The notes under the pieces: generated by a model
What the model saw: the letters and a program-made list of their open reading frames with translations, nothing else
Told to the model about the DNA's origin: nothing
The model's database searches: none
NCBI GenBank assembly: GCA_905479495.1
Contig: CAJQMR010000013.1
Location: 124,001-188,000 of the forward strand
DNA: 64,000 nucleotides
Direction: 5' to 3'
DNA from: an uncultured Anaerolineae bacterium
GTDB lineage: Bacteria; Chloroflexota; Anaerolineae; Promineifilales; Promineifilaceae
Shown: positions 1 through 64,000 of the stretch, in pieces
Layout of the letters: every line of letters begins with the position of its first letter
How positions within the stretch are numbered: position 1 is the stretch's first letter
Translations under genes and position numbers: made by a program

Positions 1-78
1 GGTGAAAGGTAAAAGTAATAATTCTTTCACTTTTCACTTATTACTCTTTATTTGTAAACCAAAAGGCAAAAAAGCTTT

Positions 79-867
79 ATGACATCAACAACTTCAACAC
101 CCCCCACCCGCCCTCTGGAACCGCAAAAGCGCGCCATTGTAGTTGGCGCTTCGTCTGGGATTGGGGCGGCGCTGGTGCGCGAACTGGCCCAGAGCGGTTA
201 CAGTGTGGCCGCGGTAGCCCGGCGCGAAGCCAGGCTACAGGAATTAAGCGACTCAGTGAATACGGCCGTTCCCCACGGTCATGTTTCTATCTACAGCCAC
301 AATGTCACCAACTACGATGAAATCCCCACCCTCTTCCAAACCATCGTGCAAGAGCTGGGCGGGCTGGACCTGATTGTGTACAACGCAGGCGTGCAGCCCT
401 CTGTCACTATCAACGAATATAATTTTGAGAAAGATCGCAAAATGATCGAAGTGAATTTACTGGGGGCCATTGCCTGGCTCAACCAGGCGGCACTCCGCTT
501 TGAACGGGCTGGGCAGGGCAACATCGTCGGCATCGGCTCCATCGCTGGGGACCGAGGCCGTGTGGGGTCGCCAGTTTACAACACCAGCAAAGCAGGCCTG
601 GCCACCTACCTGGAATCCCTGCGCAACCGGCTAACGCGACACGGTGTCACGGTAACCACCGTTAAGCCAGGCTATGTAGACACCGTTATATTAAGAGAAA
701 ACGCCGCCAATCCATTCTGGGTGATCGCCCCCCAGGAAGCGGCCAGGCAAATTCACAAAGCAGTTAAGCGAGGCAGGCAAACCGTGTACGTGCCCGCCCG
801 CTGGGGGCTTATCGGGTTAATTATTCGCCACATCCCCTCCATTATTTTTAGACGATTAAGTTTTTAG
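79..867 (+). CDS. SDR family NAD(P)-dependent oxidoreductase
   Basis: Rossmann motif VVGASSGIGAALV, NAG motif, YNTSKAG active site. Confidence 0.93.
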   Translation: MTSTTSTPPTRPLEPQKRAIVVGASSGIGAALVRELAQSGYSVAAVARREARLQELSDSVNTAVPHGHVSIYSHNVTNYDEIPTLFQTIVQELGGLDLIVYNAGVQPSVTINEYNFEKDRKMIEVNLLGAIAWLNQAALRFERAGQGNIVGIGSIAGDRGRVGSPVYNTSKAGLATYLESLRNRLTRHGVTVTTVKPGYVDTVILRENAANPFWVIAPQEAARQIHKAVKRGRQTVYVPARWGLIGLIIRHIPSIIFRRLSF

Positions 868-936
868 TAATTGAGTAACTGAGTAACCAGATAATTGCCA
901 AATTACTAAATTACTCAATCACCATCCAGCAATATC

Positions 937-2388
937 ATGATTAAACAAGAAATTCAAAACGAAACTGAGATAACAACAACACAACCTTTACCAGCAGATC
1001 GGTTAGAGGCAATGGCCGGCTGGGGTGGGTCCAACAGCGGTATGGCCTATCTGTATCGGCCCAGCACGGTGGCGCAACTGCGGCAGATTTTTGATTTTGC
1101 AGCGCAGAACGGCCGTACTATCGGCTTCCGTGGCGGGGGCAACAGCTATGGCGACGCCGCCATGAACGATGAAAGCATCGTGCTGGACCTGACCCGGATG
1201 AATCGCATTTTGGCGTGGGACCCAGAAAACGGCCGTCTCACCGTAGAGCCCGGCGTAACGTTGCAGCGCGTTTGGGAATACGTTGTTGAGGATGGCTGGT
1301 GGGTACCCGTGGCCACTGGCACAGCCAAAATCACCGTCGGCGGCGGAGCGGCCATGAACGTCCACGGCAAAAACGCCTGGAAGATGGGCACCTTTGGCGA
1401 ACACATCTACGAATTTGACCTGATGCTGCCTTCCGGCGAAATTAAAACCTGCAACCGCAACCAAAACAGCGACCTCTTTTTTGCCGCGATTGGTGGTTTT
1501 GGCATGTTGGGCTGCTTCACCAGCCTCACCCTACACCTCAAGCGCATTTACTCCGGCCTGCTGCAAGTGGAAGCCCTGACCAAACCCAATTTGAGCAGCA
1601 CCATGCAATGGTTCGAAGACTATATGCATAATTCAGATTATCTGGTGGGCTGGCTGGATGCTTTTAGCAAGGGCAAAAAGCTGGGACGCAGCGAACTGCA
1701 CCGTGGCATCTACCTCAAACCAGGTGAAGATCCCAACCCGCAGCAAACGCTGCGCTTAGAAACCCAACGCATTGATCCAGACATCATGGGCTTTTTCCCC
1801 CGCTCGGCGTTGTGGCGCTTTCAACGGCCGTTTTGGAACAACTTCGGCATGCGCTTTGTCAACATTGGCAAATTCAGCATGGCCCGTCTGCGCGACGGGG
1901 CCATCGGCCGCGAGCCACACGCCCATTTCCACTTTTTGCTCGATTCACTCGATTGGCGCAAACCGTTCGGCCCCGGTGGATTGATTCAATACCAGCCGTT
2001 TATCCCCAAAGAGACGGCCGAAGAGGCCTTTACCCAAATTTTGCAGCTCGGTCAGCAGCGCAGCCTGCCCAACTTCCTTACCGTTATGAAGCGGCACCGG
2101 CCCGACCCGTTTTGGTTGACCCATGCCCTGGATGGCTTTTCGCTGGCGATGGATTTCCGCATTACGCGGCGTAATCGGGAACGGATGGTACAGCTGGCTC
2201 AGGAAATGGATGAGATTGTCTTGCGAGCAAACGGCCGTTTCTATCTAGCCAAAGACAGTACCCTGCGCCCGCAAGTGGCCCGCGCCTACCTGGGCGAAGA
2301 AACCATCAAAAAATTCCTGGCCCTCAAACAACAGGTCGATCCCGAAAATTTGCTGCAAACGAACCTCTGGCGACGTTTGTTTTCGTAG
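937..2388 (+). CDS. FAD-binding oxidoreductase (FAD_binding_4; DprE1/aldonolactone oxidase-like)
   Basis: FRGGGNSYGDAA and TVEPGVTLQRV FAD-binding motifs, GTAKITVGGGAAMNVHGKN, C-terminal DPENLLQTNLWRRL. Confidence 0.85.
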   Translation: MIKQEIQNETEITTTQPLPADRLEAMAGWGGSNSGMAYLYRPSTVAQLRQIFDFAAQNGRTIGFRGGGNSYGDAAMNDESIVLDLTRMNRILAWDPENGRLTVEPGVTLQRVWEYVVEDGWWVPVATGTAKITVGGGAAMNVHGKNAWKMGTFGEHIYEFDLMLPSGEIKTCNRNQNSDLFFAAIGGFGMLGCFTSLTLHLKRIYSGLLQVEALTKPNLSSTMQWFEDYMHNSDYLVGWLDAFSKGKKLGRSELHRGIYLKPGEDPNPQQTLRLETQRIDPDIMGFFPRSALWRFQRPFWNNFGMRFVNIGKFSMARLRDGAIGREPHAHFHFLLDSLDWRKPFGPGGLIQYQPFIPKETAEEAFTQILQLGQQRSLPNFLTVMKRHRPDPFWLTHALDGFSLAMDFRITRRNRERMVQLAQEMDEIVLRANGRFYLAKDSTLRPQVARAYLGEETIKKFLALKQQVDPENLLQTNLWRRLFS

Positions 2389-2491
2389 GTCAATTTTGCA
2401 AAATTGACCAACAATTTAGTTGCTGAGATTGGTTCAATCTTAAAGGCTGGACCAATCTAAAATTTTTAGACGCTCACGAAGGAGAAGTTTC

Positions 2492-4051
2492 ATGTCGCGT
2501 ACGACTATTTCTGTTCTTGCCCTGCTGATCCTCGTCCTGTCCATGTCCTTGCTCACCCCCATCGTCCGCGCCGATACCCCGCAACCGGCCCCAGAAACGG
2601 CCGTTACCGCCCTGCAAGATGAACCCGTCACACAAGATGGCACATCCTCCTCTGCGGGAAGCTCCTTCTTCGATGGCGTAGGCGCAATTTTTGCGACACT
2701 CGGTGTCTATGTCGTTACCATGTTCACCATGGCCATTGGCACCGAAATTGTTGTCGATATTTTTAAGGGGATTTTGGGCAAGCCACTGGGCCTGAAAAGC
2801 CAACCCAACTCTCGCAAAACGCTGGCCGAATATCAGGCATTTTTGCCGGGCCAGCTGGAAGACTTAGGTGTTTCCTCTGAAGCCAAGCTGAAGATAGAAA
2901 AACAGATCGGACAATTAAATAAGCTGCTGGAACCGGCTTTCACGGCGGAAACAGTGGTCAATCATTTGCGAGAACAAGAATTTACGGCCGCTTTAGCCGC
3001 ACTTGGTTTAGAAGATATTGGCGACGACACCATTAACCAGATCAAAGACGTAACGCAGCAAGAACTACAAAAAGCTATCGAGCAAATTGATACCAAGACC
3101 ACGCTGGGAAAAGCTGTGCAGGTAGCACTAGAACGGGGCAATCTTCTGGAAAAAGCGAATAAAGCGATTGATCGATTGGCGCGAAAGGCAACGGCCGTTA
3201 CCCCCGATCAAATCTATCAGGCCACGGCCACCCTGGTCACTGGAGAGATTGCCGAAGGGGTTACTGCCTGGACACGCGCCTACCTCACCAGCTTACAAGA
3301 AGAAAGCTACGAGGCTGCCAAAACCACCTACGATAACCAGCTCCGACCGCAAATCATCTCTTTCGGCCTGCCAACCAACGTGCAACAGCAAATCACCGAT
3401 CAGTTTGAAAAATACCTGGAAAACTTAAACACCTATCGCGGCACAGATGTCTATTTAGAATCGCTGAATCGTTTGCTATACGAACTAGAAGTGCAGCGTG
3501 ACGAGGTGCAAAGCTGGATTGGCCAAATGTGGCAGCAATTAGTCAACGGCGTAAAGAGGATATTGATTCGCGCGCCACGAATGCAGCACCCCAAACTGGC
3601 ACCGGTCACCTACAATCCCCACATTAAAGACAGCACAGAAGCTGCCGCCAAACTTCTGGACCTTGAGCGAAAAGAAAAAGAGTTGGAAAGTAAACGCATC
3701 CGCCGCACCCGCTTTATTTCGGTGCTGTTTGGCATATTTCTTGCCTACATGCTGCAAATAGACTCAGCTGACTTGCTGCAAGATTTGTTTCCAACGGGTG
3801 CCAACTTCCTTTCTTTAACACTACTGCCAGATTCATTTATTAACTGGGCCCAAAACGCTTTTCGTTTACAGCAGGTATTTAACCTGACGGCTGGTGTCAT
3901 CTTAACGGGCCTGGCCGCCAGTGCCGGTTCGGGTTTCTGGCACGACCAACTCTCGCGTCTGCAATCAATCAAAAAGGGTGTGGATCAGGCACAGGCAGCA
4001 TTACAACCCATTATCATTCAAACGCGTGCAGAAACGGCTGATAAAAGCTAA
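2492..4051 (+). CDS. hypothetical membrane protein with N-terminal signal/TM and C-terminal TM segments
   Basis: long ORF; hydrophobic N-terminus, internal TM (VYVVTMFTMAIGTEIVV), C-terminal TM pair. Confidence 0.8.
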   Translation: MSRTTISVLALLILVLSMSLLTPIVRADTPQPAPETAVTALQDEPVTQDGTSSSAGSSFFDGVGAIFATLGVYVVTMFTMAIGTEIVVDIFKGILGKPLGLKSQPNSRKTLAEYQAFLPGQLEDLGVSSEAKLKIEKQIGQLNKLLEPAFTAETVVNHLREQEFTAALAALGLEDIGDDTINQIKDVTQQELQKAIEQIDTKTTLGKAVQVALERGNLLEKANKAIDRLARKATAVTPDQIYQATATLVTGEIAEGVTAWTRAYLTSLQEESYEAAKTTYDNQLRPQIISFGLPTNVQQQITDQFEKYLENLNTYRGTDVYLESLNRLLYELEVQRDEVQSWIGQMWQQLVNGVKRILIRAPRMQHPKLAPVTYNPHIKDSTEAAAKLLDLERKEKELESKRIRRTRFISVLFGIFLAYMLQIDSADLLQDLFPTGANFLSLTLLPDSFINWAQNAFRLQQVFNLTAGVILTGLAASAGSGFWHDQLSRLQSIKKGVDQAQAALQPIIIQTRAETADKS

Positions 4052-4062
4052 ATTAAACAGCG

Positions 4063-4102
4063 GAAACGTGATGCATGACTTAGACATCACGCATTACGTT
4101 TC
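4063..4102. repeat. intergenic imperfect hairpin between convergent genes
   Basis: gaaacgtgatgcatga / tcacgcattacgtttc arms (14/16 complementary), 8-nt loop. Confidence 0.6.
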
Positions 4103-4122
4103 ACACCTTCTTCTTTTTGTAT

Positions 4123-4491
4123 TTACTCTCTAGGAAGTTTGTATTTGTTATAGCGGGTGAAAAAATCGTGCTCACCGATCAGAGTGGTGAGACGCATGTG
4201 TAGGGGACGGCCGTCTTCAACTTCATAAGCCAGCGTCACCTGGTTGCCAATAATTTCGCGCACCAGCACCCAGTAGGGAATGGTCATCTCTTCTTTGGGG
4301 CGCATTTCGCCATCTTTTGTTTCCTGGCGACCCGCCAACAGCTCATCTAAACGCACAAAATATTTATCGGCCGCTGGAATCGTATCCAAAATTTCGGCAC
4401 GAAAAATAGCGCGAATAAAGTCACCATCAGGCAGTTTCCAAACAAATTGAACCGGGAACCAATCTCCGGCTGTTCTTTTTGCTTCAGGCAT
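4123..4491 (-). CDS. conserved hypothetical protein (122 aa)
   Basis: intact ORF between flanking genes. Confidence 0.65.
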   Translation of the reverse strand: MPEAKRTAGDWFPVQFVWKLPDGDFIRAIFRAEILDTIPAADKYFVRLDELLAGRQETKDGEMRPKEEMTIPYWVLVREIIGNQVTLAYEVEDGRPLHMRLTTLIGEHDFFTRYNKYKLPRE

Positions 4492-4511
4492 ACGGAATCG
4501 GGTTTAAAATG

Positions 4512-4553
4512 AAAAAGCCGCCTCCAATTGAAAAATGGGAGACGGCCGTTTTT
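4512..4553 (-). terminator. putative Rho-independent terminator of the ABC ATPase; contains a HIP-like ACGGCCGT
   Basis: minus strand: acggccgtctccc-loop-ggaggcggctttttc. Confidence 0.6.
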
Positions 4554-4567
4554 ACAAAATAATTTAC

Positions 4568-5668
4568 TTAGCGAATTGCTTCCTCAGTGGCCTTGTCGAA
4601 CAAATGCATGTTGGTCATATCCATGACCAGATCAATCTTGTTGCCAAAACCGACGCTCATGCGCGTATCCACGGTGGCAACCAGACTGTTGCGGCCAGAG
4701 TTAACAAACAGATGCTGCTCGTGGCCCAATAGCTCGACTACCTCAACCGTTCCTTCCATGGGTGCGGCCTTGATGTTCGGTGGGGCAAATTCTGGCGCAT
4801 GGACATGCTCTGGACGCATACCAAAAACAACTTCTTTGCCCACATAGGCATTGTATGGCCCTTTGCGATCGTCTGGTACCTGAACGCGGAAGTCGCCAGT
4901 GTCAATGTACAAATTACCTTCCTCACCCACCAGGGTGCTATCGAAGAAGTTCATGCTGGGGCTGCCGATGAAGCCAGCCACAAAGATGTTGGCCGGAACG
5001 TTGTACAAATTACGCGGGGAATCGATCTGCATCAATTTACCATCGCTCAACACGGCAATACGATCACCCATCGTCATTGCTTCTACCTGATCGTGGGTTA
5101 CGTAAATAAACGTGGTTCCCAAGCGCTTGTGCAATTTGCTAATCTCGGCTCGAGCCGTCACGCGCAGCTTGGCATCCAGGTTAGAAAGAGGCTCATCCAT
5201 GAGGAATACAGATGGTTCGCGCACAATGGCTCGCCCAACAGCCACACGCTGCCGCTGACCACCAGACAAAGCTTTGGGCTTGCGGTCTAGCAATTGGGCC
5301 AGACCCAAAATGTCGGCTGCTTCTTTCACGCGGCGGTCGATTTCTGACTTGGGCGTTTTGCGCAGCTTCAGGCCAAAAGCCATATTATCGTATACCGACA
5401 TATGGGGGTACAAAGCATAGCTTTGGAACACCATGGCGATGTCACGGTCTTTGGGGGGCACATCGTTCACAACGCGATCACCGATGAGAATTTCACCCTC
5501 GGTGATTTCTTCCAGTCCGGCCAACATACGCAGATTGGTGGATTTGCCGCAACCAGATGGGCCGACAAAAACAACAAACTCTTTGTCTGCAATTTCCATG
5601 CTCAAATCAGTCACGACGGTCACATCGCCAAACCGCTTATATACATGCCGATAACTTACACTTGCCAT
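4568..5668 (-). CDS. sugar ABC transporter ATP-binding protein (MalK/UgpC-like)
   Basis: Walker A GPSGCGKST, signature LSGGQRQRVAVGRA, Walker B VFLMDEPLSNLD; start reassigned to MASVSYRHV with SD aaggaga. Confidence 0.95.
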   Translation of the reverse strand: MASVSYRHVYKRFGDVTVVTDLSMEIADKEFVVFVGPSGCGKSTNLRMLAGLEEITEGEILIGDRVVNDVPPKDRDIAMVFQSYALYPHMSVYDNMAFGLKLRKTPKSEIDRRVKEAADILGLAQLLDRKPKALSGGQRQRVAVGRAIVREPSVFLMDEPLSNLDAKLRVTARAEISKLHKRLGTTFIYVTHDQVEAMTMGDRIAVLSDGKLMQIDSPRNLYNVPANIFVAGFIGSPSMNFFDSTLVGEEGNLYIDTGDFRVQVPDDRKGPYNAYVGKEVVFGMRPEHVHAPEFAPPNIKAAPMEGTVEVVELLGHEQHLFVNSGRNSLVATVDTRMSVGFGNKIDLVMDMTNMHLFDKATEEAIR

Positions 5669-5769
5669 TTGTATCTCCTTATAGTTGGTTATGGGTGAGG
5701 TACTATAACGGCCGTTCCAACCCCTGTCAAAAAAAATCAAAGAAATGTCTAATCGCGTGGTGTTACGCG

Positions 5770-6111
5770 CTACTCTTCTTCCAGAGCCAAAATATCGGCC
5801 AGATCGCCATCCAGCGCAGCCATCTCTAAAATGCTGGGGGGTAGATCAGCCGGCAGATAATTGGCATAGCCATTGATCCAGTTCGCCACCGTCTGATGAT
5901 TCACCAACAAAAGACGACCAATTAAACGCAAGCTCAACCCTTCCAAATGCAAGGTCAAGGCCTGGAGGCGGATTTCTTCATCATAACCTGGGTCTTTGGG
6001 CATGGGCGTGTACCGACAGCCACATTGTTTACAGCGAAAGCGTTGGCTGCCGGCTGCGGTACGGCCGTCTTTAATCTGGCGCGTCTGGGCAGAACATTTA
6101 GGACAGATCAC
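5770..6111 (-). CDS. IS1 InsA-like zinc-ribbon/HTH protein, stand-alone
   Basis: CPKCSAQTRQIKDGRTAAGSQRFRCKQCGCRY zinc ribbon plus HTH; GTG start with SD aggaagag overlapping the kinase stop. Confidence 0.75.
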   Translation of the reverse strand: MICPKCSAQTRQIKDGRTAAGSQRFRCKQCGCRYTPMPKDPGYDEEIRLQALTLHLEGLSLRLIGRLLLVNHQTVANWINGYANYLPADLPPSILEMAALDGDLADILALEEE

Positions 6112-6123
6112 AAGATTCTCTTC

Positions 6124-7098
6124 CTAAACAATGGTTACTATGATGGCAATCAGCAGCAGCAAAAAAGTAGCCAGCAAAGCAACCCAATTGGCCCGCAGCG
6201 CTGCGCCAATTCCTAGCGATTGGGGTCCAGGCGATTTCGCTCCAGGACGAGGCTGCAAGCCAAAAAAGACCTGACGAAAAGCGTCCACGCTAGACGGCCG
6301 TTCGTCTGGGTGCATCTCCATCGCCCATTGAATAGCCTCGGACACATGGGGGGACACCTTCGGATTCAGGCGGTGCGGTAGGGGCAAAGACGCGGGATTC
6401 AAAAAACGAGTCTTGGCATCAGGCGGCGGGAAATCGGTTAGCAGATGATACAACGTGGCCCCCAGCGCATAAATATCGGACCGCACATCGGTGTGGGCAC
6501 CATCACCACCATACTGCTCCAGCGGTGTATAAAGTGCCGTGCCGCGTCCCTGAACAACAGTGATTGTTCGCTCGTCATCTGTAGCCATCAGCTTGACCAG
6601 GCCAAAATCAACCAGCTTAATGCGATTGTCCAGTGTGAGTTTAATGTTGGCAGGTTTAATGTCTCGGTGTAAAACAGGAGGGTCCTGCCGATGAAGATAA
6701 GCCAGCCCGTCAAAAATCTGATTTGCCCAGGCTAGAATGTCTTCTTCCACCAGCGGTCCCTGATTTTCTTGTAGCAGCTGGCGCAGGTTTTGGCCCGTTA
6801 CAAAATCCATGACCAGGTAATCACGGCCGTTTTCCGTAAAAAAGTCTGATACTTTCGGCAAGCTGGGATGGTCAAGTTGGGCTAAAATACTGGCTTCTTG
6901 CAAAAATTGGCTCTGTGCCTGCTGCCGATAGGTGTCGTTGGCATTGGGATCTGGCTGTACTTCTTTTATTGCACACAAGCGGCCTGGCAAGCGTAAATCC
7001 TCAGCACGATAGACGCTGCCCATGCCACCCTGACCCACAATGTTGGTCAGCTTGTAACGTTCACGTAAAATAACACCACTTTCGAGCGTAACAAACAT
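6124..7098 (-). CDS. Ser/Thr protein kinase (PknB-like) with C-terminal TM
   Basis: VGQGGMGSVYRAED, VLHRDIKPANIKL, VDFGLVK, C-terminal hydrophobic segment; alternative start at 7134. Confidence 0.93.
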   Translation of the reverse strand: MFVTLESGVILRERYKLTNIVGQGGMGSVYRAEDLRLPGRLCAIKEVQPDPNANDTYRQQAQSQFLQEASILAQLDHPSLPKVSDFFTENGRDYLVMDFVTGQNLRQLLQENQGPLVEEDILAWANQIFDGLAYLHRQDPPVLHRDIKPANIKLTLDNRIKLVDFGLVKLMATDDERTITVVQGRGTALYTPLEQYGGDGAHTDVRSDIYALGATLYHLLTDFPPPDAKTRFLNPASLPLPHRLNPKVSPHVSEAIQWAMEMHPDERPSSVDAFRQVFFGLQPRPGAKSPGPQSLGIGAALRANWVALLATFLLLLIAIIVTIV

Positions 7099-7145
7099 AG
7101 GTTTATAGTATACTGAACCTGTTCTGCCAAACAACTATTGAAGGG

Positions 7146-7799
7146 ATGATAACCATGAATGAAAAACCGGTATTAGTTGCTCGCGAAGGACAATTAGCTG
7201 GTCAACGCTGGACAATTGAAGGCGATGAATTTTTAATTGGTCGCGGGTCAGATTGTCAAATTGTCTTGCCTGAACGCCAGGTATCCCGCCACCATGTACG
7301 AATCACGCATGAAAACGGCCGTTACACCCTGCACGATTTAGGTAGCCGCAATGGCACACACCTGAATGGCAATCAAATTGAAGGGTCCACCGTTCTGCAA
7401 GATGGTGACGAAGTCTCCATCGCCTTGTGCGTCAAGCTTGTGTTTGTCGGCACAGATGCCACCATTCCCCTTACCTTTGAGCCACCCACACAGGAAGGCA
7501 ATCTTCAAATTGATGAAGCACAGCGCGCGGTCATCATCAACGGTGAAGAGCTAGATCCACCACTCTCGCTGGCGCAGTTCCGCCTGCTGGAGTTGCTCTA
7601 TAACGGCAAGGGTGCGGTTTGCAGCCGGGATGACATTGTAGAGGTCGTTTGGCCCGGCACAGATGGCCTGGGCGTCTCAGAACAAGCCATTGACGCCTTA
7701 GTGCGCCGCCTGCGTGACCGTCTGGCCGAACTGGACGAGTACAATTACATCGTCACCGTACGCGGCCACGGCTTCCGCATTGACAACGAGCCGCACTAG
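7146..7799 (+). CDS. FHA domain plus OmpR-type winged-helix regulator
   Basis: FLIGRGSDCQIVLPERQVSRHHVRI...LGSRNGTHLNG; C-terminal Trans_reg_C ending VRGHGFRI. Confidence 0.92.
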   Translation: MITMNEKPVLVAREGQLAGQRWTIEGDEFLIGRGSDCQIVLPERQVSRHHVRITHENGRYTLHDLGSRNGTHLNGNQIEGSTVLQDGDEVSIALCVKLVFVGTDATIPLTFEPPTQEGNLQIDEAQRAVIINGEELDPPLSLAQFRLLELLYNGKGAVCSRDDIVEVVWPGTDGLGVSEQAIDALVRRLRDRLAELDEYNYIVTVRGHGFRIDNEPH

Positions 7800-7877
7800 T
7801 TTCGTAATCTGCGGTATTCATGGCATCTGAAGCTGCTAACAGGCACCTGCAGATGTCCTATACTTCATAAAACAAAC

Positions 7878-7916
7878 AAAAAGGGCGCTATTGCCGTCGG
7901 CAAAAGCACCCTTTTT
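7878..7916. terminator. putative terminator hairpin
   Basis: aaaaagggcgctattgccg/tcggcaaaagcacccttttt imperfect stem with T-run. Confidence 0.6.
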
Positions 7917-7937
7917 ACTTCCGTATTCTCTGTAACT

Positions 7938-9026
7938 TTATCCCTCAGGCCTTAGAGAAATTTGAATTTCATTATCGTCCAGCCGAGTGACGGTTACATG
8001 AACCTCATCATTTTCCGTAAAGTTATCTTCCAGCCAACGGTGTACAGGCGGACTCAGCACAATACGCGCCATGTCATTAGGCAGCATCCGCCACACGGCA
8101 CTATCTTTGTCGTACACGCCATCATAATAAATCGTTACAGGGCGCGTCTCCGTACGAGAGTTAATGGCAAAGAAAGGCCAATGAGCCGAAGTCAGGTTAA
8201 TAAAACCCCGGCGTAGATGCAGCGGTTTTAACTTAGCCACATGGGTAAAGCCGTCTTCTGGTTTGAGAACCGTTTCTAGCGAAACATTCATTTCTTCTGA
8301 ATCTTTGCCACCCATCATGGGCTTTACGGTGCGCGCTTTGGGTTTGGATTTACGCTTGCTGGTTGCGCGCCGTCCTGTGAGGAAATGAATCAGCGGCAGC
8401 AGTTCATCAATTTGATCCCGCAGCACATCGGTAATGGCTAGGCCCATCGCCGCTGCTTGTTCAGCCGGAACACGACGACTCAGGAAAAATGGCGTCACCC
8501 ATTTGTCTTCGCTGTTCAGGTAAGCAGCCTTGCCCAAAGCTTCTGCCGATAGTTCCGGAGAAAGCGCGGTAATGCTGTCTTTAAACAAATCTTGATAATG
8601 GGTTTCCTCACCGCTCTCTTCATCTACCTGCATTTGCTGTAAACGAAACGACCATTCGGCACCCAGCTCAGTGATCAGGCGGTGGGCCATCACGGGCTGC
8701 GCTTCAGCATTTTTGAGCGCTTTGGCCAGTGCTTTGGAATCCGTCATGGCAAGCTGCATCTCCAGGCTTAAAGGCCGGGCAAAAAAAGCGATGTGCAAAT
8801 CTTCTTCTGGAGCTTCACTGGCGGAAATATAAACCGACTGATTGGCTCGGCTGAGACCAGCAAAGGGCAAATCCCCTTTGGCCTGGCGCGATAAATTATT
8901 GTGCAGTAAATGGACAAACTGCTCCAGTTGATCTAGTGCGTAATTTATGGCGGTTTCTTCCCCCGCCCAGCCAAACGCAGTAAACACAGGCATTGATAAG
9001 CCTGTAAACGCTGTTTTTGATGACAT
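7938..9026 (-). CDS. hypothetical protein (362 aa)
   Basis: long intact ORF; no family recognised. Confidence 0.75.
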   Translation of the reverse strand: MSSKTAFTGLSMPVFTAFGWAGEETAINYALDQLEQFVHLLHNNLSRQAKGDLPFAGLSRANQSVYISASEAPEEDLHIAFFARPLSLEMQLAMTDSKALAKALKNAEAQPVMAHRLITELGAEWSFRLQQMQVDEESGEETHYQDLFKDSITALSPELSAEALGKAAYLNSEDKWVTPFFLSRRVPAEQAAAMGLAITDVLRDQIDELLPLIHFLTGRRATSKRKSKPKARTVKPMMGGKDSEEMNVSLETVLKPEDGFTHVAKLKPLHLRRGFINLTSAHWPFFAINSRTETRPVTIYYDGVYDKDSAVWRMLPNDMARIVLSPPVHRWLEDNFTENDEVHVTVTRLDDNEIQISLRPEG

Positions 9027-9412
9027 TGGTAATTCCTCACTCAGTCAGAAAATAATGTGGCCGCAAAACGAACAACTACCTGACATTGGTTTGTTATGGG
9101 GATGCGTGATTAAAGAGGATTGTTTATTCCTGCTCCCACTTATTTATAGCCTACGATTAATTCTTGTCAAATTTATAGCCCATTGTGAATTTGTGAAGCC
9201 TCTGGATAAAAATACGTGCTGGAACTATAACAGTAACAGATTCTAGATAAATAGGCTTGCTATTTCGTCTGAATCAGCAAACAGTGAAGCCTTGGTGTGA
9301 ACGGCGTCTGGAACAATCTGTAAATGAATTTGTTTGATCTGGTGAGCAACCGTATCAATGAGGATCCCCTAATATTTCTGACCTAATTCCCACATCGCGT
9401 TACAATATATGT

Positions 9413-10165
9413 ATGGATTTACTACAAACAATTTGGGCAGGAACAGTGCCCTATGATACAGCTTGGAACTGGCAAAAAGAGTTGGTGGCGATGTTGTCGG
9501 AAACGGCCGTTTCTTCACCTCATCATCTCCTCCTGCTTGAACATCCACCTACCTACACTTTAGGCCGGCGTGGCACGCTGGACCATTTACTGCTAGATGA
9601 AGCTCAGCTTAAGGCAAATAATTTTACCCTGCGCTGGGTAGATCGCGGCGGTGACATCACTTACCATGGACCAGGCCAGCTGGTTGGCTACCCCATCCTC
9701 AACTTGAAGCGAATTTTTGCCGGGCGCGGCTATGAGCGGCCCGATTTGCACCTGTATTTGCGCGATCTAGAAGAGGTGATCATTCAAGCGTTGGCCGGAT
9801 TTAACATTCAAGGCTGGCGCTACAAAGGGTACACGGGCGTCTGGGTCGATTCGCCACGTGGTCCGGAAAAGATTGCCGCCATCGGCATCCGGGTTAACAC
9901 GAAAGGGATTAGCAGCCACGGTTTTGCCCTGAACGTGCAGCCCAACTTAGGCCATTTCCGCCACATCATCCCTTGCGGCATTCAAGAGCATGGGGTGACA
10001 AGTATGAGTCAGGTGCGGGAACGGCCGTTCACCATCACCGACCTCATCCCACCCATCCTAACCGCCTTTCACAACATCTTTAACCTAAAAATCGAATACG
10101 AGGAAGCAGAAACTCAACCCTCTTTTTCCTCTGAGCCCTCTGTGGCAAAAAACAAACAACCATGA
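9413..10165 (+). CDS. lipB: lipoyl(octanoyl) transferase LipB
   Basis: [36 protein letters not shown], overlaps lipA start. Confidence 0.97.
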
Positions 10166-11085
10166 GCCTGATAAATATCGATTCCATCACCACAACCGAA
10201 GAAACGGTTAAACGCTTACCCCGCCCCGCGTGGCTCAAAGTACGTGTGCCCAGCGGCGAAACTTATGACCAACTCAAACACCTCATGCGCAGCAAAGCCC
10301 TGCACACTGTGTGCGAAGAAGCGCAGTGCCCCAACATTGGTGAATGCTGGGGCGCAGGTACCGCCACCTTCCTCATGATGGGTGACATTTGCACCCGCAG
10401 CTGTGCCTTTTGCGACATTAAAACGGGACGGCCGTTACCCCTCGATTGGCAAGAACCGCAGCGTGTAGCCGAAGCAGTGCGCTCTATGAACCTGCGCCAC
10501 GTCGTCATTACCTCCGTCAATCGGGACGAACGCAAAGACGGCGGCGCACCCATTTTTGCCCAGGTCATTGAAAAGATTCGCCAGCTCCAGCCCGGCTGCT
10601 CTATCGAAGTGCTCATCCCCGACTTCAAAGGCAGCGAAGCAGCGCTCAAAATTGTGATGGATGCTCGACCAGAAATTCTCAACCACAATGTAGAAACCGT
10701 GCCCCGCCTCTTCAAAAAAGTGCAGCCGCAGGATCATTATGAGTGGGCCATGGTGACGCTGGAAAATGCCAAAAAGATGGACAGCGAGGTGCTGACTAAG
10801 TCCGGCATCATGTTGGGCTTAGGTGAGGAATGGGATGAACTGCTGGCCGTCATGCAAGATTTGGCCGACCGGAATGTAGACATTTTGACGCTGGGCCAAT
10901 ATTTGCAGCCCAACCGGCAAAAACATTTGCCTGTAGCGCGCTACTACCACCCCGATGAGTTCAATCAGCTAAGAGAAATCGGCTTGGAAATGGGCTTCAA
11001 GTGGGTGGAAAGCGGCCCGCTAGTGCGCAGCAGTTACCACGCCGAACAACAGGTGCGAGCACTCTCCAAAATTTACCAACCGTAG
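10162..11085 (+). CDS. lipA: lipoyl synthase LipA (radical SAM)
   Basis: [13 protein letters not shown] cluster and [10 protein letters not shown] radical-SAM motif. Confidence 0.98.
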
Positions 11086-11110
11086 GGGCGGTTTGCGAAC
11101 CGCCCCTACG
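11081..11110. terminator. bidirectional hairpin carrying stop codons of both convergent genes
   Basis: perfect 13-bp stem cgtaggggcggtt-tgcg-aaccgcccctacg. Confidence 0.85.
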
Positions 11111-11477
11111 CCTCATCTTGAGGCTGCCAGGATTGAGCCCCGTTGCGTAAGTTGTTTAGCTGCTGCCAATGATGCTCGATAGCGGTACGGCCGTTTTCCG
11201 TCAGCGACACCAGCGTATTGGGCTTTTTGCCGATGAACTGCTTTTCAATATTCACCAACTTAGCTTCTTCCAGTTTGGCAAGATGGCTGGACAAATTCCC
11301 TTTTGATAGCCCCGTTAGGCGTCCCAAGAAAAGAAAGTCAGCACTTTCACAGGCGGATAGCGCCGTCAGGATTGCCAGTCGGGCCGGTTCGTGAATGAGC
11401 TTGTCTAACGAGGCAATCTCCTCAAAGAGGTCTGTCATGAGGCCCTCTTTGCCGGCTGCATCATGCTGCGCAGCCAA
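11106..11477 (-). CDS. winged-helix transcriptional regulator (ArsR/MarR-like)
   Basis: LSKGNLSSHLAKLEEAKLV HTH; overlaps upstream membrane gene. Confidence 0.85.
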   Translation of the reverse strand: MAAQHDAAGKEGLMTDLFEEIASLDKLIHEPARLAILTALSACESADFLFLGRLTGLSKGNLSSHLAKLEEAKLVNIEKQFIGKKPNTLVSLTENGRTAIEHHWQQLNNLRNGAQSWQPQDEA

Positions 11478-12034
11478 AAATGGTCTAAAATGCCCGCCAC
11501 AACAAGCGCCAAACCCATTCCCAACAAAAAGTAAGCGCCAGAAGGAGCAAAAAATGCCAATTTAAGCGATCCCGCCACAAAAAGCGGCATCAGGCTGAGA
11601 CACAGCATAATCAGGCCAATGAGAGCGTAATGGATGCGCAACAGCGGCAGTGCTTTAATGAATGGCACAAAAAAGTAAAAACTTAAAGCAATCGCCAAAA
11701 AGCTAACTGGCAGTTTCCACAGCACATCTATGGCACCCCCGACAACAAACAGAAGCAACGGCCAGCTAGCCAGAAGCTTTTGCCCGGCGCTCTTGTCCCG
11801 CTGCTTAACCCGGCCATAGGTGCGAGTGTAATAAACACCAATCCACCAATACAGCCCACCCACTACAATGAACAGCAACAGCGGGTAATCTAAGCGACCT
11901 TGCCTGAGTGCAGGAATTTGTGCCAAGTCTCCAACTGCCATGATTAAAAACCACAACCCAAACGGAACCATGCGCAAACCCTGAAGTAGCTCAAAATTTT
12001 CCGTAACAAATCGCATTTGTTTTAATTTTTCCAT
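11435..12034 (-). CDS. hypothetical multi-pass membrane protein, operon with regulator
   Basis: several hydrophobic helices; SD aaaggggg before ATG. Confidence 0.8.
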   Translation of the reverse strand: MEKLKQMRFVTENFELLQGLRMVPFGLWFLIMAVGDLAQIPALRQGRLDYPLLLFIVVGGLYWWIGVYYTRTYGRVKQRDKSAGQKLLASWPLLLFVVGGAIDVLWKLPVSFLAIALSFYFFVPFIKALPLLRIHYALIGLIMLCLSLMPLFVAGSLKLAFFAPSGAYFLLGMGLALVVAGILDHFWLRSMMQPAKRAS

Positions 12035-12057
12035 CAGAAACCCCCTTTATCATTTTC

Positions 12058-12131
12058 GGTTTGCATCGCAAACCTGTAGCCAGTTTAGACCAAAGAGTGG
12101 TTTTTGTCAATAATCAGTTTGCGTTGCAAAC
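12058..12131 (-). promoter_or_regulatory. sigma70-type promoter flanked by two operator dyads
   Basis: minus strand TTGACA (12105-12110) N17 TAAACT (12082-12087); dyads GGTTTGC-ATC-GCAAACC and GTTTGC-GTT-GCAAAC. Confidence 0.8.
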
Positions 12132-12283
12132 CAATGTTGCCGACAACTTCATTTCCTGACAAAAGGTGTCAGGAATCCCTATTAAACTGACAAATGTTTA
12201 AGGTTGAGGCGGTAGCGGCCGTTTCTCAACCATGCTACAATTGCGTTTCCAAAACAGAACAGATGTTCAGGTCGGTAAAGAGT

Positions 12284-12345
12284 AACCGGTCATCCGTAAT
12301 CAGTAAGCCGAATACCGATTACCGACCACCGAATACGGATTACAG
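12284..12345. repeat. low-complexity intergenic repeat before uvrA
   Basis: CCGAATACCGATTAC and CCGAATACGGATTAC, period 21, plus ccgtaatcagtaa. Confidence 0.65.
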
Positions 12346-12349
12346 AACT

Positions 12350-15331
12350 ATGGAACCCCAAAATATCGTTGTGCGCGGTGCACAACAGCATAATCTGAAA
12401 CATATTGACGTCACAATTCCCCGGAACAAGCTGGTGGTGCTCACCGGGGTCAGCGGCAGCGGCAAATCCTCGCTGGCTTTTGATACCATCTACGCCGAGG
12501 GACAACGGCGCTACGTAGAGAGCCTCTCCTCGTATGCCCGACAGTTCCTGGGGCAGATGGAAAAGCCCAAGATTGATGCGATTACCGGGCTGAGTCCAGC
12601 CATTGCCATTGAGCAAAAAGCGGTGAGCAAAAATCCGCGCTCGACAGTGGGCACGGTCACCGAGGTGATGGATTATTTGCGGGTGTTGTATGCCCGTATT
12701 GGCATCCCGCATTGTCCTGATTGTGGTACGGACGTTACCCCCCAAACACCCCAACAAATCGCCAACCAGCTCGCCGCCCTGCCCCCCGGCACAAAGTTTC
12801 AACTCCTGGCCCCCATCGCCCGCAACCGCAAAGGCACCCACGCCGATGCCCTCAAACAAGCCCGTCAAGATGGCTTTATCCGTGCCCGCGTAGATGGTGA
12901 ACTGGTTGATCTGGCCGGTAAGCTGCCCACCCTCAGCAAGAAACACAAACACAACATCGAACTCATCATCGACCGACTGGTTGTGCCCGAAGAACACGAT
13001 GAAGCCTTTATGACCCGGCTGGTGGATTCTGTGGAGACCACTTTGCGCGCCAGCGAAGGGCTGCTGCTGGCCGACCTGGGCGAGGAACAAATAACCCTGA
13101 GCGAACACAACGCCTGCACCACTTGTGGCTTTAGCTTCCCGGAACTGTCGCCCCAGCTGTTCAGCTTCAACTCACCGCTAGGCATGTGCCCCGACTGCAA
13201 CGGCATCGGCACGCAAATGCGGGTGGACCCGGACCTCATTATCGAGGACGAAACGCTGTCCATCATGGACGGCGCGCTGCGCTGGTACGGCAACGTGCGC
13301 AAGAAGAAAAACAAGTGGACCACCTCCCAACTGAAGGCCATCGCCGAGCATTTCAATGTCAGTCTGGATACACCATGGCAAGAGCTGCCCGAATCCTTCC
13401 GCCACAAACTGCTCTATGGCTCCGGGGATGAGCAGATTCATTTCAAATATTCCAGCGAAAATGAAGATGCTTCATGGACTGGGGAATCAAAACGGCCGAT
13501 TCGCGGCATCATTCATCACATCAACCGACTGTTCCACCAGACCAGCTCAGAATACACCCGCCGCTGGTATGCCAGCTTCATGAACCAACTGCCCTGCGAC
13601 ACCTGCGGCGGTACCCGCATGCGCCCCGAAGCCCGTGCCGTCACCGTCGGCGGCAAGTCGCTGAACGAGGTGGGCCAGTTGGCCATTGATGAGGCGTTTG
13701 AGTGGGTAATGAGTCTCAGTAATCAGTCATCAGTGGTCCGTAATGTCGCAGAGCGACCGCTTCGCGAACAGTTATCGGTAAACGGTAAGAATGGCAAATC
13801 TCCAGTCTCCAATCTCCAATCTCCCTCCTCTCTCAACGAAGAACAGTTCGAGATTGCCGAAGAAGTCCTCAAAGAAATTCGCGACCGGCTGCAATTTATG
13901 CTCAACGTGGGGCTGCATTACCTCACGTTGGATCGTGCCGCGCCCAGTTTGTCCGGCGGCGAGGGACAGCGCATTCGCCTGGCCAGCCAAATTGGCTGCG
14001 GGCTGGTGGGCGTGCTGTACATCCTGGATGAGCCGTCGATTGGGCTGCACGCCCGCGACAACCGCGCCCTGCTGGACACCTTGCACCAGCTGCGCGACAT
14101 GGGCAATACCGTCCTGGTGGTGGAACACGACGAAGAAACAATGGTGGAATCTGATTGGCTAATCGATTTGGGGCCGGGTGCAGGCGTGAAGGGTGGCGAG
14201 ATTATCGCTGCGGGCACGCCTGAGTTTGTAAAAGCGCATCCCAATTCGCTCACCGGCAAATATTTGTCGGGGGAACTGGCGATTGTGGCCCCCAACGGCC
14301 GTTCCCGCCGCAACCCCGACATTGGCCAACTAGAACTCATCGGAGCCAGTCTGCACAATTTACAAAACGTCACCGCCACGTTCCCGCTGGGCACGATGAT
14401 TTGTGTGACGGGCGTCAGTGGCAGCGGCAAAAGCAGCCTCGTCTCCGAAACGCTGCATCCAGCGCTGGCGCGGGCGCTGCACCAGGCGCAGAGTACACCT
14501 GGCCCACATAAAGCGATCCACGGCTTGGAACATTTGGACAAGGTGATCAATATCACTCAGGACCCCATCGGCCGGACGCCACGCTCCAACCCGGCCACCT
14601 ACGTAAAGCTGTTCGACCTGATCCGGCAGGTGTTTGCTAAAACCAACGAAGCCAAGGCACGCGGCTACAAGCCCGGGCGGTTCAGCTTCAATGTGAAAGG
14701 TGGGCGGTGCGAAGCTTGTTCGGGATACGGCCGTCGCAAAGTCGAGATGCACTTCTTGTCCGACGTCTGGGTGCTGTGCCGCGAATGCAACGGGCAGCGC
14801 TTCAACCGAGAAACGCTGGCCATCAAGTACAAGGGCAAAACCATCGCCGACGTGCTGGACATGGACGTGCAGGACGCCCTGGAATTCTTCGCCAACCATC
14901 CCAAGATCAGCCGCATCCTACAAACGCTGCACGACGTGGGGCTGGACTACGTGAAGCTGGGTCAAAGCGCCCTCACCCTCAGCGGCGGCGAGGCGCAGCG
15001 CATTAAGCTGTCTAAAGAGTTGAGCCGCGTGGCTACGGGCCGAACCGTTTACATTTTGGACGAACCCACCACTGGCCTACATTTTGCCGACGTGCAAAAG
15101 CTGCTGGACGTGCTGCACCGGCTGGTGGATGCGGGCAACACGGTGATTGTGATTGAGCACAACATGGACGTCATCAAAACGGCCGATTGGCTCATCGATC
15201 TCGGCCCCGAAGGAGGCGACGGCGGTGGGCAAATCATTGCCCAAGGCACCCCAGAGCAGGTAGCCCAGGTGGATGAAAGCTACACTGGCCAGTTCCTGCG
15301 CGAGATTTTGGGAGAGAAAGTTTTGTCATGA
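12350..15331 (+). CDS. uvrA: excinuclease ABC subunit A
   Basis: GVSGSGKSSLAFDT, zinc motifs, LSGGEGQRIRLASQIG, GGEAQRIKLSKELS; start reassigned from 12194 to MEPQNIVVRGAQQHNLKHIDV. Confidence 0.97.
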   Translation: MEPQNIVVRGAQQHNLKHIDVTIPRNKLVVLTGVSGSGKSSLAFDTIYAEGQRRYVESLSSYARQFLGQMEKPKIDAITGLSPAIAIEQKAVSKNPRSTVGTVTEVMDYLRVLYARIGIPHCPDCGTDVTPQTPQQIANQLAALPPGTKFQLLAPIARNRKGTHADALKQARQDGFIRARVDGELVDLAGKLPTLSKKHKHNIELIIDRLVVPEEHDEAFMTRLVDSVETTLRASEGLLLADLGEEQITLSEHNACTTCGFSFPELSPQLFSFNSPLGMCPDCNGIGTQMRVDPDLIIEDETLSIMDGALRWYGNVRKKKNKWTTSQLKAIAEHFNVSLDTPWQELPESFRHKLLYGSGDEQIHFKYSSENEDASWTGESKRPIRGIIHHINRLFHQTSSEYTRRWYASFMNQLPCDTCGGTRMRPEARAVTVGGKSLNEVGQLAIDEAFEWVMSLSNQSSVVRNVAERPLREQLSVNGKNGKSPVSNLQSPSSLNEEQFEIAEEVLKEIRDRLQFMLNVGLHYLTLDRAAPSLSGGEGQRIRLASQIGCGLVGVLYILDEPSIGLHARDNRALLDTLHQLRDMGNTVLVVEHDEETMVESDWLIDLGPGAGVKGGEIIAAGTPEFVKAHPNSLTGKYLSGELAIVAPNGRSRRNPDIGQLELIGASLHNLQNVTATFPLGTMICVTGVSGSGKSSLVSETLHPALARALHQAQSTPGPHKAIHGLEHLDKVINITQDPIGRTPRSNPATYVKLFDLIRQVFAKTNEAKARGYKPGRFSFNVKGGRCEACSGYGRRKVEMHFLSDVWVLCRECNGQRFNRETLAIKYKGKTIADVLDMDVQDALEFFANHPKISRILQTLHDVGLDYVKLGQSALTLSGGEAQRIKLSKELSRVATGRTVYILDEPTTGLHFADVQKLLDVLHRLVDAGNTVIVIEHNMDVIKTADWLIDLGPEGGDGGGQIIAQGTPEQVAQVDESYTGQFLREILGEKVLS
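13712..13832. repeat. in-frame low-complexity repeat insertion inside uvrA
   Basis: tcagtaatcagtcatcagt...ttatcggtaaacggtaag...ctccagtctccaatctccaatctcc within the reading frame. Confidence 0.65.
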
Positions 15332-15558
15332 GCAATGTAGATAAACGAAATATCCTCGACGACGAAGTTTTTACATTCCGCGAAGGCAAGGAACAAAAAG
15401 TGTTTATCTACTGGTACGGCAAGCAGGTCAAAATCTTAAAAGGCAAACCGGCTCAGAAATTTTTGGCCAATATTGCGGGTCTGGCGCATAAGGAAGCCCA
15501 GTTGGTTATGGCCAAAGCCACAGGCAATTTTAAACGTGGCAATGAGCGGCAAAACTAA
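15328..15558 (+). CDS. conserved hypothetical protein (76 aa), coupled to uvrA (ATGA overlap)
   Basis: ATG overlaps uvrA stop; intact ORF. Confidence 0.7.
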   Translation: MSNVDKRNILDDEVFTFREGKEQKVFIYWYGKQVKILKGKPAQKFLANIAGLAHKEAQLVMAKATGNFKRGNERQN

Positions 15559-15580
15559 TAAAGATTATCGGGAAGAAGCC

Positions 15581-15625
15581 TCACGCAAAGACGCAGAGGA
15601 AGAAAATCTTAGCGTCTTTGCGTGA
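15581..15625. repeat. intergenic hairpin of TCACGCAAAGACGC type
   Basis: perfect 14-bp arms tcacgcaaagacgc / gcgtctttgcgtga, 17-nt loop. Confidence 0.85.
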
Positions 15626-15663
15626 CATGAAGTTGTTTCCAATAATGGTTAAAAGGTACGAAT

Positions 15664-16182
15664 ATGACCTGGAATGAAATCATCTGGCATCAATTTGGAG
15701 CGGCCATAGACATGCTGGACAATGCGATTGAGGCGTGCCCAGATGAGCTGTGGCAGGCACGCCTGTTTCCTGACTCAATTCCTGAATTTGCGGAGTTTTG
15801 GTGTATTGCCTATCACTGCCTCTTTTGGCTGGACTTTTACCTCTCGGAAACGGCCGAAAATTTTGCCCCACCTGCCCCATTCACACTTTCAGAGTTTGAG
15901 TCTGGCGAACTGCCGGAGCGGGTGTACAGCAAGGCAGAGCTGCGGGAATATTTGAGATACGGCCGTAACAAGTGCCAATCCCGAATTGAATCGATAACAG
16001 ATTTTATGGCCCCGCAGCGCGTTCGCTCAGATTGGCCCGAAATGAGCGTGGCCGAGATGCTCCTTTACAACCTGCGCCACGTTCAGGAACATGCAGCACA
16101 GTTGAGCCTGTTTCTGGGGCAAAAAGTGGGGTCGGCACCCGGCTGGGTGAGTAAGGCACGGAACAAAGGCACTGCCGAGTAA
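15664..16182 (+). CDS. DinB-like protein
   Basis: size, central AYHCLFWLDFYL and C-terminal LRHVQEHAAQLSLFLG pattern. Confidence 0.75.
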   Translation: MTWNEIIWHQFGAAIDMLDNAIEACPDELWQARLFPDSIPEFAEFWCIAYHCLFWLDFYLSETAENFAPPAPFTLSEFESGELPERVYSKAELREYLRYGRNKCQSRIESITDFMAPQRVRSDWPEMSVAEMLLYNLRHVQEHAAQLSLFLGQKVGSAPGWVSKARNKGTAE

Positions 16183-16184
16183 TC

Positions 16185-16562
16185 ATGAATCCAGAGACGT
16201 TTATTGAAAAGTATGCAGCCGCGTTAGCGACACAAGATTGGCAGCAGGTGAACCCGCTGGTTCATCCCGATGCGTGCGTGACATTTTCTTCTGGTGCGGT
16301 GCACGTAGGCAAAACGGCCGTTCGCCACGCCTTCGAGCGCAATTTCAGCCTGATCCAGGACGAGACGTACAAAATAGAGAATGTGCATTGGGTAAAGCAG
16401 GGGGAGGATACGGCCGTTTACCTTTTCACTTTTCACTGGACGGGCCTCATTAACGGCAAACCCGCCAGCGGCGCGGGCACAGGCAGTTCCGTTTTGATAA
16501 ATGGCGAAAATGGCTGGCAGCTGCTGGTAGAACATCTGGGACCCAAAGCCAATGACACCTGA
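16185..16562 (+). CDS. SnoaL/NTF2-like protein
   Basis: [29 protein letters not shown]...[14 protein letters not shown] pattern. Confidence 0.75.
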
Positions 16563-16932
16563 TGAGCAATTAGAGCGCGTGCGCAAAATTTGTTTTTCAT
16601 TTCCAGAAACAACGGAACGGCTGTCGCATGGTGAACCGACCTTTTTTGTGCGTGGCAAAAAAGTGTTTGTCATGTTCACCAACAACCATCATGGGGACGG
16701 CCGACTGGCAGTTTGGGTCGCTGCCTCCCCTGGTCTACAGGAACTATTGGTTAACACCCACCCCGAAACCTTTTTCATACCGCCCTACGTGGGCGTGCGC
16801 GGCTGGATTGGCATCCAGCTCAACCAGATTAGTGATGAAGATTTGCAATTTTACATCAGCGGCAGTTGGTTTTTGATTGCTCCCAAACGATTACAAAAGC
16901 AATTTACTGAAAACATACAGGAGAACGAATGA
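16552..16932 (+). CDS. MmcQ/YjbR-like protein
   Basis: [30 protein letters not shown]...GWIGIQL. Confidence 0.85.
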
Positions 16933-17318
16933 AAGCAACGGGCACATTTGACGTTAAGTTACAACCGCTAGATTCTTATGCCACAGGCGGTGATGGCATT
17001 AGCCTGGGCCGCATGTCCATCGACAAATCCTTCCAGGGCGACCTGACTGGGCAAAGTTTGGGGCAAATGCTGACGGCAATAACGGCCGTAGAAGGCTCAG
17101 CTGGCTACGTCGCCATTGAACAAGTGAGTGGTACCCTACACGGTAAACGAGGCACATTTGTTTTGCAACACTTTGGCATCACAAATGCAGCCGAGAGTCG
17201 CCTTGTTTTGGAAGTGGTGCCAGATTCAGGCACTGGTGAATTAGTGGGTATAGCAGGAACAATGACCATTCAAAATGAAGGTGGTCAACACAGTTTTTTA
17301 TTTGACTATTCGCTATAA
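16929..17318 (+). CDS. DUF3224-like protein
   Basis: [22 protein letters not shown]...GTFVLQHFG pattern. Confidence 0.8.
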
Positions 17319-17329
17319 GGAAGCAACGT

Positions 17330-17653
17330 ATGAATAACCAATCATCCTTAATCAGCAATGCCTTCCAAACCTTTCTGAGTGAAGCCCCCCAACAGGCACA
17401 GGCCTGGGGCGCAATGGTTCAGGAGTTAGCCAAGGCAAGTGCGCTCGATGAAAAAACGGCAGCTTTGGCGTATTTGGCCGTCCTGGCTGCGTTACATATG
17501 GAAAGCGGCATTCCTTTTCATGTGAAGGCAGCCAAACAGTCAGGCGCATCGCGTGAAGAAGTCATCAGTGCTATATTAGTTGGCTTGCCTGCAATCGGGC
17601 ACGGTGTGACACAGGCGTTACCGGCTGCCATTACTGCCTACGATACCGAATAA
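17330..17653 (+). CDS. carboxymuconolactone decarboxylase/AhpD-like protein
   Basis: LAALHMESGIPFHVKAAKQSGASREEVISAILVGLPAIG. Confidence 0.8.
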   Translation: MNNQSSLISNAFQTFLSEAPQQAQAWGAMVQELAKASALDEKTAALAYLAVLAALHMESGIPFHVKAAKQSGASREEVISAILVGLPAIGHGVTQALPAAITAYDTE

Positions 17654-17709
17654 AATTGAAACTAAAGCAACCGTAAACCAATACAAACACAATGATGGAG
17701 TGAGCAAAC

Positions 17710-18126
17710 ATGAGCAGTGTAAACGATTGGAACAAACAGATTATTGAAGAGTTTCGCGCCAATGATGGTAAAGTTGGGGGTCAGTTTGCCAATATGCCCT
17801 TACTCTTACTGCACACAACCGGTGCTAAAAGCGGTCAGCCCCGCGTTAATCCTATGGCCTTTGTGAACGATGGTGAACGCTACGTGGTCGTTGCCTCTAA
17901 GGCGGGTGCCCCCACCAACCCGGACTGGTATTACAACGTTGTGGCCAATCCAAATGTGACGGTAGAAGTGGGCACTGACCAGTTTACAGCCAAGGCAACG
18001 GTTGCTGAAGAACCAGAACGCTCTCAGCTATACGAAAAAATGGTTGCTAAAAATCCTGGTTTTGACGAATATCGACAGAAAACAACGCGGACTATTCCTG
18101 TAATTATTTTGACACCAGAAGCGTAA
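17710..18126 (+). CDS. deazaflavin-dependent nitroreductase-family protein
   Basis: LLLLHTTGAKSGQPRVNPM...PDWYYNVVANPNVTVEVG. Confidence 0.9.
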   Translation: MSSVNDWNKQIIEEFRANDGKVGGQFANMPLLLLHTTGAKSGQPRVNPMAFVNDGERYVVVASKAGAPTNPDWYYNVVANPNVTVEVGTDQFTAKATVAEEPERSQLYEKMVAKNPGFDEYRQKTTRTIPVIILTPEA

Positions 18127-18147
18127 ACAACGGCCGTTTTCCGCCCC

Positions 18148-19233
18148 ATGAAACGCTCAGACATTGCCCAGCTGCGGCTGCGCTGCCAGCATCTTTCGTC
18201 GGCCCCATTCCAGCAGCCAGTTGAGGTCGTGCGCTGGTTAACGGCCGTACAAGCCCAAGATTATTATGGAGCCAAATGGTCACTCGGCCTACGCCTGCAA
18301 AACGCTGTTGAAACCGACCTGGAAGCTGCGTTTGATTCCGGTGCTATCTTGCGCACCCACGTTTTGCGCCCCACCTGGCATTTTGTCGCTCCCAAAGACA
18401 TTCGTTGGCTGCTCAAGCTGACTGCGCCCCGCGTCCACACCCGGAATGGCACTGGCTATCGCCAGCTGGATTTAGATGAAAAGACACGCCAACGCTGCCA
18501 CGATGTGCTGGCCAAGGCGCTGCAAGGTGGCAAACACCTCACCCGCCCCGAGTTGGGTCAGGCACTGCACAAAGCAGGTATCAAAAACACTGAATCAGGC
18601 CGACGGCTGACTTACATTGTGATGAGCGCCGAATTGGACGGCGTTTTGTGCAGCGGCCCCCGGCGCGGCAAGCAATTTACATACGCCTTGCTGGAAGAAT
18701 GGGTACCCCCAACGCCAGAACGGACTCAGGAGGAAGCCTTGGCCGAACTGATCCACCGCTTCTTTCTAAGCCACGGTCCAGCTACCATACATGATTTTGC
18801 TAACTGGTCAGGATTGACATTGGCAGACGGCCGTTCCGGCCTAACGATGGTGCAAAACCAACTGGAACAGGCAGAGATCGACAACCAAACCTACTGGTTT
18901 TCCCCCAACATCCCCCCGGCGAGGCAGCAGCCTCCCCGTGCCTATATCTTCTCCGTATTTGATGAATATTTTATTGGCTACAAAGATCGCCGCGCCATTG
19001 CCACAGATGAAGTAAGCATTAAGCTTGGTAATTTGGGCAACGGCCTCACTTACCTTCTGGTTTTGGATGGGCAGGTCATTGGCAACAGCCGCCGCACCCT
19101 GCAAAAAGAGACGGTCACCATTGAACTCAACAGCTATCTGCCACTCAACGCCGACGAACAGCAAGCCATTGTTGAAGCTGCCAACCGATTTGGCGCATTT
19201 TTAGAAATGCGTGTAGAACTTATTTGGCAATAA
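18148..19233 (+). CDS. winged-helix (HTH_42) protein, AlkZ-like DNA glycosylase candidate
   Basis: VQAQDYYGAKWSLGLRL with QxQ motif; LRPTWHFVAPKDIRWLL. Confidence 0.78.
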   Translation: MKRSDIAQLRLRCQHLSSAPFQQPVEVVRWLTAVQAQDYYGAKWSLGLRLQNAVETDLEAAFDSGAILRTHVLRPTWHFVAPKDIRWLLKLTAPRVHTRNGTGYRQLDLDEKTRQRCHDVLAKALQGGKHLTRPELGQALHKAGIKNTESGRRLTYIVMSAELDGVLCSGPRRGKQFTYALLEEWVPPTPERTQEEALAELIHRFFLSHGPATIHDFANWSGLTLADGRSGLTMVQNQLEQAEIDNQTYWFSPNIPPARQQPPRAYIFSVFDEYFIGYKDRRAIATDEVSIKLGNLGNGLTYLLVLDGQVIGNSRRTLQKETVTIELNSYLPLNADEQQAIVEAANRFGAFLEMRVELIWQ

Positions 19234-19255
19234 ATCGCAAAATCGGGGGTGAAAC

Positions 19256-19933
19256 GTGTGTACGATCAACGTGGATTTACTGGCAAAAGCGCAAAAAGCA
19301 CTCGGCCGGCACAAGCGGCTGTTTTGGATTGTTGGCGGGTCTGGATCAGGCAAGACAACCATCTGCCAGGCATTGGCAGAAACATATGGTTTGCCAGTTT
19401 ATGACATGGATGCCCATATTTATGGCACGTATCACGGCCGTTTCACCCCAGAACGCCATCCCGTTAACAGCCAGTGGGCCGCTGCCCCCAACGGACTGGC
19501 CTGGCTGCTGGGGATGCGTTGGGAACAGTTTGATGCGTTTAACCAAGCGGCCGCCCCCGAATATCTTGATTTGCTGGCCGAAGATTTGGCCCAAATGGAA
19601 CCAGACGCAGGCATTTTGATCGACGGTGGCATCGCCAATCCAGCGATCATCGCCCAGGCGCTGCCCGCCAGCCAGATTGTTTGTATCGCTCGCCCAGGCC
19701 GCACCAGTGCCGAAATCTGGTGCGAAAATGAAGAACGCCTGGGGATGAAAACCATGATTGACCAACTACCCAACCCCGACAAAGCATGGCAAACCTTCCT
19801 CGAATTTGATGCCCAAATCAGCCAAACCATCTTGCAAGAGTGCCAGGCAAACAACATTGCAATTTGTAACAGGAGCGAAACCGAATCTGTTGCCAAACTG
19901 GCCCAACGTGTGGCCCAGGCGCTAGGCATGTGA
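19256..19933 (+). CDS. P-loop NTPase/kinase-like protein (GTG start)
   Basis: IVGGSGSGKTTICQALAE Walker A. Confidence 0.8.
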   Translation: MCTINVDLLAKAQKALGRHKRLFWIVGGSGSGKTTICQALAETYGLPVYDMDAHIYGTYHGRFTPERHPVNSQWAAAPNGLAWLLGMRWEQFDAFNQAAAPEYLDLLAEDLAQMEPDAGILIDGGIANPAIIAQALPASQIVCIARPGRTSAEIWCENEERLGMKTMIDQLPNPDKAWQTFLEFDAQISQTILQECQANNIAICNRSETESVAKLAQRVAQALGM

Positions 19934-19978
19934 TGATGGACACATGCCTAGCCCAAACCGGTGAAAATAAATGGGTTA

Positions 19979-21691
19979 TCAAGGACGCGGCCCGTCGCCT
20001 GGCGGGCCGCCTTCGGGCACACAGGCCAGTTCTTCATTGGTGGGAACGGCCGTACAGCTTCCAGTTCGTTTTCCATCGGGCGTTTCCATGGTGCAGGCCG
20101 CACCGACCGCTAGACCAACACAAGCATCAACAGCCGCTTGCGGAGGTGGCTCAGACAGACTGGGCTGCTCACTCTGAACAATGCCACCCGGCTCGTTACC
20201 AACTGAAAGATCAACACTTGGTTCCACTTCATCGCTGGTAAAAACAGCCCCAGATGTGCCGCCTCGCACCAGACGAACGTAGTTGTAAATACGGATGGCA
20301 TCACCTTGTGGACCATGGCCAGTGGGGTAATCGGCGGGATCGCCACTTTTAGGATCGCTGCGCTGTGCCCCCGCTCCGTGAACATCCATCCAGCTGTTGT
20401 TCATATAACCCATTGCCCGGCCAAAACTGATATAGACAGCATCTGACCCACTGCCATTAAACTTAGCATGGGTTGTGCTGGTCCAGAAAGAGGGATAATC
20501 AACCTGGCCTGCCTCATTGGTAATTTGGGTGATGTGGAACAGCGGGTCGATGGCTGCGGAGTCGGTGGCATCCGGTGCCCGGTCGTAGTCCAGAATGCTT
20601 TGCATCTCTTTGGCATTTGGCAGCCGCCAATCGCTGTAGCCGAGGGTGTTCGCGGCATTCATTTGCGCAACCCAATCCAGGGCTTCTTCCCAATTCATGC
20701 CAGCGCCGCTATCATTCTGCGACCACATCAGCCCGGTAGCGCTATCGGTGATGGTGCCGTCGCCATTGTCACTAAAATCGTTGACCCCGTAGACGGTATT
20801 GCCACGTACAAAGTAGACGTAGTTCAGTTTGGTAACTGAACCGGATGTGGCGGATGGATAGCACTTGATACGGCCGTCGGCCAAATTCAAGCCAAAAACA
20901 CACGTCTGGTTGCCAAAAACAGTGCCAAGATAGATATTGCTCGTCCAGAATTGGGCATCAATCACCCGCTCACCTGCGGCCGTATCACCATAGCCAAAAT
21001 CAAAATAGCTTGTGTCGATGAAGGGCGTCAGCCCAGACGTATTGGCCCCTTCATAGCCACTGGGATCGGTACCACGAAAGTCCATTAGCGAATACAGTTC
21101 TTTCATTGATGGCAGCCGCCAATCGCTGTAACCACCATAGTTCATGGCGTTGAGCGTGGCGGGGTAGGCTTGCGCCTCGGCGAAGGTCAGTTTGTCATTG
21201 ACATTGATGGTGCCATCGCTATTCAGGTCGGGGCTTTGTGTCCAGGTCAGGCCGGTGATAGTGTCACTAACGGTCAAGCCATCGGCGCTGAGGCTGTAGC
21301 TGGGTTGGTTACCGGCAAATTGAGCATCCTGGCCAGAGAAAGCCCCGCCAGCTTGCGGGCAAGCGATGGCATTTTGGTCACCGTAGCAAGCCGCCTGGCC
21401 CGTATCGACAACCGAGTATCCATTGGCTACGGCCGTATTATTTAGCACAAGCGGCAGGGCAACCGAAGTCGCCGTTGCCGCCAGCTCAGAAATTTCTGCT
21501 GGCTGGCTGGGCTGCGCCTCATCGGCTGGCCCAGATTGGGCAAGGACACTGTTTGTGGGCTGCCCAAACGGCTGGCCCTGATCAGATGAATCCGCTGGCT
21601 GGCAGGCTACTAACGCTAAACTTAACAAAATAAAGAGTAGGGTCACGATTAATTTTCTAATTGACATGCAGTTGTCTCCTTGTTCGTTCAT
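19979..21691 (-). CDS. DUF1566 (Lcl C-terminal) domain lipoprotein
   Basis: lipobox LALVACQ; two copies of GYSDWRLPSMKEL/GYSDWRLPNAKEM. Confidence 0.88.
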   Translation of the reverse strand: MNEQGDNCMSIRKLIVTLLFILLSLALVACQPADSSDQGQPFGQPTNSVLAQSGPADEAQPSQPAEISELAATATSVALPLVLNNTAVANGYSVVDTGQAACYGDQNAIACPQAGGAFSGQDAQFAGNQPSYSLSADGLTVSDTITGLTWTQSPDLNSDGTINVNDKLTFAEAQAYPATLNAMNYGGYSDWRLPSMKELYSLMDFRGTDPSGYEGANTSGLTPFIDTSYFDFGYGDTAAGERVIDAQFWTSNIYLGTVFGNQTCVFGLNLADGRIKCYPSATSGSVTKLNYVYFVRGNTVYGVNDFSDNGDGTITDSATGLMWSQNDSGAGMNWEEALDWVAQMNAANTLGYSDWRLPNAKEMQSILDYDRAPDATDSAAIDPLFHITQITNEAGQVDYPSFWTSTTHAKFNGSGSDAVYISFGRAMGYMNNSWMDVHGAGAQRSDPKSGDPADYPTGHGPQGDAIRIYNYVRLVRGGTSGAVFTSDEVEPSVDLSVGNEPGGIVQSEQPSLSEPPPQAAVDACVGLAVGAACTMETPDGKRTGSCTAVPTNEELACVPEGGPPGDGPRP

Positions 21692-21792
21692 TTTGACGAT
21701 TGCACCATCAGTTTAGGGTATGCTTGGGGAAAGGTGTGAGTGCCTCGGGTCATTATCTGCCCCAAGAAGCTATCACTCGGCTCACAATTGAT

Positions 21793-21840
21793 CATGACGG
21801 CTGTCATGCCCATCTCCAGTAAACCATGACAGCGATCATG
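21793..21840. promoter_or_regulatory. paired operator dyads in a divergent intergenic region
   Basis: CATGAC-GGCT-GTCATG and CATGAC-AGCG-ATCATG, centres 32 bp apart. Confidence 0.65.
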
Positions 21841-21874
21841 GGTGCCCAAGTGCATCCTATGCTATGATTTTTGC

Positions 21875-23122
21875 ATGAGAAACAACTCTCTTGATTTTGC
21901 ACGTGTACTGCATACGGCCGCCTGGGTTTGGCTTGGTTACTTATTTCTGCTGGCTGGCATTGATACATACTTGTATGCAGGCCGTCCTCTTGCCATTCTG
22001 GGGCAGTATTACCTGATCCACGGGGCCATTGCTTTACTGTTTCTGGGATTCTCTTACTGGCCGTGGATGCAAAAAAAGCTGAAGGCATTTTACGTCCCCC
22101 TGATGCTGCTAATCATTGCTGGATTGCCGATTGTGGCCAGCCGTTTGTGGATACGGCCGTTTCCACCTGGACCCTTGTCTAACATTGAAGGCGTGACGCT
22201 GCGTTTATTACCTGTTCTGTTTATTGGTTTGGTGATGACAGCCTGGCAATATCAATGGCCCGTTGTGGGATTGTTTGCCTTGGGAACGGCCGTGCTGGAA
22301 ATTTCGTTGGTCATGACAAACACCACAACCTTACCAACCCAAGCGACGGCCACGAGTGCAGTGATATTTGTAGCGATCGTGCGTTCCGTCACTTTTTTAG
22401 TGATCGGCTATTTCATTAATGTCCTGGTACACCGGCTGCGAACCCAGCAAGAAGAATTGGTTCAGGCCAATGCTCGGCTGGGCCATTATGCCAGCACCGT
22501 TGAACAACTCAGCATCAGCCGCGAGCGCAACCGTCTGGCGCGCGAACTGCACGACACCCTGGCTCACACCTTGAGTGGTCTGTCTGTGCAGCTAGAAGCC
22601 ACCCAGGCTTATTGGGATGTGGAACCAGAAACAGCCCGCAATTTATTAACGCGCTCTCTAGCCGCCACCCGATCAGGGTTGAACGAGACGCGCCGAGCGT
22701 TGAAGGCGCTGCGGGCCAGTCCCATTGACGATCTGGGCCTACTGTTGGCCTTGCAGCAGTTGGCCGAATCCGCTGCAGAACGAGGCAAATTGAGCCTGTC
22801 GCTGTCGTTGCCCCACCAAATGCCATCCCTTTCTCCTGATGTTGAGCAATGTATTTACCGAATTGCGCAAGAAGCCTTGGAAAACGTCGTGTACCATGCC
22901 AATGCCCAGACGCTAGTCATACAGTTAACGCTCTCTGAGGAGGAAATCTACCTCAAGGTAGAAGATGATGGTTTGGGCTTCGACATGAAACACTTTCAGG
23001 AAACAGGTCATTATGGTTTAGCCGGAATGCGCGAACGAGCCCAGGCCGCCGGAGGGAAACTGGCTATCAGCAGCCAATCTGGCAAAGGAACGACAGTCGA
23101 GTTACATCTCAAAGGATTTTAA
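21875..23122 (+). CDS. NarX/DesK-type sensor histidine kinase
   Basis: six hydrophobic helices; RNRLARELHDTLAHTLSGLSVQLEA; HATPase GYGLAGMRERAQ-like. Confidence 0.92.
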   Translation: MRNNSLDFARVLHTAAWVWLGYLFLLAGIDTYLYAGRPLAILGQYYLIHGAIALLFLGFSYWPWMQKKLKAFYVPLMLLIIAGLPIVASRLWIRPFPPGPLSNIEGVTLRLLPVLFIGLVMTAWQYQWPVVGLFALGTAVLEISLVMTNTTTLPTQATATSAVIFVAIVRSVTFLVIGYFINVLVHRLRTQQEELVQANARLGHYASTVEQLSISRERNRLARELHDTLAHTLSGLSVQLEATQAYWDVEPETARNLLTRSLAATRSGLNETRRALKALRASPIDDLGLLLALQQLAESAAERGKLSLSLSLPHQMPSLSPDVEQCIYRIAQEALENVVYHANAQTLVIQLTLSEEEIYLKVEDDGLGFDMKHFQETGHYGLAGMRERAQAAGGKLAISSQSGKGTTVELHLKGF

Positions 23123-23123
23123 T

Positions 23124-23765
23124 ATGATCACTGTGATCATTTGTGATGATCAGGCCATCATTCGTGATGGTTTGGAGATGCTCCTGAAATTAGAACGTGA
23201 CATTGAGGTTGTTGGCTTGGCCCAAGACGGTGCTGAAGTGGTGGAACTGGCCACCAGCGGCCGGCCCGATCTCATTTTGATGGATTTGAAAATGCCCGGG
23301 ATCAACGGCATTGAAGCCACCCGGCGCATTCGGGCGCAGCATCCTGAAATGAAAGTGCTGGTGCTAACCACTTACGACGACGATGAGTGGCTGTTTGACG
23401 CGATTCGCGCCGGGGCTTCAGGCTATTTGCTCAAGGATACGCCGCGCGAGAAGGTATTGGAAGCCATTCGAGGAACCGTTCGTGGTCAGGCGTTTGTCGA
23501 TCCGGCCATTGCCGGAAAACTATTGCAGCAGACAGCCAGTCAACAGGCCAAGCCAGCAACACAGATTACGGAAAACCTCACCAGTCGAGAAGAAGAGGTG
23601 CTGCGGCTAATGGCTCAGGGCTTGAGCAACAATGAAATTGCCGCGCAGCTCTATCTCTCAGAAGGAACCGTGCGCAACCACGTCAGCGCCATCTTCGCCA
23701 AGCTAGACGTCTCGGACCGCACACAGGCTGCCATCATCGCGATTCGGCATGGATTAGGTCAGTAA
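23124..23765 (+). CDS. LuxR/NarL-family response regulator
   Basis: REC PDLILMDLKMPGINGIE; LTSREEEVLRLMAQGLSNNEIAAQL HTH. Confidence 0.96.
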   Translation: MITVIICDDQAIIRDGLEMLLKLERDIEVVGLAQDGAEVVELATSGRPDLILMDLKMPGINGIEATRRIRAQHPEMKVLVLTTYDDDEWLFDAIRAGASGYLLKDTPREKVLEAIRGTVRGQAFVDPAIAGKLLQQTASQQAKPATQITENLTSREEEVLRLMAQGLSNNEIAAQLYLSEGTVRNHVSAIFAKLDVSDRTQAAIIAIRHGLGQ

Positions 23766-23870
23766 GTCTGCAAATTCAGAGCCAATCAAATGGGATAATG
23801 GCGATTGGCGAAGGGCGATATTTTGCTTTGATAACGGCCGTTTCGCTCCCTGCCCACCGGAGGATAACAA

Positions 23871-24344
23871 ATGAAAATTACCCAAACTGGTATCGAAAAA
23901 GCGCTCAAACTGCTGGCAGAAACCCCTGAACGATTAACGGCCGTAGCTCAAACCCTTACGCCGGAACAGCACCGCGAAAAACAAGACGAAAAATCCTGGT
24001 CCATCAACGATATTCTGGCTCACCTTCGTGCTTGCGCGGATGTGTGGAGCCAGGATATTGACGCCATGCTCACCCAGGATTCGCCGACGCTGCGCCATAT
24101 CTCCCCTCGCACCTATCTGCGCAAAACAAATTATCCTGACCTGGAATTTGGGCCATCCTTCCAAGTTTTTTGCGACCAGCGAGCTGAACTGCTGGCAAGG
24201 TTAAATACTTTAACCTTTGCCGACTGGGCACGAGATGCCAGGATCAAAGGTCGGCAGCATACTGTTTTTAGCCAGGCACGTCGTTTGGCCCTGCACGAAG
24301 CAAGCCATTGCGAGCAAGTAGAAACGATAGGGAAAATGCTGTAA
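23871..24344 (+). CDS. DinB-like protein
   Basis: EKSWSINDILAHLRACADVW; C-terminal LHEASHCEQVETI. Confidence 0.78.
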   Translation: MKITQTGIEKALKLLAETPERLTAVAQTLTPEQHREKQDEKSWSINDILAHLRACADVWSQDIDAMLTQDSPTLRHISPRTYLRKTNYPDLEFGPSFQVFCDQRAELLARLNTLTFADWARDARIKGRQHTVFSQARRLALHEASHCEQVETIGKML

Positions 24345-24433
24345 CGCTCTGGACCTGATTCACCGTTCACCGCAACGGCTATATTTTCTGTAAGATTATC
24401 TGGCTAACATCACGCTGATACAAAGACCTGTCA

Positions 24434-27400
24434 TTGCGGCAACCCATCACGCTTATGAAAAGAAAAACCCGAATTTTTATCCAACGCTGGTTATTTTTGT
24501 TTTTGCTGATTAATTTTGTGGGTGGCACGGCCGTTTCTGCCCAAGACGCCCCACCACCAAGACAACCCACAAACGAGGTACGGCCGTTTGCCCCCAGCAC
24601 CCAGTTCCGCCACCTGTCTACCGCCGATGGCCTGCCGGTAAATGATGTTCAAGCCATCCTGCAAGACAGCACCGGTTTCATCTGGATTGGCACTTCAGAT
24701 GGCCTGAGCCGCTACGATGGCTACAGCTTCACCACCTACAAACACGAACCAAACAACCCCAACAGCCTGGGCAGCAACCAGGTGAATGACATTGTGGAAG
24801 ATGCTGAGGGTATGTTGTGGATTGCCACCGAAGGCGGCGTCAACCGCTTTAATCCACGCACGGAGCAATTTATCCGTTATCAATATGATGCCAATGATGC
24901 CAGCAGCCTGGGCGGCAACCCAACTTTTAACGCGTTTTATGATAGTCAAGGCAACGTCTGGTTTGGTTCGCTGCCAGAAAACGGCCTGCACAAGCTTAAT
25001 CTGGCAACCGGCCAGGTAACCCGCTACCTGCCAGAAAACAGCAATATCCAACGCGGGGCTACCTGGGGCTTTGCTCAGGACAAGGATGGCAGCCTCTGGC
25101 TCATTTCTGACCAACATTTGCAGCACTATGATCCTATCACCGATGACTTTACCGCATGGTTCGTATCACCCGATGAACGGCGCTTAGGGGCGATTGTGCT
25201 GGACGGAAACGGCCGTCTCTGGCTTGGTGGTTTTACAGGCCTGTACCAATTTGATCCCCAAACGGAACAAATAACGCATATTGAAGATATCCCTAGAATT
25301 GAAAGTCTGCACCTGGACAAATCCAGGCAGCTCTGGATTGGCACCCGCAACGAAGGGCTTATCCGCTTTGACCCGACCACAGAAACCATCTCGCAACACA
25401 TACAAGCCGACACTACCAACCCACTAAGTTTAAGCAGCAATTTCATCACCACAATTCATGAAGACGAAACGGGCCCGATCTGGCTGGGCACCTATAATGG
25501 CGGCGTGAATCTGTTTAACCCCGCCTGGGATCGCTTTGCCAATTACCGCCACGAACCCTTAAATGTCAACAGCCTGGCTGCTCCCAATGTCACCGGGCTG
25601 AGCGAGGACGCTTATGGCAATTTGTGGATTGTAAACAGTGATGTTTTCAATCAGGTCAACCGGACAACTGGTTTGGTTACCCGCTACGAGTCGTCCGATT
25701 TTTACCAGGGAAATCAACCGGAGATCAATTCAGTATTGACAGACAGCCAGGGTGAGGTGTGGTTTGGTTTGTCCGACGGCCGTTTGATTCGGCTGAACCC
25801 GGCAGCGGGCACGGTCGAACTGGTACGACTGTACGAGGAGTCGGCCATAGCAGAGGGAATGCGCCCGCCAACACCCATCATTGGGCTGCTTGAAGACGAC
25901 CAGGGCAACCTGTGGGTAGCCGCCAAACGGGATGGCCTCTATCGCCTGGATGCCGACCGACAATTGGCAGAGTCTTATTTATTGGCTGATCCCAATGCTG
26001 AGATAAACGAGACGACGCTGGCCGCCCCTCAGCTAAATGCGATTGCCAGCGACCAGGCTGGCAACATTTGGCTCGGTTACGAAAAGGGCCAGCTGAGCCG
26101 CCTTGACCTACGCCAAAAAACGTTCACGCATTACCTGACCGAACCGGAAACTTCCGTCGGCAAAATAGAAGACATTTTAGCAGATGAAAACGGCCGTATC
26201 TGGCTGGCCACCAATGAGGGACTGGCTGCCTTCGACCCCCAAACAGAATCCTTAACCCACTTTACCGCCGAGGCCGGTCTATCCAGTACCTTCACCGAAG
26301 CCATCTTACAGGATGATGACGGCTATTTGTGGATCAGCAGTAAACACGGCCTGGCCAAGTTTGATCCCCAAAGCGGCCGCGTTGAAGCACTTTATGATAT
26401 GGCCGATGGACTAGCTGGAGATGAATTCAATCGAGCAGCAAAATGGGTGGATAGAGACGGCCGTTTCTACTTCGGTCACAATAACGGCTTCACAACTTTT
26501 GACCCGGCCACAAACACGGTTGATAACCTTAGCCAGCCGCCCGTTGTTCTCACAGCGCTGCGACTTTTTAACGCGCTTGCACCCATTGGGCCTGATTCTC
26601 GCCTGACCCAACCGCTTTGGGAAACAGACGAGCTGACCTTCGCTCACGACGATGATGTCATCACCTTTGACTTTGCTGCCCTCAGTTACGCCGCCCCCGA
26701 AAAAACGCGCTATCGGTTTCGCTTGGAAGAATTTGAAACTGAATGGAATGAAGTAGCCAGCAACCGCCGCTTTGCCACCTACACCCACCTCCCGGCCGGA
26801 AGCTACACTTTCCGCGTGCAGGCCACAGACAACAACGGAAATTGGGGCGAGCAAGAAGCCGCCCTGAGCATTTTCATCAATCCGCCCTGGTGGGAAACGT
26901 GGTGGTTCCGCCTTACGGCCGTGGGTTTGTTTGTGCTGGCGCTTGTTGCCGGGGTACGCTGGCGTGTGTACCGTGTCAGGCAGCGCAACCGGGAATTAGA
27001 AACCCAGGTGGCCCTACGGACAGAGGAGTTGGCCAGAGCCAAAGAACATGCCGAAGTGGCCAATCATGCCAAAAGCGATTTCCTGGCCAACATGAGCCAC
27101 GAGCTGCGCACCCCCCTGAACGGCGTTTTGGGTTACGCTCAAATTTTGCAGCGTGACACAACCTTAACGGCCAAACAGCGTGAAGGTCTGCAAACCATTT
27201 ACAACAGCGGCCGTCACCTACTTACATTGATCAACGATGTGCTAGACATGGCCAAAATCGAGGCACGACGCCTGGAAATTCAACCGGTTGAGTTAAACTT
27301 GCCTGCCTTTCTGGAAGGCATCACCGACATGATGAAGCTGGCGGCCAATCAAAAGCAAATCCTTCTCACTTTTGAAGCGGATTCTGATCTACCGACGGCG

Positions 27401-28477
27401 ATTCTAGCCGATGAAAAACGGCTGCGGCAAGTGCTGCTGAATCTACTGGGCAACGCTGTGAAATTTACCCCAAAAGGCGTGGTGACGTTCCGGGTGACGT
27501 GCGCCGAAGAACCAAATAAAAAGGAGATAACGCCAATTTGCCGCCTGCGATTTGAAGTAGAAGACAGCGGCGTTGGCATTACCCCGAACCAGATTGAGCA
27601 AATCTTCCAACCCTTTGAACAGACTGGCAATGCCCAATCACAGGCGGAAGGGACTGGCCTGGGCTTGCCAATTAGCCAGGAACTGGTGCAGTTGATGGGG
27701 GGACAAATTCAGGTAGAAAGTACACCGGATGCAGGCAGTCGTTTCTGGTTTGAAGTGCCATTTGTGATTGTGACGGAAACGGCCGTTCCTCCCGAAACAC
27801 CCACCCGCTTAATCACAGGCTACCAGGGCCCACGCCGCCGCATCCTGGTAGTGGATGATCGCCGGGAAAACCGCATGGTACTGTTGAATCTGCTGGAACC
27901 GATTGGTTTTGAAGTTACCCTGGCTGAAAACGGCCGCGAGGCCGTAGAAAAAGTGTCGCAGTTCAAGCCAGATTTAATCTTTATCGACCTGGTCATGCCG
28001 GTGATGATGGGCTTTGAGGCCGTGACCACGATTCGGGAAATGCCAGATTTTACGGCCGTTCCCATCATTGCCGTGTCCGCCAGCGTGTTGGAGGGCGACC
28101 AGGTATCCAGCCAACGCGTGGGCTGCGATGCTTTTTTGACCAAACCGGTGGAAGCAGACAAACTGTTTGACCTGCTGCAAACCTACTTACAGCTCACTTG
28201 GGAGTATGATAGGCAGATAGATGCGAGGGCTTTGCTAGAAACGGCCGTTGTTCCCCCAAATGAGGTCACCCCGCCGCCCCAGACCGAGCTGGAAACATTG
28301 CTAGCGTTGGCCCGCTTTGGCAACATGGATCATATTCGGGAACAGGCCAACCATCTAAAAACTCTGTCCCCCGAATACCATGCCTTTGCCAATACAGTCG
28401 ATCAGCTGGCGGCTAATTTTGAAGATGAACAAATCTTGTCGTTTATCACTCAGTATTTACGCAACAGCAATGAGTAA
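24434..28477 (+). CDS. hybrid two-component sensor: beta-propeller (reg_prop/Y_Y_Y), HisKA, HATPase_c, REC
   Basis: repeated LWIGT propeller blades; [35 protein letters not shown]. Confidence 0.95.
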
Positions 28478-28502
28478 ATATGACAAATGCGCCCAAGAGT
28501 AA

Positions 28503-29621
28503 ATGCTTATGAAAGGCCAAAGTGCAAATAAACTAATCCTGATTATTGACGACAACGTCACCAACCTGAAAGTGGCCATCGAGCACCTGAAAACATACGG
28601 CCTAGAAATTATCATCGCCCGCAATGGTGAATCCGGCCTGGAACGAGCCGCTTTTGCCCAACCCGATCTCATTCTGCTTGACATACGCATGCCGGGCATT
28701 GATGGCTTTAAAACCTGCCGCCGCCTAAAGGACAACGAAACCACCAGGGAAATTCCCGTTATCTTCATGACCGCCCTGGCAGACGTCTCTGACAAAGTGC
28801 GCGGCTTTGATGCCGGAGCCGTTGATTACGTAACCAAACCACTCCAGGCCGAAGAGGTGTGGGCCAGAGTCAGAACCCACCTGACTATTCGCACGTTGCA
28901 GCAGGAAATGGCGGAACGCATCACTGAACTGGATGCCTTTGCCCACACTGTAGCCCATGACCTCAAAAACCCGCTGGGGCGCATTGTCACAGGTCTGGAT
29001 TTGCTGCAAGAAATGGCCATGCCGCAGCTTGACAAACAAATGCAGGAGATTTTGGCCATCAGCCTGGGTGGCAGCCGCCAAATGGTGCAGATCATTGACG
29101 AACTGCTACTGCTGGCCAGCGTACGCCAAAATGATGTGCCGCTGGAGGTGTTGTTCATGGACGATATTGTTCAGGCGGCCCAAGAACGATTATCACACAT
29201 CATTGAAGAACGCAGGGCTGAAATCATCTTGCCAGAATCCTGGCCAACGGCCGTAGGCTACGGCCCCTGGATAGAAGAAGTGTGGGCCAACTATCTGAGC
29301 AACGGACTGAAATATGGTGGCAAGCCACCTCGCCTGCAATTGGGCGGTGAGGAATTAGTCAATGGCAGCATCCGCTACTGGGTAAAAGACAACGGTTCAG
29401 GCCTCTCACCGGAAGAACAGGGAAAGTTATTCCAGGCCTTCTCGCGGGTCCATTCTGACTCGATCCAGGGGCATGGCCTGGGTTTATCCATCGTTGGCCG
29501 CATTGTTAAGCGTTTGGGCGGTAAAGCTGGCGTAGAAAGCGAATCCGGGCGCGGCAGTCTGTTCTACTTCACGTTACCAGCCCTTGATACGGCCGTTCAG
29601 CCAGATATACCCAATTTCTGA
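28503..29621 (+). CDS. response regulator-histidine kinase fusion
   Basis: REC LILLDIRMPGIDG; AHTVAHDLKNPLGRI; HATPase GLGLSIVGRIV. Confidence 0.95.
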   Translation: MLMKGQSANKLILIIDDNVTNLKVAIEHLKTYGLEIIIARNGESGLERAAFAQPDLILLDIRMPGIDGFKTCRRLKDNETTREIPVIFMTALADVSDKVRGFDAGAVDYVTKPLQAEEVWARVRTHLTIRTLQQEMAERITELDAFAHTVAHDLKNPLGRIVTGLDLLQEMAMPQLDKQMQEILAISLGGSRQMVQIIDELLLLASVRQNDVPLEVLFMDDIVQAAQERLSHIIEERRAEIILPESWPTAVGYGPWIEEVWANYLSNGLKYGGKPPRLQLGGEELVNGSIRYWVKDNGSGLSPEEQGKLFQAFSRVHSDSIQGHGLGLSIVGRIVKRLGGKAGVESESGRGSLFYFTLPALDTAVQPDIPNF

Positions 29622-29717
29622 CAAACCGCAGGTATAGCTATGACAATCGTTAGCGTGTAGCTTACGGCCGTTCTCGTACAATCTTCTCAACCATATTTCC
29701 AAACTGAGGAGGTCTTT

Positions 29718-31049
29718 ATGACTATGCAAAACCGTCAGCGTGTACTTATTATGGGCGCCGCTGGCCGCGATTTTCATGACTTCAACACCGCTCTGCGCCA
29801 AAATGACCAGGTCGAAGTTGTTGCTTTTACCGCTACACAGATTCCTAATATAGACGGCCGTCGCTATCCCCCTGCGCTTTCTGGCCCACTCTACCCCGAA
29901 GGCATTCCCATCTATCCTGAAAATCAGCTAGAAGAACTGATTCATGAGCACCACATCGACGATGTATATTTCTCCTACTCGGACGTTGCCCATGAATACG
30001 TGATGCACATCGCCTCCCGCGTGTTGGCTGCTGGGGCTGGCTTCCGCCTGATGAACCCGCGCCTGACGATGCTCAAATCGAGCAAACCCATCGTCTCCGT
30101 TTGTGCCGTGCGCACCGGCTGTGGCAAAAGCCAGACCTCGCGCTATGTGCTCAACGTGCTGCAAAAAGAGTTGGGCTATCAAAATGTCGTCGCTATACGA
30201 CATCCCATGCCGTACGGGAATCTGGCAGCGCAGGCCGTGCAGCGCTTTGCTACCTATGAGGACATGGACAAGCACGAGTGCACCATCGAGGAACGGGAAG
30301 AGTATGAACCGTACGTCGAGCGTGGCGCAGTCATCTACGCCGGAGTTGATTACGAAGCAATTCTACGCGAGGCTGAAAAAGAAGCCGACATCATCATTTG
30401 GGACGGGGGCAACAACGATTTGCCTTTCTACCTTTCCGATTTTCACATTGTGGTAACCGACCCGCACCGGCCTGGTCATGAGCTGCGTTATCATCCAGGC
30501 GAGACAAATTTACGGCTGGCTGCGGCCGTTATTTTGAACAAAGTCGATACGGCCGATTTTCAGAACATCCTCACCGTGCAAAAAAACATCCGCGCAGTGA
30601 ACCCCAAGGCCACCATTATCCAGGCAGCGTCGCCCATTTTTGTGGACGATCCAGCAGCAATACGGGGCAAGCGGGTGTTGGTTGTGGAAGACGGCCCCAC
30701 CCTCACCCACGGCGAGATGGCCTATGGCGCAGGCGTCGTAGCTGCCCAGAAATTTGGCGCAGCAGAGATTTTGGATCCACGGCCGTTTGCCGTTCGTTCT
30801 ATTGCCGCTACTTACCAGAAATATCCAGGTACGGGTGCTGTTTTGCCCGCCATGGGCTACGGCGGCGATCAAATCGCTGATCTGGAAGAAACGATTAACC
30901 GCTCAAACGCTGAGCTAGTCATCATCGCCACCCCCATCGATCTGGGCAAGATTATCAACATCAAGCTGCCCAGCCAGCGTGTACGCTACGAATACCAGGG
31001 TATTGGTCAACCAGCCCTAGCTGATTTGCTAAAAGAACGCTTTGGCTAA
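29718..31049 (+). CDS. cyclic 2,3-diphosphoglycerate synthetase-like GTPase family protein
   Basis: MGAAGRDFHDFN...SVCAVRTGCGKSQTSRYV...VLNKVDTADF. Confidence 0.8.
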   Translation: MTMQNRQRVLIMGAAGRDFHDFNTALRQNDQVEVVAFTATQIPNIDGRRYPPALSGPLYPEGIPIYPENQLEELIHEHHIDDVYFSYSDVAHEYVMHIASRVLAAGAGFRLMNPRLTMLKSSKPIVSVCAVRTGCGKSQTSRYVLNVLQKELGYQNVVAIRHPMPYGNLAAQAVQRFATYEDMDKHECTIEEREEYEPYVERGAVIYAGVDYEAILREAEKEADIIIWDGGNNDLPFYLSDFHIVVTDPHRPGHELRYHPGETNLRLAAAVILNKVDTADFQNILTVQKNIRAVNPKATIIQAASPIFVDDPAAIRGKRVLVVEDGPTLTHGEMAYGAGVVAAQKFGAAEILDPRPFAVRSIAATYQKYPGTGAVLPAMGYGGDQIADLEETINRSNAELVIIATPIDLGKIINIKLPSQRVRYEYQGIGQPALADLLKERFG

Positions 31050-31100
31050 ACACAAAAGCCCATGGATTAAGCAAAATGGGCGGTCAAACCCTTACGCTCT

Positions 31101-31145
31101 AAAACAAAACAGACCGGCAGCTTTTGCCGGTCTGTTTTGTTTTGG
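31101..31145. terminator. strong bidirectional terminator
   Basis: near-perfect stem aaaacaaaacagaccggca/tgccggtctgttttgtttt. Confidence 0.92.
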
Positions 31146-31236
31146 CTAACGAGCATAATCAGTGCACCGACAGCGAAATGTGCGTTGTTGGCGCTGGGGC
31201 AGCTGTATTTGCTCGGTTATCGCTGGCTAAATCACA

Positions 31237-31293
31237 ATTTCCCCGGAAACTCGTAAATGAGCGAATAATCTCGAATGCGGTTTCCGGGGAAAT
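31237..31293. repeat. dispersed hairpin repeat copy 1
   Basis: ATTTCCCCGGAAAC (31237-31250) and GTTTCCGGGGAAAT (31280-31293), perfect 14-bp arms. Confidence 0.9.
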
Positions 31294-31304
31294 GCAAACA
31301 GTGG

Positions 31305-34043
31305 CTAGCGAATCACGATTGGAATGAATACTTGATAACTGTCCGTGTACACCGTGATGGATTGTTTGGTAGGTGGCGGGCTGCCAAATTCATTGCTGCT
31401 GATGGTAACGACACATTCCAGTACGGTTCCAGGTGCCAAATTGCTGGCCACAATGGTGGGTATGATAATGGTGATTTCCTGGCCAGGAACAATATTGATG
31501 CCGTTGGCTAACAAGGGTGGTTCGTTGGCAACGGCCGTCGCCCCATCCACCACCACTTCGCCATTCAACAGCAAGCCATCGGCCATAACGAAGTTGATCA
31601 CCGCGTTGGTAGCTGTAATGGTTTCATTGTTGGTCACAGAAATGCGGAAGTTTACTGCCTCGCCTGGCTGGGGATTCTGGTTATCCACTTGCTGCGAAAC
31701 GACCAACCCTTTTGGCACACATACCAGACTCACATCATCAATCGCGTAACCGTCCCCAGCACTAACAGCGCCGGCATTGAAGGGGAAATTATCATAAAAA
31801 CCAAACTTCACCTGGAAGCGGTCCGTCAGCGTCAGCCCGTTTTCTAAGGCAACTGCTTTGAGATCGAGCTGCCCATTTTGGTAAGTTTCATTGTTGCTGC
31901 CCGCAAAATCATGCACTTTAACCCAGGCGTCTCCGGGCTGTTCCCGAACAAAGAGGCCATCATAGTTGGCGTCGTATTCGTCACCCAAATCGCGCCAAGC
32001 AAAGTTTAAGGTGACTTCTGCCTGCCCGGTGAGGTCTGCCGTGAGGATGAGCGCTGCTTCAGATTGGGCCACGCCCGCTACGCTGTCGTCTAACACCACG
32101 CTGTAGCTGCCACTGTACGGGATGTCGGCCAGAACACGCACGCGACCCTCTTCGGTTACGGCCGTTTCCCACGCCGAACCCAATGTTCCAGTTTCAAACC
32201 CATCACTAAAGCCGCAGGTGACCACTTCATTGATGTTTAAAACGGCCGTACCCTGCCGCAGTTCATCCATGTCCGGCGAGTCGGCCGTGGCCACAAAGGC
32301 AGCGCTGCCCGCAGTGGCATTAGCCGCCACCGTAAACGAAACCGTGCGGCTTAATGATTGGCCAGGATTGAGCGTTTGCCCAATCGTCCAATTGATTGCA
32401 TTGTTGACCACAACAGCATCCCCACTTAAGGAACCCATCTCTAAAGAGAGCAGATTCAGCAGCGGCGCAGTAAGGACAATCTCGGAAGCAGCTGTGCCGG
32501 TATCATTTCGCACCTCAATTGTGAAATCGACTGAATCTCCCGGCAGCACATACTCTTCAGAAGCCGTAACGTCAATGCTTAGACCAGTCACATAAGAATT
32601 AATGGCTTTGTTCACATAGAGCCGGGCCATATCTGTCTCTACGCCGTCAATGCGATTATCATCTACCGGCACCGCACCTGTCTGAAAAGCGGCCAGCGCC
32701 TCATCGACTGAAGCCCCAGGGACCGCCTGCTTAAACAGTGCCCAGGCACCGGTAACATGCGGGGTAGCCATCGAAGTACCTTGCTTGATCCCGGCACCGC
32801 CCGGAACGGCCGCATAAATGCTTACCCCAGGTGCCAGTAAATCCAAAAACGGAGCCACGTTAGAAAAGGAAGCCACGTTGTCGGCATCGTCCGTCGCCCC
32901 AACGCTAATGGCTGAAGAGATGCAGCCAGGAGCACTCATGCTGTCGCGATAGCCATTGTTCCCCGAAGCGATAACCGTCGCGATGCCCGCTGCGCGCAAA
33001 TTGTCGATGGCCGCTTTACGACTGTCACTATCACACGTTGTGGCATATTGTCCCCCACCCAGACTCATATTGACACTGGCAATGTGGTAGGTGTTGCGCA
33101 GTTCATACACGCGCTCCAGGCCAGCAATCTGGTCGCTGGTAAAAGTAAGCATGCAATTGCTGTAGCCACCACAATAAGTTGTGTTGTTGAAGAGGGAAAA
33201 AATCTGGACGGCAATAATGTTGGCATCTGGCGCCACACCCACAATGCTACCACCATCATTCCCGGCAGCGATACTGGCCACATGGGTCCCGTGGCTGCAA
33301 TCAGATTGGGCTTTGCTGTTCGTTGCGCCAACAGCGTCGGTGCAGTCTACGCCGGAACCAACGGCCGTTGATTCTTCCGCACCGCCTGGACAAACGGTGG
33401 TGGCACCATATCCCGCGTTGGTAGTGGAGTAACATCCTTCAGAAACGATACGGTTGCCACCAGTGGTAAAAGCAGCGTGGCTGGTCTGTACGCCGGTATC
33501 CAGAATGGCCACCGTTTGGCCAGTGCCAGTGTAACCATTAGCCCACGCCTCGTTGGCCCCAATCACGGGAATGCTGCTGCTTAGGGCAGGCGGCACAGGA
33601 ACATCTTCTTCAATGGCCACAACTTGGGGCAAGGTGGCCAATGTTTCCAGGGCAGCGGCATCGAGTTCTAAGGCAAGGTAGGGAATATATTTATAGGCGG
33701 CGATAACGGCCGTATTGGTATCGGCCAGCTGGTTTAGCACACTGTCTTGCAGGCCATCGATACCCAATTGCTGTGCCTGAATCGATTGCACATCGCTCAG
33801 ATCACCTTCGGGCCGAAAAAAGGGCATGTCCAGCTGAACCAGCACCCGCACGGTGCCCACTTCCTGGGCCTGGGTCATAAGCTGAGACATTCTGTCTAGT
33901 TCTTGGTTGGGTGAACTTGCTTTGGTAGGAACGGCCGTTTTCCAGCCCAGGAATAAAAGAGAAAACAACGCCAATAGGACTGGACCAAAACGTAAAAACG
34001 CAGGGGCGCTTAAAGAGTGATTCTTTGCAAACTTCACAATCAT
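31305..34043 (-). CDS. secreted S8 (subtilisin-like) peptidase with DUF11-type C-terminal repeats
   Basis: VAILDTGVQTSHAAF, CSHGTHVASIAAG, GTSMATPHVTGAW; fnIII/DUF11-like C-terminus. Confidence 0.95.
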   Translation of the reverse strand: MIVKFAKNHSLSAPAFLRFGPVLLALFSLLFLGWKTAVPTKASSPNQELDRMSQLMTQAQEVGTVRVLVQLDMPFFRPEGDLSDVQSIQAQQLGIDGLQDSVLNQLADTNTAVIAAYKYIPYLALELDAAALETLATLPQVVAIEEDVPVPPALSSSIPVIGANEAWANGYTGTGQTVAILDTGVQTSHAAFTTGGNRIVSEGCYSTTNAGYGATTVCPGGAEESTAVGSGVDCTDAVGATNSKAQSDCSHGTHVASIAAGNDGGSIVGVAPDANIIAVQIFSLFNNTTYCGGYSNCMLTFTSDQIAGLERVYELRNTYHIASVNMSLGGGQYATTCDSDSRKAAIDNLRAAGIATVIASGNNGYRDSMSAPGCISSAISVGATDDADNVASFSNVAPFLDLLAPGVSIYAAVPGGAGIKQGTSMATPHVTGAWALFKQAVPGASVDEALAAFQTGAVPVDDNRIDGVETDMARLYVNKAINSYVTGLSIDVTASEEYVLPGDSVDFTIEVRNDTGTAASEIVLTAPLLNLLSLEMGSLSGDAVVVNNAINWTIGQTLNPGQSLSRTVSFTVAANATAGSAAFVATADSPDMDELRQGTAVLNINEVVTCGFSDGFETGTLGSAWETAVTEEGRVRVLADIPYSGSYSVVLDDSVAGVAQSEAALILTADLTGQAEVTLNFAWRDLGDEYDANYDGLFVREQPGDAWVKVHDFAGSNNETYQNGQLDLKAVALENGLTLTDRFQVKFGFYDNFPFNAGAVSAGDGYAIDDVSLVCVPKGLVVSQQVDNQNPQPGEAVNFRISVTNNETITATNAVINFVMADGLLLNGEVVVDGATAVANEPPLLANGINIVPGQEITIIIPTIVASNLAPGTVLECVVTISSNEFGSPPPTKQSITVYTDSYQVFIPIVIR

Positions 34044-34169
34044 TCTCCAGACAATAACCAGCCAAGACTTGGCAACACTGGTTAGATGTATTTAGATAAT
34101 TTTTCAAAAAGGGGAAAAAGGCTCCCGTTTCCCCAGAAAGTGGTTCCAATCAGTGAACTTATTCGGCAA

Positions 34170-34198
34170 ACAGAAATTGTTTACTTACAGAAATTGTT
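34170..34198. repeat. direct repeat acagaaattgtt x2, period 17
   Basis: identical 12-mers at 34170 and 34187. Confidence 0.7.
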
Positions 34199-34491
34199 AA
34201 AAACATAAAATTATCATAAACAAAATGCGCCAAGACACCTATAGTAATTCCGTCATAGCACCCCCGTCCCGCCAGCGCCCAAATGGCAAACATTGTTAAC
34301 AATCAGACCATACTTTATAATCCGCTGCGTAAGGTGAATTCCAACTATTAACTGTCTGAATTAAGGATTTGCCTTTTGTGATGCGTTTCATGTAATCGGC
34401 AAAAAGTTCTTAGACTAAAATTCAGACACGCTTACCGATTACAGATAACCAGCAAACTGATATTCAAGCGCAAAAAGGAGAAAATAATCCT

Positions 34492-35550
34492 ATGCTGCCT
34501 GCGGTTAATGTAGATGTGATGGTGCAGTTTCTAACTGAACTTCTCAACATTCCCAGCCCCACTGGGGACACCGATCGAGCAATTGAATGGCTAGAAGAGA
34601 AGTTTGCCGCTTCTTTTGCTAACGTGCCCATTACCTTAAAACGAACCCCCAAAGGGTTGCTGGTGGTTCATTGGCCTGGAAAAAAGCAAGATGCACCACG
34701 CGGCTTAACGGCTCATGTAGATACGTTGGGGGCCATGGTACGGCAAATTAAGCGAAACGGCCGTCTCCGTATGACCCAACTTGGCGGCTGGAGCTGGACG
34801 TCAGTAGAAGGTGAGGGCGTTACCATCTTTGCCAGCAATGGCCAAACCTACCGGGGCACCATTCTCCCCACGCACGCTTCTATTCACGCCCACACCAGCA
34901 AAGACCGCAATGCCCCCCGCGACGACACCAACATGGAAGTACGTATTGATGCCACTACGACTTCTGAAAAAGAAACCGAAGCATTGGGCATTCGCGTGGG
35001 CGACATCATCGCGGTTGATCCGCGTGTAGAGGTTGGCGATATGGGTTTTATCCGCTCTCGTCACCTGGATGACAAGGCCAGCATCGCCTGCATGTTTGGG
35101 GCCATGTTTGCCCTGGCCGAAGCTGGCGTGCAGCCCACCCAAGACAGCTACTTTCACATCAGCAACTACGAAGAGGTAGGGCACGGAGCCGCCACTGGCT
35201 TCCCGGCCAATCTAACTGACCTTATTTCTATTGATATGGCTGTGGTTGCACCCCAACAAACTTCAAATGAGTATTCCGTGACGATTTGCGCTAAAGATTC
35301 GGCCGGACCGTACCATATGCAGCTGCGCCGCGAGTTGGAGGCACTGGCTGAAGCCAATGGCCTACGCTATGCAACCGACATCTATCCTTATTACGGCTCA
35401 GACGGAGAATCGCTCTGGCGTGCGGGGGGCGATGTGCGTGTCGGCCTCATTGGGCCTGGCGTGGACGCATCGCACCATTACGAACGCACGCATCGCGACG
35501 CGCTAGACAACACAGCAAAGCTGCTTTTAGCCTATTTACTATCCGATTAA
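34492..35550 (+). CDS. M42-family peptidase
   Basis: LTAHVDTLGAMV, HLDDKAS, SNYEEVGHGA, SIDMAVV. Confidence 0.88.
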   Translation: MLPAVNVDVMVQFLTELLNIPSPTGDTDRAIEWLEEKFAASFANVPITLKRTPKGLLVVHWPGKKQDAPRGLTAHVDTLGAMVRQIKRNGRLRMTQLGGWSWTSVEGEGVTIFASNGQTYRGTILPTHASIHAHTSKDRNAPRDDTNMEVRIDATTTSEKETEALGIRVGDIIAVDPRVEVGDMGFIRSRHLDDKASIACMFGAMFALAEAGVQPTQDSYFHISNYEEVGHGAATGFPANLTDLISIDMAVVAPQQTSNEYSVTICAKDSAGPYHMQLRRELEALAEANGLRYATDIYPYYGSDGESLWRAGGDVRVGLIGPGVDASHHYERTHRDALDNTAKLLLAYLLSD

Positions 35551-35692
35551 CAAAGTTTCCATCCAACAAATTGCCACAGAGTTCACAGCAATTCCTGAGA
35601 TTTTTCTTCTCTTTTTCCTCTGTAGCTTTTTTGGATAGATTCAATATTCTTTGCGCGACTTCCTATTTCAAGATAGTAGGAGATTGATTTTT

Positions 35693-37453
35693 ATGAAGAA
35701 AATTCTGCTTTTGATAGCATTACTTTTACTGGTTGGTCTGGTTGCCTGTGGCGGCGAAGAACCAGAAGCAACAGCCACTTCGGTGGCGGACTCCCCAACG
35801 GCCGTTCCCACCGACCCCGCCACTGACATTCCCGTACAACAAGAAGCCAACGTAGACAGCATCGAAATTTTAATTCTGGAATCATTTCCCGTGCAGGTAA
35901 ATGTACGCGCTCGGGGCGATTTGCCCGATGGTTGTACCACGATTGATTCCGTAGACACCGTGCAGCAGGGGACAACCTTCAACATCACCATCACAACCTT
36001 GCGGGAAACGGGCGAGCTGTGCACCGAAGCGCTCGTTCCCTTTGAAGAAACCGTTTCACTCGATGTGCTGGGACTAAGCGCCGGAACCTATGCCGTTAAT
36101 GTCAACGGCATCAATGGTTCGTTTACGCTGCAAGTAGATAATGTGGCCCAGGCAGAACCAACGCCCACCACCACCCCAGCCGACACAAACATGGGCATCA
36201 TAAACGGCCGTGTCTGGCACGATTTATGCGCGGTCGCTGGCGGCGAAGGGGATGACGCAAGCGCTGTCCCATCCGCAGGCTGCATTGCGGCCCCGGCAGG
36301 CGGCTTCCAGGCCAATAGCCTGTTGGATGAGGGCGAACCTGGCATCCCCAGCGTGTTGGTTAGCCTGGGTGAAGGCAGCTGCCCCGCTGAATCCAGCATA
36401 GCCACGGCCACCACAGATGAAGATGGTGATTACGTTTTCACTGATCTAAGTGCGGGCGACTATTGTGTTTCCATTGATGCCTTGGACGTAGCCAATGAAC
36501 AGCTGCTGCCCGGGGCCTGGACCTTCCCCGAAAATGATGTGAGCAGTACGGCCGTTACGCTGGAAGATGGCGATTTGGTAACGGGCATCAACTTTGGCTG
36601 GGATTATCAATTTTTGCCTGTACCTGAAGTAGATTTAGCCAACTGCACCAACAGCATCGCCTTTGTACAAGACATTAACATACCTGATAACACCGTCTTT
36701 GCCCCCGGCGAAGCGTTTGAGAAAACATGGCAGCTGCGCAATATTGGCACCTGCCCCTGGACCACCAATTACAGCCTAATTTTTGCCGGTGGCGACGATA
36801 TGGGTGCATCCCTCAGCGTTCCCTTGGAAAGCGCTGTCGTGCCGGGTCAAACGGTGGAAATTACCGCACCGCTTACAGCCCCTGAAACCTTAGGCACGTA
36901 TCGTAGCGATTTCCTGCTGGCCGATGCGGCTGGTAATCCCTTTGGTGTGGATGGCTTTGCCGACCAGGTCATTTGGGTGCAAATTGAAGTGGGCGTGCCA
37001 GAAGCAACGCCTGAACCCAATTCGGCCGTTATCGGCGGCGTGGTTTGGGAAGATGTTTGCTTCTTTACCAGCAGCGGCGATCCGTCGGCCGGCTGTGTGG
37101 ACGTCAGTGCCGATGGCACCGGCTTCTACCGAGCCGATGGCCAACTCATCAACGAGCCGCGCCTGGCAGGCATTACCGTGAAGCTGGCGGCAGGTGCTTG
37201 TCCGGCCGACGCCATTGTGCCAGACAGTACCGTATTGGCAACGGCCGTTACCGACGATGCTGGTTTGTATCGCTTCGAAGGATTAGATGCCGGTTTGTAC
37301 TGTGTCGCCATCGAGCCGTTCAGCTCAGAAAATGTCGATCTGCTCATCCCTGGGGATTGGACCTGGCCTAACTATGGCGTGGGGCTTCAAGGTATCAATT
37401 TATTTGCTGGTGAAGAGCGACTAGAAGTTGATTTTGGCTGGGAGTTTCAATAG
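35693..37453 (+). CDS. lipoprotein with SdrD-B-like and NBR1/Ig-like domains
   Basis: lipobox LVGLVAC; repeated GVWEDVC...YCVSIDAL; FEKTWQLRNIGTCPWTTNYSLIF. Confidence 0.88.
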   Translation: MKKILLLIALLLLVGLVACGGEEPEATATSVADSPTAVPTDPATDIPVQQEANVDSIEILILESFPVQVNVRARGDLPDGCTTIDSVDTVQQGTTFNITITTLRETGELCTEALVPFEETVSLDVLGLSAGTYAVNVNGINGSFTLQVDNVAQAEPTPTTTPADTNMGIINGRVWHDLCAVAGGEGDDASAVPSAGCIAAPAGGFQANSLLDEGEPGIPSVLVSLGEGSCPAESSIATATTDEDGDYVFTDLSAGDYCVSIDALDVANEQLLPGAWTFPENDVSSTAVTLEDGDLVTGINFGWDYQFLPVPEVDLANCTNSIAFVQDINIPDNTVFAPGEAFEKTWQLRNIGTCPWTTNYSLIFAGGDDMGASLSVPLESAVVPGQTVEITAPLTAPETLGTYRSDFLLADAAGNPFGVDGFADQVIWVQIEVGVPEATPEPNSAVIGGVVWEDVCFFTSSGDPSAGCVDVSADGTGFYRADGQLINEPRLAGITVKLAAGACPADAIVPDSTVLATAVTDDAGLYRFEGLDAGLYCVAIEPFSSENVDLLIPGDWTWPNYGVGLQGINLFAGEERLEVDFGWEFQ

Positions 37454-37461
37454 GTATTGGG

Positions 37462-37504
37462 GCCAAGAAAGCCGGTTAGCACAATCGGCTTTCTTGGCTT
37501 TTTC
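37462..37504 (+). terminator. Rho-independent terminator
   Basis: perfect 13-bp stem gccaagaaagccg/cggctttcttggc then T-run. Confidence 0.93.
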
Positions 37505-37508
37505 ATTT

Positions 37509-38291
37509 ATGCAAAACCAGACAAACTTTTTATTTGCGGCCACAACCGATGCCAAACGTCCGGGTAAATCACAAAACCAGGATGCAGTTTTGGCCACAGC
37601 AGGCAAAACGGGCAATGGCCTCACATATGGTCTTTTTGTGGTTGCCGATGGCGTGGGCGGTCTAAAAGATGGCAGCCGCGCCAGCCAAACCATTATCAAT
37701 ACCCTGTCTGCCCATTTTGCAACAATCTGGCCTGCCATCACGGTCGTTTCCGACCACACCATCATGCGGTTGCGCCAGCAGCTTAAAAAGGCCATCTATA
37801 AAGCGAACGAAGCCATTCAAGAAATGACCAACACCAGTGATGAGCGCATGGCCAGCACCATTACCTGCGCCATTATCCTGGATCAGGTGCTGATTGTGGC
37901 GAATGCAGGCGACAGCCGTACCTATTTGTATCGTCAGGGTCATTTGGAGCAGCTCACGCAGGACCATTCTTTGGTGGCCTGGCTGGTGCGGCAGGAGCAA
38001 ATTACAGCCGAACAAGCCCTTACCCATCCATACCGTAACGTGCTCACCCATGCGCTGGGGGCTACGGACAAGCCGCAAATCGATCTGTTTACGCAGCGGC
38101 TTTTCCCAGGAGATTGGTTATTATTGTGCAGTGATGGGATTTGGGGTACGCTGCTGGATAAAACATTGGCCGATTATTTACAAACGGCCGTTTCGCCTGA
38201 ACAGCTTGCGCCAATTCTTATGGAAGCCGCCCAGGATCACAGCGACGATTTATCGCTTATTCTGGTGCAGCTGCCTTTACAAACAAGTTGA
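37509..38291 (+). CDS. PP2C-family Ser/Thr phosphatase
   Basis: VVADGVGGLKDG, ANAGDSRTYLY, LLLCSDGIWG; start moved downstream of the terminator. Confidence 0.92.
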   Translation: MQNQTNFLFAATTDAKRPGKSQNQDAVLATAGKTGNGLTYGLFVVADGVGGLKDGSRASQTIINTLSAHFATIWPAITVVSDHTIMRLRQQLKKAIYKANEAIQEMTNTSDERMASTITCAIILDQVLIVANAGDSRTYLYRQGHLEQLTQDHSLVAWLVRQEQITAEQALTHPYRNVLTHALGATDKPQIDLFTQRLFPGDWLLLCSDGIWGTLLDKTLADYLQTAVSPEQLAPILMEAAQDHSDDLSLILVQLPLQTS

Positions 38292-38368
38292 CAGCCACTT
38301 TCTCATCGTCAAAATCTGGACACGGGATGAAGTGGTTGTCACCTGAGTTAAAATTTCAGGAATAAATT

Positions 38369-39241
38369 GTGATTGAGATTCGTAACGTCAGCAAACAATT
38401 TTTCTCGCTCAAAGCCCTGGACAATGTAAACATCCAGGTGGGGCGCGGCGAAGTTGTGGGCCTGCTCGGGCCAAACGGTGCTGGCAAAACCACCTTGTTC
38501 AAACTGATTGCCGGATTACTTCATCCTGATAGTGGACAAATACGGCCGTCAAACGGCCGTTGGCCTGCCATTGGCTACAAACCGGATCGACTGCTGTTCC
38601 CTAACCGGCTGCGCATCAGCACCTATTTAACAATGATGGCCAGCTTATGCGGCATTCCCCCTGAAGACCAGGAAAAAGCGGTCTTCGACGCGCTGGTAGA
38701 GGTAGATTTGGTCAGCCAGGCCAGCAAGCGCATTGGCGACTGTTCTAAAGGCATGCGGCAGCGGTTGGGCCTGGCTCAGGCCATTATGGGCAATGCGCCC
38801 TTGCTGCTGCTGGATGAACCTTCCAACGGACTGGACCCAAATGGCCAGGCAGAAATGCAGGCGCTCATAAAAAAGCTTCATGCGGCTGGGAGGACGATTG
38901 TAATTAGCTCCCATCAGCTGGAGGAAATTACGGCCGTTTGCACCCAATTGATCATCTTAAACAATGGCCAGGTCCATTACCAAAACAGTATGGTTGAGGC
39001 ACTCACCATCAGCCCCCACACCATTATTCAGGCAGATCGCGATCTGGCTGAGATTGCCGATCTCGTCCGAGCGCAGCATCCCGAAATACGGGTGGAAGGT
39101 AACAAGATCCAGCTGCGGGGTGAAGCGATGAAGCTGCGTCGCGAGATTTTGGCCTTGCTGCTACAAGCCCAGTACGATGTCCTGCATGTGGAACAAAAAC
39201 ATGTCACGCTGGCAGAAATTTACGCGAGGGCAGTCCGATGA
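38369..39241 (+). CDS. ABC transporter ATP-binding protein (GTG start)
   Basis: GPNGAGKTTLF, CSKGMRQRLGLAQA, LLLLDEPSNGLD. Confidence 0.95.
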   Translation: MIEIRNVSKQFFSLKALDNVNIQVGRGEVVGLLGPNGAGKTTLFKLIAGLLHPDSGQIRPSNGRWPAIGYKPDRLLFPNRLRISTYLTMMASLCGIPPEDQEKAVFDALVEVDLVSQASKRIGDCSKGMRQRLGLAQAIMGNAPLLLLDEPSNGLDPNGQAEMQALIKKLHAAGRTIVISSHQLEEITAVCTQLIILNNGQVHYQNSMVEALTISPHTIIQADRDLAEIADLVRAQHPEIRVEGNKIQLRGEAMKLRREILALLLQAQYDVLHVEQKHVTLAEIYARAVR

Positions 39242-40059
39242 TCCAACGCATTTCCGTTTTAACCCGATACTTTATTCAGTCACTCCTTTTTTCGCTGACG
39301 GGGCTCTTTTATCTTTTGCTGATGCTGGCTTTTTGGTTTGTGCTGTTTAACCCGCAGCAGCAAACGCCAGATGTCGCTTATTATCAACTGCTAATTGGTG
39401 CCTTTGGTGCGGGCTTGGTTTTTCTGGTCACGCTGAGCATGGCAGCCAGGGCCAATGATGCCCAACATTATCCTTTTGTGGTCCGGCTAAAGAGCCGGGT
39501 GGAGTTTGTAACGGCCGTTCTGCTTAGCAGCATCCTGGTTACCCTCTTCTATCAACTGCTGCTTGCCATTCTGGCCCTGCTAAATGGCCCGTCACTCACT
39601 TTAGGGCATTTACTGGAGATTCCCCCCATTTGGCTGGCCCCGATGATGATGACGGCCGTGTTAGCCCTGCACGCCTCCGATTTCATTACCATTGGCTGGT
39701 CACGCATTTACGTCTTTGGCATATTGGCCATCTTGCTGTTTGGTCAGGGGCTGCAAAATGACAGTCTGGCCAGATTTGCTACCGGATTAAGCCGCTACGC
39801 CATCAACCAGGGCTGGGTCCAGATTAGTACCAACCTGGACAACTATGCCAATACCCTGGCCCAAACCAATGAGAACATCATTAGCCGCCTGTTTGGCTTT
39901 GTTTTTTGGCCGTTTGAGGCGTTAGCCGACGGCATCACCAACGGCTACTTTACCGCCAATCAGGCACTCGCACCGGCTATTTTACTGCTGTACGCCATCG
40001 TCTTGTTTCTTCTGGCAGTCGATTTATTTGCCAATAAAGATTTAGAATTTACGGAGTAA
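39238..40059 (+). CDS. ABC transporter permease
   Basis: multi-pass hydrophobic; overlaps ATPase stop. Confidence 0.85.
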   Translation: MIQRISVLTRYFIQSLLFSLTGLFYLLLMLAFWFVLFNPQQQTPDVAYYQLLIGAFGAGLVFLVTLSMAARANDAQHYPFVVRLKSRVEFVTAVLLSSILVTLFYQLLLAILALLNGPSLTLGHLLEIPPIWLAPMMMTAVLALHASDFITIGWSRIYVFGILAILLFGQGLQNDSLARFATGLSRYAINQGWVQISTNLDNYANTLAQTNENIISRLFGFVFWPFEALADGITNGYFTANQALAPAILLLYAIVLFLLAVDLFANKDLEFTE

Positions 40060-40067
40060 GTGATCTC

Positions 40068-40280
40068 ATGGAATGCTGGCATTGTGAAAGACCGGCCCAT
40101 GCGGCCTGTAAATTTTGTGGGCGGGCAGTCTGCAAAACCCACGCCGAAGAAAAACCGTATATCATTCACTCTTACCGCACAACAACGGGCCAGTATAAAG
40201 CGTTTGTTGTGGCGGGGGCCGTGTGGTGTGGCATTTGCACACCACAGCAAGACCCCGTCACCCTCAAAGATTTAGAGTAA
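40068..40280 (+). CDS. small zinc-binding protein (70 aa)
   Basis: MECWHCERPAHAACKFCGRAVCKTH...WCGIC metal-ligand pattern. Confidence 0.75.
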   Translation: MECWHCERPAHAACKFCGRAVCKTHAEEKPYIIHSYRTTTGQYKAFVVAGAVWCGICTPQQDPVTLKDLE

Positions 40281-40335
40281 TTTTCCCGGAAACTTAAGAC
40301 ACATTCCTGACTACCTTAGGCAGTTTCCAGGAAAT
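40280..40335. repeat. dispersed hairpin repeat copy 2 (degenerate)
   Basis: ttttcccggaaac ... gtttccaggaaat. Confidence 0.75.
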
Positions 40336-40345
40336 AGACGCACAG

Positions 40346-40447
40346 TTAGCGAATGGTGGGACGAGCCAACGCCACACCGACTATTAAGCCAATGATGACA
40401 GCAATCAAAAATAGTATGACCAAAAATGCAAAGGTTACCTGAATCAT
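40346..40447 (-). CDS. 33-aa single-pass membrane peptide, absent from the ORF track
   Basis: MIQVTFAFLVILFLIAVIIGLIVGVALARPTIR*; SD gaaaggag upstream of ATG. Confidence 0.65.
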   Translation of the reverse strand: MIQVTFAFLVILFLIAVIIGLIVGVALARPTIR

Positions 40448-40535
40448 TGCGAACTCCTTTCATCGAAACCTGTTGATGCCTCCTGTTGTCGCCCCACAGA
40501 CTTGCCAGGCGGTGAACCCGACTGGTCTCTCTCAC

Positions 40536-42557
40536 TTAGCTAAATTGCGGTGTCAAAAACAGCCGGTAGCCACGCCCATGAACGGTGAAGAGGTAGCGCG
40601 GCTCACGCGGGTCTGGCTCAATTTTACGGCGCAGGCGGCTAACGGCCGTATGCAGCCGGTTCAACACATCCGGTTCAGGATCGGCCAACTCATTCAAACC
40701 ATCCTGTAAAATATCATCATATTGGCACAGCTTCCCCGGATTTTGGTACAAATAGCGCATAATCTTAAACTCCTGGCTGGTTAGCTCAACTGGCTCGGCT
40801 TCCACCCATACGCGCCTGTCGCGATGATCCAACCAGATGCCGTTACTCGCTTCTTCAGGCACCGAATCGGTTTGAATATTTTGCCACTGCTCAGCCAGCA
40901 TGGCAGCCGTAAGAAGCGCATGCACATACGCTGCCAACTTGCGTTTGGTGTAAAAGGTGTCTGGATCAAAGCTGGCAATTCTGGCGATGGCGCAAAAGAA
41001 GATCGCCCACTGGTAGGCGTCCAAATCACAGCCAGCCAATTTGGCGGCATTTTGGCGCACCCGTTCAATAATCCAAACAGCGTTTAGGGCTTCCGGTTCT
41101 AAATGATCCAGATTAATATCATCCTGTAGGTGGTTGACCTCATTGAGCTTTACCTCGATGGCCAACCGTTGGCTAAAGGCCCGATGATCGAACAGGTCGT
41201 ATTTAACGGCTGTTTCCAACGACACAAAATCAATGAGCAGCGGCGCCCGACCTACCTGGGCAAAATCGAGCAGCCAGGCATGATTTTGTTGGTCTACCAA
41301 CACGGTATTGCCATTGATACGACCGTGGGTGATGCCCCACTGCGCTCGCCGCGTCTGCGGCAGTCGATTTTGTGCCAGCAGCGTAACTGGATTGGGAAAA
41401 CGATAGGTTTCATCGTTCTCCTTCAGGCGAAACGCGATCTGGCGGCCATCCACATCCAACTCCACCACATTGGCTGCCAGCGCCCGCTCTGCCAGAGCAG
41501 GCAATATCTGCTGCAATTGGGTCGGTGACCCAATCAGCTCATCTAATCGCAGCCATTGGTGGAAAAAGGCTTGCAAATCAGCCTCTTTGTTTTGTTCGCG
41601 ACCCGTTTCGTACCAGCCACCTAGATTGATTTGATACAGATGATCAATGGCTGGCAGCAAATCTTCAATAGCTCGCTTGCGGTATAGTTGTCGAAGCGTG
41701 GCCGTCGCTTCCAAGTCTTTGCCCATAAACGTGTAGGCCGTGGCCCCAAAATTAGGGGTCATCGCAGTATGCAATTTGCCTAAATTTTTGATGCTCAGTC
41801 GATCTGGTACGCGCTTTTGGTAGCGCTGATTTTCAGCTAAAATGGCAGTTTGATGACCACAAGAAACAATAAAACGCGTTTCGGTACCGGCAGGATCAAA
41901 GGCGAAGACAGGAAGAATTAAACGGCCATTATACTGGGTGAATGACTGCCCAATCGTAATTTGCACAAAATCCTGAAAAAGCTTGCGGAATAAATCTTCA
42001 AATTCCGCCGAACGGCTGGCCAGCTGTGACTCTGGCAAATCAGGCAAAAGCGTATTTACCAGCTGCAAAAAAGTGTTGTGTGGCTGCCATTGAATGACCA
42101 GCTCCCAGTTAATCGGCACATATTGGGCTAGAATTGTCTCCACCGCAGCCACCAATTTCCCTGGCGTCGTGTCGCGTTTGTCCAAAAACTCCACGGCAGA
42201 CTGGTAACCCTGCAGATCTTGCTTGAGCACCTCAACCACGTCTTGGTAAGCAGGAAATTTGGTCAGAATAATCTTGGGTATCAAACGAGATGATTGTTTG
42301 GCTACCGTCAGACCGCTTTTGTCCTTCTCATCGTTATCTCTCTCCATACGTAAATCCATAATCGCCAGATGCACACGCTCTTCTTTTAGCACACGAACGG
42401 CGTCGCCGGGATTGGATACACTTATAACGGTATAATCCGTTTCTTCCAGTTTGCTGCGACAAGTGCGTAGAAAAATCTGATCGTCGTCAGCCAGCAATAT
42501 TTGGTAATCTGCACCTTTCTTCACAAAATATCTCCCCAATTGGATAAATCTAACCAC
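40536..42557 (-). CDS. REC - degenerate APH-like - winged-helix regulator (673 aa)
   Basis: N-terminal REC (LLADDDQ, LAIMDLRM), central ITHGRINGNTVLVDQQNHAWLLDFAQVG, C-terminal Trans_reg_C ending VHGRGYRL. Confidence 0.85.
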   Translation of the reverse strand: MVRFIQLGRYFVKKGADYQILLADDDQIFLRTCRSKLEETDYTVISVSNPGDAVRVLKEERVHLAIMDLRMERDNDEKDKSGLTVAKQSSRLIPKIILTKFPAYQDVVEVLKQDLQGYQSAVEFLDKRDTTPGKLVAAVETILAQYVPINWELVIQWQPHNTFLQLVNTLLPDLPESQLASRSAEFEDLFRKLFQDFVQITIGQSFTQYNGRLILPVFAFDPAGTETRFIVSCGHQTAILAENQRYQKRVPDRLSIKNLGKLHTAMTPNFGATAYTFMGKDLEATATLRQLYRKRAIEDLLPAIDHLYQINLGGWYETGREQNKEADLQAFFHQWLRLDELIGSPTQLQQILPALAERALAANVVELDVDGRQIAFRLKENDETYRFPNPVTLLAQNRLPQTRRAQWGITHGRINGNTVLVDQQNHAWLLDFAQVGRAPLLIDFVSLETAVKYDLFDHRAFSQRLAIEVKLNEVNHLQDDINLDHLEPEALNAVWIIERVRQNAAKLAGCDLDAYQWAIFFCAIARIASFDPDTFYTKRKLAAYVHALLTAAMLAEQWQNIQTDSVPEEASNGIWLDHRDRRVWVEAEPVELTSQEFKIMRYLYQNPGKLCQYDDILQDGLNELADPEPDVLNRLHTAVSRLRRKIEPDPREPRYLFTVHGRGYRLFLTPQFS

Positions 42558-42580
42558 ATTAATTTCAGCGGATAAACTTG

Positions 42581-42955
42581 TTAAAGTGAGGCGCGATTTA
42601 GCAAAAAGCTACAGCGCTTCAGTAGTACTTTTTCAACCTCGGAAAGGCTTATATAATCCGCAGCTCCAGCCAGTAAAACAGCCCGCGCCCGACGCCAAGT
42701 TGGCGAGTTGGTCAACACTACAATGGGCACCCCTGGGAAACGGCCATGTAGCCACCCAATTTGCTCAGCCAACCCCATTTGCAATCCGCTGGCATCTACT
42801 ATCACCATATCAAACGACATACTCGATTCTTTTTCCAGCATAATTTCTGCCCTAAGCTCTAATGTGCCTAATGATCTTAACTCCCTAGTTACAAGCTTGA
42901 GCCATGCTGAGCGTTCATTGTTGCTTAATATAACGATATGGTTATTGTTTATCAC
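42581..42955 (-). CDS. orphan degenerate receiver-like protein (124 aa)
   Basis: FDMVIVDASG, PIVVLTNSP, GAADYISLSEVE; lacks acidic pair (ILSNNERS). Confidence 0.7.
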   Translation of the reverse strand: MINNNHIVILSNNERSAWLKLVTRELRSLGTLELRAEIMLEKESSMSFDMVIVDASGLQMGLAEQIGWLHGRFPGVPIVVLTNSPTWRRARAVLLAGAADYISLSEVEKVLLKRCSFLLNRASL

Positions 42956-43080
42956 AACATCACCTATTTTGACTAAATTGTCATAATCTCACTTTCTAGA
43001 TAGGCCCATTCTTGACCCAAATAGTATGTTGGGTATTTCCATAGACAACGAAATCATATTTACATCCACAATGATTTATC

Positions 43081-46000
43081 TCAGGATGATCTATGCTGGT
43101 CATATATAGGCAACCAAAGCACCATCTGTGTGCCTTCAAGTGTTGAACCCTTAACATAAATATCACCGCCATACGTCTGTAAGATTGCCTGCACCATCAA
43201 CAAACCACGTCCCAGGTTTCCGGTCCGAGGTTCACGAATTTCTGTGTACTCAAACAAAACTGGCAGCAACTCTGGCGCAATTCCTTTGCCGCTATCTTTT
43301 ACAATAATCTCCAGCGTATTGTCGGTAACGGCCGTTCCAATCCACAACTCTTGAACAAGACATCCCTCCATCGCTTCAATTGCGTTATCGATAATTAGGT
43401 CAAGCGCTAACCGAAGCCACTCAGGACTTACCCACACTGTCACCTGATCAGTTTGTGCAAGATTCGTTTCAGGAAAACCTATTTGAGCGTATTTATCATC
43501 CTCCCAAAGCTGATATAGTCGCTCCTGAATCAGCTCATTCACAGAAATAGCTGCTGCGCCCTGTTCTGACCGTAACGGCGGCGTGATGGGATGGTTAAAA
43601 ATATTCTCTGCCAGACCTGAGACGGTTTTCAGCTCATCAGTCACCTGGCTAGGTAGCACGCCCTCCTCAACCAATTCCTTAAGCTGCGGCAGTACAGCGC
43701 TAACCAAATTGCGGATGTTAACAGCATCCCCCTCAATGCTGTGTCGCCAGGCGTTGCTGGCCATACCCATCCAGGCCAGGGCCGTGCGGGCCCCAACCAA
43801 CCCTTTGGTCTTTTTAAGTTCCTCGTGCTGCGTGGCCTTCGCAATGGCCATACCTGCCTGGTTGGCCAGAGTTTGCAGCAAGGTTACCTGATGATCGAAA
43901 AACCGCTGCGGCTCCTGGCTATATACATGCAACACTGCAATCACCTTACCTTCTGCCTGCACCGGAACGCCAATTAAGGAACGCCGCCTTTTGGAAATTA
44001 CTGAAGGATTAATATTGTCTTCCACTAAAGAGTCATAAATAATAAATGGTTTTCGCTGATCAATAACATATCGGGTAAAACCACCTTCAACTCTGGCTGA
44101 TGTACTATAATGCTTTGGCTTTTGCCCTGGACCCGCTGAAGCGTATGCGGGAAAATAACGCTCCTGATCTTCATCCCAGAACAGAATATTACTACTGGTA
44201 GTATGCGTTAGTTCCATAGCTGCGTCCAAAATAATTTCCAATATTTCATCCAAATTCAGTGTCCCAGCTAAAGCCACACCCATCCGCTGCAAAATTTGGA
44301 CTTCACGGTACGCTTCCGCATTTTGGATGGCAATCGCCGCCTGCGCCGCCAGTGAAACCAGTGTGGCTTGATCCTGCTCACTAAAAGCGTTCGCCTCTGG
44401 ATGTTCGATATTAATTACGCCGATGATATTGTTGTCTACACGAATTGGCACGACCAGTTCTGAACGTGTTTCATCGTCGTAGATGATGTAATCGGGATCA
44501 TGGCGCACGTCGTGAACCAGTTGGAGTTTGCCAGTCTTGAAGGCACGCCCTTCAATGCCCTGGGGCCCATCTGTTTCCAGTGGAATACTTTGCAACTTTT
44601 TCCGTAACTCTCCCAAAGCTTCTGGCGGATAAGCTGCCAAAAAGTCAAGCTTGCGACCATTGTGCATCAAAATACAGCTAAACCGGGCTTTACGGCCGTT
44701 TGCCTCCGTCAATTCCCACGCCTTTTCCACAATCGTGTCCAGCGTGCTGTTGATATCTAAAGAACTAATCACCGCTTGTCCCGCTTCATACAATACGCGT
44801 AGAGCGGAGGTTTGGGCCTGGGCCTGGGCAAACAGGCGCGCATTTTGAATAGCATTGGCCAGCTGATTAGCCATTGTTTGCAAGGCTTGTATATCCTCAT
44901 CGGCCAGATGCAAAACCTCCGTATTTTGTACATCTAGCACACCAATCACGTCACCCTGAACTTTCAAGGGAAAGCAAAGCTCCGCCTGAGTTTTGGGCAA
45001 TTCCGGGTTAGGCCAGAAACGCGAGTCTTGCCTTACGTCAGACACCAAAATATATTCACCGTGCCGGACGGCCGTTCCTACTAAACTTTGCGATCCTACC
45101 GACATTTTGAAACCATCCTGGATCAATTTACGGCCGTTTGGCGAAGACGCGCTGCGCATCACTGCAAACTCATTTTCTGGGTCCAGCAGGAAAACAGCCA
45201 CATGATAAACATGAATCCGCTCAGAGATGATGTGGACTATATTGTCCAACAGCTCCTCTTCATCTAGCTGGCTGTTGGCATAGCTGGCTACCATTGCCGC
45301 AGCATCCAACAGCTCCGCATGGCTCATCACTTTTTGATATAGACGGGCGTTTTGCAGAGCAATTGCGGCCTGCGCAGCCAGCGCCTCCAATGCTCGGGTA
45401 TTTTCCTCATCAAACGCCTCATACTCAGAATGTTCGACGTTGATCACGCCCACCACTTCGTGCTCTAAAATAATAGGCACTACCAGTTCGGAAAGCGTCG
45501 TCGCGTTAGAGGCCAAGTAATCTGGGTCCTCCTGTACATTTTCCACTAGCTCTGAAACACCAGAGTCGAATACGCGCCAGGGTATGCCATTACGGCTGTT
45601 TTCACCAAAACCGCGTGAAATCGTGCTGCCTCCAAACGCCCGGCGTGTATGGTGTAATTCTTCAGGCGGATAAGCGGCGACTAAATTTGCCGTATTAGGA
45701 CCTTGCCGTAGCCAGATGCTGGCGTACGTAATCTGCCGATTGGGGAAACTAACCAACCGCCAGGCTTGCTCCACAATATGGTTAAGCACCTCGTCCCGCT
45801 TGAGGGTGGAATTAACCGCTTTACCGGCGGCGTAAATGGCCTCCATAACAGCCGTACGCCGGTTGCGCCGTTCAAAAAGCTGCGCATTGTAAATGGCCAC
45901 CGCCGCCTGGTTGGCATACAACTCAACATGCTCCAGTTCTTCCTCGGTAAAGTGACGCAGTTGGCGATGAAAAATAAACATCACGCCCACGGTAGCAATG

Positions 46001-49000
46001 CCCACGCTTAGCCGAACCGCCACGTAAGAGGCTACTTCTTCCCCGGCCATAAAGTTGCTGTTTGTAAACAGCAGATCCTCGGCGGCATCGTCGGCAATTT
46101 GCATCTTTTGCGTATGGTTCAGTATAAAAATGACGGGTGAATCGGGAGCAGGTGGTTCGTGGAACGGCCGTTCATCGCGAATGCCATACATGGTAGGTGG
46201 CAAAATAACCTTGTTCTTTTCCTCGTCGTACACATGCAAAGTGACCGCATCGCAGCCCAAGGCTTCATGTGTGCCCACCACTACGGAATTTAAAGTCTCT
46301 TCCAGCTTGGCTAACGTGGTCACATTGGCCACAACGCTAGAAACTTGCCGCGCTTTGCCTAAACGACTAAGCAGTCGGGCATTGCGCAGTGCCAATGCCG
46401 CATGATTAGCAAACGTTCTGGCGATATCCTGCTCCTCCGCTGAGAAGCTGTGCAGTGAGCTATAGTTAACATAAAGCACGCCAAGTTTTTCTTCGCCAAC
46501 CCGCAAAGCAATACCTTGGAAGCTCCTTATTCCTAGTTCGCGTAGCAGGCCATGCGTTGTTTCGCCAATAAAATGATATTTTTCCAAATCATCTACGTTC
46601 TGCACACCAATCCAGCCTAACTCCATAGCAGTTTCAGCCGTCCCTCCTTTGCGGGGGCCTGGCTTGATAATCTTTTGCCAGACTTTGGCCGGAATGCCAG
46701 AGTGAATAGAATTTTCCAAGTCAAATTTGCGGTGCGTGTTATCGTAAGACCAAATAACGGCTGAATCCGACTGCAAGACCTGGCGCGCCCCGAGTACAAT
46801 CTGCTCCAATACCGATTGCAAATCAGCGGCCACCGCCAGAGATTCAGCCGCCTGGCGTAAATGCTCTAGCTCTTTAAGGCGGCGGGCATTTTCATAGGCA
46901 ATAGCTGCCTGGTTCACATACAGTTGCAGCGCTTCCACTTCCGACTGAACAAAGCGGCGCGGTTCTGAATAATAAACCCACATCACACCAATGCGCAGCC
47001 GATTGACTGAAACTGGCAGCCCCACCGCCGCCCGAATACCACGCTGAAAGAAAGAGGGGTTGGCTTGCTCTATTTCTCGCTCAAAGTCCTCAATAATTTG
47101 TGGTTCCCCGCTAGTCATCACGGCCATCGACAGGCCGTTAGGACGAATGGCGCTTTCCACATCCACATCGTCAGACTCAGACAAGATCAGGTCCGTCATG
47201 TTGCCCGTTTCCATGTCGATGAGCACCAGGCGGGCACCGCTGGCGTGGGCTGTTTTTTGCGCCTGGTACACGATGTCCCGCCAGACCAAATCTGGATCGG
47301 TGGAAAGGACCAGGGCATTGCTGGCACTATAGTAAGTACGAAGCCGATTGCGCGAAACGGCCGTTTCCTCCAGCAGCCGATTCTTTTCGATACCCATCGC
47401 CGCTGTGTTGGCAAACGTCAACAACCGCTCCTCATCCTCACGCGTGATGGGACTCTTGGTAAACTTGTTATCCGCAACCAACAGACCAATAGCCTGATCC
47501 CGAGCCAGCAAAGGCACAATCACCAACGGCCAATCGGGCTCAAACAACTCCACAAACGCCTGCGGCAGACGGTCATATTCATACTGTGTTACCTGCAAGC
47601 TCTTGCGCTGCACAATCACCCGGGACAGCAAGTCCGTTCCGGCAGTTTGCAGCGGCACCTTTAGCTGTAGTATTGCCTCACCTACCGGTGTCAGCTTAAT
47701 CCCTTCCAAATCTAGAAGCTCTAAGTACCGGCCAAAATCAAATAGACCTTCACGATGATCCCGTTCCCAGTCCAAATGAGTTTGTTGCAGCTCAAAGTTA
47801 CCAATCCCCATGCTGCCTATTAAATTTTCGCCCCGGTCATCCAACAGCAAAATGGCCGCTCGGTTCAGGCCCAGGCCATAACCGGCCGTCACTCCCGTCA
47901 ACACTACATGCAAAATCTTATCCATCTCCGTAGAAGATTGAATGTAGTTGCCAATGCGGTGCAAAATCTTTAGCTGCGAAAAAAGACGCTGTTCCCGGCC
48001 AATAATTTGGGAGGTGTGCAGGGCAATGGCAGCCTGAAAGGCAAACCGTTCCAACACCTCAATATCGGCTTTGCTCAACCAGTGCCCGTTCTCTTCATCA
48101 GCAACAAACAAAACGGCTTCTACTTCTCCAGCGTGGCGCAGCGGAATGGCCGCCACAGTGGCAAAATCATACGACTCCCAAAGCGAGGTGCGGTTGGGCC
48201 ACTGATCATATTGGTTGGTAAAGCACGTTTCACCAAGCCGGGCCACCTGGCCAATCAGGCCGTCTGCGTGGCCGATGATACTGCCAATCAGCTCAGTTTT
48301 TAGGCCGTAGACATCGCTCAAGGTCAGCTCGCCCATGTGTGGGCTGTTGATGAACAGACCTCCTTTATCACAATTCACTAAATGGGCTGCCAGACGAATA
48401 ACTTCACGCAGCAGCACAGGCGATTCTTTGATGCCACGAATACTGCGTGATGTTTCATCTAACGTTTCAAAGAGCTGGTTACGCCGCCGGGCTTGTTCAT
48501 ATAAGTTGAGCCGGTCAATGAGTACGGCCGTTTGCTTAGCCAGGGCAATCGCTAAATTTTGCTTCTCAACAGAGAGTGCTTCCGTTTCTTCTTGCCGCAG
48601 CTCGCCCAGGTCCATAATGCCCACAACCCGTTTACCGCTGCGCAAGGGAATCGTTAACAAAGATTGAATAGGATGTGACAGCTTGAGCCGCTCGCCCCAG
48701 CTTTGCAAGATGCGGCGTCCATGCCTTCCTTCTTTGCGAATCAGGCTGGCAGTGCGTTCGTACAGCAGTTCATCTAAACAGTACCATTCGGAAACGGCCG
48801 TTTCCAAACCAATCTGCGGCTTCCACTGCCAACCATCATTCATTTCTTGCTGGGGAAAAATTGCCTGCGTCGTTAATGTATTCTGCTCTTCGTCCAGCAA
48901 AAAAATGCAGCAGAAAGAAGTTCCCCAATGAGTCACCATCATCTGCGCCAAATTTTGCAGCCCCACCAATAAATTGTCTGCTTGGGCTAGCATATTACTA

Positions 49001-49866
49001 GCCAACACCATAAGATTTAATCGACGCTGCATTTCTGTTACCGAGCGCAAATCTCTAAAATAGCCCACAACACCAGCTTTTTTCTTGTTGGCGTCATATT
49101 GCCAGGTAACTGACAAGCGAATGGGTACAGGTTTATTATTTACATCCAACACCACTGTTTCGTAATCCCGTAGCTGGCCATCTGGAGAAAGCAAAAGCTC
49201 CTGCGCTATTCGTCGTGTTTCCAACGGATCGGCATAAATGGAGCGCACGGGAAGCCCCTGAATTTTTTTTCGTTCGTAACCCAATATTCGTTCCGCCTGC
49301 GTGTTGTAAAAGGTGATCTTGCCGTTCCGATCATTGGTGATCACGCCATCAACAGCCGTGTCTAACAAACGGGCATAGCTCAGATTTCGCTCATTTATCT
49401 CGTCTACCAGTCGGGCACTTTCATTTTTATTAGCATCGGCCAGACGTTTGAGATGTAAAAATTCGGCGGCATCTTGAACCTCCAGGCCTAGCTCCGGTAG
49501 CTTTGGCCAAGCAGGGAGCTGCCGCCATACTCCCATACCTCGCAGTTCCACCAAGGAAAACTCGCTGTCAGACAAAATGAGGATAATCAGGTCGGGGTAT
49601 TGTTTTTTGATGTAAGGTATGAGCTGCCGCAAATTGATAATTGGTTTGTTATTTTTAAGGGAGGGTAAAGCATCGGAGAGGAGCAAGATATCGAAACGAT
49701 CTTTCCCGACACCATTTCCCTCAACCAAAGCCGATAGCAGATTTTCGGCCGTCTGTACAACCGTCACCTGAAATTCACTTTGGCCCTGCATGTACCTACT
49801 TATTCGAGCACTCTTTTGTGAATCTACTTCGGAAATTAAAATATTAAAGTTTGCATTTTGTAACAT
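43081..49866 (-). CDS. giant sensor histidine kinase: pseudo-REC, PAS, about 10 GAF, HATPase_c
   Basis: PAS GVITNDRNGKITFYNTQAERILGYE; ten GAF ends of the type A.QAAIA..NARL; HATPase DNAIEAME, DSGKGI, LGRGLLM. Confidence 0.93.
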   Translation of the reverse strand: MLQNANFNILISEVDSQKSARISRYMQGQSEFQVTVVQTAENLLSALVEGNGVGKDRFDILLLSDALPSLKNNKPIINLRQLIPYIKKQYPDLIILILSDSEFSLVELRGMGVWRQLPAWPKLPELGLEVQDAAEFLHLKRLADANKNESARLVDEINERNLSYARLLDTAVDGVITNDRNGKITFYNTQAERILGYERKKIQGLPVRSIYADPLETRRIAQELLLSPDGQLRDYETVVLDVNNKPVPIRLSVTWQYDANKKKAGVVGYFRDLRSVTEMQRRLNLMVLASNMLAQADNLLVGLQNLAQMMVTHWGTSFCCIFLLDEEQNTLTTQAIFPQQEMNDGWQWKPQIGLETAVSEWYCLDELLYERTASLIRKEGRHGRRILQSWGERLKLSHPIQSLLTIPLRSGKRVVGIMDLGELRQEETEALSVEKQNLAIALAKQTAVLIDRLNLYEQARRRNQLFETLDETSRSIRGIKESPVLLREVIRLAAHLVNCDKGGLFINSPHMGELTLSDVYGLKTELIGSIIGHADGLIGQVARLGETCFTNQYDQWPNRTSLWESYDFATVAAIPLRHAGEVEAVLFVADEENGHWLSKADIEVLERFAFQAAIALHTSQIIGREQRLFSQLKILHRIGNYIQSSTEMDKILHVVLTGVTAGYGLGLNRAAILLLDDRGENLIGSMGIGNFELQQTHLDWERDHREGLFDFGRYLELLDLEGIKLTPVGEAILQLKVPLQTAGTDLLSRVIVQRKSLQVTQYEYDRLPQAFVELFEPDWPLVIVPLLARDQAIGLLVADNKFTKSPITREDEERLLTFANTAAMGIEKNRLLEETAVSRNRLRTYYSASNALVLSTDPDLVWRDIVYQAQKTAHASGARLVLIDMETGNMTDLILSESDDVDVESAIRPNGLSMAVMTSGEPQIIEDFEREIEQANPSFFQRGIRAAVGLPVSVNRLRIGVMWVYYSEPRRFVQSEVEALQLYVNQAAIAYENARRLKELEHLRQAAESLAVAADLQSVLEQIVLGARQVLQSDSAVIWSYDNTHRKFDLENSIHSGIPAKVWQKIIKPGPRKGGTAETAMELGWIGVQNVDDLEKYHFIGETTHGLLRELGIRSFQGIALRVGEEKLGVLYVNYSSLHSFSAEEQDIARTFANHAALALRNARLLSRLGKARQVSSVVANVTTLAKLEETLNSVVVGTHEALGCDAVTLHVYDEEKNKVILPPTMYGIRDERPFHEPPAPDSPVIFILNHTQKMQIADDAAEDLLFTNSNFMAGEEVASYVAVRLSVGIATVGVMFIFHRQLRHFTEEELEHVELYANQAAVAIYNAQLFERRNRRTAVMEAIYAAGKAVNSTLKRDEVLNHIVEQAWRLVSFPNRQITYASIWLRQGPNTANLVAAYPPEELHHTRRAFGGSTISRGFGENSRNGIPWRVFDSGVSELVENVQEDPDYLASNATTLSELVVPIILEHEVVGVINVEHSEYEAFDEENTRALEALAAQAAIALQNARLYQKVMSHAELLDAAAMVASYANSQLDEEELLDNIVHIISERIHVYHVAVFLLDPENEFAVMRSASSPNGRKLIQDGFKMSVGSQSLVGTAVRHGEYILVSDVRQDSRFWPNPELPKTQAELCFPLKVQGDVIGVLDVQNTEVLHLADEDIQALQTMANQLANAIQNARLFAQAQAQTSALRVLYEAGQAVISSLDINSTLDTIVEKAWELTEANGRKARFSCILMHNGRKLDFLAAYPPEALGELRKKLQSIPLETDGPQGIEGRAFKTGKLQLVHDVRHDPDYIIYDDETRSELVVPIRVDNNIIGVINIEHPEANAFSEQDQATLVSLAAQAAIAIQNAEAYREVQILQRMGVALAGTLNLDEILEIILDAAMELTHTTSSNILFWDEDQERYFPAYASAGPGQKPKHYSTSARVEGGFTRYVIDQRKPFIIYDSLVEDNINPSVISKRRRSLIGVPVQAEGKVIAVLHVYSQEPQRFFDHQVTLLQTLANQAGMAIAKATQHEELKKTKGLVGARTALAWMGMASNAWRHSIEGDAVNIRNLVSAVLPQLKELVEEGVLPSQVTDELKTVSGLAENIFNHPITPPLRSEQGAAAISVNELIQERLYQLWEDDKYAQIGFPETNLAQTDQVTVWVSPEWLRLALDLIIDNAIEAMEGCLVQELWIGTAVTDNTLEIIVKDSGKGIAPELLPVLFEYTEIREPRTGNLGRGLLMVQAILQTYGGDIYVKGSTLEGTQMVLWLPIYDQHRSS

Positions 49867-49993
49867 TATAAAACCTTAGACTTCGCCACGACGGTAAATC
49901 ATGCGCCAGCTTGTACCCGATCGTTGGTTGGGTATCGTTTACTCATGCATATAAACTAAAATTATCATCCAGTTTCTATACATTTTCTTAAAC

Positions 49994-51130
49994 TTAAGAT
50001 AGTAAAGGTTTGAGTGCATATGCCATTTCGCCATACAAAATGGGCAGAATATGCTCATTATGCTGATAGTGAGATACCAGGCTGTAGAAGACCAAAAACA
50101 AAAATGCAGCATAACGCTTTTGCCAAGTTCTATCTTCAAAAAGTTCACTGATTTGTTGCGCCAGGCTTTCAACCTTCTTGTCCAAGACACGACAAATGGG
50201 TGGTATTTGCCCTGCTAAATCATACTCAATGCACAAATTTCCTTGCGTAATATCAATGTGGACTGGGATTCTATTATGTGCTTTAGAATAGGTTGCCTGA
50301 TCGATATAAAATGACGTCTGCCACCACTGCCGCATTTGAACAATCGACCAAACCCAATCCGCTTCTGAACTTACATTGGGCAAATCGATCAGGAACCAAC
50401 GCAGCCCATCACCAATCACGGGAGTTTGAATAATAATATTTTTTGCGTGTTCGTCGCCATGAGTGGTTACAGAAAGGGGGGCTGGATTTTGAGTAAGTAT
50501 ATCTACTGCAACGTTGACCATTTCATTTATCGAAGGAAAGGCAATACTGTTAACTTGCATGGGCAATGAGAACAACTCGGCAAAGCTTAGAAGGTGGCCA
50601 ATGGCAGAAGGCATTTTCAAAGATTCCAATATACTTGCTTTGCGCTGCAAACGTTTAATAAAGAATTGATTGTCTGAAGGCTTTTTATTGAACGTGCGAA
50701 TCCAAAGGGCTGACATTTGGCGCAGGAAATCATCATAGACTGCCAATACTTGTGTATAACTAAAAAGCGATTTTTCAACAATTCGATGCAGATTTGCAGC
50801 TAAAACATAAGGAACGCAAAGCCAACCAATTGAACTATCATAAGCCAAGAGAGGTAAGGTATGGTTTGGTAAAACCTTTTCCATTATTAGAAAACCTTGA
50901 ATTTCTTTTGGCACTTTATCTGGATCTATCTTGAACATCAATTGCATTTGTGAGTCAACCATAATGGTAATAGCTCCAGAAGCACCTTCTGTTAAGGCAG
51001 ATTCACTAACAACTTGGCTATTGGCATAGGGAAACTGATTATTCACTACTTGTTCTGTGCCTCTCCTGATGATGCTTCGCAGAAAAGCAGTGGTTCTCGG
51101 GTCTTGTTCTAAAGGCAATTTGTCTTTCAT
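49994..51130 (-). CDS. APH-fold kinase-like protein
   Basis: TTHGDEHAKNIII...WFLIDLPNV resembles HGDxxxxN + D catalytic loop. Confidence 0.6.
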   Translation of the reverse strand: MKDKLPLEQDPRTTAFLRSIIRRGTEQVVNNQFPYANSQVVSESALTEGASGAITIMVDSQMQLMFKIDPDKVPKEIQGFLIMEKVLPNHTLPLLAYDSSIGWLCVPYVLAANLHRIVEKSLFSYTQVLAVYDDFLRQMSALWIRTFNKKPSDNQFFIKRLQRKASILESLKMPSAIGHLLSFAELFSLPMQVNSIAFPSINEMVNVAVDILTQNPAPLSVTTHGDEHAKNIIIQTPVIGDGLRWFLIDLPNVSSEADWVWSIVQMRQWWQTSFYIDQATYSKAHNRIPVHIDITQGNLCIEYDLAGQIPPICRVLDKKVESLAQQISELFEDRTWQKRYAAFLFLVFYSLVSHYQHNEHILPILYGEMAYALKPLLS

Positions 51131-51305
51131 TGGTTGGTCTCCAATTTTTTAGACCTACTCTTTACCATTTATATTTTATCTGGATATGCCTTGTCTGAAT
51201 CGATTGGCAGTTGGTGTCACTGGCAACCTGGATGGAGAAGCTATTGAACTAACCGCTCAATTCTTACTTTATTCTTGCAACAATTCGTACATCCCCTTGA
51301 CAGAC

Positions 51306-51355
51306 ATAGTAGTACATCATTGACAATTTGTCAAGATCGTGTACGAACTTCGTAC
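51306..51355 (-). promoter_or_regulatory. consensus promoter overlapped by two operator dyads
   Basis: minus strand TTGACA (51329-51334) N17 TACTAT (51306-51311); dyads TTGACA-ATT-TGTCAA and GTACGA-ACT-TCGTAC. Confidence 0.8.
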
Positions 51356-51388
51356 TATTCCCTTTTAAGTTCTTTTCTTTGAGAGAAA

Positions 51389-51862
51389 CTAATTGCGATA
51401 TTTTTCGCGGAGGGCGCGTTCGACCTGGCGCTGGCTGTCGCGGCGGGCCAGGGTTTGGCGCTTGTCGTGTAGTTTTTTACCTCGGGCCAGGGCAAATTCC
51501 AGCTTGGCACGGCCGTTTTTCAAATAAAGCATGGTGGGAACGGCCGTTAATCCTTTTTGCCCCAGCTCGTCCAAAATCTTGTTGATTTCCCGGCGGTGCA
51601 GCAGCAGCTTGCGCGGGCGCGTTGGCTCATGGTTTTGCACATTGCCATGTTCATACTCAGCAATGTGAGCCTCCACCAACCACAGCTCCCCATCGCGTGG
51701 CTGCACGTAAGCACGGGCCAAACTCACCCGGTTGGCCCGCACCGATTTAATTTCTGTGCCCGTCAGCACCAGACCTGCTTCAAATATTTCCAACAGTTCA
51801 TACTCGTGACGGACCCGTCTGTTCTTGGCAATAATCTTTTTGCCCGATGATTGTTGTGTCAT
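51389..51862 (-). CDS. smpB: SsrA-binding protein SmpB
   Basis: KIIAKNRRVRHEYELLEIFEAGLVLTGTEIKSVR...GKKLHDKR. Confidence 0.98.
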   Translation of the reverse strand: MTQQSSGKKIIAKNRRVRHEYELLEIFEAGLVLTGTEIKSVRANRVSLARAYVQPRDGELWLVEAHIAEYEHGNVQNHEPTRPRKLLLHRREINKILDELGQKGLTAVPTMLYLKNGRAKLEFALARGKKLHDKRQTLARRDSQRQVERALREKYRN

Positions 51863-51889
51863 ACGATTATTCGTTTGGGAATAGTTCCC

Positions 51890-51937
51890 AGATGAACGCT
51901 GATACCGCCGATTAAATCAAAAAATCAGCGTTCATCT
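51890..51937. repeat. intergenic hairpin repeat upstream of smpB
   Basis: perfect 14-bp arms agatgaacgctgat / atcagcgttcatct followed by gcgttaatcagcgtcc. Confidence 0.85.
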
Positions 51938-51961
51938 GCGTTAATCAGCGTCCAATTACTA

Positions 51962-53344
51962 TTATTCGCCAGTTTGCAGAAATTCAATTGCTCGATCAAG
52001 CTGAATATCTTCCTCAGCATCAAATTCCATTTCTACAATGAGGTCCGGCGTAATGCCTTGCTCACTAATTGTATTGTTATTGGGCGTATACCAACGCGCA
52101 ATCGTCACCCGCATCTCTGAGCCATCAGAAAGTTGATACACCTGCTGCACCGACCCCTTACCAAAAGAGACGTCGCCTATGATGACGGCACGGCCGTTAT
52201 CCTGAATGGCCCCCGCTACAATTTCCGAGGCGCTGGCACTGCCGCCATTTACCAAAACGACCAGGGGAATCTCCTCACCTAAATCACCATCATCTGCTCG
52301 GAACACCTGATCCAGGCCAGCATTGTTGCGCTCGTACAATACCACGCTGTCCGTCAAAAACAGGTCAGCAATGCTAATGGATTGGTTCAGGAACCCACCA
52401 GGATTATCCCGTAAATCAAAAATGATGCTCTCCGCACCTTGATCAAGCAAGGCTTGCAACGCTTCAACCGTCTTTTCGGTGGCGGTTTGGTCAAAGGTGG
52501 TCAATTTAATATAGGCAATATTGCCTTCCAACATTTCTGATTCAACTGTGGCAATCTCAAAACGCACCCGGGTGATGGTAAATTCAAGTGGCTCGTCTTC
52601 ACCTTCACGCGCAATAGAGAGCGTTACATCGGTGCCGCGAGGGCCACGCACACGCAAGATAACCTCATCAAAGGAGAGGTCGGTTACCGGTTCACCATCA
52701 ACGGCCACAACAATATCGCCCGGCAGCAGACCCGCCAAATCAGCTGGCTGGTCAGGAATGGGCCGAACAATCTCAAACAGCCCTTCGTCCGTTTCCCGCA
52801 CGAAAGCACCAATGCCCTCAACCGATCCCCCGGCATCTTCCCGCAGACGAGCAGCCACTTCCGGGCGGACAAAGCGCGTGTAATCGTCACCCAACGTATC
52901 TAAGGAACCCTCAATGGCTGAATAAACAATTTCCTGATTAGCGGGAATGTCACCATCAAATCCGTCTTCAACCAATCCCCACGCTTCATAAAACAGGGTG
53001 AAGTCGATATCTTCTATATCTTCCAGGCGGGGTGCGGCTGGCTCATTTTCTTGGTTCCCGTCTGTGTTTTCAACGGCCGTATCCCCCTCATCATCGGCAC
53101 TCTCACCACCTTCTGCACCGACAACCACTGGCACTTCCACCTCGCGGGTTACTTCCACTTCTCGGGTCACTTCCCGCAGTTCGGTGAGCGTTTCGGTCAC
53201 TGTTTGGTCTGTAGCAGTGGCCCGACCGATGGCAAAACCAGCAACGGCCGTTGCTAAACAAAGCAGCAAGCCAGCCACAGCCATAACAAATAATATGGTC
53301 CGGTTACTGCGCGGGGGTTGATTGGTTGAATTATCGTAGCTCAT
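51962..53344 (-). CDS. S41 C-terminal processing peptidase
   Basis: PDZ DLAGLLPGDIVVAVDGEPV; VNGGSASASEIVAGAIQD; FGKGSVQQVYQL. Confidence 0.95.
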   Translation of the reverse strand: MSYDNSTNQPPRSNRTILFVMAVAGLLLCLATAVAGFAIGRATATDQTVTETLTELREVTREVEVTREVEVPVVVGAEGGESADDEGDTAVENTDGNQENEPAAPRLEDIEDIDFTLFYEAWGLVEDGFDGDIPANQEIVYSAIEGSLDTLGDDYTRFVRPEVAARLREDAGGSVEGIGAFVRETDEGLFEIVRPIPDQPADLAGLLPGDIVVAVDGEPVTDLSFDEVILRVRGPRGTDVTLSIAREGEDEPLEFTITRVRFEIATVESEMLEGNIAYIKLTTFDQTATEKTVEALQALLDQGAESIIFDLRDNPGGFLNQSISIADLFLTDSVVLYERNNAGLDQVFRADDGDLGEEIPLVVLVNGGSASASEIVAGAIQDNGRAVIIGDVSFGKGSVQQVYQLSDGSEMRVTIARWYTPNNNTISEQGITPDLIVEMEFDAEEDIQLDRAIEFLQTGE

Positions 53345-53354
53345 TAAAAAATCC

Positions 53355-54572
53355 TTAATCGTCTATTTGGACTAACTTTTGTAGCTCCATCACTGCCTGA
53401 TTCAAAACGGCATCGCGGCCGTTGTCAATATCTTCCTGAGTCACCGTCACTAAAATGTCTGGCTGCAAGCCTTGCTGGTCCAACTGATGCCGATCGGGGG
53501 TAAACCAACGTGATGCGGTGACATGCACCGAAGATCCATCACTCAAATCATACACCAACTGCACAGAGCCTTTGCCAAATGAAGGTGTGCTGCCCACCAG
53601 CTGCGCCCGCCCTCGATCTTGCAGCGCCCCGGCCAAAATTTCAGAAGAGCTGGCAGTCCCGCCATCCACCAAAATCATGATGGGGATGTCTGGGGCCAAC
53701 GTTTCTTCTGTGGCCTCATAAACGCGTTCCTCTTCGCCGCGTGACAGCTGGTACAGAATAGGGCCATCTTCTAGAAAATGATCGGCCACGGAAACGGCCG
53801 CATCCAGCAAACCACCCCCATTGCCCCGCAAATCCAAAATAAGTTGAGTAGCCCCTTGCGCTTGCAGATCGAGAACGGCCGTTTCAATTTCATTGGCGCT
53901 CTCACCACTAAAGCGGGTCAGTTGAATATAGCCCACCTGCTCGTTCTCACGCAACAGCCGGTACGTGACCGAAGGGATTAAAATATCACTCCGCTCCACT
54001 TCAATATCAACCGGTTCGGTTTCTTCAGGGTGCAAAACGGTTAAAACAACCGTTGTGCCTTTTTCACCCCGAATGCGCTCCGCCACATCTTGCACCGTCA
54101 TCTCCGGGGTGATTTCTTCGCCATCAACCGCCAGCAGTTCATCGCCAGACAAAATCCCAGCCTGCTCGGCGGGATTGCCAGGGATGGGTTCCAAAAAGAT
54201 GGGTCCGCCTTCTTCTGGCCGGGTTAACGTGGCACCAACACCGCCAAAGGTTCCCTGGAGCGATTGGCGTTCAATTTCGCGGTCAACTGGCTCGACAAAA
54301 AAGGTGTAGGGATCACCTAAAAGAGCTATGGAGCCACGAATCGCACCGTAGGTCAATTCCTGGGAAGTCGGTAATTCTCCCAAAAAGTTATCTTCGACCC
54401 GGCCCCACGCTTCCCAAAAAAGGCCAAACTCAGCAGAATCGGCCGTTTGCACCGTGATCTCACCCCGGCGCATTTCTACAAAATCATTGGTGAAGTAACC
54501 GGCCACAAAGGCACTAAGGGCAAGCATAACGAGCAGGACCGTGGCAAAAATATTGCGTAGACGTTCAGACAT
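53355..54572 (-). CDS. S41 C-terminal processing peptidase (tandem paralogue)
   Basis: PDZ EQAGILSGDELLAVDGEEI; VDGGTASSSEILAGALQD; FGKGSVQLVYDL. Confidence 0.95.
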   Translation of the reverse strand: MSERLRNIFATVLLVMLALSAFVAGYFTNDFVEMRRGEITVQTADSAEFGLFWEAWGRVEDNFLGELPTSQELTYGAIRGSIALLGDPYTFFVEPVDREIERQSLQGTFGGVGATLTRPEEGGPIFLEPIPGNPAEQAGILSGDELLAVDGEEITPEMTVQDVAERIRGEKGTTVVLTVLHPEETEPVDIEVERSDILIPSVTYRLLRENEQVGYIQLTRFSGESANEIETAVLDLQAQGATQLILDLRGNGGGLLDAAVSVADHFLEDGPILYQLSRGEEERVYEATEETLAPDIPIMILVDGGTASSSEILAGALQDRGRAQLVGSTPSFGKGSVQLVYDLSDGSSVHVTASRWFTPDRHQLDQQGLQPDILVTVTQEDIDNGRDAVLNQAVMELQKLVQIDD

Positions 54573-54912
54573 ATCATTTCTCGGCTGGGAATTTTGGCAA
54601 ACTACTGGCTTGCTCCTAAATCACAATAAACGTTGAAGGATTTACGGAGCAAAACAGTTAAGCAGTTACCTTAACATCAACATCATTACCTGTGAACTAC
54701 TTACGGGCAACTGTACACATGCTCCCTAGATTAATTTTACATTATGGTTCACTGATGGCGAAAGTAAACTAAAATCGCCTGATATTCCACTTTCACTTAA
54801 CGAATTCACAGAATTCAGCACCAATTGGGTGGCTAACTAACCATCCGCAAATAAGTAAAGCGCAGATATAAGAGAAAATTGTAGCACAGGTGATATGTCA
54901 AGCAATCTGCTG

Positions 54913-55027
54913 TATAATTCACTCTGTCGGATCGCCTTCCGCTGCCCACCCAAATCATCACGTTGTATGTTTTTGTTGGTTGAGCATTGGTTTGAGCAAA
55001 AACGCCGCTTTGCCTCATCGATCCGAC
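54913..55027 (+). promoter_or_regulatory. TATAAT -10 element and structured leader upstream of the GH3 gene
   Basis: TATAAT at 54913-54918; GTCGGATCG (54926-54934) / CGATCCGAC (55019-55027) closing stem. Confidence 0.45.
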
Positions 55028-55056
55028 CCTGACAATTCTAAATCTATTGGGAGCAA

Positions 55057-58000
55057 TTGTTCATCTTGAGCACTGTATGGAAACGTGTGAATCATCGTTG
55101 GCGCTGGTGGGGAACGGCCGTTTGTCTGGCCCTGTTCCTGCTGTTGAGCGCTGGCAGTCAGCCAATGCTGGCTCAGGATGAACCAGCCGCTGATTCCCTC
55201 GCTGCTGCCCAGGCCATCCTCGACAACATGAGCGTGGCCGAGCGTGTGGGACAGCTCTTCCTGGTTACCTTTGAAGGGGATCAAGCCACGTTCGACAGCG
55301 ACATTGCCGATCTGATTACCAACTATCACATTGGCGGGGTTGTCCTCTCAGCAGAGAATGACAACATCACCGGGTACGGCAACCTGGAAAATATCCCGGC
55401 CCAAACAGCGGAACTGATCAACAATCTGCAAAGTTTGGCGCTGGTGGGGCAACCAATTCCCGTTGCCGATGGCCCTGAAATTGAAGAAGATGCCGTGCCG
55501 CCGACCCGTTTGCCCACGCCGCCCTTTACTCCCATCCCGCTTTTTGTAGCCCTGGCCCATGAAGGTGACAGTTACCCGAATACGGCCGTTCTCAATGGCC
55601 TAACGGATGTGCCCAGCAACATGGCGATTGGGGCCACCTGGCAGCCAGAGCTGGCCCAGCAAGTTGGTGAAGTGGTGGGGCGCGAACTGTCCCACCTGGG
55701 AATCAATATGCTGTTTGGCCCCTCGCTGGACGTGCTGGAAACCCCCGACCCCATCAGCCCCAGCGATTTAGGCGTGCGCTCTTTTGGTGGTGATCCGTAC
55801 TGGGTGGGGGTGATGGGCAGTGCGTACACTGCTGGGGTGCACATGGGCAGCGATAATCAGATTGCCGTGATTCCCAAACATTTTCCTGGCTACGGTGCCA
55901 GCGACCGGCCGCTGCATGAAGAAGTGCCAACGGTGCGCAAATCATTGGAACAGCTGCGCCAGATTGAGCTAGCCCCATTTTTTGCCGTTGCTGGCGCTGC
56001 GCCACGACCAGAAGCCGTAGCTGACGGCTTGTTGACGACCCACATTCGCTACCAGGGCTTTCAAGGAAATATTCGGGCCACAACCAACCCCGTTAGCCTG
56101 GACCCGCTCGCCCTCTCAGCACTGATGGATCAGGAAGAGCTGATCAACTGGCGTAGCACGGGCGGGCTGATTGTGTCTGACAAGCTGGGGGTGCGCGCAG
56201 TGGAGCGATTCTACGGCCAGGATCAGGGATTTCCCCACCGTGTAGTAGCCAAAGATGCATTTTTGGCAGGCAATGATTTGCTTTATTTGTCAGATTTTGC
56301 CCTGGGCGACGCGCCGTATGAGGAACAGCTGCTCAACATTATCGACACGATTTTGTGGTTTCAAGAACGGTACGAAACAGATGTCGCTTTCCAGCAGCAG
56401 GTGGATACGGCCGTACTGCGCATTCTCCAACTAAAACGACGGCTTTACAACAACAGCTTTGATCCAGAAAACATTCTAACCAGCGACGCGGATCTACCGG
56501 TCGTCGATCCGGCAGGCGAAGCCACCACCATTGATGTGGCCCAGTCAAGCCTCACCCTCATCGCCCCGGACCCCGACGAACTGGTCGAGCGCCTGGTGCG
56601 GCCACCAACGGCCAGCGAAAATATCCTCATCTTCACCGACATGCGGCAATTCCAGCAGTGCAGCAGCTGCCCCCCACAGCCGCTCATTGGCCTGACCGCC
56701 ATCGAGGAACGCATGTTGGCCCTGTACGGACCACAAGCCAGCGCTCAGCTGCAAGCCAGCCAGATCAGCAGCCACAGCTTTGCCGATCTGCAAGCATTTA
56801 TTGACGCCGGACCGGAACCCATCATCTACAACACGGAGCCGATTACGCCCACCGTTGCCCCGGAAAGTAGTCCCACCCCAGAGAACGGCCCAACGTCAAC
56901 ACCGCTGCCCACAGCCACACCGCCACCTGCCTTCTTGGTGCAGGAAGATTTGGCCAGCGCCGACTGGATCGTCTTTGCCATGCTGGACCAAACGGGTGCC
57001 AATTCACGGGCGCTAAACAATTTTTTGGCGCAGCGGCCTGACCTGGTACGCGAACAGCGGGTGGTGGTTTTTGCCTTTAACGCACCTTATTATCTGGACT
57101 CGACTGAAATCACGCAGTTGTCTGCCCTATTTGGTTTGTACAGTCACAATGAAGCAGCCATTGATACGGCCGTACGCGCCCTCTTCCAAGAATTGCAATT
57201 TTCTGGCGCTTCACCCGTCAATATTCCTGGAGCCAGCTACGATCTGTTTTTGCAAACGCAGCCAACCGCTGCCCAGGTGATTGAACTGGACGCCACCAAT
57301 CAAGATGCAGATTCCTCTGCCGGAGATGAACCCTTTGCTGTTTCTGTTGGGGATACGCTGCGGCTGCAAACCGGCGTCATATTGGATAACAACGGGCACC
57401 CGGTGCCTGACGGTACCGTGGTGCGCTTCCGGCAGCGGGACCGGGTGGCTGGTGTGGAAAATATCATCGGCGAAGTACCCACCACAAATGGGATTGCCCA
57501 GCTGGATTATGTGCTGGAATCGCGTACCGAAGGGGGCCAGTTCCGGATTGTGGCAGAATCGGGCGCAGCCACTGTTTCCCAAGAAGTAGACATCAAAGTG
57601 GGCACCACAGAATCCGGCGGGGGGGCCCAAGTCTCGATCATCGATCCCACGCCACAGCCCACACCCACGGACGAACCGCCACCCACGCCCACGGTCACAG
57701 CTACTTCCCCGGCCACCGACGCGCCAGAACCCACCAGCACATCGTCGCAAACGGCCGTTCCCCCCGAGGAACCCGGTATTCGCATTGAACTATCAGAGTT
57801 TTGGTTGTTAACGGCCGTCTTTGCCGGACTGCTCGTTTCCAGTGGCACAGCCTTTACGCTGGGCCGCCAGCAAAACGTCACCCTGTCGCAGCAAATCGGC
57901 TGGCCCCTCTGGACCATGATTGGTGGCCTGCTAGCCTACATTTACTTCAAGTTGGAACTGCCAGGAACCGCCAATTTAGGCGATATGGGCGTATTCGCTG

Positions 58001-58071
58001 GCTTTCTGATTACGGCAATCGGTGGACTTGTCGGCTTGCTGCTCTACTGGCTGCGGCAAAAGTTTAGTTAA
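55057..58071 (+). CDS. glycoside hydrolase family 3 N-terminal domain protein with C-terminal TM segments (TTG start)
   Basis: VAERVGQLFLVTFEG, VIPKHFPGYGASDRPLHEEVPTV, GLIVSDKLGV; Pro/Thr-rich linker then hydrophobic helices. Confidence 0.9.
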   Translation: MFILSTVWKRVNHRWRWWGTAVCLALFLLLSAGSQPMLAQDEPAADSLAAAQAILDNMSVAERVGQLFLVTFEGDQATFDSDIADLITNYHIGGVVLSAENDNITGYGNLENIPAQTAELINNLQSLALVGQPIPVADGPEIEEDAVPPTRLPTPPFTPIPLFVALAHEGDSYPNTAVLNGLTDVPSNMAIGATWQPELAQQVGEVVGRELSHLGINMLFGPSLDVLETPDPISPSDLGVRSFGGDPYWVGVMGSAYTAGVHMGSDNQIAVIPKHFPGYGASDRPLHEEVPTVRKSLEQLRQIELAPFFAVAGAAPRPEAVADGLLTTHIRYQGFQGNIRATTNPVSLDPLALSALMDQEELINWRSTGGLIVSDKLGVRAVERFYGQDQGFPHRVVAKDAFLAGNDLLYLSDFALGDAPYEEQLLNIIDTILWFQERYETDVAFQQQVDTAVLRILQLKRRLYNNSFDPENILTSDADLPVVDPAGEATTIDVAQSSLTLIAPDPDELVERLVRPPTASENILIFTDMRQFQQCSSCPPQPLIGLTAIEERMLALYGPQASAQLQASQISSHSFADLQAFIDAGPEPIIYNTEPITPTVAPESSPTPENGPTSTPLPTATPPPAFLVQEDLASADWIVFAMLDQTGANSRALNNFLAQRPDLVREQRVVVFAFNAPYYLDSTEITQLSALFGLYSHNEAAIDTAVRALFQELQFSGASPVNIPGASYDLFLQTQPTAAQVIELDATNQDADSSAGDEPFAVSVGDTLRLQTGVILDNNGHPVPDGTVVRFRQRDRVAGVENIIGEVPTTNGIAQLDYVLESRTEGGQFRIVAESGAATVSQEVDIKVGTTESGGGAQVSIIDPTPQPTPTDEPPPTPTVTATSPATDAPEPTSTSSQTAVPPEEPGIRIELSEFWLLTAVFAGLLVSSGTAFTLGRQQNVTLSQQIGWPLWTMIGGLLAYIYFKLELPGTANLGDMGVFAGFLITAIGGLVGLLLYWLRQKFS

Positions 58072-59017
58072 CGGCCGTTTCCGCCACTTCTTTTTCGCCA
58101 CGATGCAGCTCTATATCCTCCCAAGAGATCGGATCATCCACGGGTTCCAGGTGGGTAAATACCGAAACCGGGGCCACCACGCGGCGCAAATCACGTTCAA
58201 TGTCTTCCAACAGTGTATGCCCCCGCTGCACCGTCCAGTCGCCAGGCACCTGCACATGCACCGACACAAAACGCGTTGCCCCCGATTGACGGGTGCGCAG
58301 CGCATGGTACTGCACCTCATCACAGCAGTACCCATCTAGCACAGCCCGCACTTTGGCAACCTCTTCTGCCGGTAAAGAGGTGTCCATCAGGCCATTAACG
58401 GCCGTTCCAACCAGCTTCACCCCCGTGCGAATAATATGCAAAGCCACCAACAACGCCAACACCGGGTCCAACCACTGCCAGCCAGTTAGCCAGACAGCCA
58501 GCACGCCCACCAGCACGCCCCCCGAGGTCCACACATCCGTCAGCAAATGTTGGGCATTGGCGGTGAGCGTCAGTGAATTGTGCTGCCGCCCCACGCGCAG
58601 CAGCACCAGGGCGGTTAGCCCATTGCCCAGCGCCGCCAGCACAGAAACAAATAACCCTAAACCAATTTGTTCCAATGGTTGCGGATGGATCAGCCGCTGA
58701 ACGGCCGTATAGCCAATGGCCAGTGCCGCCACCAAAATGAGGCTGCCCTCAATGCCCCCGGCAAAATATTCGGCTTTGCTGTGACCGTATTCGTGCTCAT
58801 CGTCAGGAGGTAGGGCAGCAATCGTAAGAATGATCAAGGCCATAACGGCCGTTACCAAATTCACGCCAGATTCCAGCGCATCAGACAACAGACCAACGGA
58901 GCCGGTTAACCAATAGGCAGTGGCTTTGAGACCAATAGTAAGAACGGCCGTGGCAATAGAAAGCCAAGCATAACGTGTAAGTTGATATCTATCTTGCATC
59001 TTTTTATTGTGACGCAT
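58064..59017 (-). CDS. cation diffusion facilitator transporter
   Basis: SVGLLSDALESGVNLV, EHEYGHSKAEYF, HLLTDVWTSGGVL. Confidence 0.95.
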   Translation of the reverse strand: MRHNKKMQDRYQLTRYAWLSIATAVLTIGLKATAYWLTGSVGLLSDALESGVNLVTAVMALIILTIAALPPDDEHEYGHSKAEYFAGGIEGSLILVAALAIGYTAVQRLIHPQPLEQIGLGLFVSVLAALGNGLTALVLLRVGRQHNSLTLTANAQHLLTDVWTSGGVLVGVLAVWLTGWQWLDPVLALLVALHIIRTGVKLVGTAVNGLMDTSLPAEEVAKVRAVLDGYCCDEVQYHALRTRQSGATRFVSVHVQVPGDWTVQRGHTLLEDIERDLRRVVAPVSVFTHLEPVDDPISWEDIELHRGEKEVAETAVN

Positions 59018-59121
59018 GACAGTATGAATTTCTAGCCAGCCAGTTCAATTTTGATTTAGTCCGGCCTAAGTGGCGGTGTAGTTAGGCTGAATACGGCCGT
59101 TTGGCCTAACTAAACGCAATC

Positions 59122-59173
59122 ATTTCCCCGGAAACTTCAACTGGATGCGCTTGAAAACAGTTTCCGGGGAAAT
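59122..59173. repeat. dispersed hairpin repeat copy 3
   Basis: ATTTCCCCGGAAAC (59122-59135) and GTTTCCGGGGAAAT (59160-59173), perfect arms. Confidence 0.9.
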
Positions 59174-59209
59174 GCAAAGACCTAAATTTACAATTTACAA
59201 TGCACTCAG

Positions 59210-60220
59210 TTACCGATACCGCTCCTGAATATTCGGTACCAAATAGTCATCAAAAGCGCGCGCCACATCATAGGCAGGCTGCCAACCCCAATCTCGGCGC
59301 GCTTGTTTGTCATTCAAACCCGCTGGCCAGCTGTCCACGATCCCTTGACGTTGCAAATCTGGGTCAAAAGAAACCTCCGCCTGAGGAAATCTCTTTTCTA
59401 CTTCTGCCTTAAATTCGGCAGCCGAAAGGCTGAAACTGGTGACGTTGTAAACGGTGCGGCTGAGTTCGCTGCGCGGCGTTTCCCAAAGCTGGAGCAGCGA
59501 GGTAATGGCATCGGGCATGGCCATAAAGGGGATGGTGCTGTCTTGGCGGACAAAGCAGCTGTAGGGCACACCTTGAGCCGCAGCGTGCAGCATTTCTGGC
59601 CCGTAATCACTTGTTCCTCCAGATGGCACCGTAAAGGCGCTAATCAACCCGGGAAAGCGGATGCTGCGAAAATCCAACATGGTGGGCGTTGTTTCTGCTA
59701 GCTGTTGATAATTGTGGCTGTAGTAGCTGCCCAGCTGCTCGCAGTACAGCTTGTTGCAGCCATACATGGTCGTGGGATAGTTCCAATCCCATTCGCGCAC
59801 GTAAAAATCTCGCGCTTTGGTTTTTAAATCGGGCATGCCGTAAACAGCAATAGAACTCGGAAATATGAAGCGCACCGGCTTACCCCGCTGCTGCGATTGC
59901 GCTGCAGCCAATTGCATTAAATTCAATGTGCCGTTTACGTTAACTTGATGAGCCAACTCCGGCGAGAATTCGCTGCGGGTGGAAAGCAGCGCCGCCAGGT
60001 GGAAAATCGTGTCTAACTCATATTCGGTTACCAGTCGAGCAAATAGTTTTTGGTCTAAAATATCGCCAATCATGTGGACGGAACGGCCGTCTAACGCTTC
60101 TGGTAACGGGTGCAGATCAAGTGTCAGCAGGATATATTCACCACTGGCTGATAGTTGCTCAATGAGCGCCTGGCCAATTTCACCAGCCGCACCAGTTATC
60201 AAAATTGCTTTTTTGCGCAT
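59210..60220 (-). CDS. NAD-dependent epimerase/dehydratase (extended SDR)
   Basis: ILITGAAGEIGQALIEQL; MYGCNKLYCEQL; start reassigned to MRKKAILITGA. Confidence 0.93.
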   Translation of the reverse strand: MRKKAILITGAAGEIGQALIEQLSASGEYILLTLDLHPLPEALDGRSVHMIGDILDQKLFARLVTEYELDTIFHLAALLSTRSEFSPELAHQVNVNGTLNLMQLAAAQSQQRGKPVRFIFPSSIAVYGMPDLKTKARDFYVREWDWNYPTTMYGCNKLYCEQLGSYYSHNYQQLAETTPTMLDFRSIRFPGLISAFTVPSGGTSDYGPEMLHAAAQGVPYSCFVRQDSTIPFMAMPDAITSLLQLWETPRSELSRTVYNVTSFSLSAAEFKAEVEKRFPQAEVSFDPDLQRQGIVDSWPAGLNDKQARRDWGWQPAYDVARAFDDYLVPNIQERYR

Positions 60221-60445
60221 GTAATCCTCTCTTATTCTATGTGCAGGCCAGTTACAAAGCAGCTGGCCCAAATGGTTCAGTAGGGTACTGGTATCATATC
60301 ACGATTGCCTTTAAACAATGGGTGCCAATCGGCCAAATTTAAGCATGATTTCTGGCAAAACGGCCGTTCCCTGAAACCGTTAGCAAAGATTGACGTACAG
60401 CTAACGCCTGTGTTAATCTCATACCCCAATAGCGAGGAAATATGC

Positions 60446-61687
60446 ATGAGTAACGACAATCAATTGTCGCCTGAAGCAAATCAACATGAATCCCCCCCTT
60501 GGTCACGCAGCACCAAGGTGATTGTGACGGTGGCTGCCTTGCTGCTGGTGCTCTGGCTGGCCTACCGCTTTCAATCCCTCATATCGCTCATTGTGATCGC
60601 TGCCATTTTGGCTTATTTGTTGAACCCTATTATTGTTCAATTGGACAAGCGGACCGCGCTAAAGCGCAGTTCGGGCATCCTCATTGCCTATTTGCTCCTG
60701 GCCATTACCGTGATTGGTGGTTTCATTGCGCTGGGGTTTGCTGCGTTTGAGCAAATCAACTCCCTCATTGAACAGGTTCCCATGTTCATTGAGGATATTA
60801 CGGCCGCTATCGAGGAATTCACTGCCCGGACCGTCCCCATCCGGTTTGGCCCCTTCGACCTGGATCCTGGCATGATTAATATTGATCTCATCCAGCAGCA
60901 GATCATTGGCCTGGTGGAACCGGCCGTTAGCCAGGGTGGGCAGATTTTCACTGATGTGGCCACGGCCACCATCTCTACGCTGGGCAATCTTTTTTTTATC
61001 TTTGTCATCTCTATCTACCTGGCCATTGAAATACCTCAGCTGGGCGAGCACGTGGCAGGCATGGCCCAACTGCCCGGTTACCGGCGGGATGCTGAGCGGT
61101 TGTTGCGGGAATTCGGCCGTATTTGGAGCGCCTATTTGCGTGGCCAGGTTATTCTCGGGCTGGTCATCTTTTTGGTCGTCTGGCTGGGATTAGCTTTGCT
61201 GGGCGTGCAAAACTCGTTGGCTCTGGGATTGCTCTCTGGCTTGTTAGAATTCATTCCAGTTTTAGGGCCTATCATTGGCGCGGGAGCCGCCATCACTGTC
61301 GCCCTTTTTCAACCAGATACATTGGGCCAACTGGCCAACTGGCAATATGCGGGCGTGGTGCTCATTTTCATGCTCATTGTGCAGCAGTTGGAAAACAACA
61401 TCCTGGTGCCACGCATCGTGGGCGAATCGCTCGATTTACACCCACTTATTGTCATTATTGGGGTGTTTATGGGCAGCAGCCTGGCCGGGATTTTAGGCGC
61501 AATTTTAGCGGCACCCGTCGTGGCCACACTAAAATTAATCAGCTTCTACGCCTGGCGTAAAATGTTTGACCAGCCGCCCTTCCCCAGTCCAGAAAAAGAA
61601 CCCGGGGAATCGGCATCAGCCAAGCTGTTGAAACGAGGGCAGAAGCTACTGCCCAAACGCAAGAAAGGAAGCAAGCCTGCTGAGTAA
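60446..61687 (+). CDS. AI-2E family transporter (PerM-like)
   Basis: multi-TM; LIVIAAILAYLLNPIIVQLDKR, GLLEFIPVLGPIIGAGAAI; SD gaggaa. Confidence 0.93.
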   Translation: MSNDNQLSPEANQHESPPWSRSTKVIVTVAALLLVLWLAYRFQSLISLIVIAAILAYLLNPIIVQLDKRTALKRSSGILIAYLLLAITVIGGFIALGFAAFEQINSLIEQVPMFIEDITAAIEEFTARTVPIRFGPFDLDPGMINIDLIQQQIIGLVEPAVSQGGQIFTDVATATISTLGNLFFIFVISIYLAIEIPQLGEHVAGMAQLPGYRRDAERLLREFGRIWSAYLRGQVILGLVIFLVVWLGLALLGVQNSLALGLLSGLLEFIPVLGPIIGAGAAITVALFQPDTLGQLANWQYAGVVLIFMLIVQQLENNILVPRIVGESLDLHPLIVIIGVFMGSSLAGILGAILAAPVVATLKLISFYAWRKMFDQPPFPSPEKEPGESASAKLLKRGQKLLPKRKKGSKPAE

Positions 61688-61698
61688 ACTAGATTTTT

Positions 61699-62754
61699 AT
61701 GGAACAGTCTGAATTGTTTCAAACGGCCGTCCAAAAAGCCAAAGCTGGGGAGCGTGACCAGGCACAGGAAATGCTGCTCAAGCTGGTAGAAAAAGAGCCA
61801 AACCATGAACTGGCCTGGCTCTGGCTCAGTCAGCTGGTGGCCGACCCCGAAGACAAAATCATCGCCCTGGAAAATGCCCTGACCATCAACCCGCAACGCC
61901 GCCAGACCCAAACACGGCTGCATCAGCTGCGTCAAAAATATACTGCGGCCAACCAGCTACCCAATCAGCAGTTCTCTACCAACGGGGCATCCCATATCCA
62001 CAGCTTCACCAGCGAAGAGGCGCGCTTTACTGAAATCAGCCAGCTGTTTGCGGCAGGCGATATTGCCGGTGGCCGCCAGCAGTTGGCCAGCTTTCTACGC
62101 CGCTATTCAGACCATGAGGCAGGTTGGTGGCTCATGGTCCAACACGCCGATTCTCAGACAAACTTGTTAATTGGCTTGGATCATTTGCTGCGCCTCAATT
62201 CCACGCATCCCGAGGCACCCAAAATGCTGGGCGGCATCAAACCCACTCGCGAAGAATTTTTGCAAATGGGCCGCCTTTATGAGCGATTAGAACGTTGGGA
62301 AACGGCCGTTACCTACTACAAACGTGCCCTAAAATCCCCCAGCAATGCCGACCGCTTGCTGGCTCAAAAACGGCTGCCCCTTGTGCAAGAACAGCTCAAG
62401 CTGGCCAAAATCAAGTTCACCAGCCCCACCGCCACGGTGCTGCGTTTGGCCGCTGGCCCCACCATTTTGTACGCGATGCTGGTTCTGATTCAAGCTGGAT
62501 TAAAACCCACGCAGGCTTCACCAATGCTATGCCTGGGCAATTTGGCTTTTCTGGGAGGCATGCTCCTGTTTAGCGGTCTCACCTATGCGCCAGAACATCC
62601 CTGGCTGCAACAATTACGAGAATCGGCCGTTTTCCCTAACAATACCTTTCTGCGATTAATCAGCCTCATGCTGATACTGCTGCCCATTCTGCTCTTGATT
62701 CTGCTGGCAGTTACGCGACTGCTTAACTTCCAGCTCGACCTGACCAGCCCATGA
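61699..62754 (+). CDS. tetratricopeptide-like protein with C-terminal TM helices
   Basis: KAKAGERDQAQEMLLKLVEKEPNHELAWLWLSQL; hydrophobic C-terminus. Confidence 0.82.
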   Translation: MEQSELFQTAVQKAKAGERDQAQEMLLKLVEKEPNHELAWLWLSQLVADPEDKIIALENALTINPQRRQTQTRLHQLRQKYTAANQLPNQQFSTNGASHIHSFTSEEARFTEISQLFAAGDIAGGRQQLASFLRRYSDHEAGWWLMVQHADSQTNLLIGLDHLLRLNSTHPEAPKMLGGIKPTREEFLQMGRLYERLERWETAVTYYKRALKSPSNADRLLAQKRLPLVQEQLKLAKIKFTSPTATVLRLAAGPTILYAMLVLIQAGLKPTQASPMLCLGNLAFLGGMLLFSGLTYAPEHPWLQQLRESAVFPNNTFLRLISLMLILLPILLLILLAVTRLLNFQLDLTSP

Positions 62755-63446
62755 TCCCACTGACCGATTTGCAGCCCAACCGCTACAGCAGCTTCCCCTT
62801 CATGACCATGTTCCTTATCCTGCTAAACATGTTTGTGCTCATTGGGCAATTCCTGCTCATCGAATTCAATTTAGAAGGCTACATTGAAGCCCTCTACTTA
62901 TTCGGCAGTGTCCCGACCTTTGTCATTGGGCAACAAGCCGGTGGCGCGCTGGCCACCCTCACTTCCATCTTCCTGCATGGCGGCATCTTCCACCTGGCGG
63001 GCAATATGCTGGCGCTGTGGGCCTTTGCTCAACGTGTCGAAGATGCTTGTGGCCCCTGGCGCTTCCTGGCTTTTTACCTGTTCTGCGGCGTTGTGGCCGA
63101 CATCATCAGCACCATGAGCCGCTCTACCGAAGCCATTCCCGGCATTGGCGCCAGCGGAGCCGTCTACGGCATCATGGCTGCATATCTGATTTTGTACCCC
63201 AGGGGACGAATAAAAGTGCTCATCTTTTATGGTTTTGGCTTCTGGCGAATTCCCTTTCGGGCTTATTGGGTCATCCTTTTCTTCTTTCTCAAGGAAATTC
63301 CCAATGCATTAGATGTACTGCTCATTAATGTAGAATCCAGCGTCGCCCACTGGGCACACCTGGGTGGCTTCTTTGCCGGGACGCTCATTTTTCTCTTTCT
63401 GCGACCCGACGCCTTTCACCGCTTCCGCAACGAGCTGCCACTTTAA
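62751..63446 (+). CDS. rhomboid family intramembrane protease
   Basis: FLHGGIFHLAGNMLALWAFA, GIGASGAVYGIMAAY, AHLGGFFAG. Confidence 0.96.
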   Translation: MIPLTDLQPNRYSSFPFMTMFLILLNMFVLIGQFLLIEFNLEGYIEALYLFGSVPTFVIGQQAGGALATLTSIFLHGGIFHLAGNMLALWAFAQRVEDACGPWRFLAFYLFCGVVADIISTMSRSTEAIPGIGASGAVYGIMAAYLILYPRGRIKVLIFYGFGFWRIPFRAYWVILFFFLKEIPNALDVLLINVESSVAHWAHLGGFFAGTLIFLFLRPDAFHRFRNELPL

Positions 63447-63557
63447 ATACACACCACACCCCCATCGGCTGGCCCAAAGAAATCGCGACCGCACACTCAA
63501 CGCAGCCTTAATTTCGTTTTATTTGCTTTGATTTCAACAGCTTCTAAAAATCACCGC

Positions 63558-63618
63558 TTGACAAAGTGTATAATATACACTATACTGCTCATATCTCAGT
63601 TAGTGTAACAAAAACACT
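63558..63618 (+). promoter_or_regulatory. consensus promoter with operator dyad in the spacer, second dyad downstream
   Basis: TTGACA N17 TATACT; AGTGTAT-AAT-ATACACT (63565-63581); AGTGT-N7-ACACT (63602-63618). Confidence 0.82.
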
Positions 63619-63661
63619 TATTGTGAAGACCAACTATTTAAACGCAAAAGGAGCCTCAAAA

Positions 63662-64000
63662 ATGAGCAATTTTCCCAGCTTTTATGATCCTAGCCGTATC
63701 GGCACGCTGCACTATCCTGACGTGGCCGCTATCGTCGCCGAAGCAACCACCGCAGGCTTAAAACCTGCCGTAGAAGACAAAGAAGATGTCCATCTGGTCA
63801 TCATCGACATGCAGGTTGATTTTTGCCACGAAAAAGGCAGTCTGTACGTGCCCGGCGCAATGGGCGACATCCAGCGCACCATCGAATTCATCTACAACAA
63901 CGCGGAGCGCATCACCAACATCACCTGTTCGCTGGATTCCCACCTACCCCACCAGATTTTCCATCCTGCCTGGTGGGCTGATGAGGCCGGTAATCATCCT
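63662..64000 (+). CDS. isochorismatase/nicotinamidase-family cysteine hydrolase, truncated by window end
   Basis: MSNFPSFYDPSRI...LVIIDMQVDFCHEKGSLYVPGA; SD aaaggag; open to window end. Confidence 0.88.
   Translation, partial: MSNFPSFYDPSRIGTLHYPDVAAIVAEATTAGLKPAVEDKEDVHLVIIDMQVDFCHEKGSLYVPGAMGDIQRTIEFIYNNAERITNITCSLDSHLPHQIFHPAWWADEAGNHP

Follow-up and report, generated by a model that had tools for sequence, protein, structure and literature searches.

We report a conserved bacterial signalling operon without earlier description in a stretch of 64,000 nucleotides (the window) from an uncultured Anaerolineae bacterium. As judged from gene order and domain make-up, what is conserved is a Chloroflexota (Anaerolineae) two-component operon, in which a ten-GAF histidine kinase is followed by a degenerate receiver and then by a regulator that carries a pseudokinase between its receiver (REC) and its winged helix (wHTH). 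A first-pass annotation had placed five codirectional leftward genes here, and all five ORFs, with their motifs and coordinates, were found as it gave them, between 40346 and 51130. The features are listed below.

51306..51334, minus strand: sigma-70-like promoter, TTGACA-17-TACTAT, overlapping the palindrome TTGACAAATTGTCAA; part of the inserted segment
49994..51130, minus strand: gene 1, a putative APH-like kinase-fold gene of 378 aa, judged a lineage-specific insertion, with Lys67, HGD224-226, Asn231 and Asp249
43081..49866, minus strand: cytosolic sensor histidine kinase, 2261 aa (domain matches, orthologue alignment); a degenerate receiver-like N-terminal region, then PAS (aa 164-273) and ten GAF stretches; at the C-terminus, a DHp-like segment with the candidate phospho-acceptor His2042 (WRHSIEG), and HATPase_c (aa 2148-2254) with N box, G1 and G2 present
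42581..42955, minus strand: degenerate receiver (pseudo-REC), 124 aa, with an orthologue in the same position at 12 other loci
40536..42557, minus strand: REC-TCAD9 pseudokinase-winged-helix regulator, 673 aa (REC aa 20-118, wHTH aa 588-666)
40872..42140, minus strand: TCAD9 domain of the regulator (aa 140-562), predicted APH-type kinase fold (AF2 model, Foldseek, catalytic alignment)
40346..40447, minus strand: single-transmembrane micropeptide of 33 aa, MIQVTFAFLVILFLIAVIIGLIVGVALARPTIR (codon-change test, family in relatives)
40282..40334, minus strand: hairpin where the operon and the ABC/zinc-ribbon genes converge (fold compared with shuffles)
38369..40059, plus strand: ABC transporter pair (ATPase and permease), convergent with the operon and a conserved neighbour in three genera

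Sequence comparison established that the order sensor / pseudo-REC / (REC) / REC-TCAD9-wHTH is the same in 12 other loci (L054-L063, L113, L114). Since the micropeptide and the three large genes downstream of gene 1 keep both their order and their protein sequence in relatives, the operon is more than a chance arrangement. Thus, of the neighbourhood whose conservation the first-pass annotation had put up for checking, the operon is kept across relatives, but the first gene (49994-51130) is missing there.

The sensor has the hallmarks of a histidine kinase: its HATPase domain matches PF02518 (E 1.2e-14), and the N, G1 and G2 boxes together with the upstream His2042 are kept in type B relatives. 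The DHp segment gave no Pfam HisKA match. The protein is 80-89% identical to orthologues of 2631 and 2634 aa, from which it differs by the in-frame loss of two GAF domains. The pseudo-receiver predicted by the first-pass annotation is real, degenerate and conserved in relatives; it retains Asp54 at the acceptor position and carries a conserved SPTWRRAR motif, and its acidic pocket and conserved Lys are gone.

The regulator begins and ends as an OmpR/PhoB-type protein. Its REC has the residues of an OmpR/PhoB receiver (DD24-25, D68, T99, K127), with D24, D68, T99 and K127 invariant among 14 orthologues, and its winged helix is of the PhoB/OmpR type (Trans_reg_C PF00486, E 4.8e-16), with RpaA and OmpR chains matched in a PDB sequence search. 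The middle domain is Pfam TCAD9 (PF19974, 'ternary complex associated domain'; 46.5 bits against a gathering score of 40), and profile comparison with intact TCAD9 gave E 7e-37. A kinship of this domain with the ternary-complex and effector-associated domains (EADs) had been raised earlier as a possibility; it is borne out by the Pfam assignment and by EADs in the operon copies of relatives. Structure prediction showed an APH-type kinase fold for the domain (AF2 pLDDT 83.7, pTM 0.84). Foldseek matched the model to 6sum, 4u94 and 4ej7 (probability 1.00; E 3e-5 to 6sum_A; TM-scores 0.3-0.5), and the best PDB matches were amicoumacin kinase, maltokinase and APH(3')-Ia, which upholds the earlier reading of the central loop as APH fold.

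Of the residues of an active APH (N-lobe Lys, HGDxxxxN and DFG-position Asp), this predicted kinase fold retains only the Asp at the DFG position. The regulator does have the loop THGRINGNT...WLLDF (H411-G412-R413), with the catalytic Lys replaced by Ser232, Asp by Arg413 and Asn by Thr418, and only the Mg-binding-type Asp431 kept. The altered loop noted in the first-pass annotation stays altered in orthologues: the catalytic Lys and Asp are missing throughout one clade of 16 (support 100/100). Sister REC-TCAD9 proteins (type A) retain both residues, and their output is a separate STAND-winged-helix protein beside REC-TCAD9.

At the sensor promoter of relatives, we found PhoB-type 11-bp direct repeats (TTGmCAGAnnn) directly 5' of a TATAAA-like -10 box; all ten loci with upstream sequence, from three genera, have them. 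Exact repeat sites number 23 in 16 genomes, compared to one for the reversed pattern, and each of three congeners has a single exact site, located at the operon promoter. Repeats at the operon's own promoter imply that the operon is autoregulated in the three genera that have this promoter, the regulator apparently activating its own transcription. The two Anaerolineales copies (L113, L114) showed no such repeats upstream, and thus the DNA target may differ there. The repeat promoter is also gone in the window's genome, which has no exact site anywhere, so that the window copy may have lost autoregulation or been rewired. Its place is occupied by the promoter at 51334-51306. The first-pass annotation called this promoter strong; TTGACA-17-TACTAT is indeed present and matches the consensus at 10/12 positions, but such matches are no commoner than in shuffles (13 found across the window, 15.1 expected). 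A second copy of the gene 1 promoter was not found elsewhere in the genome.

Gene 1 itself appears to be APH-like, as first read from its loop: THGDEHAKN...FLID is present with HGD at residue 224, the motifs are intact, and profile-profile comparison supported the assignment (E 6.5e-5 over 185 columns, with shuffled controls far lower). It had no Pfam match and no PDB sequence match; a single-sequence structure model (pLDDT 37) was discarded, and membership in TCAD9 was unsupported (hhalign E 0.09). Gene 1 is missing from all three congeners, and in those with the upstream region covered, smpB runs directly into the sensor. By profile, gene 1 was found in none of 55 other genomes of the order and in none of 398 other genomes of the phylum (399 total); a single-sequence family search gave a weak partial match in one genome (G010; E 5e-4, 73 residues) that the profile did not recover. 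Relatives were likewise not found by a pattern scan of GTDB genomes and IMG/VR, or in plasmids, phages, NCBIfam, PADLOC, PHROGs and PDB sequences. Gene 1 has 40% GC compared to about 50%, and it lies between smpB and the sensor, in DNA that has been replaced; the low GC and the replaced promoter point to a lineage-specific insertion. From its sequence and distribution we judge gene 1 to be a recent foreign insertion in this genome only, outside the conserved system. A copy with 77% identity lies on another contig (C30) of the same genome, for which estimated contamination is 7.4%.

Our preferred reading, which we consider probable, is a two-component operon whose response regulator incorporates a pseudokinase, working in the following way. 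The cytosolic histidine kinase would bind ligands with its GAF/PAS array, autophosphorylate at His2042 and hand the phosphate to Asp68 of the regulator REC. The phosphorylated regulator would dimerise and its winged helix would bind the 11-bp direct repeats, and in relatives its first target would be the promoter of its own operon. We infer from its conservation that the catalysis-dead APH-fold TCAD9 between REC and winged helix may be a gate controlled by a ligand or partner; the degenerate receiver may be a dedicated adaptor or a phosphate-independent inhibitor. In relatives, the extra REC-EAD7 (or REC-membrane) gene would pass this signal on to effectors bearing EADs; this genus has no such arm. 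On this view gene 1 would be an APH-like gene of foreign origin, whose arrival in this genome displaced the ancestral promoter.

The first-pass annotation had instead proposed that gene 1, as an active APH-like kinase, and the pseudokinase of the regulator form one relay around the sensor. Gene 1 does appear APH-like, with an intact loop, and is codirectional and 127 bp from the sensor, and in L061 an intact TCAD9-bDLD1-EAD7 gene holds the same upstream position. However, the absence of gene 1 from relatives means that such a relay is not a conserved design, and the low GC, the replaced DNA and a C30 copy that does not adjoin a two-component operon make it very unlikely here. We considered also that the intact type A REC-TCAD9 kinases of the same genomes might have the regulator TCAD9 as their target or be met by it as a partner-binding decoy. 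Five genomes (G000, G023, G024, G027, G028) do carry both operon types, with the separate STAND-wHTH output of type A, but no type A REC-TCAD9 operon is listed for the g2 genomes with type B, and we regard the decoy as improbable. Somewhat less unlikely is a large two-component system of the ordinary kind, with the dead TCAD9 as a structural linker that has no signalling role: all signalling parts of a standard OmpR-type system are present, and the catalytic positions take several different replacements in distant copies (HGR, HGC, PGI, PGK, CGT). Against this, a domain of about 420 aa is conserved across several genera (25-85% identity), many of its positions being invariant, and catalytic relatives exist in the same genomes.

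A further alternative, possible although doubtful, is that the operon belongs to the EAD/TCAD conflict networks (programmed cell death or antiviral) as a branch driven by a histidine kinase, with an output that recruits EAD7 effectors as well as transcription. Added genes in relatives tie the operon to bacterial conflict/apoptosis-type systems: REC-EAD7 in the g2 and g12 copies, REC-CyanoTRADDas_TM in L066, L113 and L114, and the TCAD9-bDLD1-EAD7 gene directly upstream in L061. An EAD domain is found in an operon component in L106 and L107 and, by the position of EAD7 matches, also in G001 and G005. TCAD9 itself is in the regulator, six genomes including that of the window have 20-43 EAD7 matches each, and type A relatives have STAND, NACHT and SIR2-like partners. 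On the other side, PADLOC gave no match for the four large proteins; no MoxR, vWA, VMAP, caspase or TIR was seen among the scanned neighbours, and no MoxR-vWA ternary core (MoxR AAA+, vWA, third component) among operon genes or scanned neighbours; and since operons of this genus, the window's included, carry no EAD gene, the window copy seems to act on transcription only. A bolder proposal, which we hold only tentatively, is that Chloroflexota have a new class of signalling for immunity or cell fate, in which a histidine kinase would drive an EAD7 effector-recruiting adaptor and a dead-APH-kinase-gated transcription factor in parallel, with the 33-aa micropeptide as a dedicated output or feedback element.

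The operon of our preferred reading resembles OmpR/PhoB regulators and their histidine kinases in its REC and Trans_reg_C wHTH, in the GAF/PAS histidine kinase of the same operon and in the direct-repeat boxes upstream of the -10 in relatives. It differs in the APH-fold pseudokinase, about 420 residues long, between REC and winged helix, and in the extra degenerate receiver, to which relatives add a REC-EAD7 or REC-membrane gene. With the ternary conflict systems it shares the TCAD9 family and, in relatives, the company of EAD7, bDLD1, STAND/AAA and the TRADD-associated membrane domain, but here no MoxR/vWA core was found and a histidine kinase drives the operon. APH-like kinase effectors are described in ternary conflict systems (Kaur et al. 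2020, eLife; PMC7159879), and by that account the effectors associated with vWA include no histidine kinases; PMC8195603 describes receivers that occur independently of histidine kinases. The name TCAD9 does not appear in the main text of Kaur et al. 2020 or Kaur et al. 2021. The predicted fold of the regulator middle domain, and gene 1 by profile comparison, resemble the aminoglycoside phosphotransferase/maltokinase/amicoumacin kinase superfamily (PF01636), but the regulator lacks the active-site Lys, Asp and Asn and is a transcription factor. Caulobacter DivL is a repurposed histidine kinase in two-component wiring (PMC4211667), and likewise a catalytically repurposed kinase fold within such a pathway; in contrast to the histidine-kinase fold of DivL, the fold here is APH-type and fused into the response regulator.

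The operon offers a clear example of how an APH-type kinase fold lost catalysis inside a response regulator, and because catalytic sisters remain in the same genomes, the step from enzyme to transcription-factor module is traceable and testable. It also places a histidine kinase in one operon with TCAD9, EAD7 and TRADD-associated domains, an association absent from the accessible published accounts of these networks, and its conserved direct-repeat promoter is a ready DNA-binding test.

At the 3' end, the hairpin reported downstream of the operon holds up, since its folding energy at about 40282-40334 (-19.1 kcal/mol) is lower than that of shuffles (z -2.7) and the nearest relative (L102) has a similar inverted repeat in the equivalent place; it is likely a shared terminator of the convergent genes. 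The ABC transporter pair is a possible functional partner of the operon. The micro-membrane peptide, also first noted from the sequence, is a real gene: its ORF is preceded by a ribosome-binding site (AAAGGAG), and only 2 of 12 changes are nonsynonymous compared to 9.4 expected (0 of 5000 simulations as low). Codon changes and relatives indicate that it is a genuine conserved gene family, with about 45 small ORFs across 52 genomes, of which about 21 lie downstream of TCAD9 operons. The peptide does not serve as a TCAD9-specific marker, as roughly half of the family is found in other settings, such as next to ClpB-like, DUF4349 or other two-component genes. This brings to light a large unannotated family of membrane proteins of about 30 residues beside signalling genes. 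In the g2 genomes, the putative DNA box of the regulator also lies about 105 bp upstream of another member of the family.

The operon is part of a contig of 388 kb, from a genome of 7.28 Mb, and the public records nearest to the window are Anaerolineae/Ardenticatenaceae metagenome genomes. We found all five leftward ORFs of the first-pass annotation, including the one of 33 aa (domain matches from Pfam):

49994-51130 (-), gene 1, APH-like, 378 aa
43081-49866 (-), sensor histidine kinase, 2261 aa: PAS, ten GAF stretches, HATPase_c
42581-42955 (-), degenerate receiver, 124 aa: weak receiver match
40536-42557 (-), regulator, 673 aa: receiver, TCAD9, Trans_reg_C
40346-40447 (-), micropeptide, 33 aa

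The order common to relatives is sensor, degenerate receiver, (extra REC), REC-TCAD9-wHTH, kept in 12 loci with contig coverage (L054-L063, L113 and L114); the relatives with this order are three congeners, the same-family genera g2 and g12, and two Anaerolineales genomes. The degenerate receiver is absent from L066 and L073. A convergent ABC pair (38369-40059) adjoins the operon in three genera, and 3' of its permease we noted a 70-aa cysteine-rich ORF (MECWHCERPAHAACKFCGRAVC..., 40068-40280 (+)), seen also in L102 and L104, whose product resembles a small zinc ribbon protein. We found no description of the operon in the literature searched, which is part of the whole.

Gene 1 was absent from every relative locus with the operon order, and from the three congeners altogether. 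Thus, the relay between an active and a dead kinase across the sensor, which the annotation had proposed, is not a conserved design. In both congeners with the full upstream region, smpB runs directly into a sensor of 2631 or 2634 aa, and in G029 smpB adjoins the sensor start, on another contig. DNA homology between window and congener ends at the smpB stop and restarts near the sensor start, and the GC content of gene 1 (40%; GC3 0.37) deviates from that of the sensor (about 50%; GC3 0.53). Given this absence, composition and break in homology, gene 1 is best read as an insertion. The strong promoter noted at 51306-51334 belongs to this insertion. Relative to its congeners, the window sensor is also missing, in frame, two N-terminal GAF domains (about 362 aa) adjoining gene 1; loss and insertion are possibly a single rearrangement.

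Gene 1 had no match in Pfam, NCBIfam, PADLOC, PHROGs or PDB sequences, and no homologue across 398 other genomes of the phylum. Compared by profile to nine APH proteins encoded in the window's genome, it gave E 6.5e-5 across 185 columns, with a score of 40; the 40 shuffles reached at most 22, and four unrelated profiles 14-19. Judged by its residues (Lys67, HGD224-226, Asn231, Asp249), gene 1 could encode an active small-molecule kinase. The sole further copy found (77%) is on contig C30 of the window's genome (L065, G000:C30:46000-62053). Its neighbours there include a phage (P22) antirepressor-type gene, a sigma-70 region 4 ORF, an unassigned 520-aa ORF, and genes for a beta-propeller protein and an MFS transporter; this region is a possible mobile element.

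The pseudokinase reading of the regulator was borne out. A model of the TCAD9 domain from 14 orthologues (pLDDT 83.7, pTM 0.84) predicts a kinase fold, and its best solved matches were amicoumacin kinase 6sum, maltokinase 4u94 and APH(3')-Ia 4ej7 (probability 1.00, E about 1e-5 to 1e-4). Since TM-scores were modest (0.3-0.5), the likeness is at the level of fold. Compared to intact relatives, the N-lobe Lys is Ser232, the catalytic Asp is Arg413 and the Asn is Thr418, while Asp431 is retained. The Lys and catalytic Asp are lost in 16/16 wHTH-fused copies seen, with HGR, HGC, PGI, PGK or CGT at the Asp loop; L113 and L114 retain the Asn position. In a tree with several long-branched rows, a branch supported at 100/100 separates these 16 copies from the rest. 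The straightforward reading of these sequences is that catalysis was lost together with winged-helix fusion. We infer that phosphate flows within the operon, with the pseudokinase as a putative gate. The annotation was thus sound in observation and half right in interpretation: regulator pseudokinase, TCAD link and micropeptide stood, and the relay did not.

The catalytically intact relatives are REC-TCAD9 proteins without the wHTH (L067-L070, L165, L183, L185, L188, L190, L193 and L194), in operons of the form GAF histidine kinase, intact REC-TCAD9, AAA/STAND-wHTH. This sister operon (type A) seems not to have been described before, and may be of greater interest than the one in the window (type B). 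In L067, L068/L165, L069, L070, L183, L188, L190, L193 and L194 a micropeptide ends the operon; L067 also has a SIR2-like domain after the intact REC-TCAD9.

The TCAD9 match in the regulator is a conflict-type link within the operon itself, as the annotation had suspected, and relatives hold further ones. REC-EAD7 lies between degenerate receiver and regulator in L106 and L107, and REC-CyanoTRADDas_TM occurs in L066, L113 and L114. In L061:3911-15494 (G001:C93), a gene for intact TCAD9-bDLD1 (bacterial Death-like domain)-EAD7 lies directly 5' of a sensor / pseudo-REC / REC / REC-pseudoTCAD9-wHTH operon. EAD7 matches number 20-43 per genome in six genomes checked; the window's genome (7.3 Mb) has 43, in ORFs that vary widely in size, and these make up a large effector-associated network. 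PMC7159879 and PMC8195603 report receivers without histidine kinases in systems with these domains. The operon may have a conflict function. In the window's genus it contains no EAD gene, and we therefore claim no EAD-coupled membership for the window copy.

In 10/10 loci of the window's genus, g2 and g12 with upstream sequence, the DNA 5' of the sensor has an 11-bp direct repeat in tandem and, after it, a TATAAA-like -10 (for example, TTGCCAGAAAA TTGCCAGACAA TTACCCGTTC; TTGACAGAATA CTGACAGAGTT). PhoB/OmpR-type winged helices read 11-bp spacing, and therefore the 673-aa regulator likely controls its own operon. The exact pattern TGMCAGANNNNTGMCAGA occurs at 23 sites in 16 genomes, compared to 1 site for the pattern backwards; G027, G028 and G029 have one site each, at the sensor promoter. 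Among g2 genomes, it also occurs about 105 bp 5' of another micropeptide gene in G003, G004 and G005, while in G002, G003, G005 and G006 it stands between two genes that lack a Pfam match. The window genome has no exact TGMCAGANNNNTGMCAGA site and the window sensor promoter region no direct repeat; the insertion removed the repeat promoter from this copy. In L239, L248, L251 and L253 (g2), divergent genes without Pfam match are separated by a conserved box of direct repeats, TGCCAGAAACCTGCCAGA, that has a -10-like TATAGT; this is a candidate regulon member.

The window micropeptide has no PHROGs or NCBIfam match. Between congeners, only 2/12 and 2/15 changes in its gene are nonsynonymous, and 0/5000 neutral simulations were that low; it is under strong purifying selection. 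Family members (M-x-STLIIIALIALIIGM-x-x-GVSLxRP) have 30-33 aa and a single membrane span, several per genome, with about 45 occurrences in 52 genomes. About 21 of these lie 3' of TCAD9 operons of type A or B. The others adjoin kinase, receiver, ClpB-like or DUF4349 genes, and two-component and STAND genes are among the neighbours of the family as a whole. The family is therefore a general one, in many cases linked to signalling; its members, at a guess, are membrane-anchored modulators.
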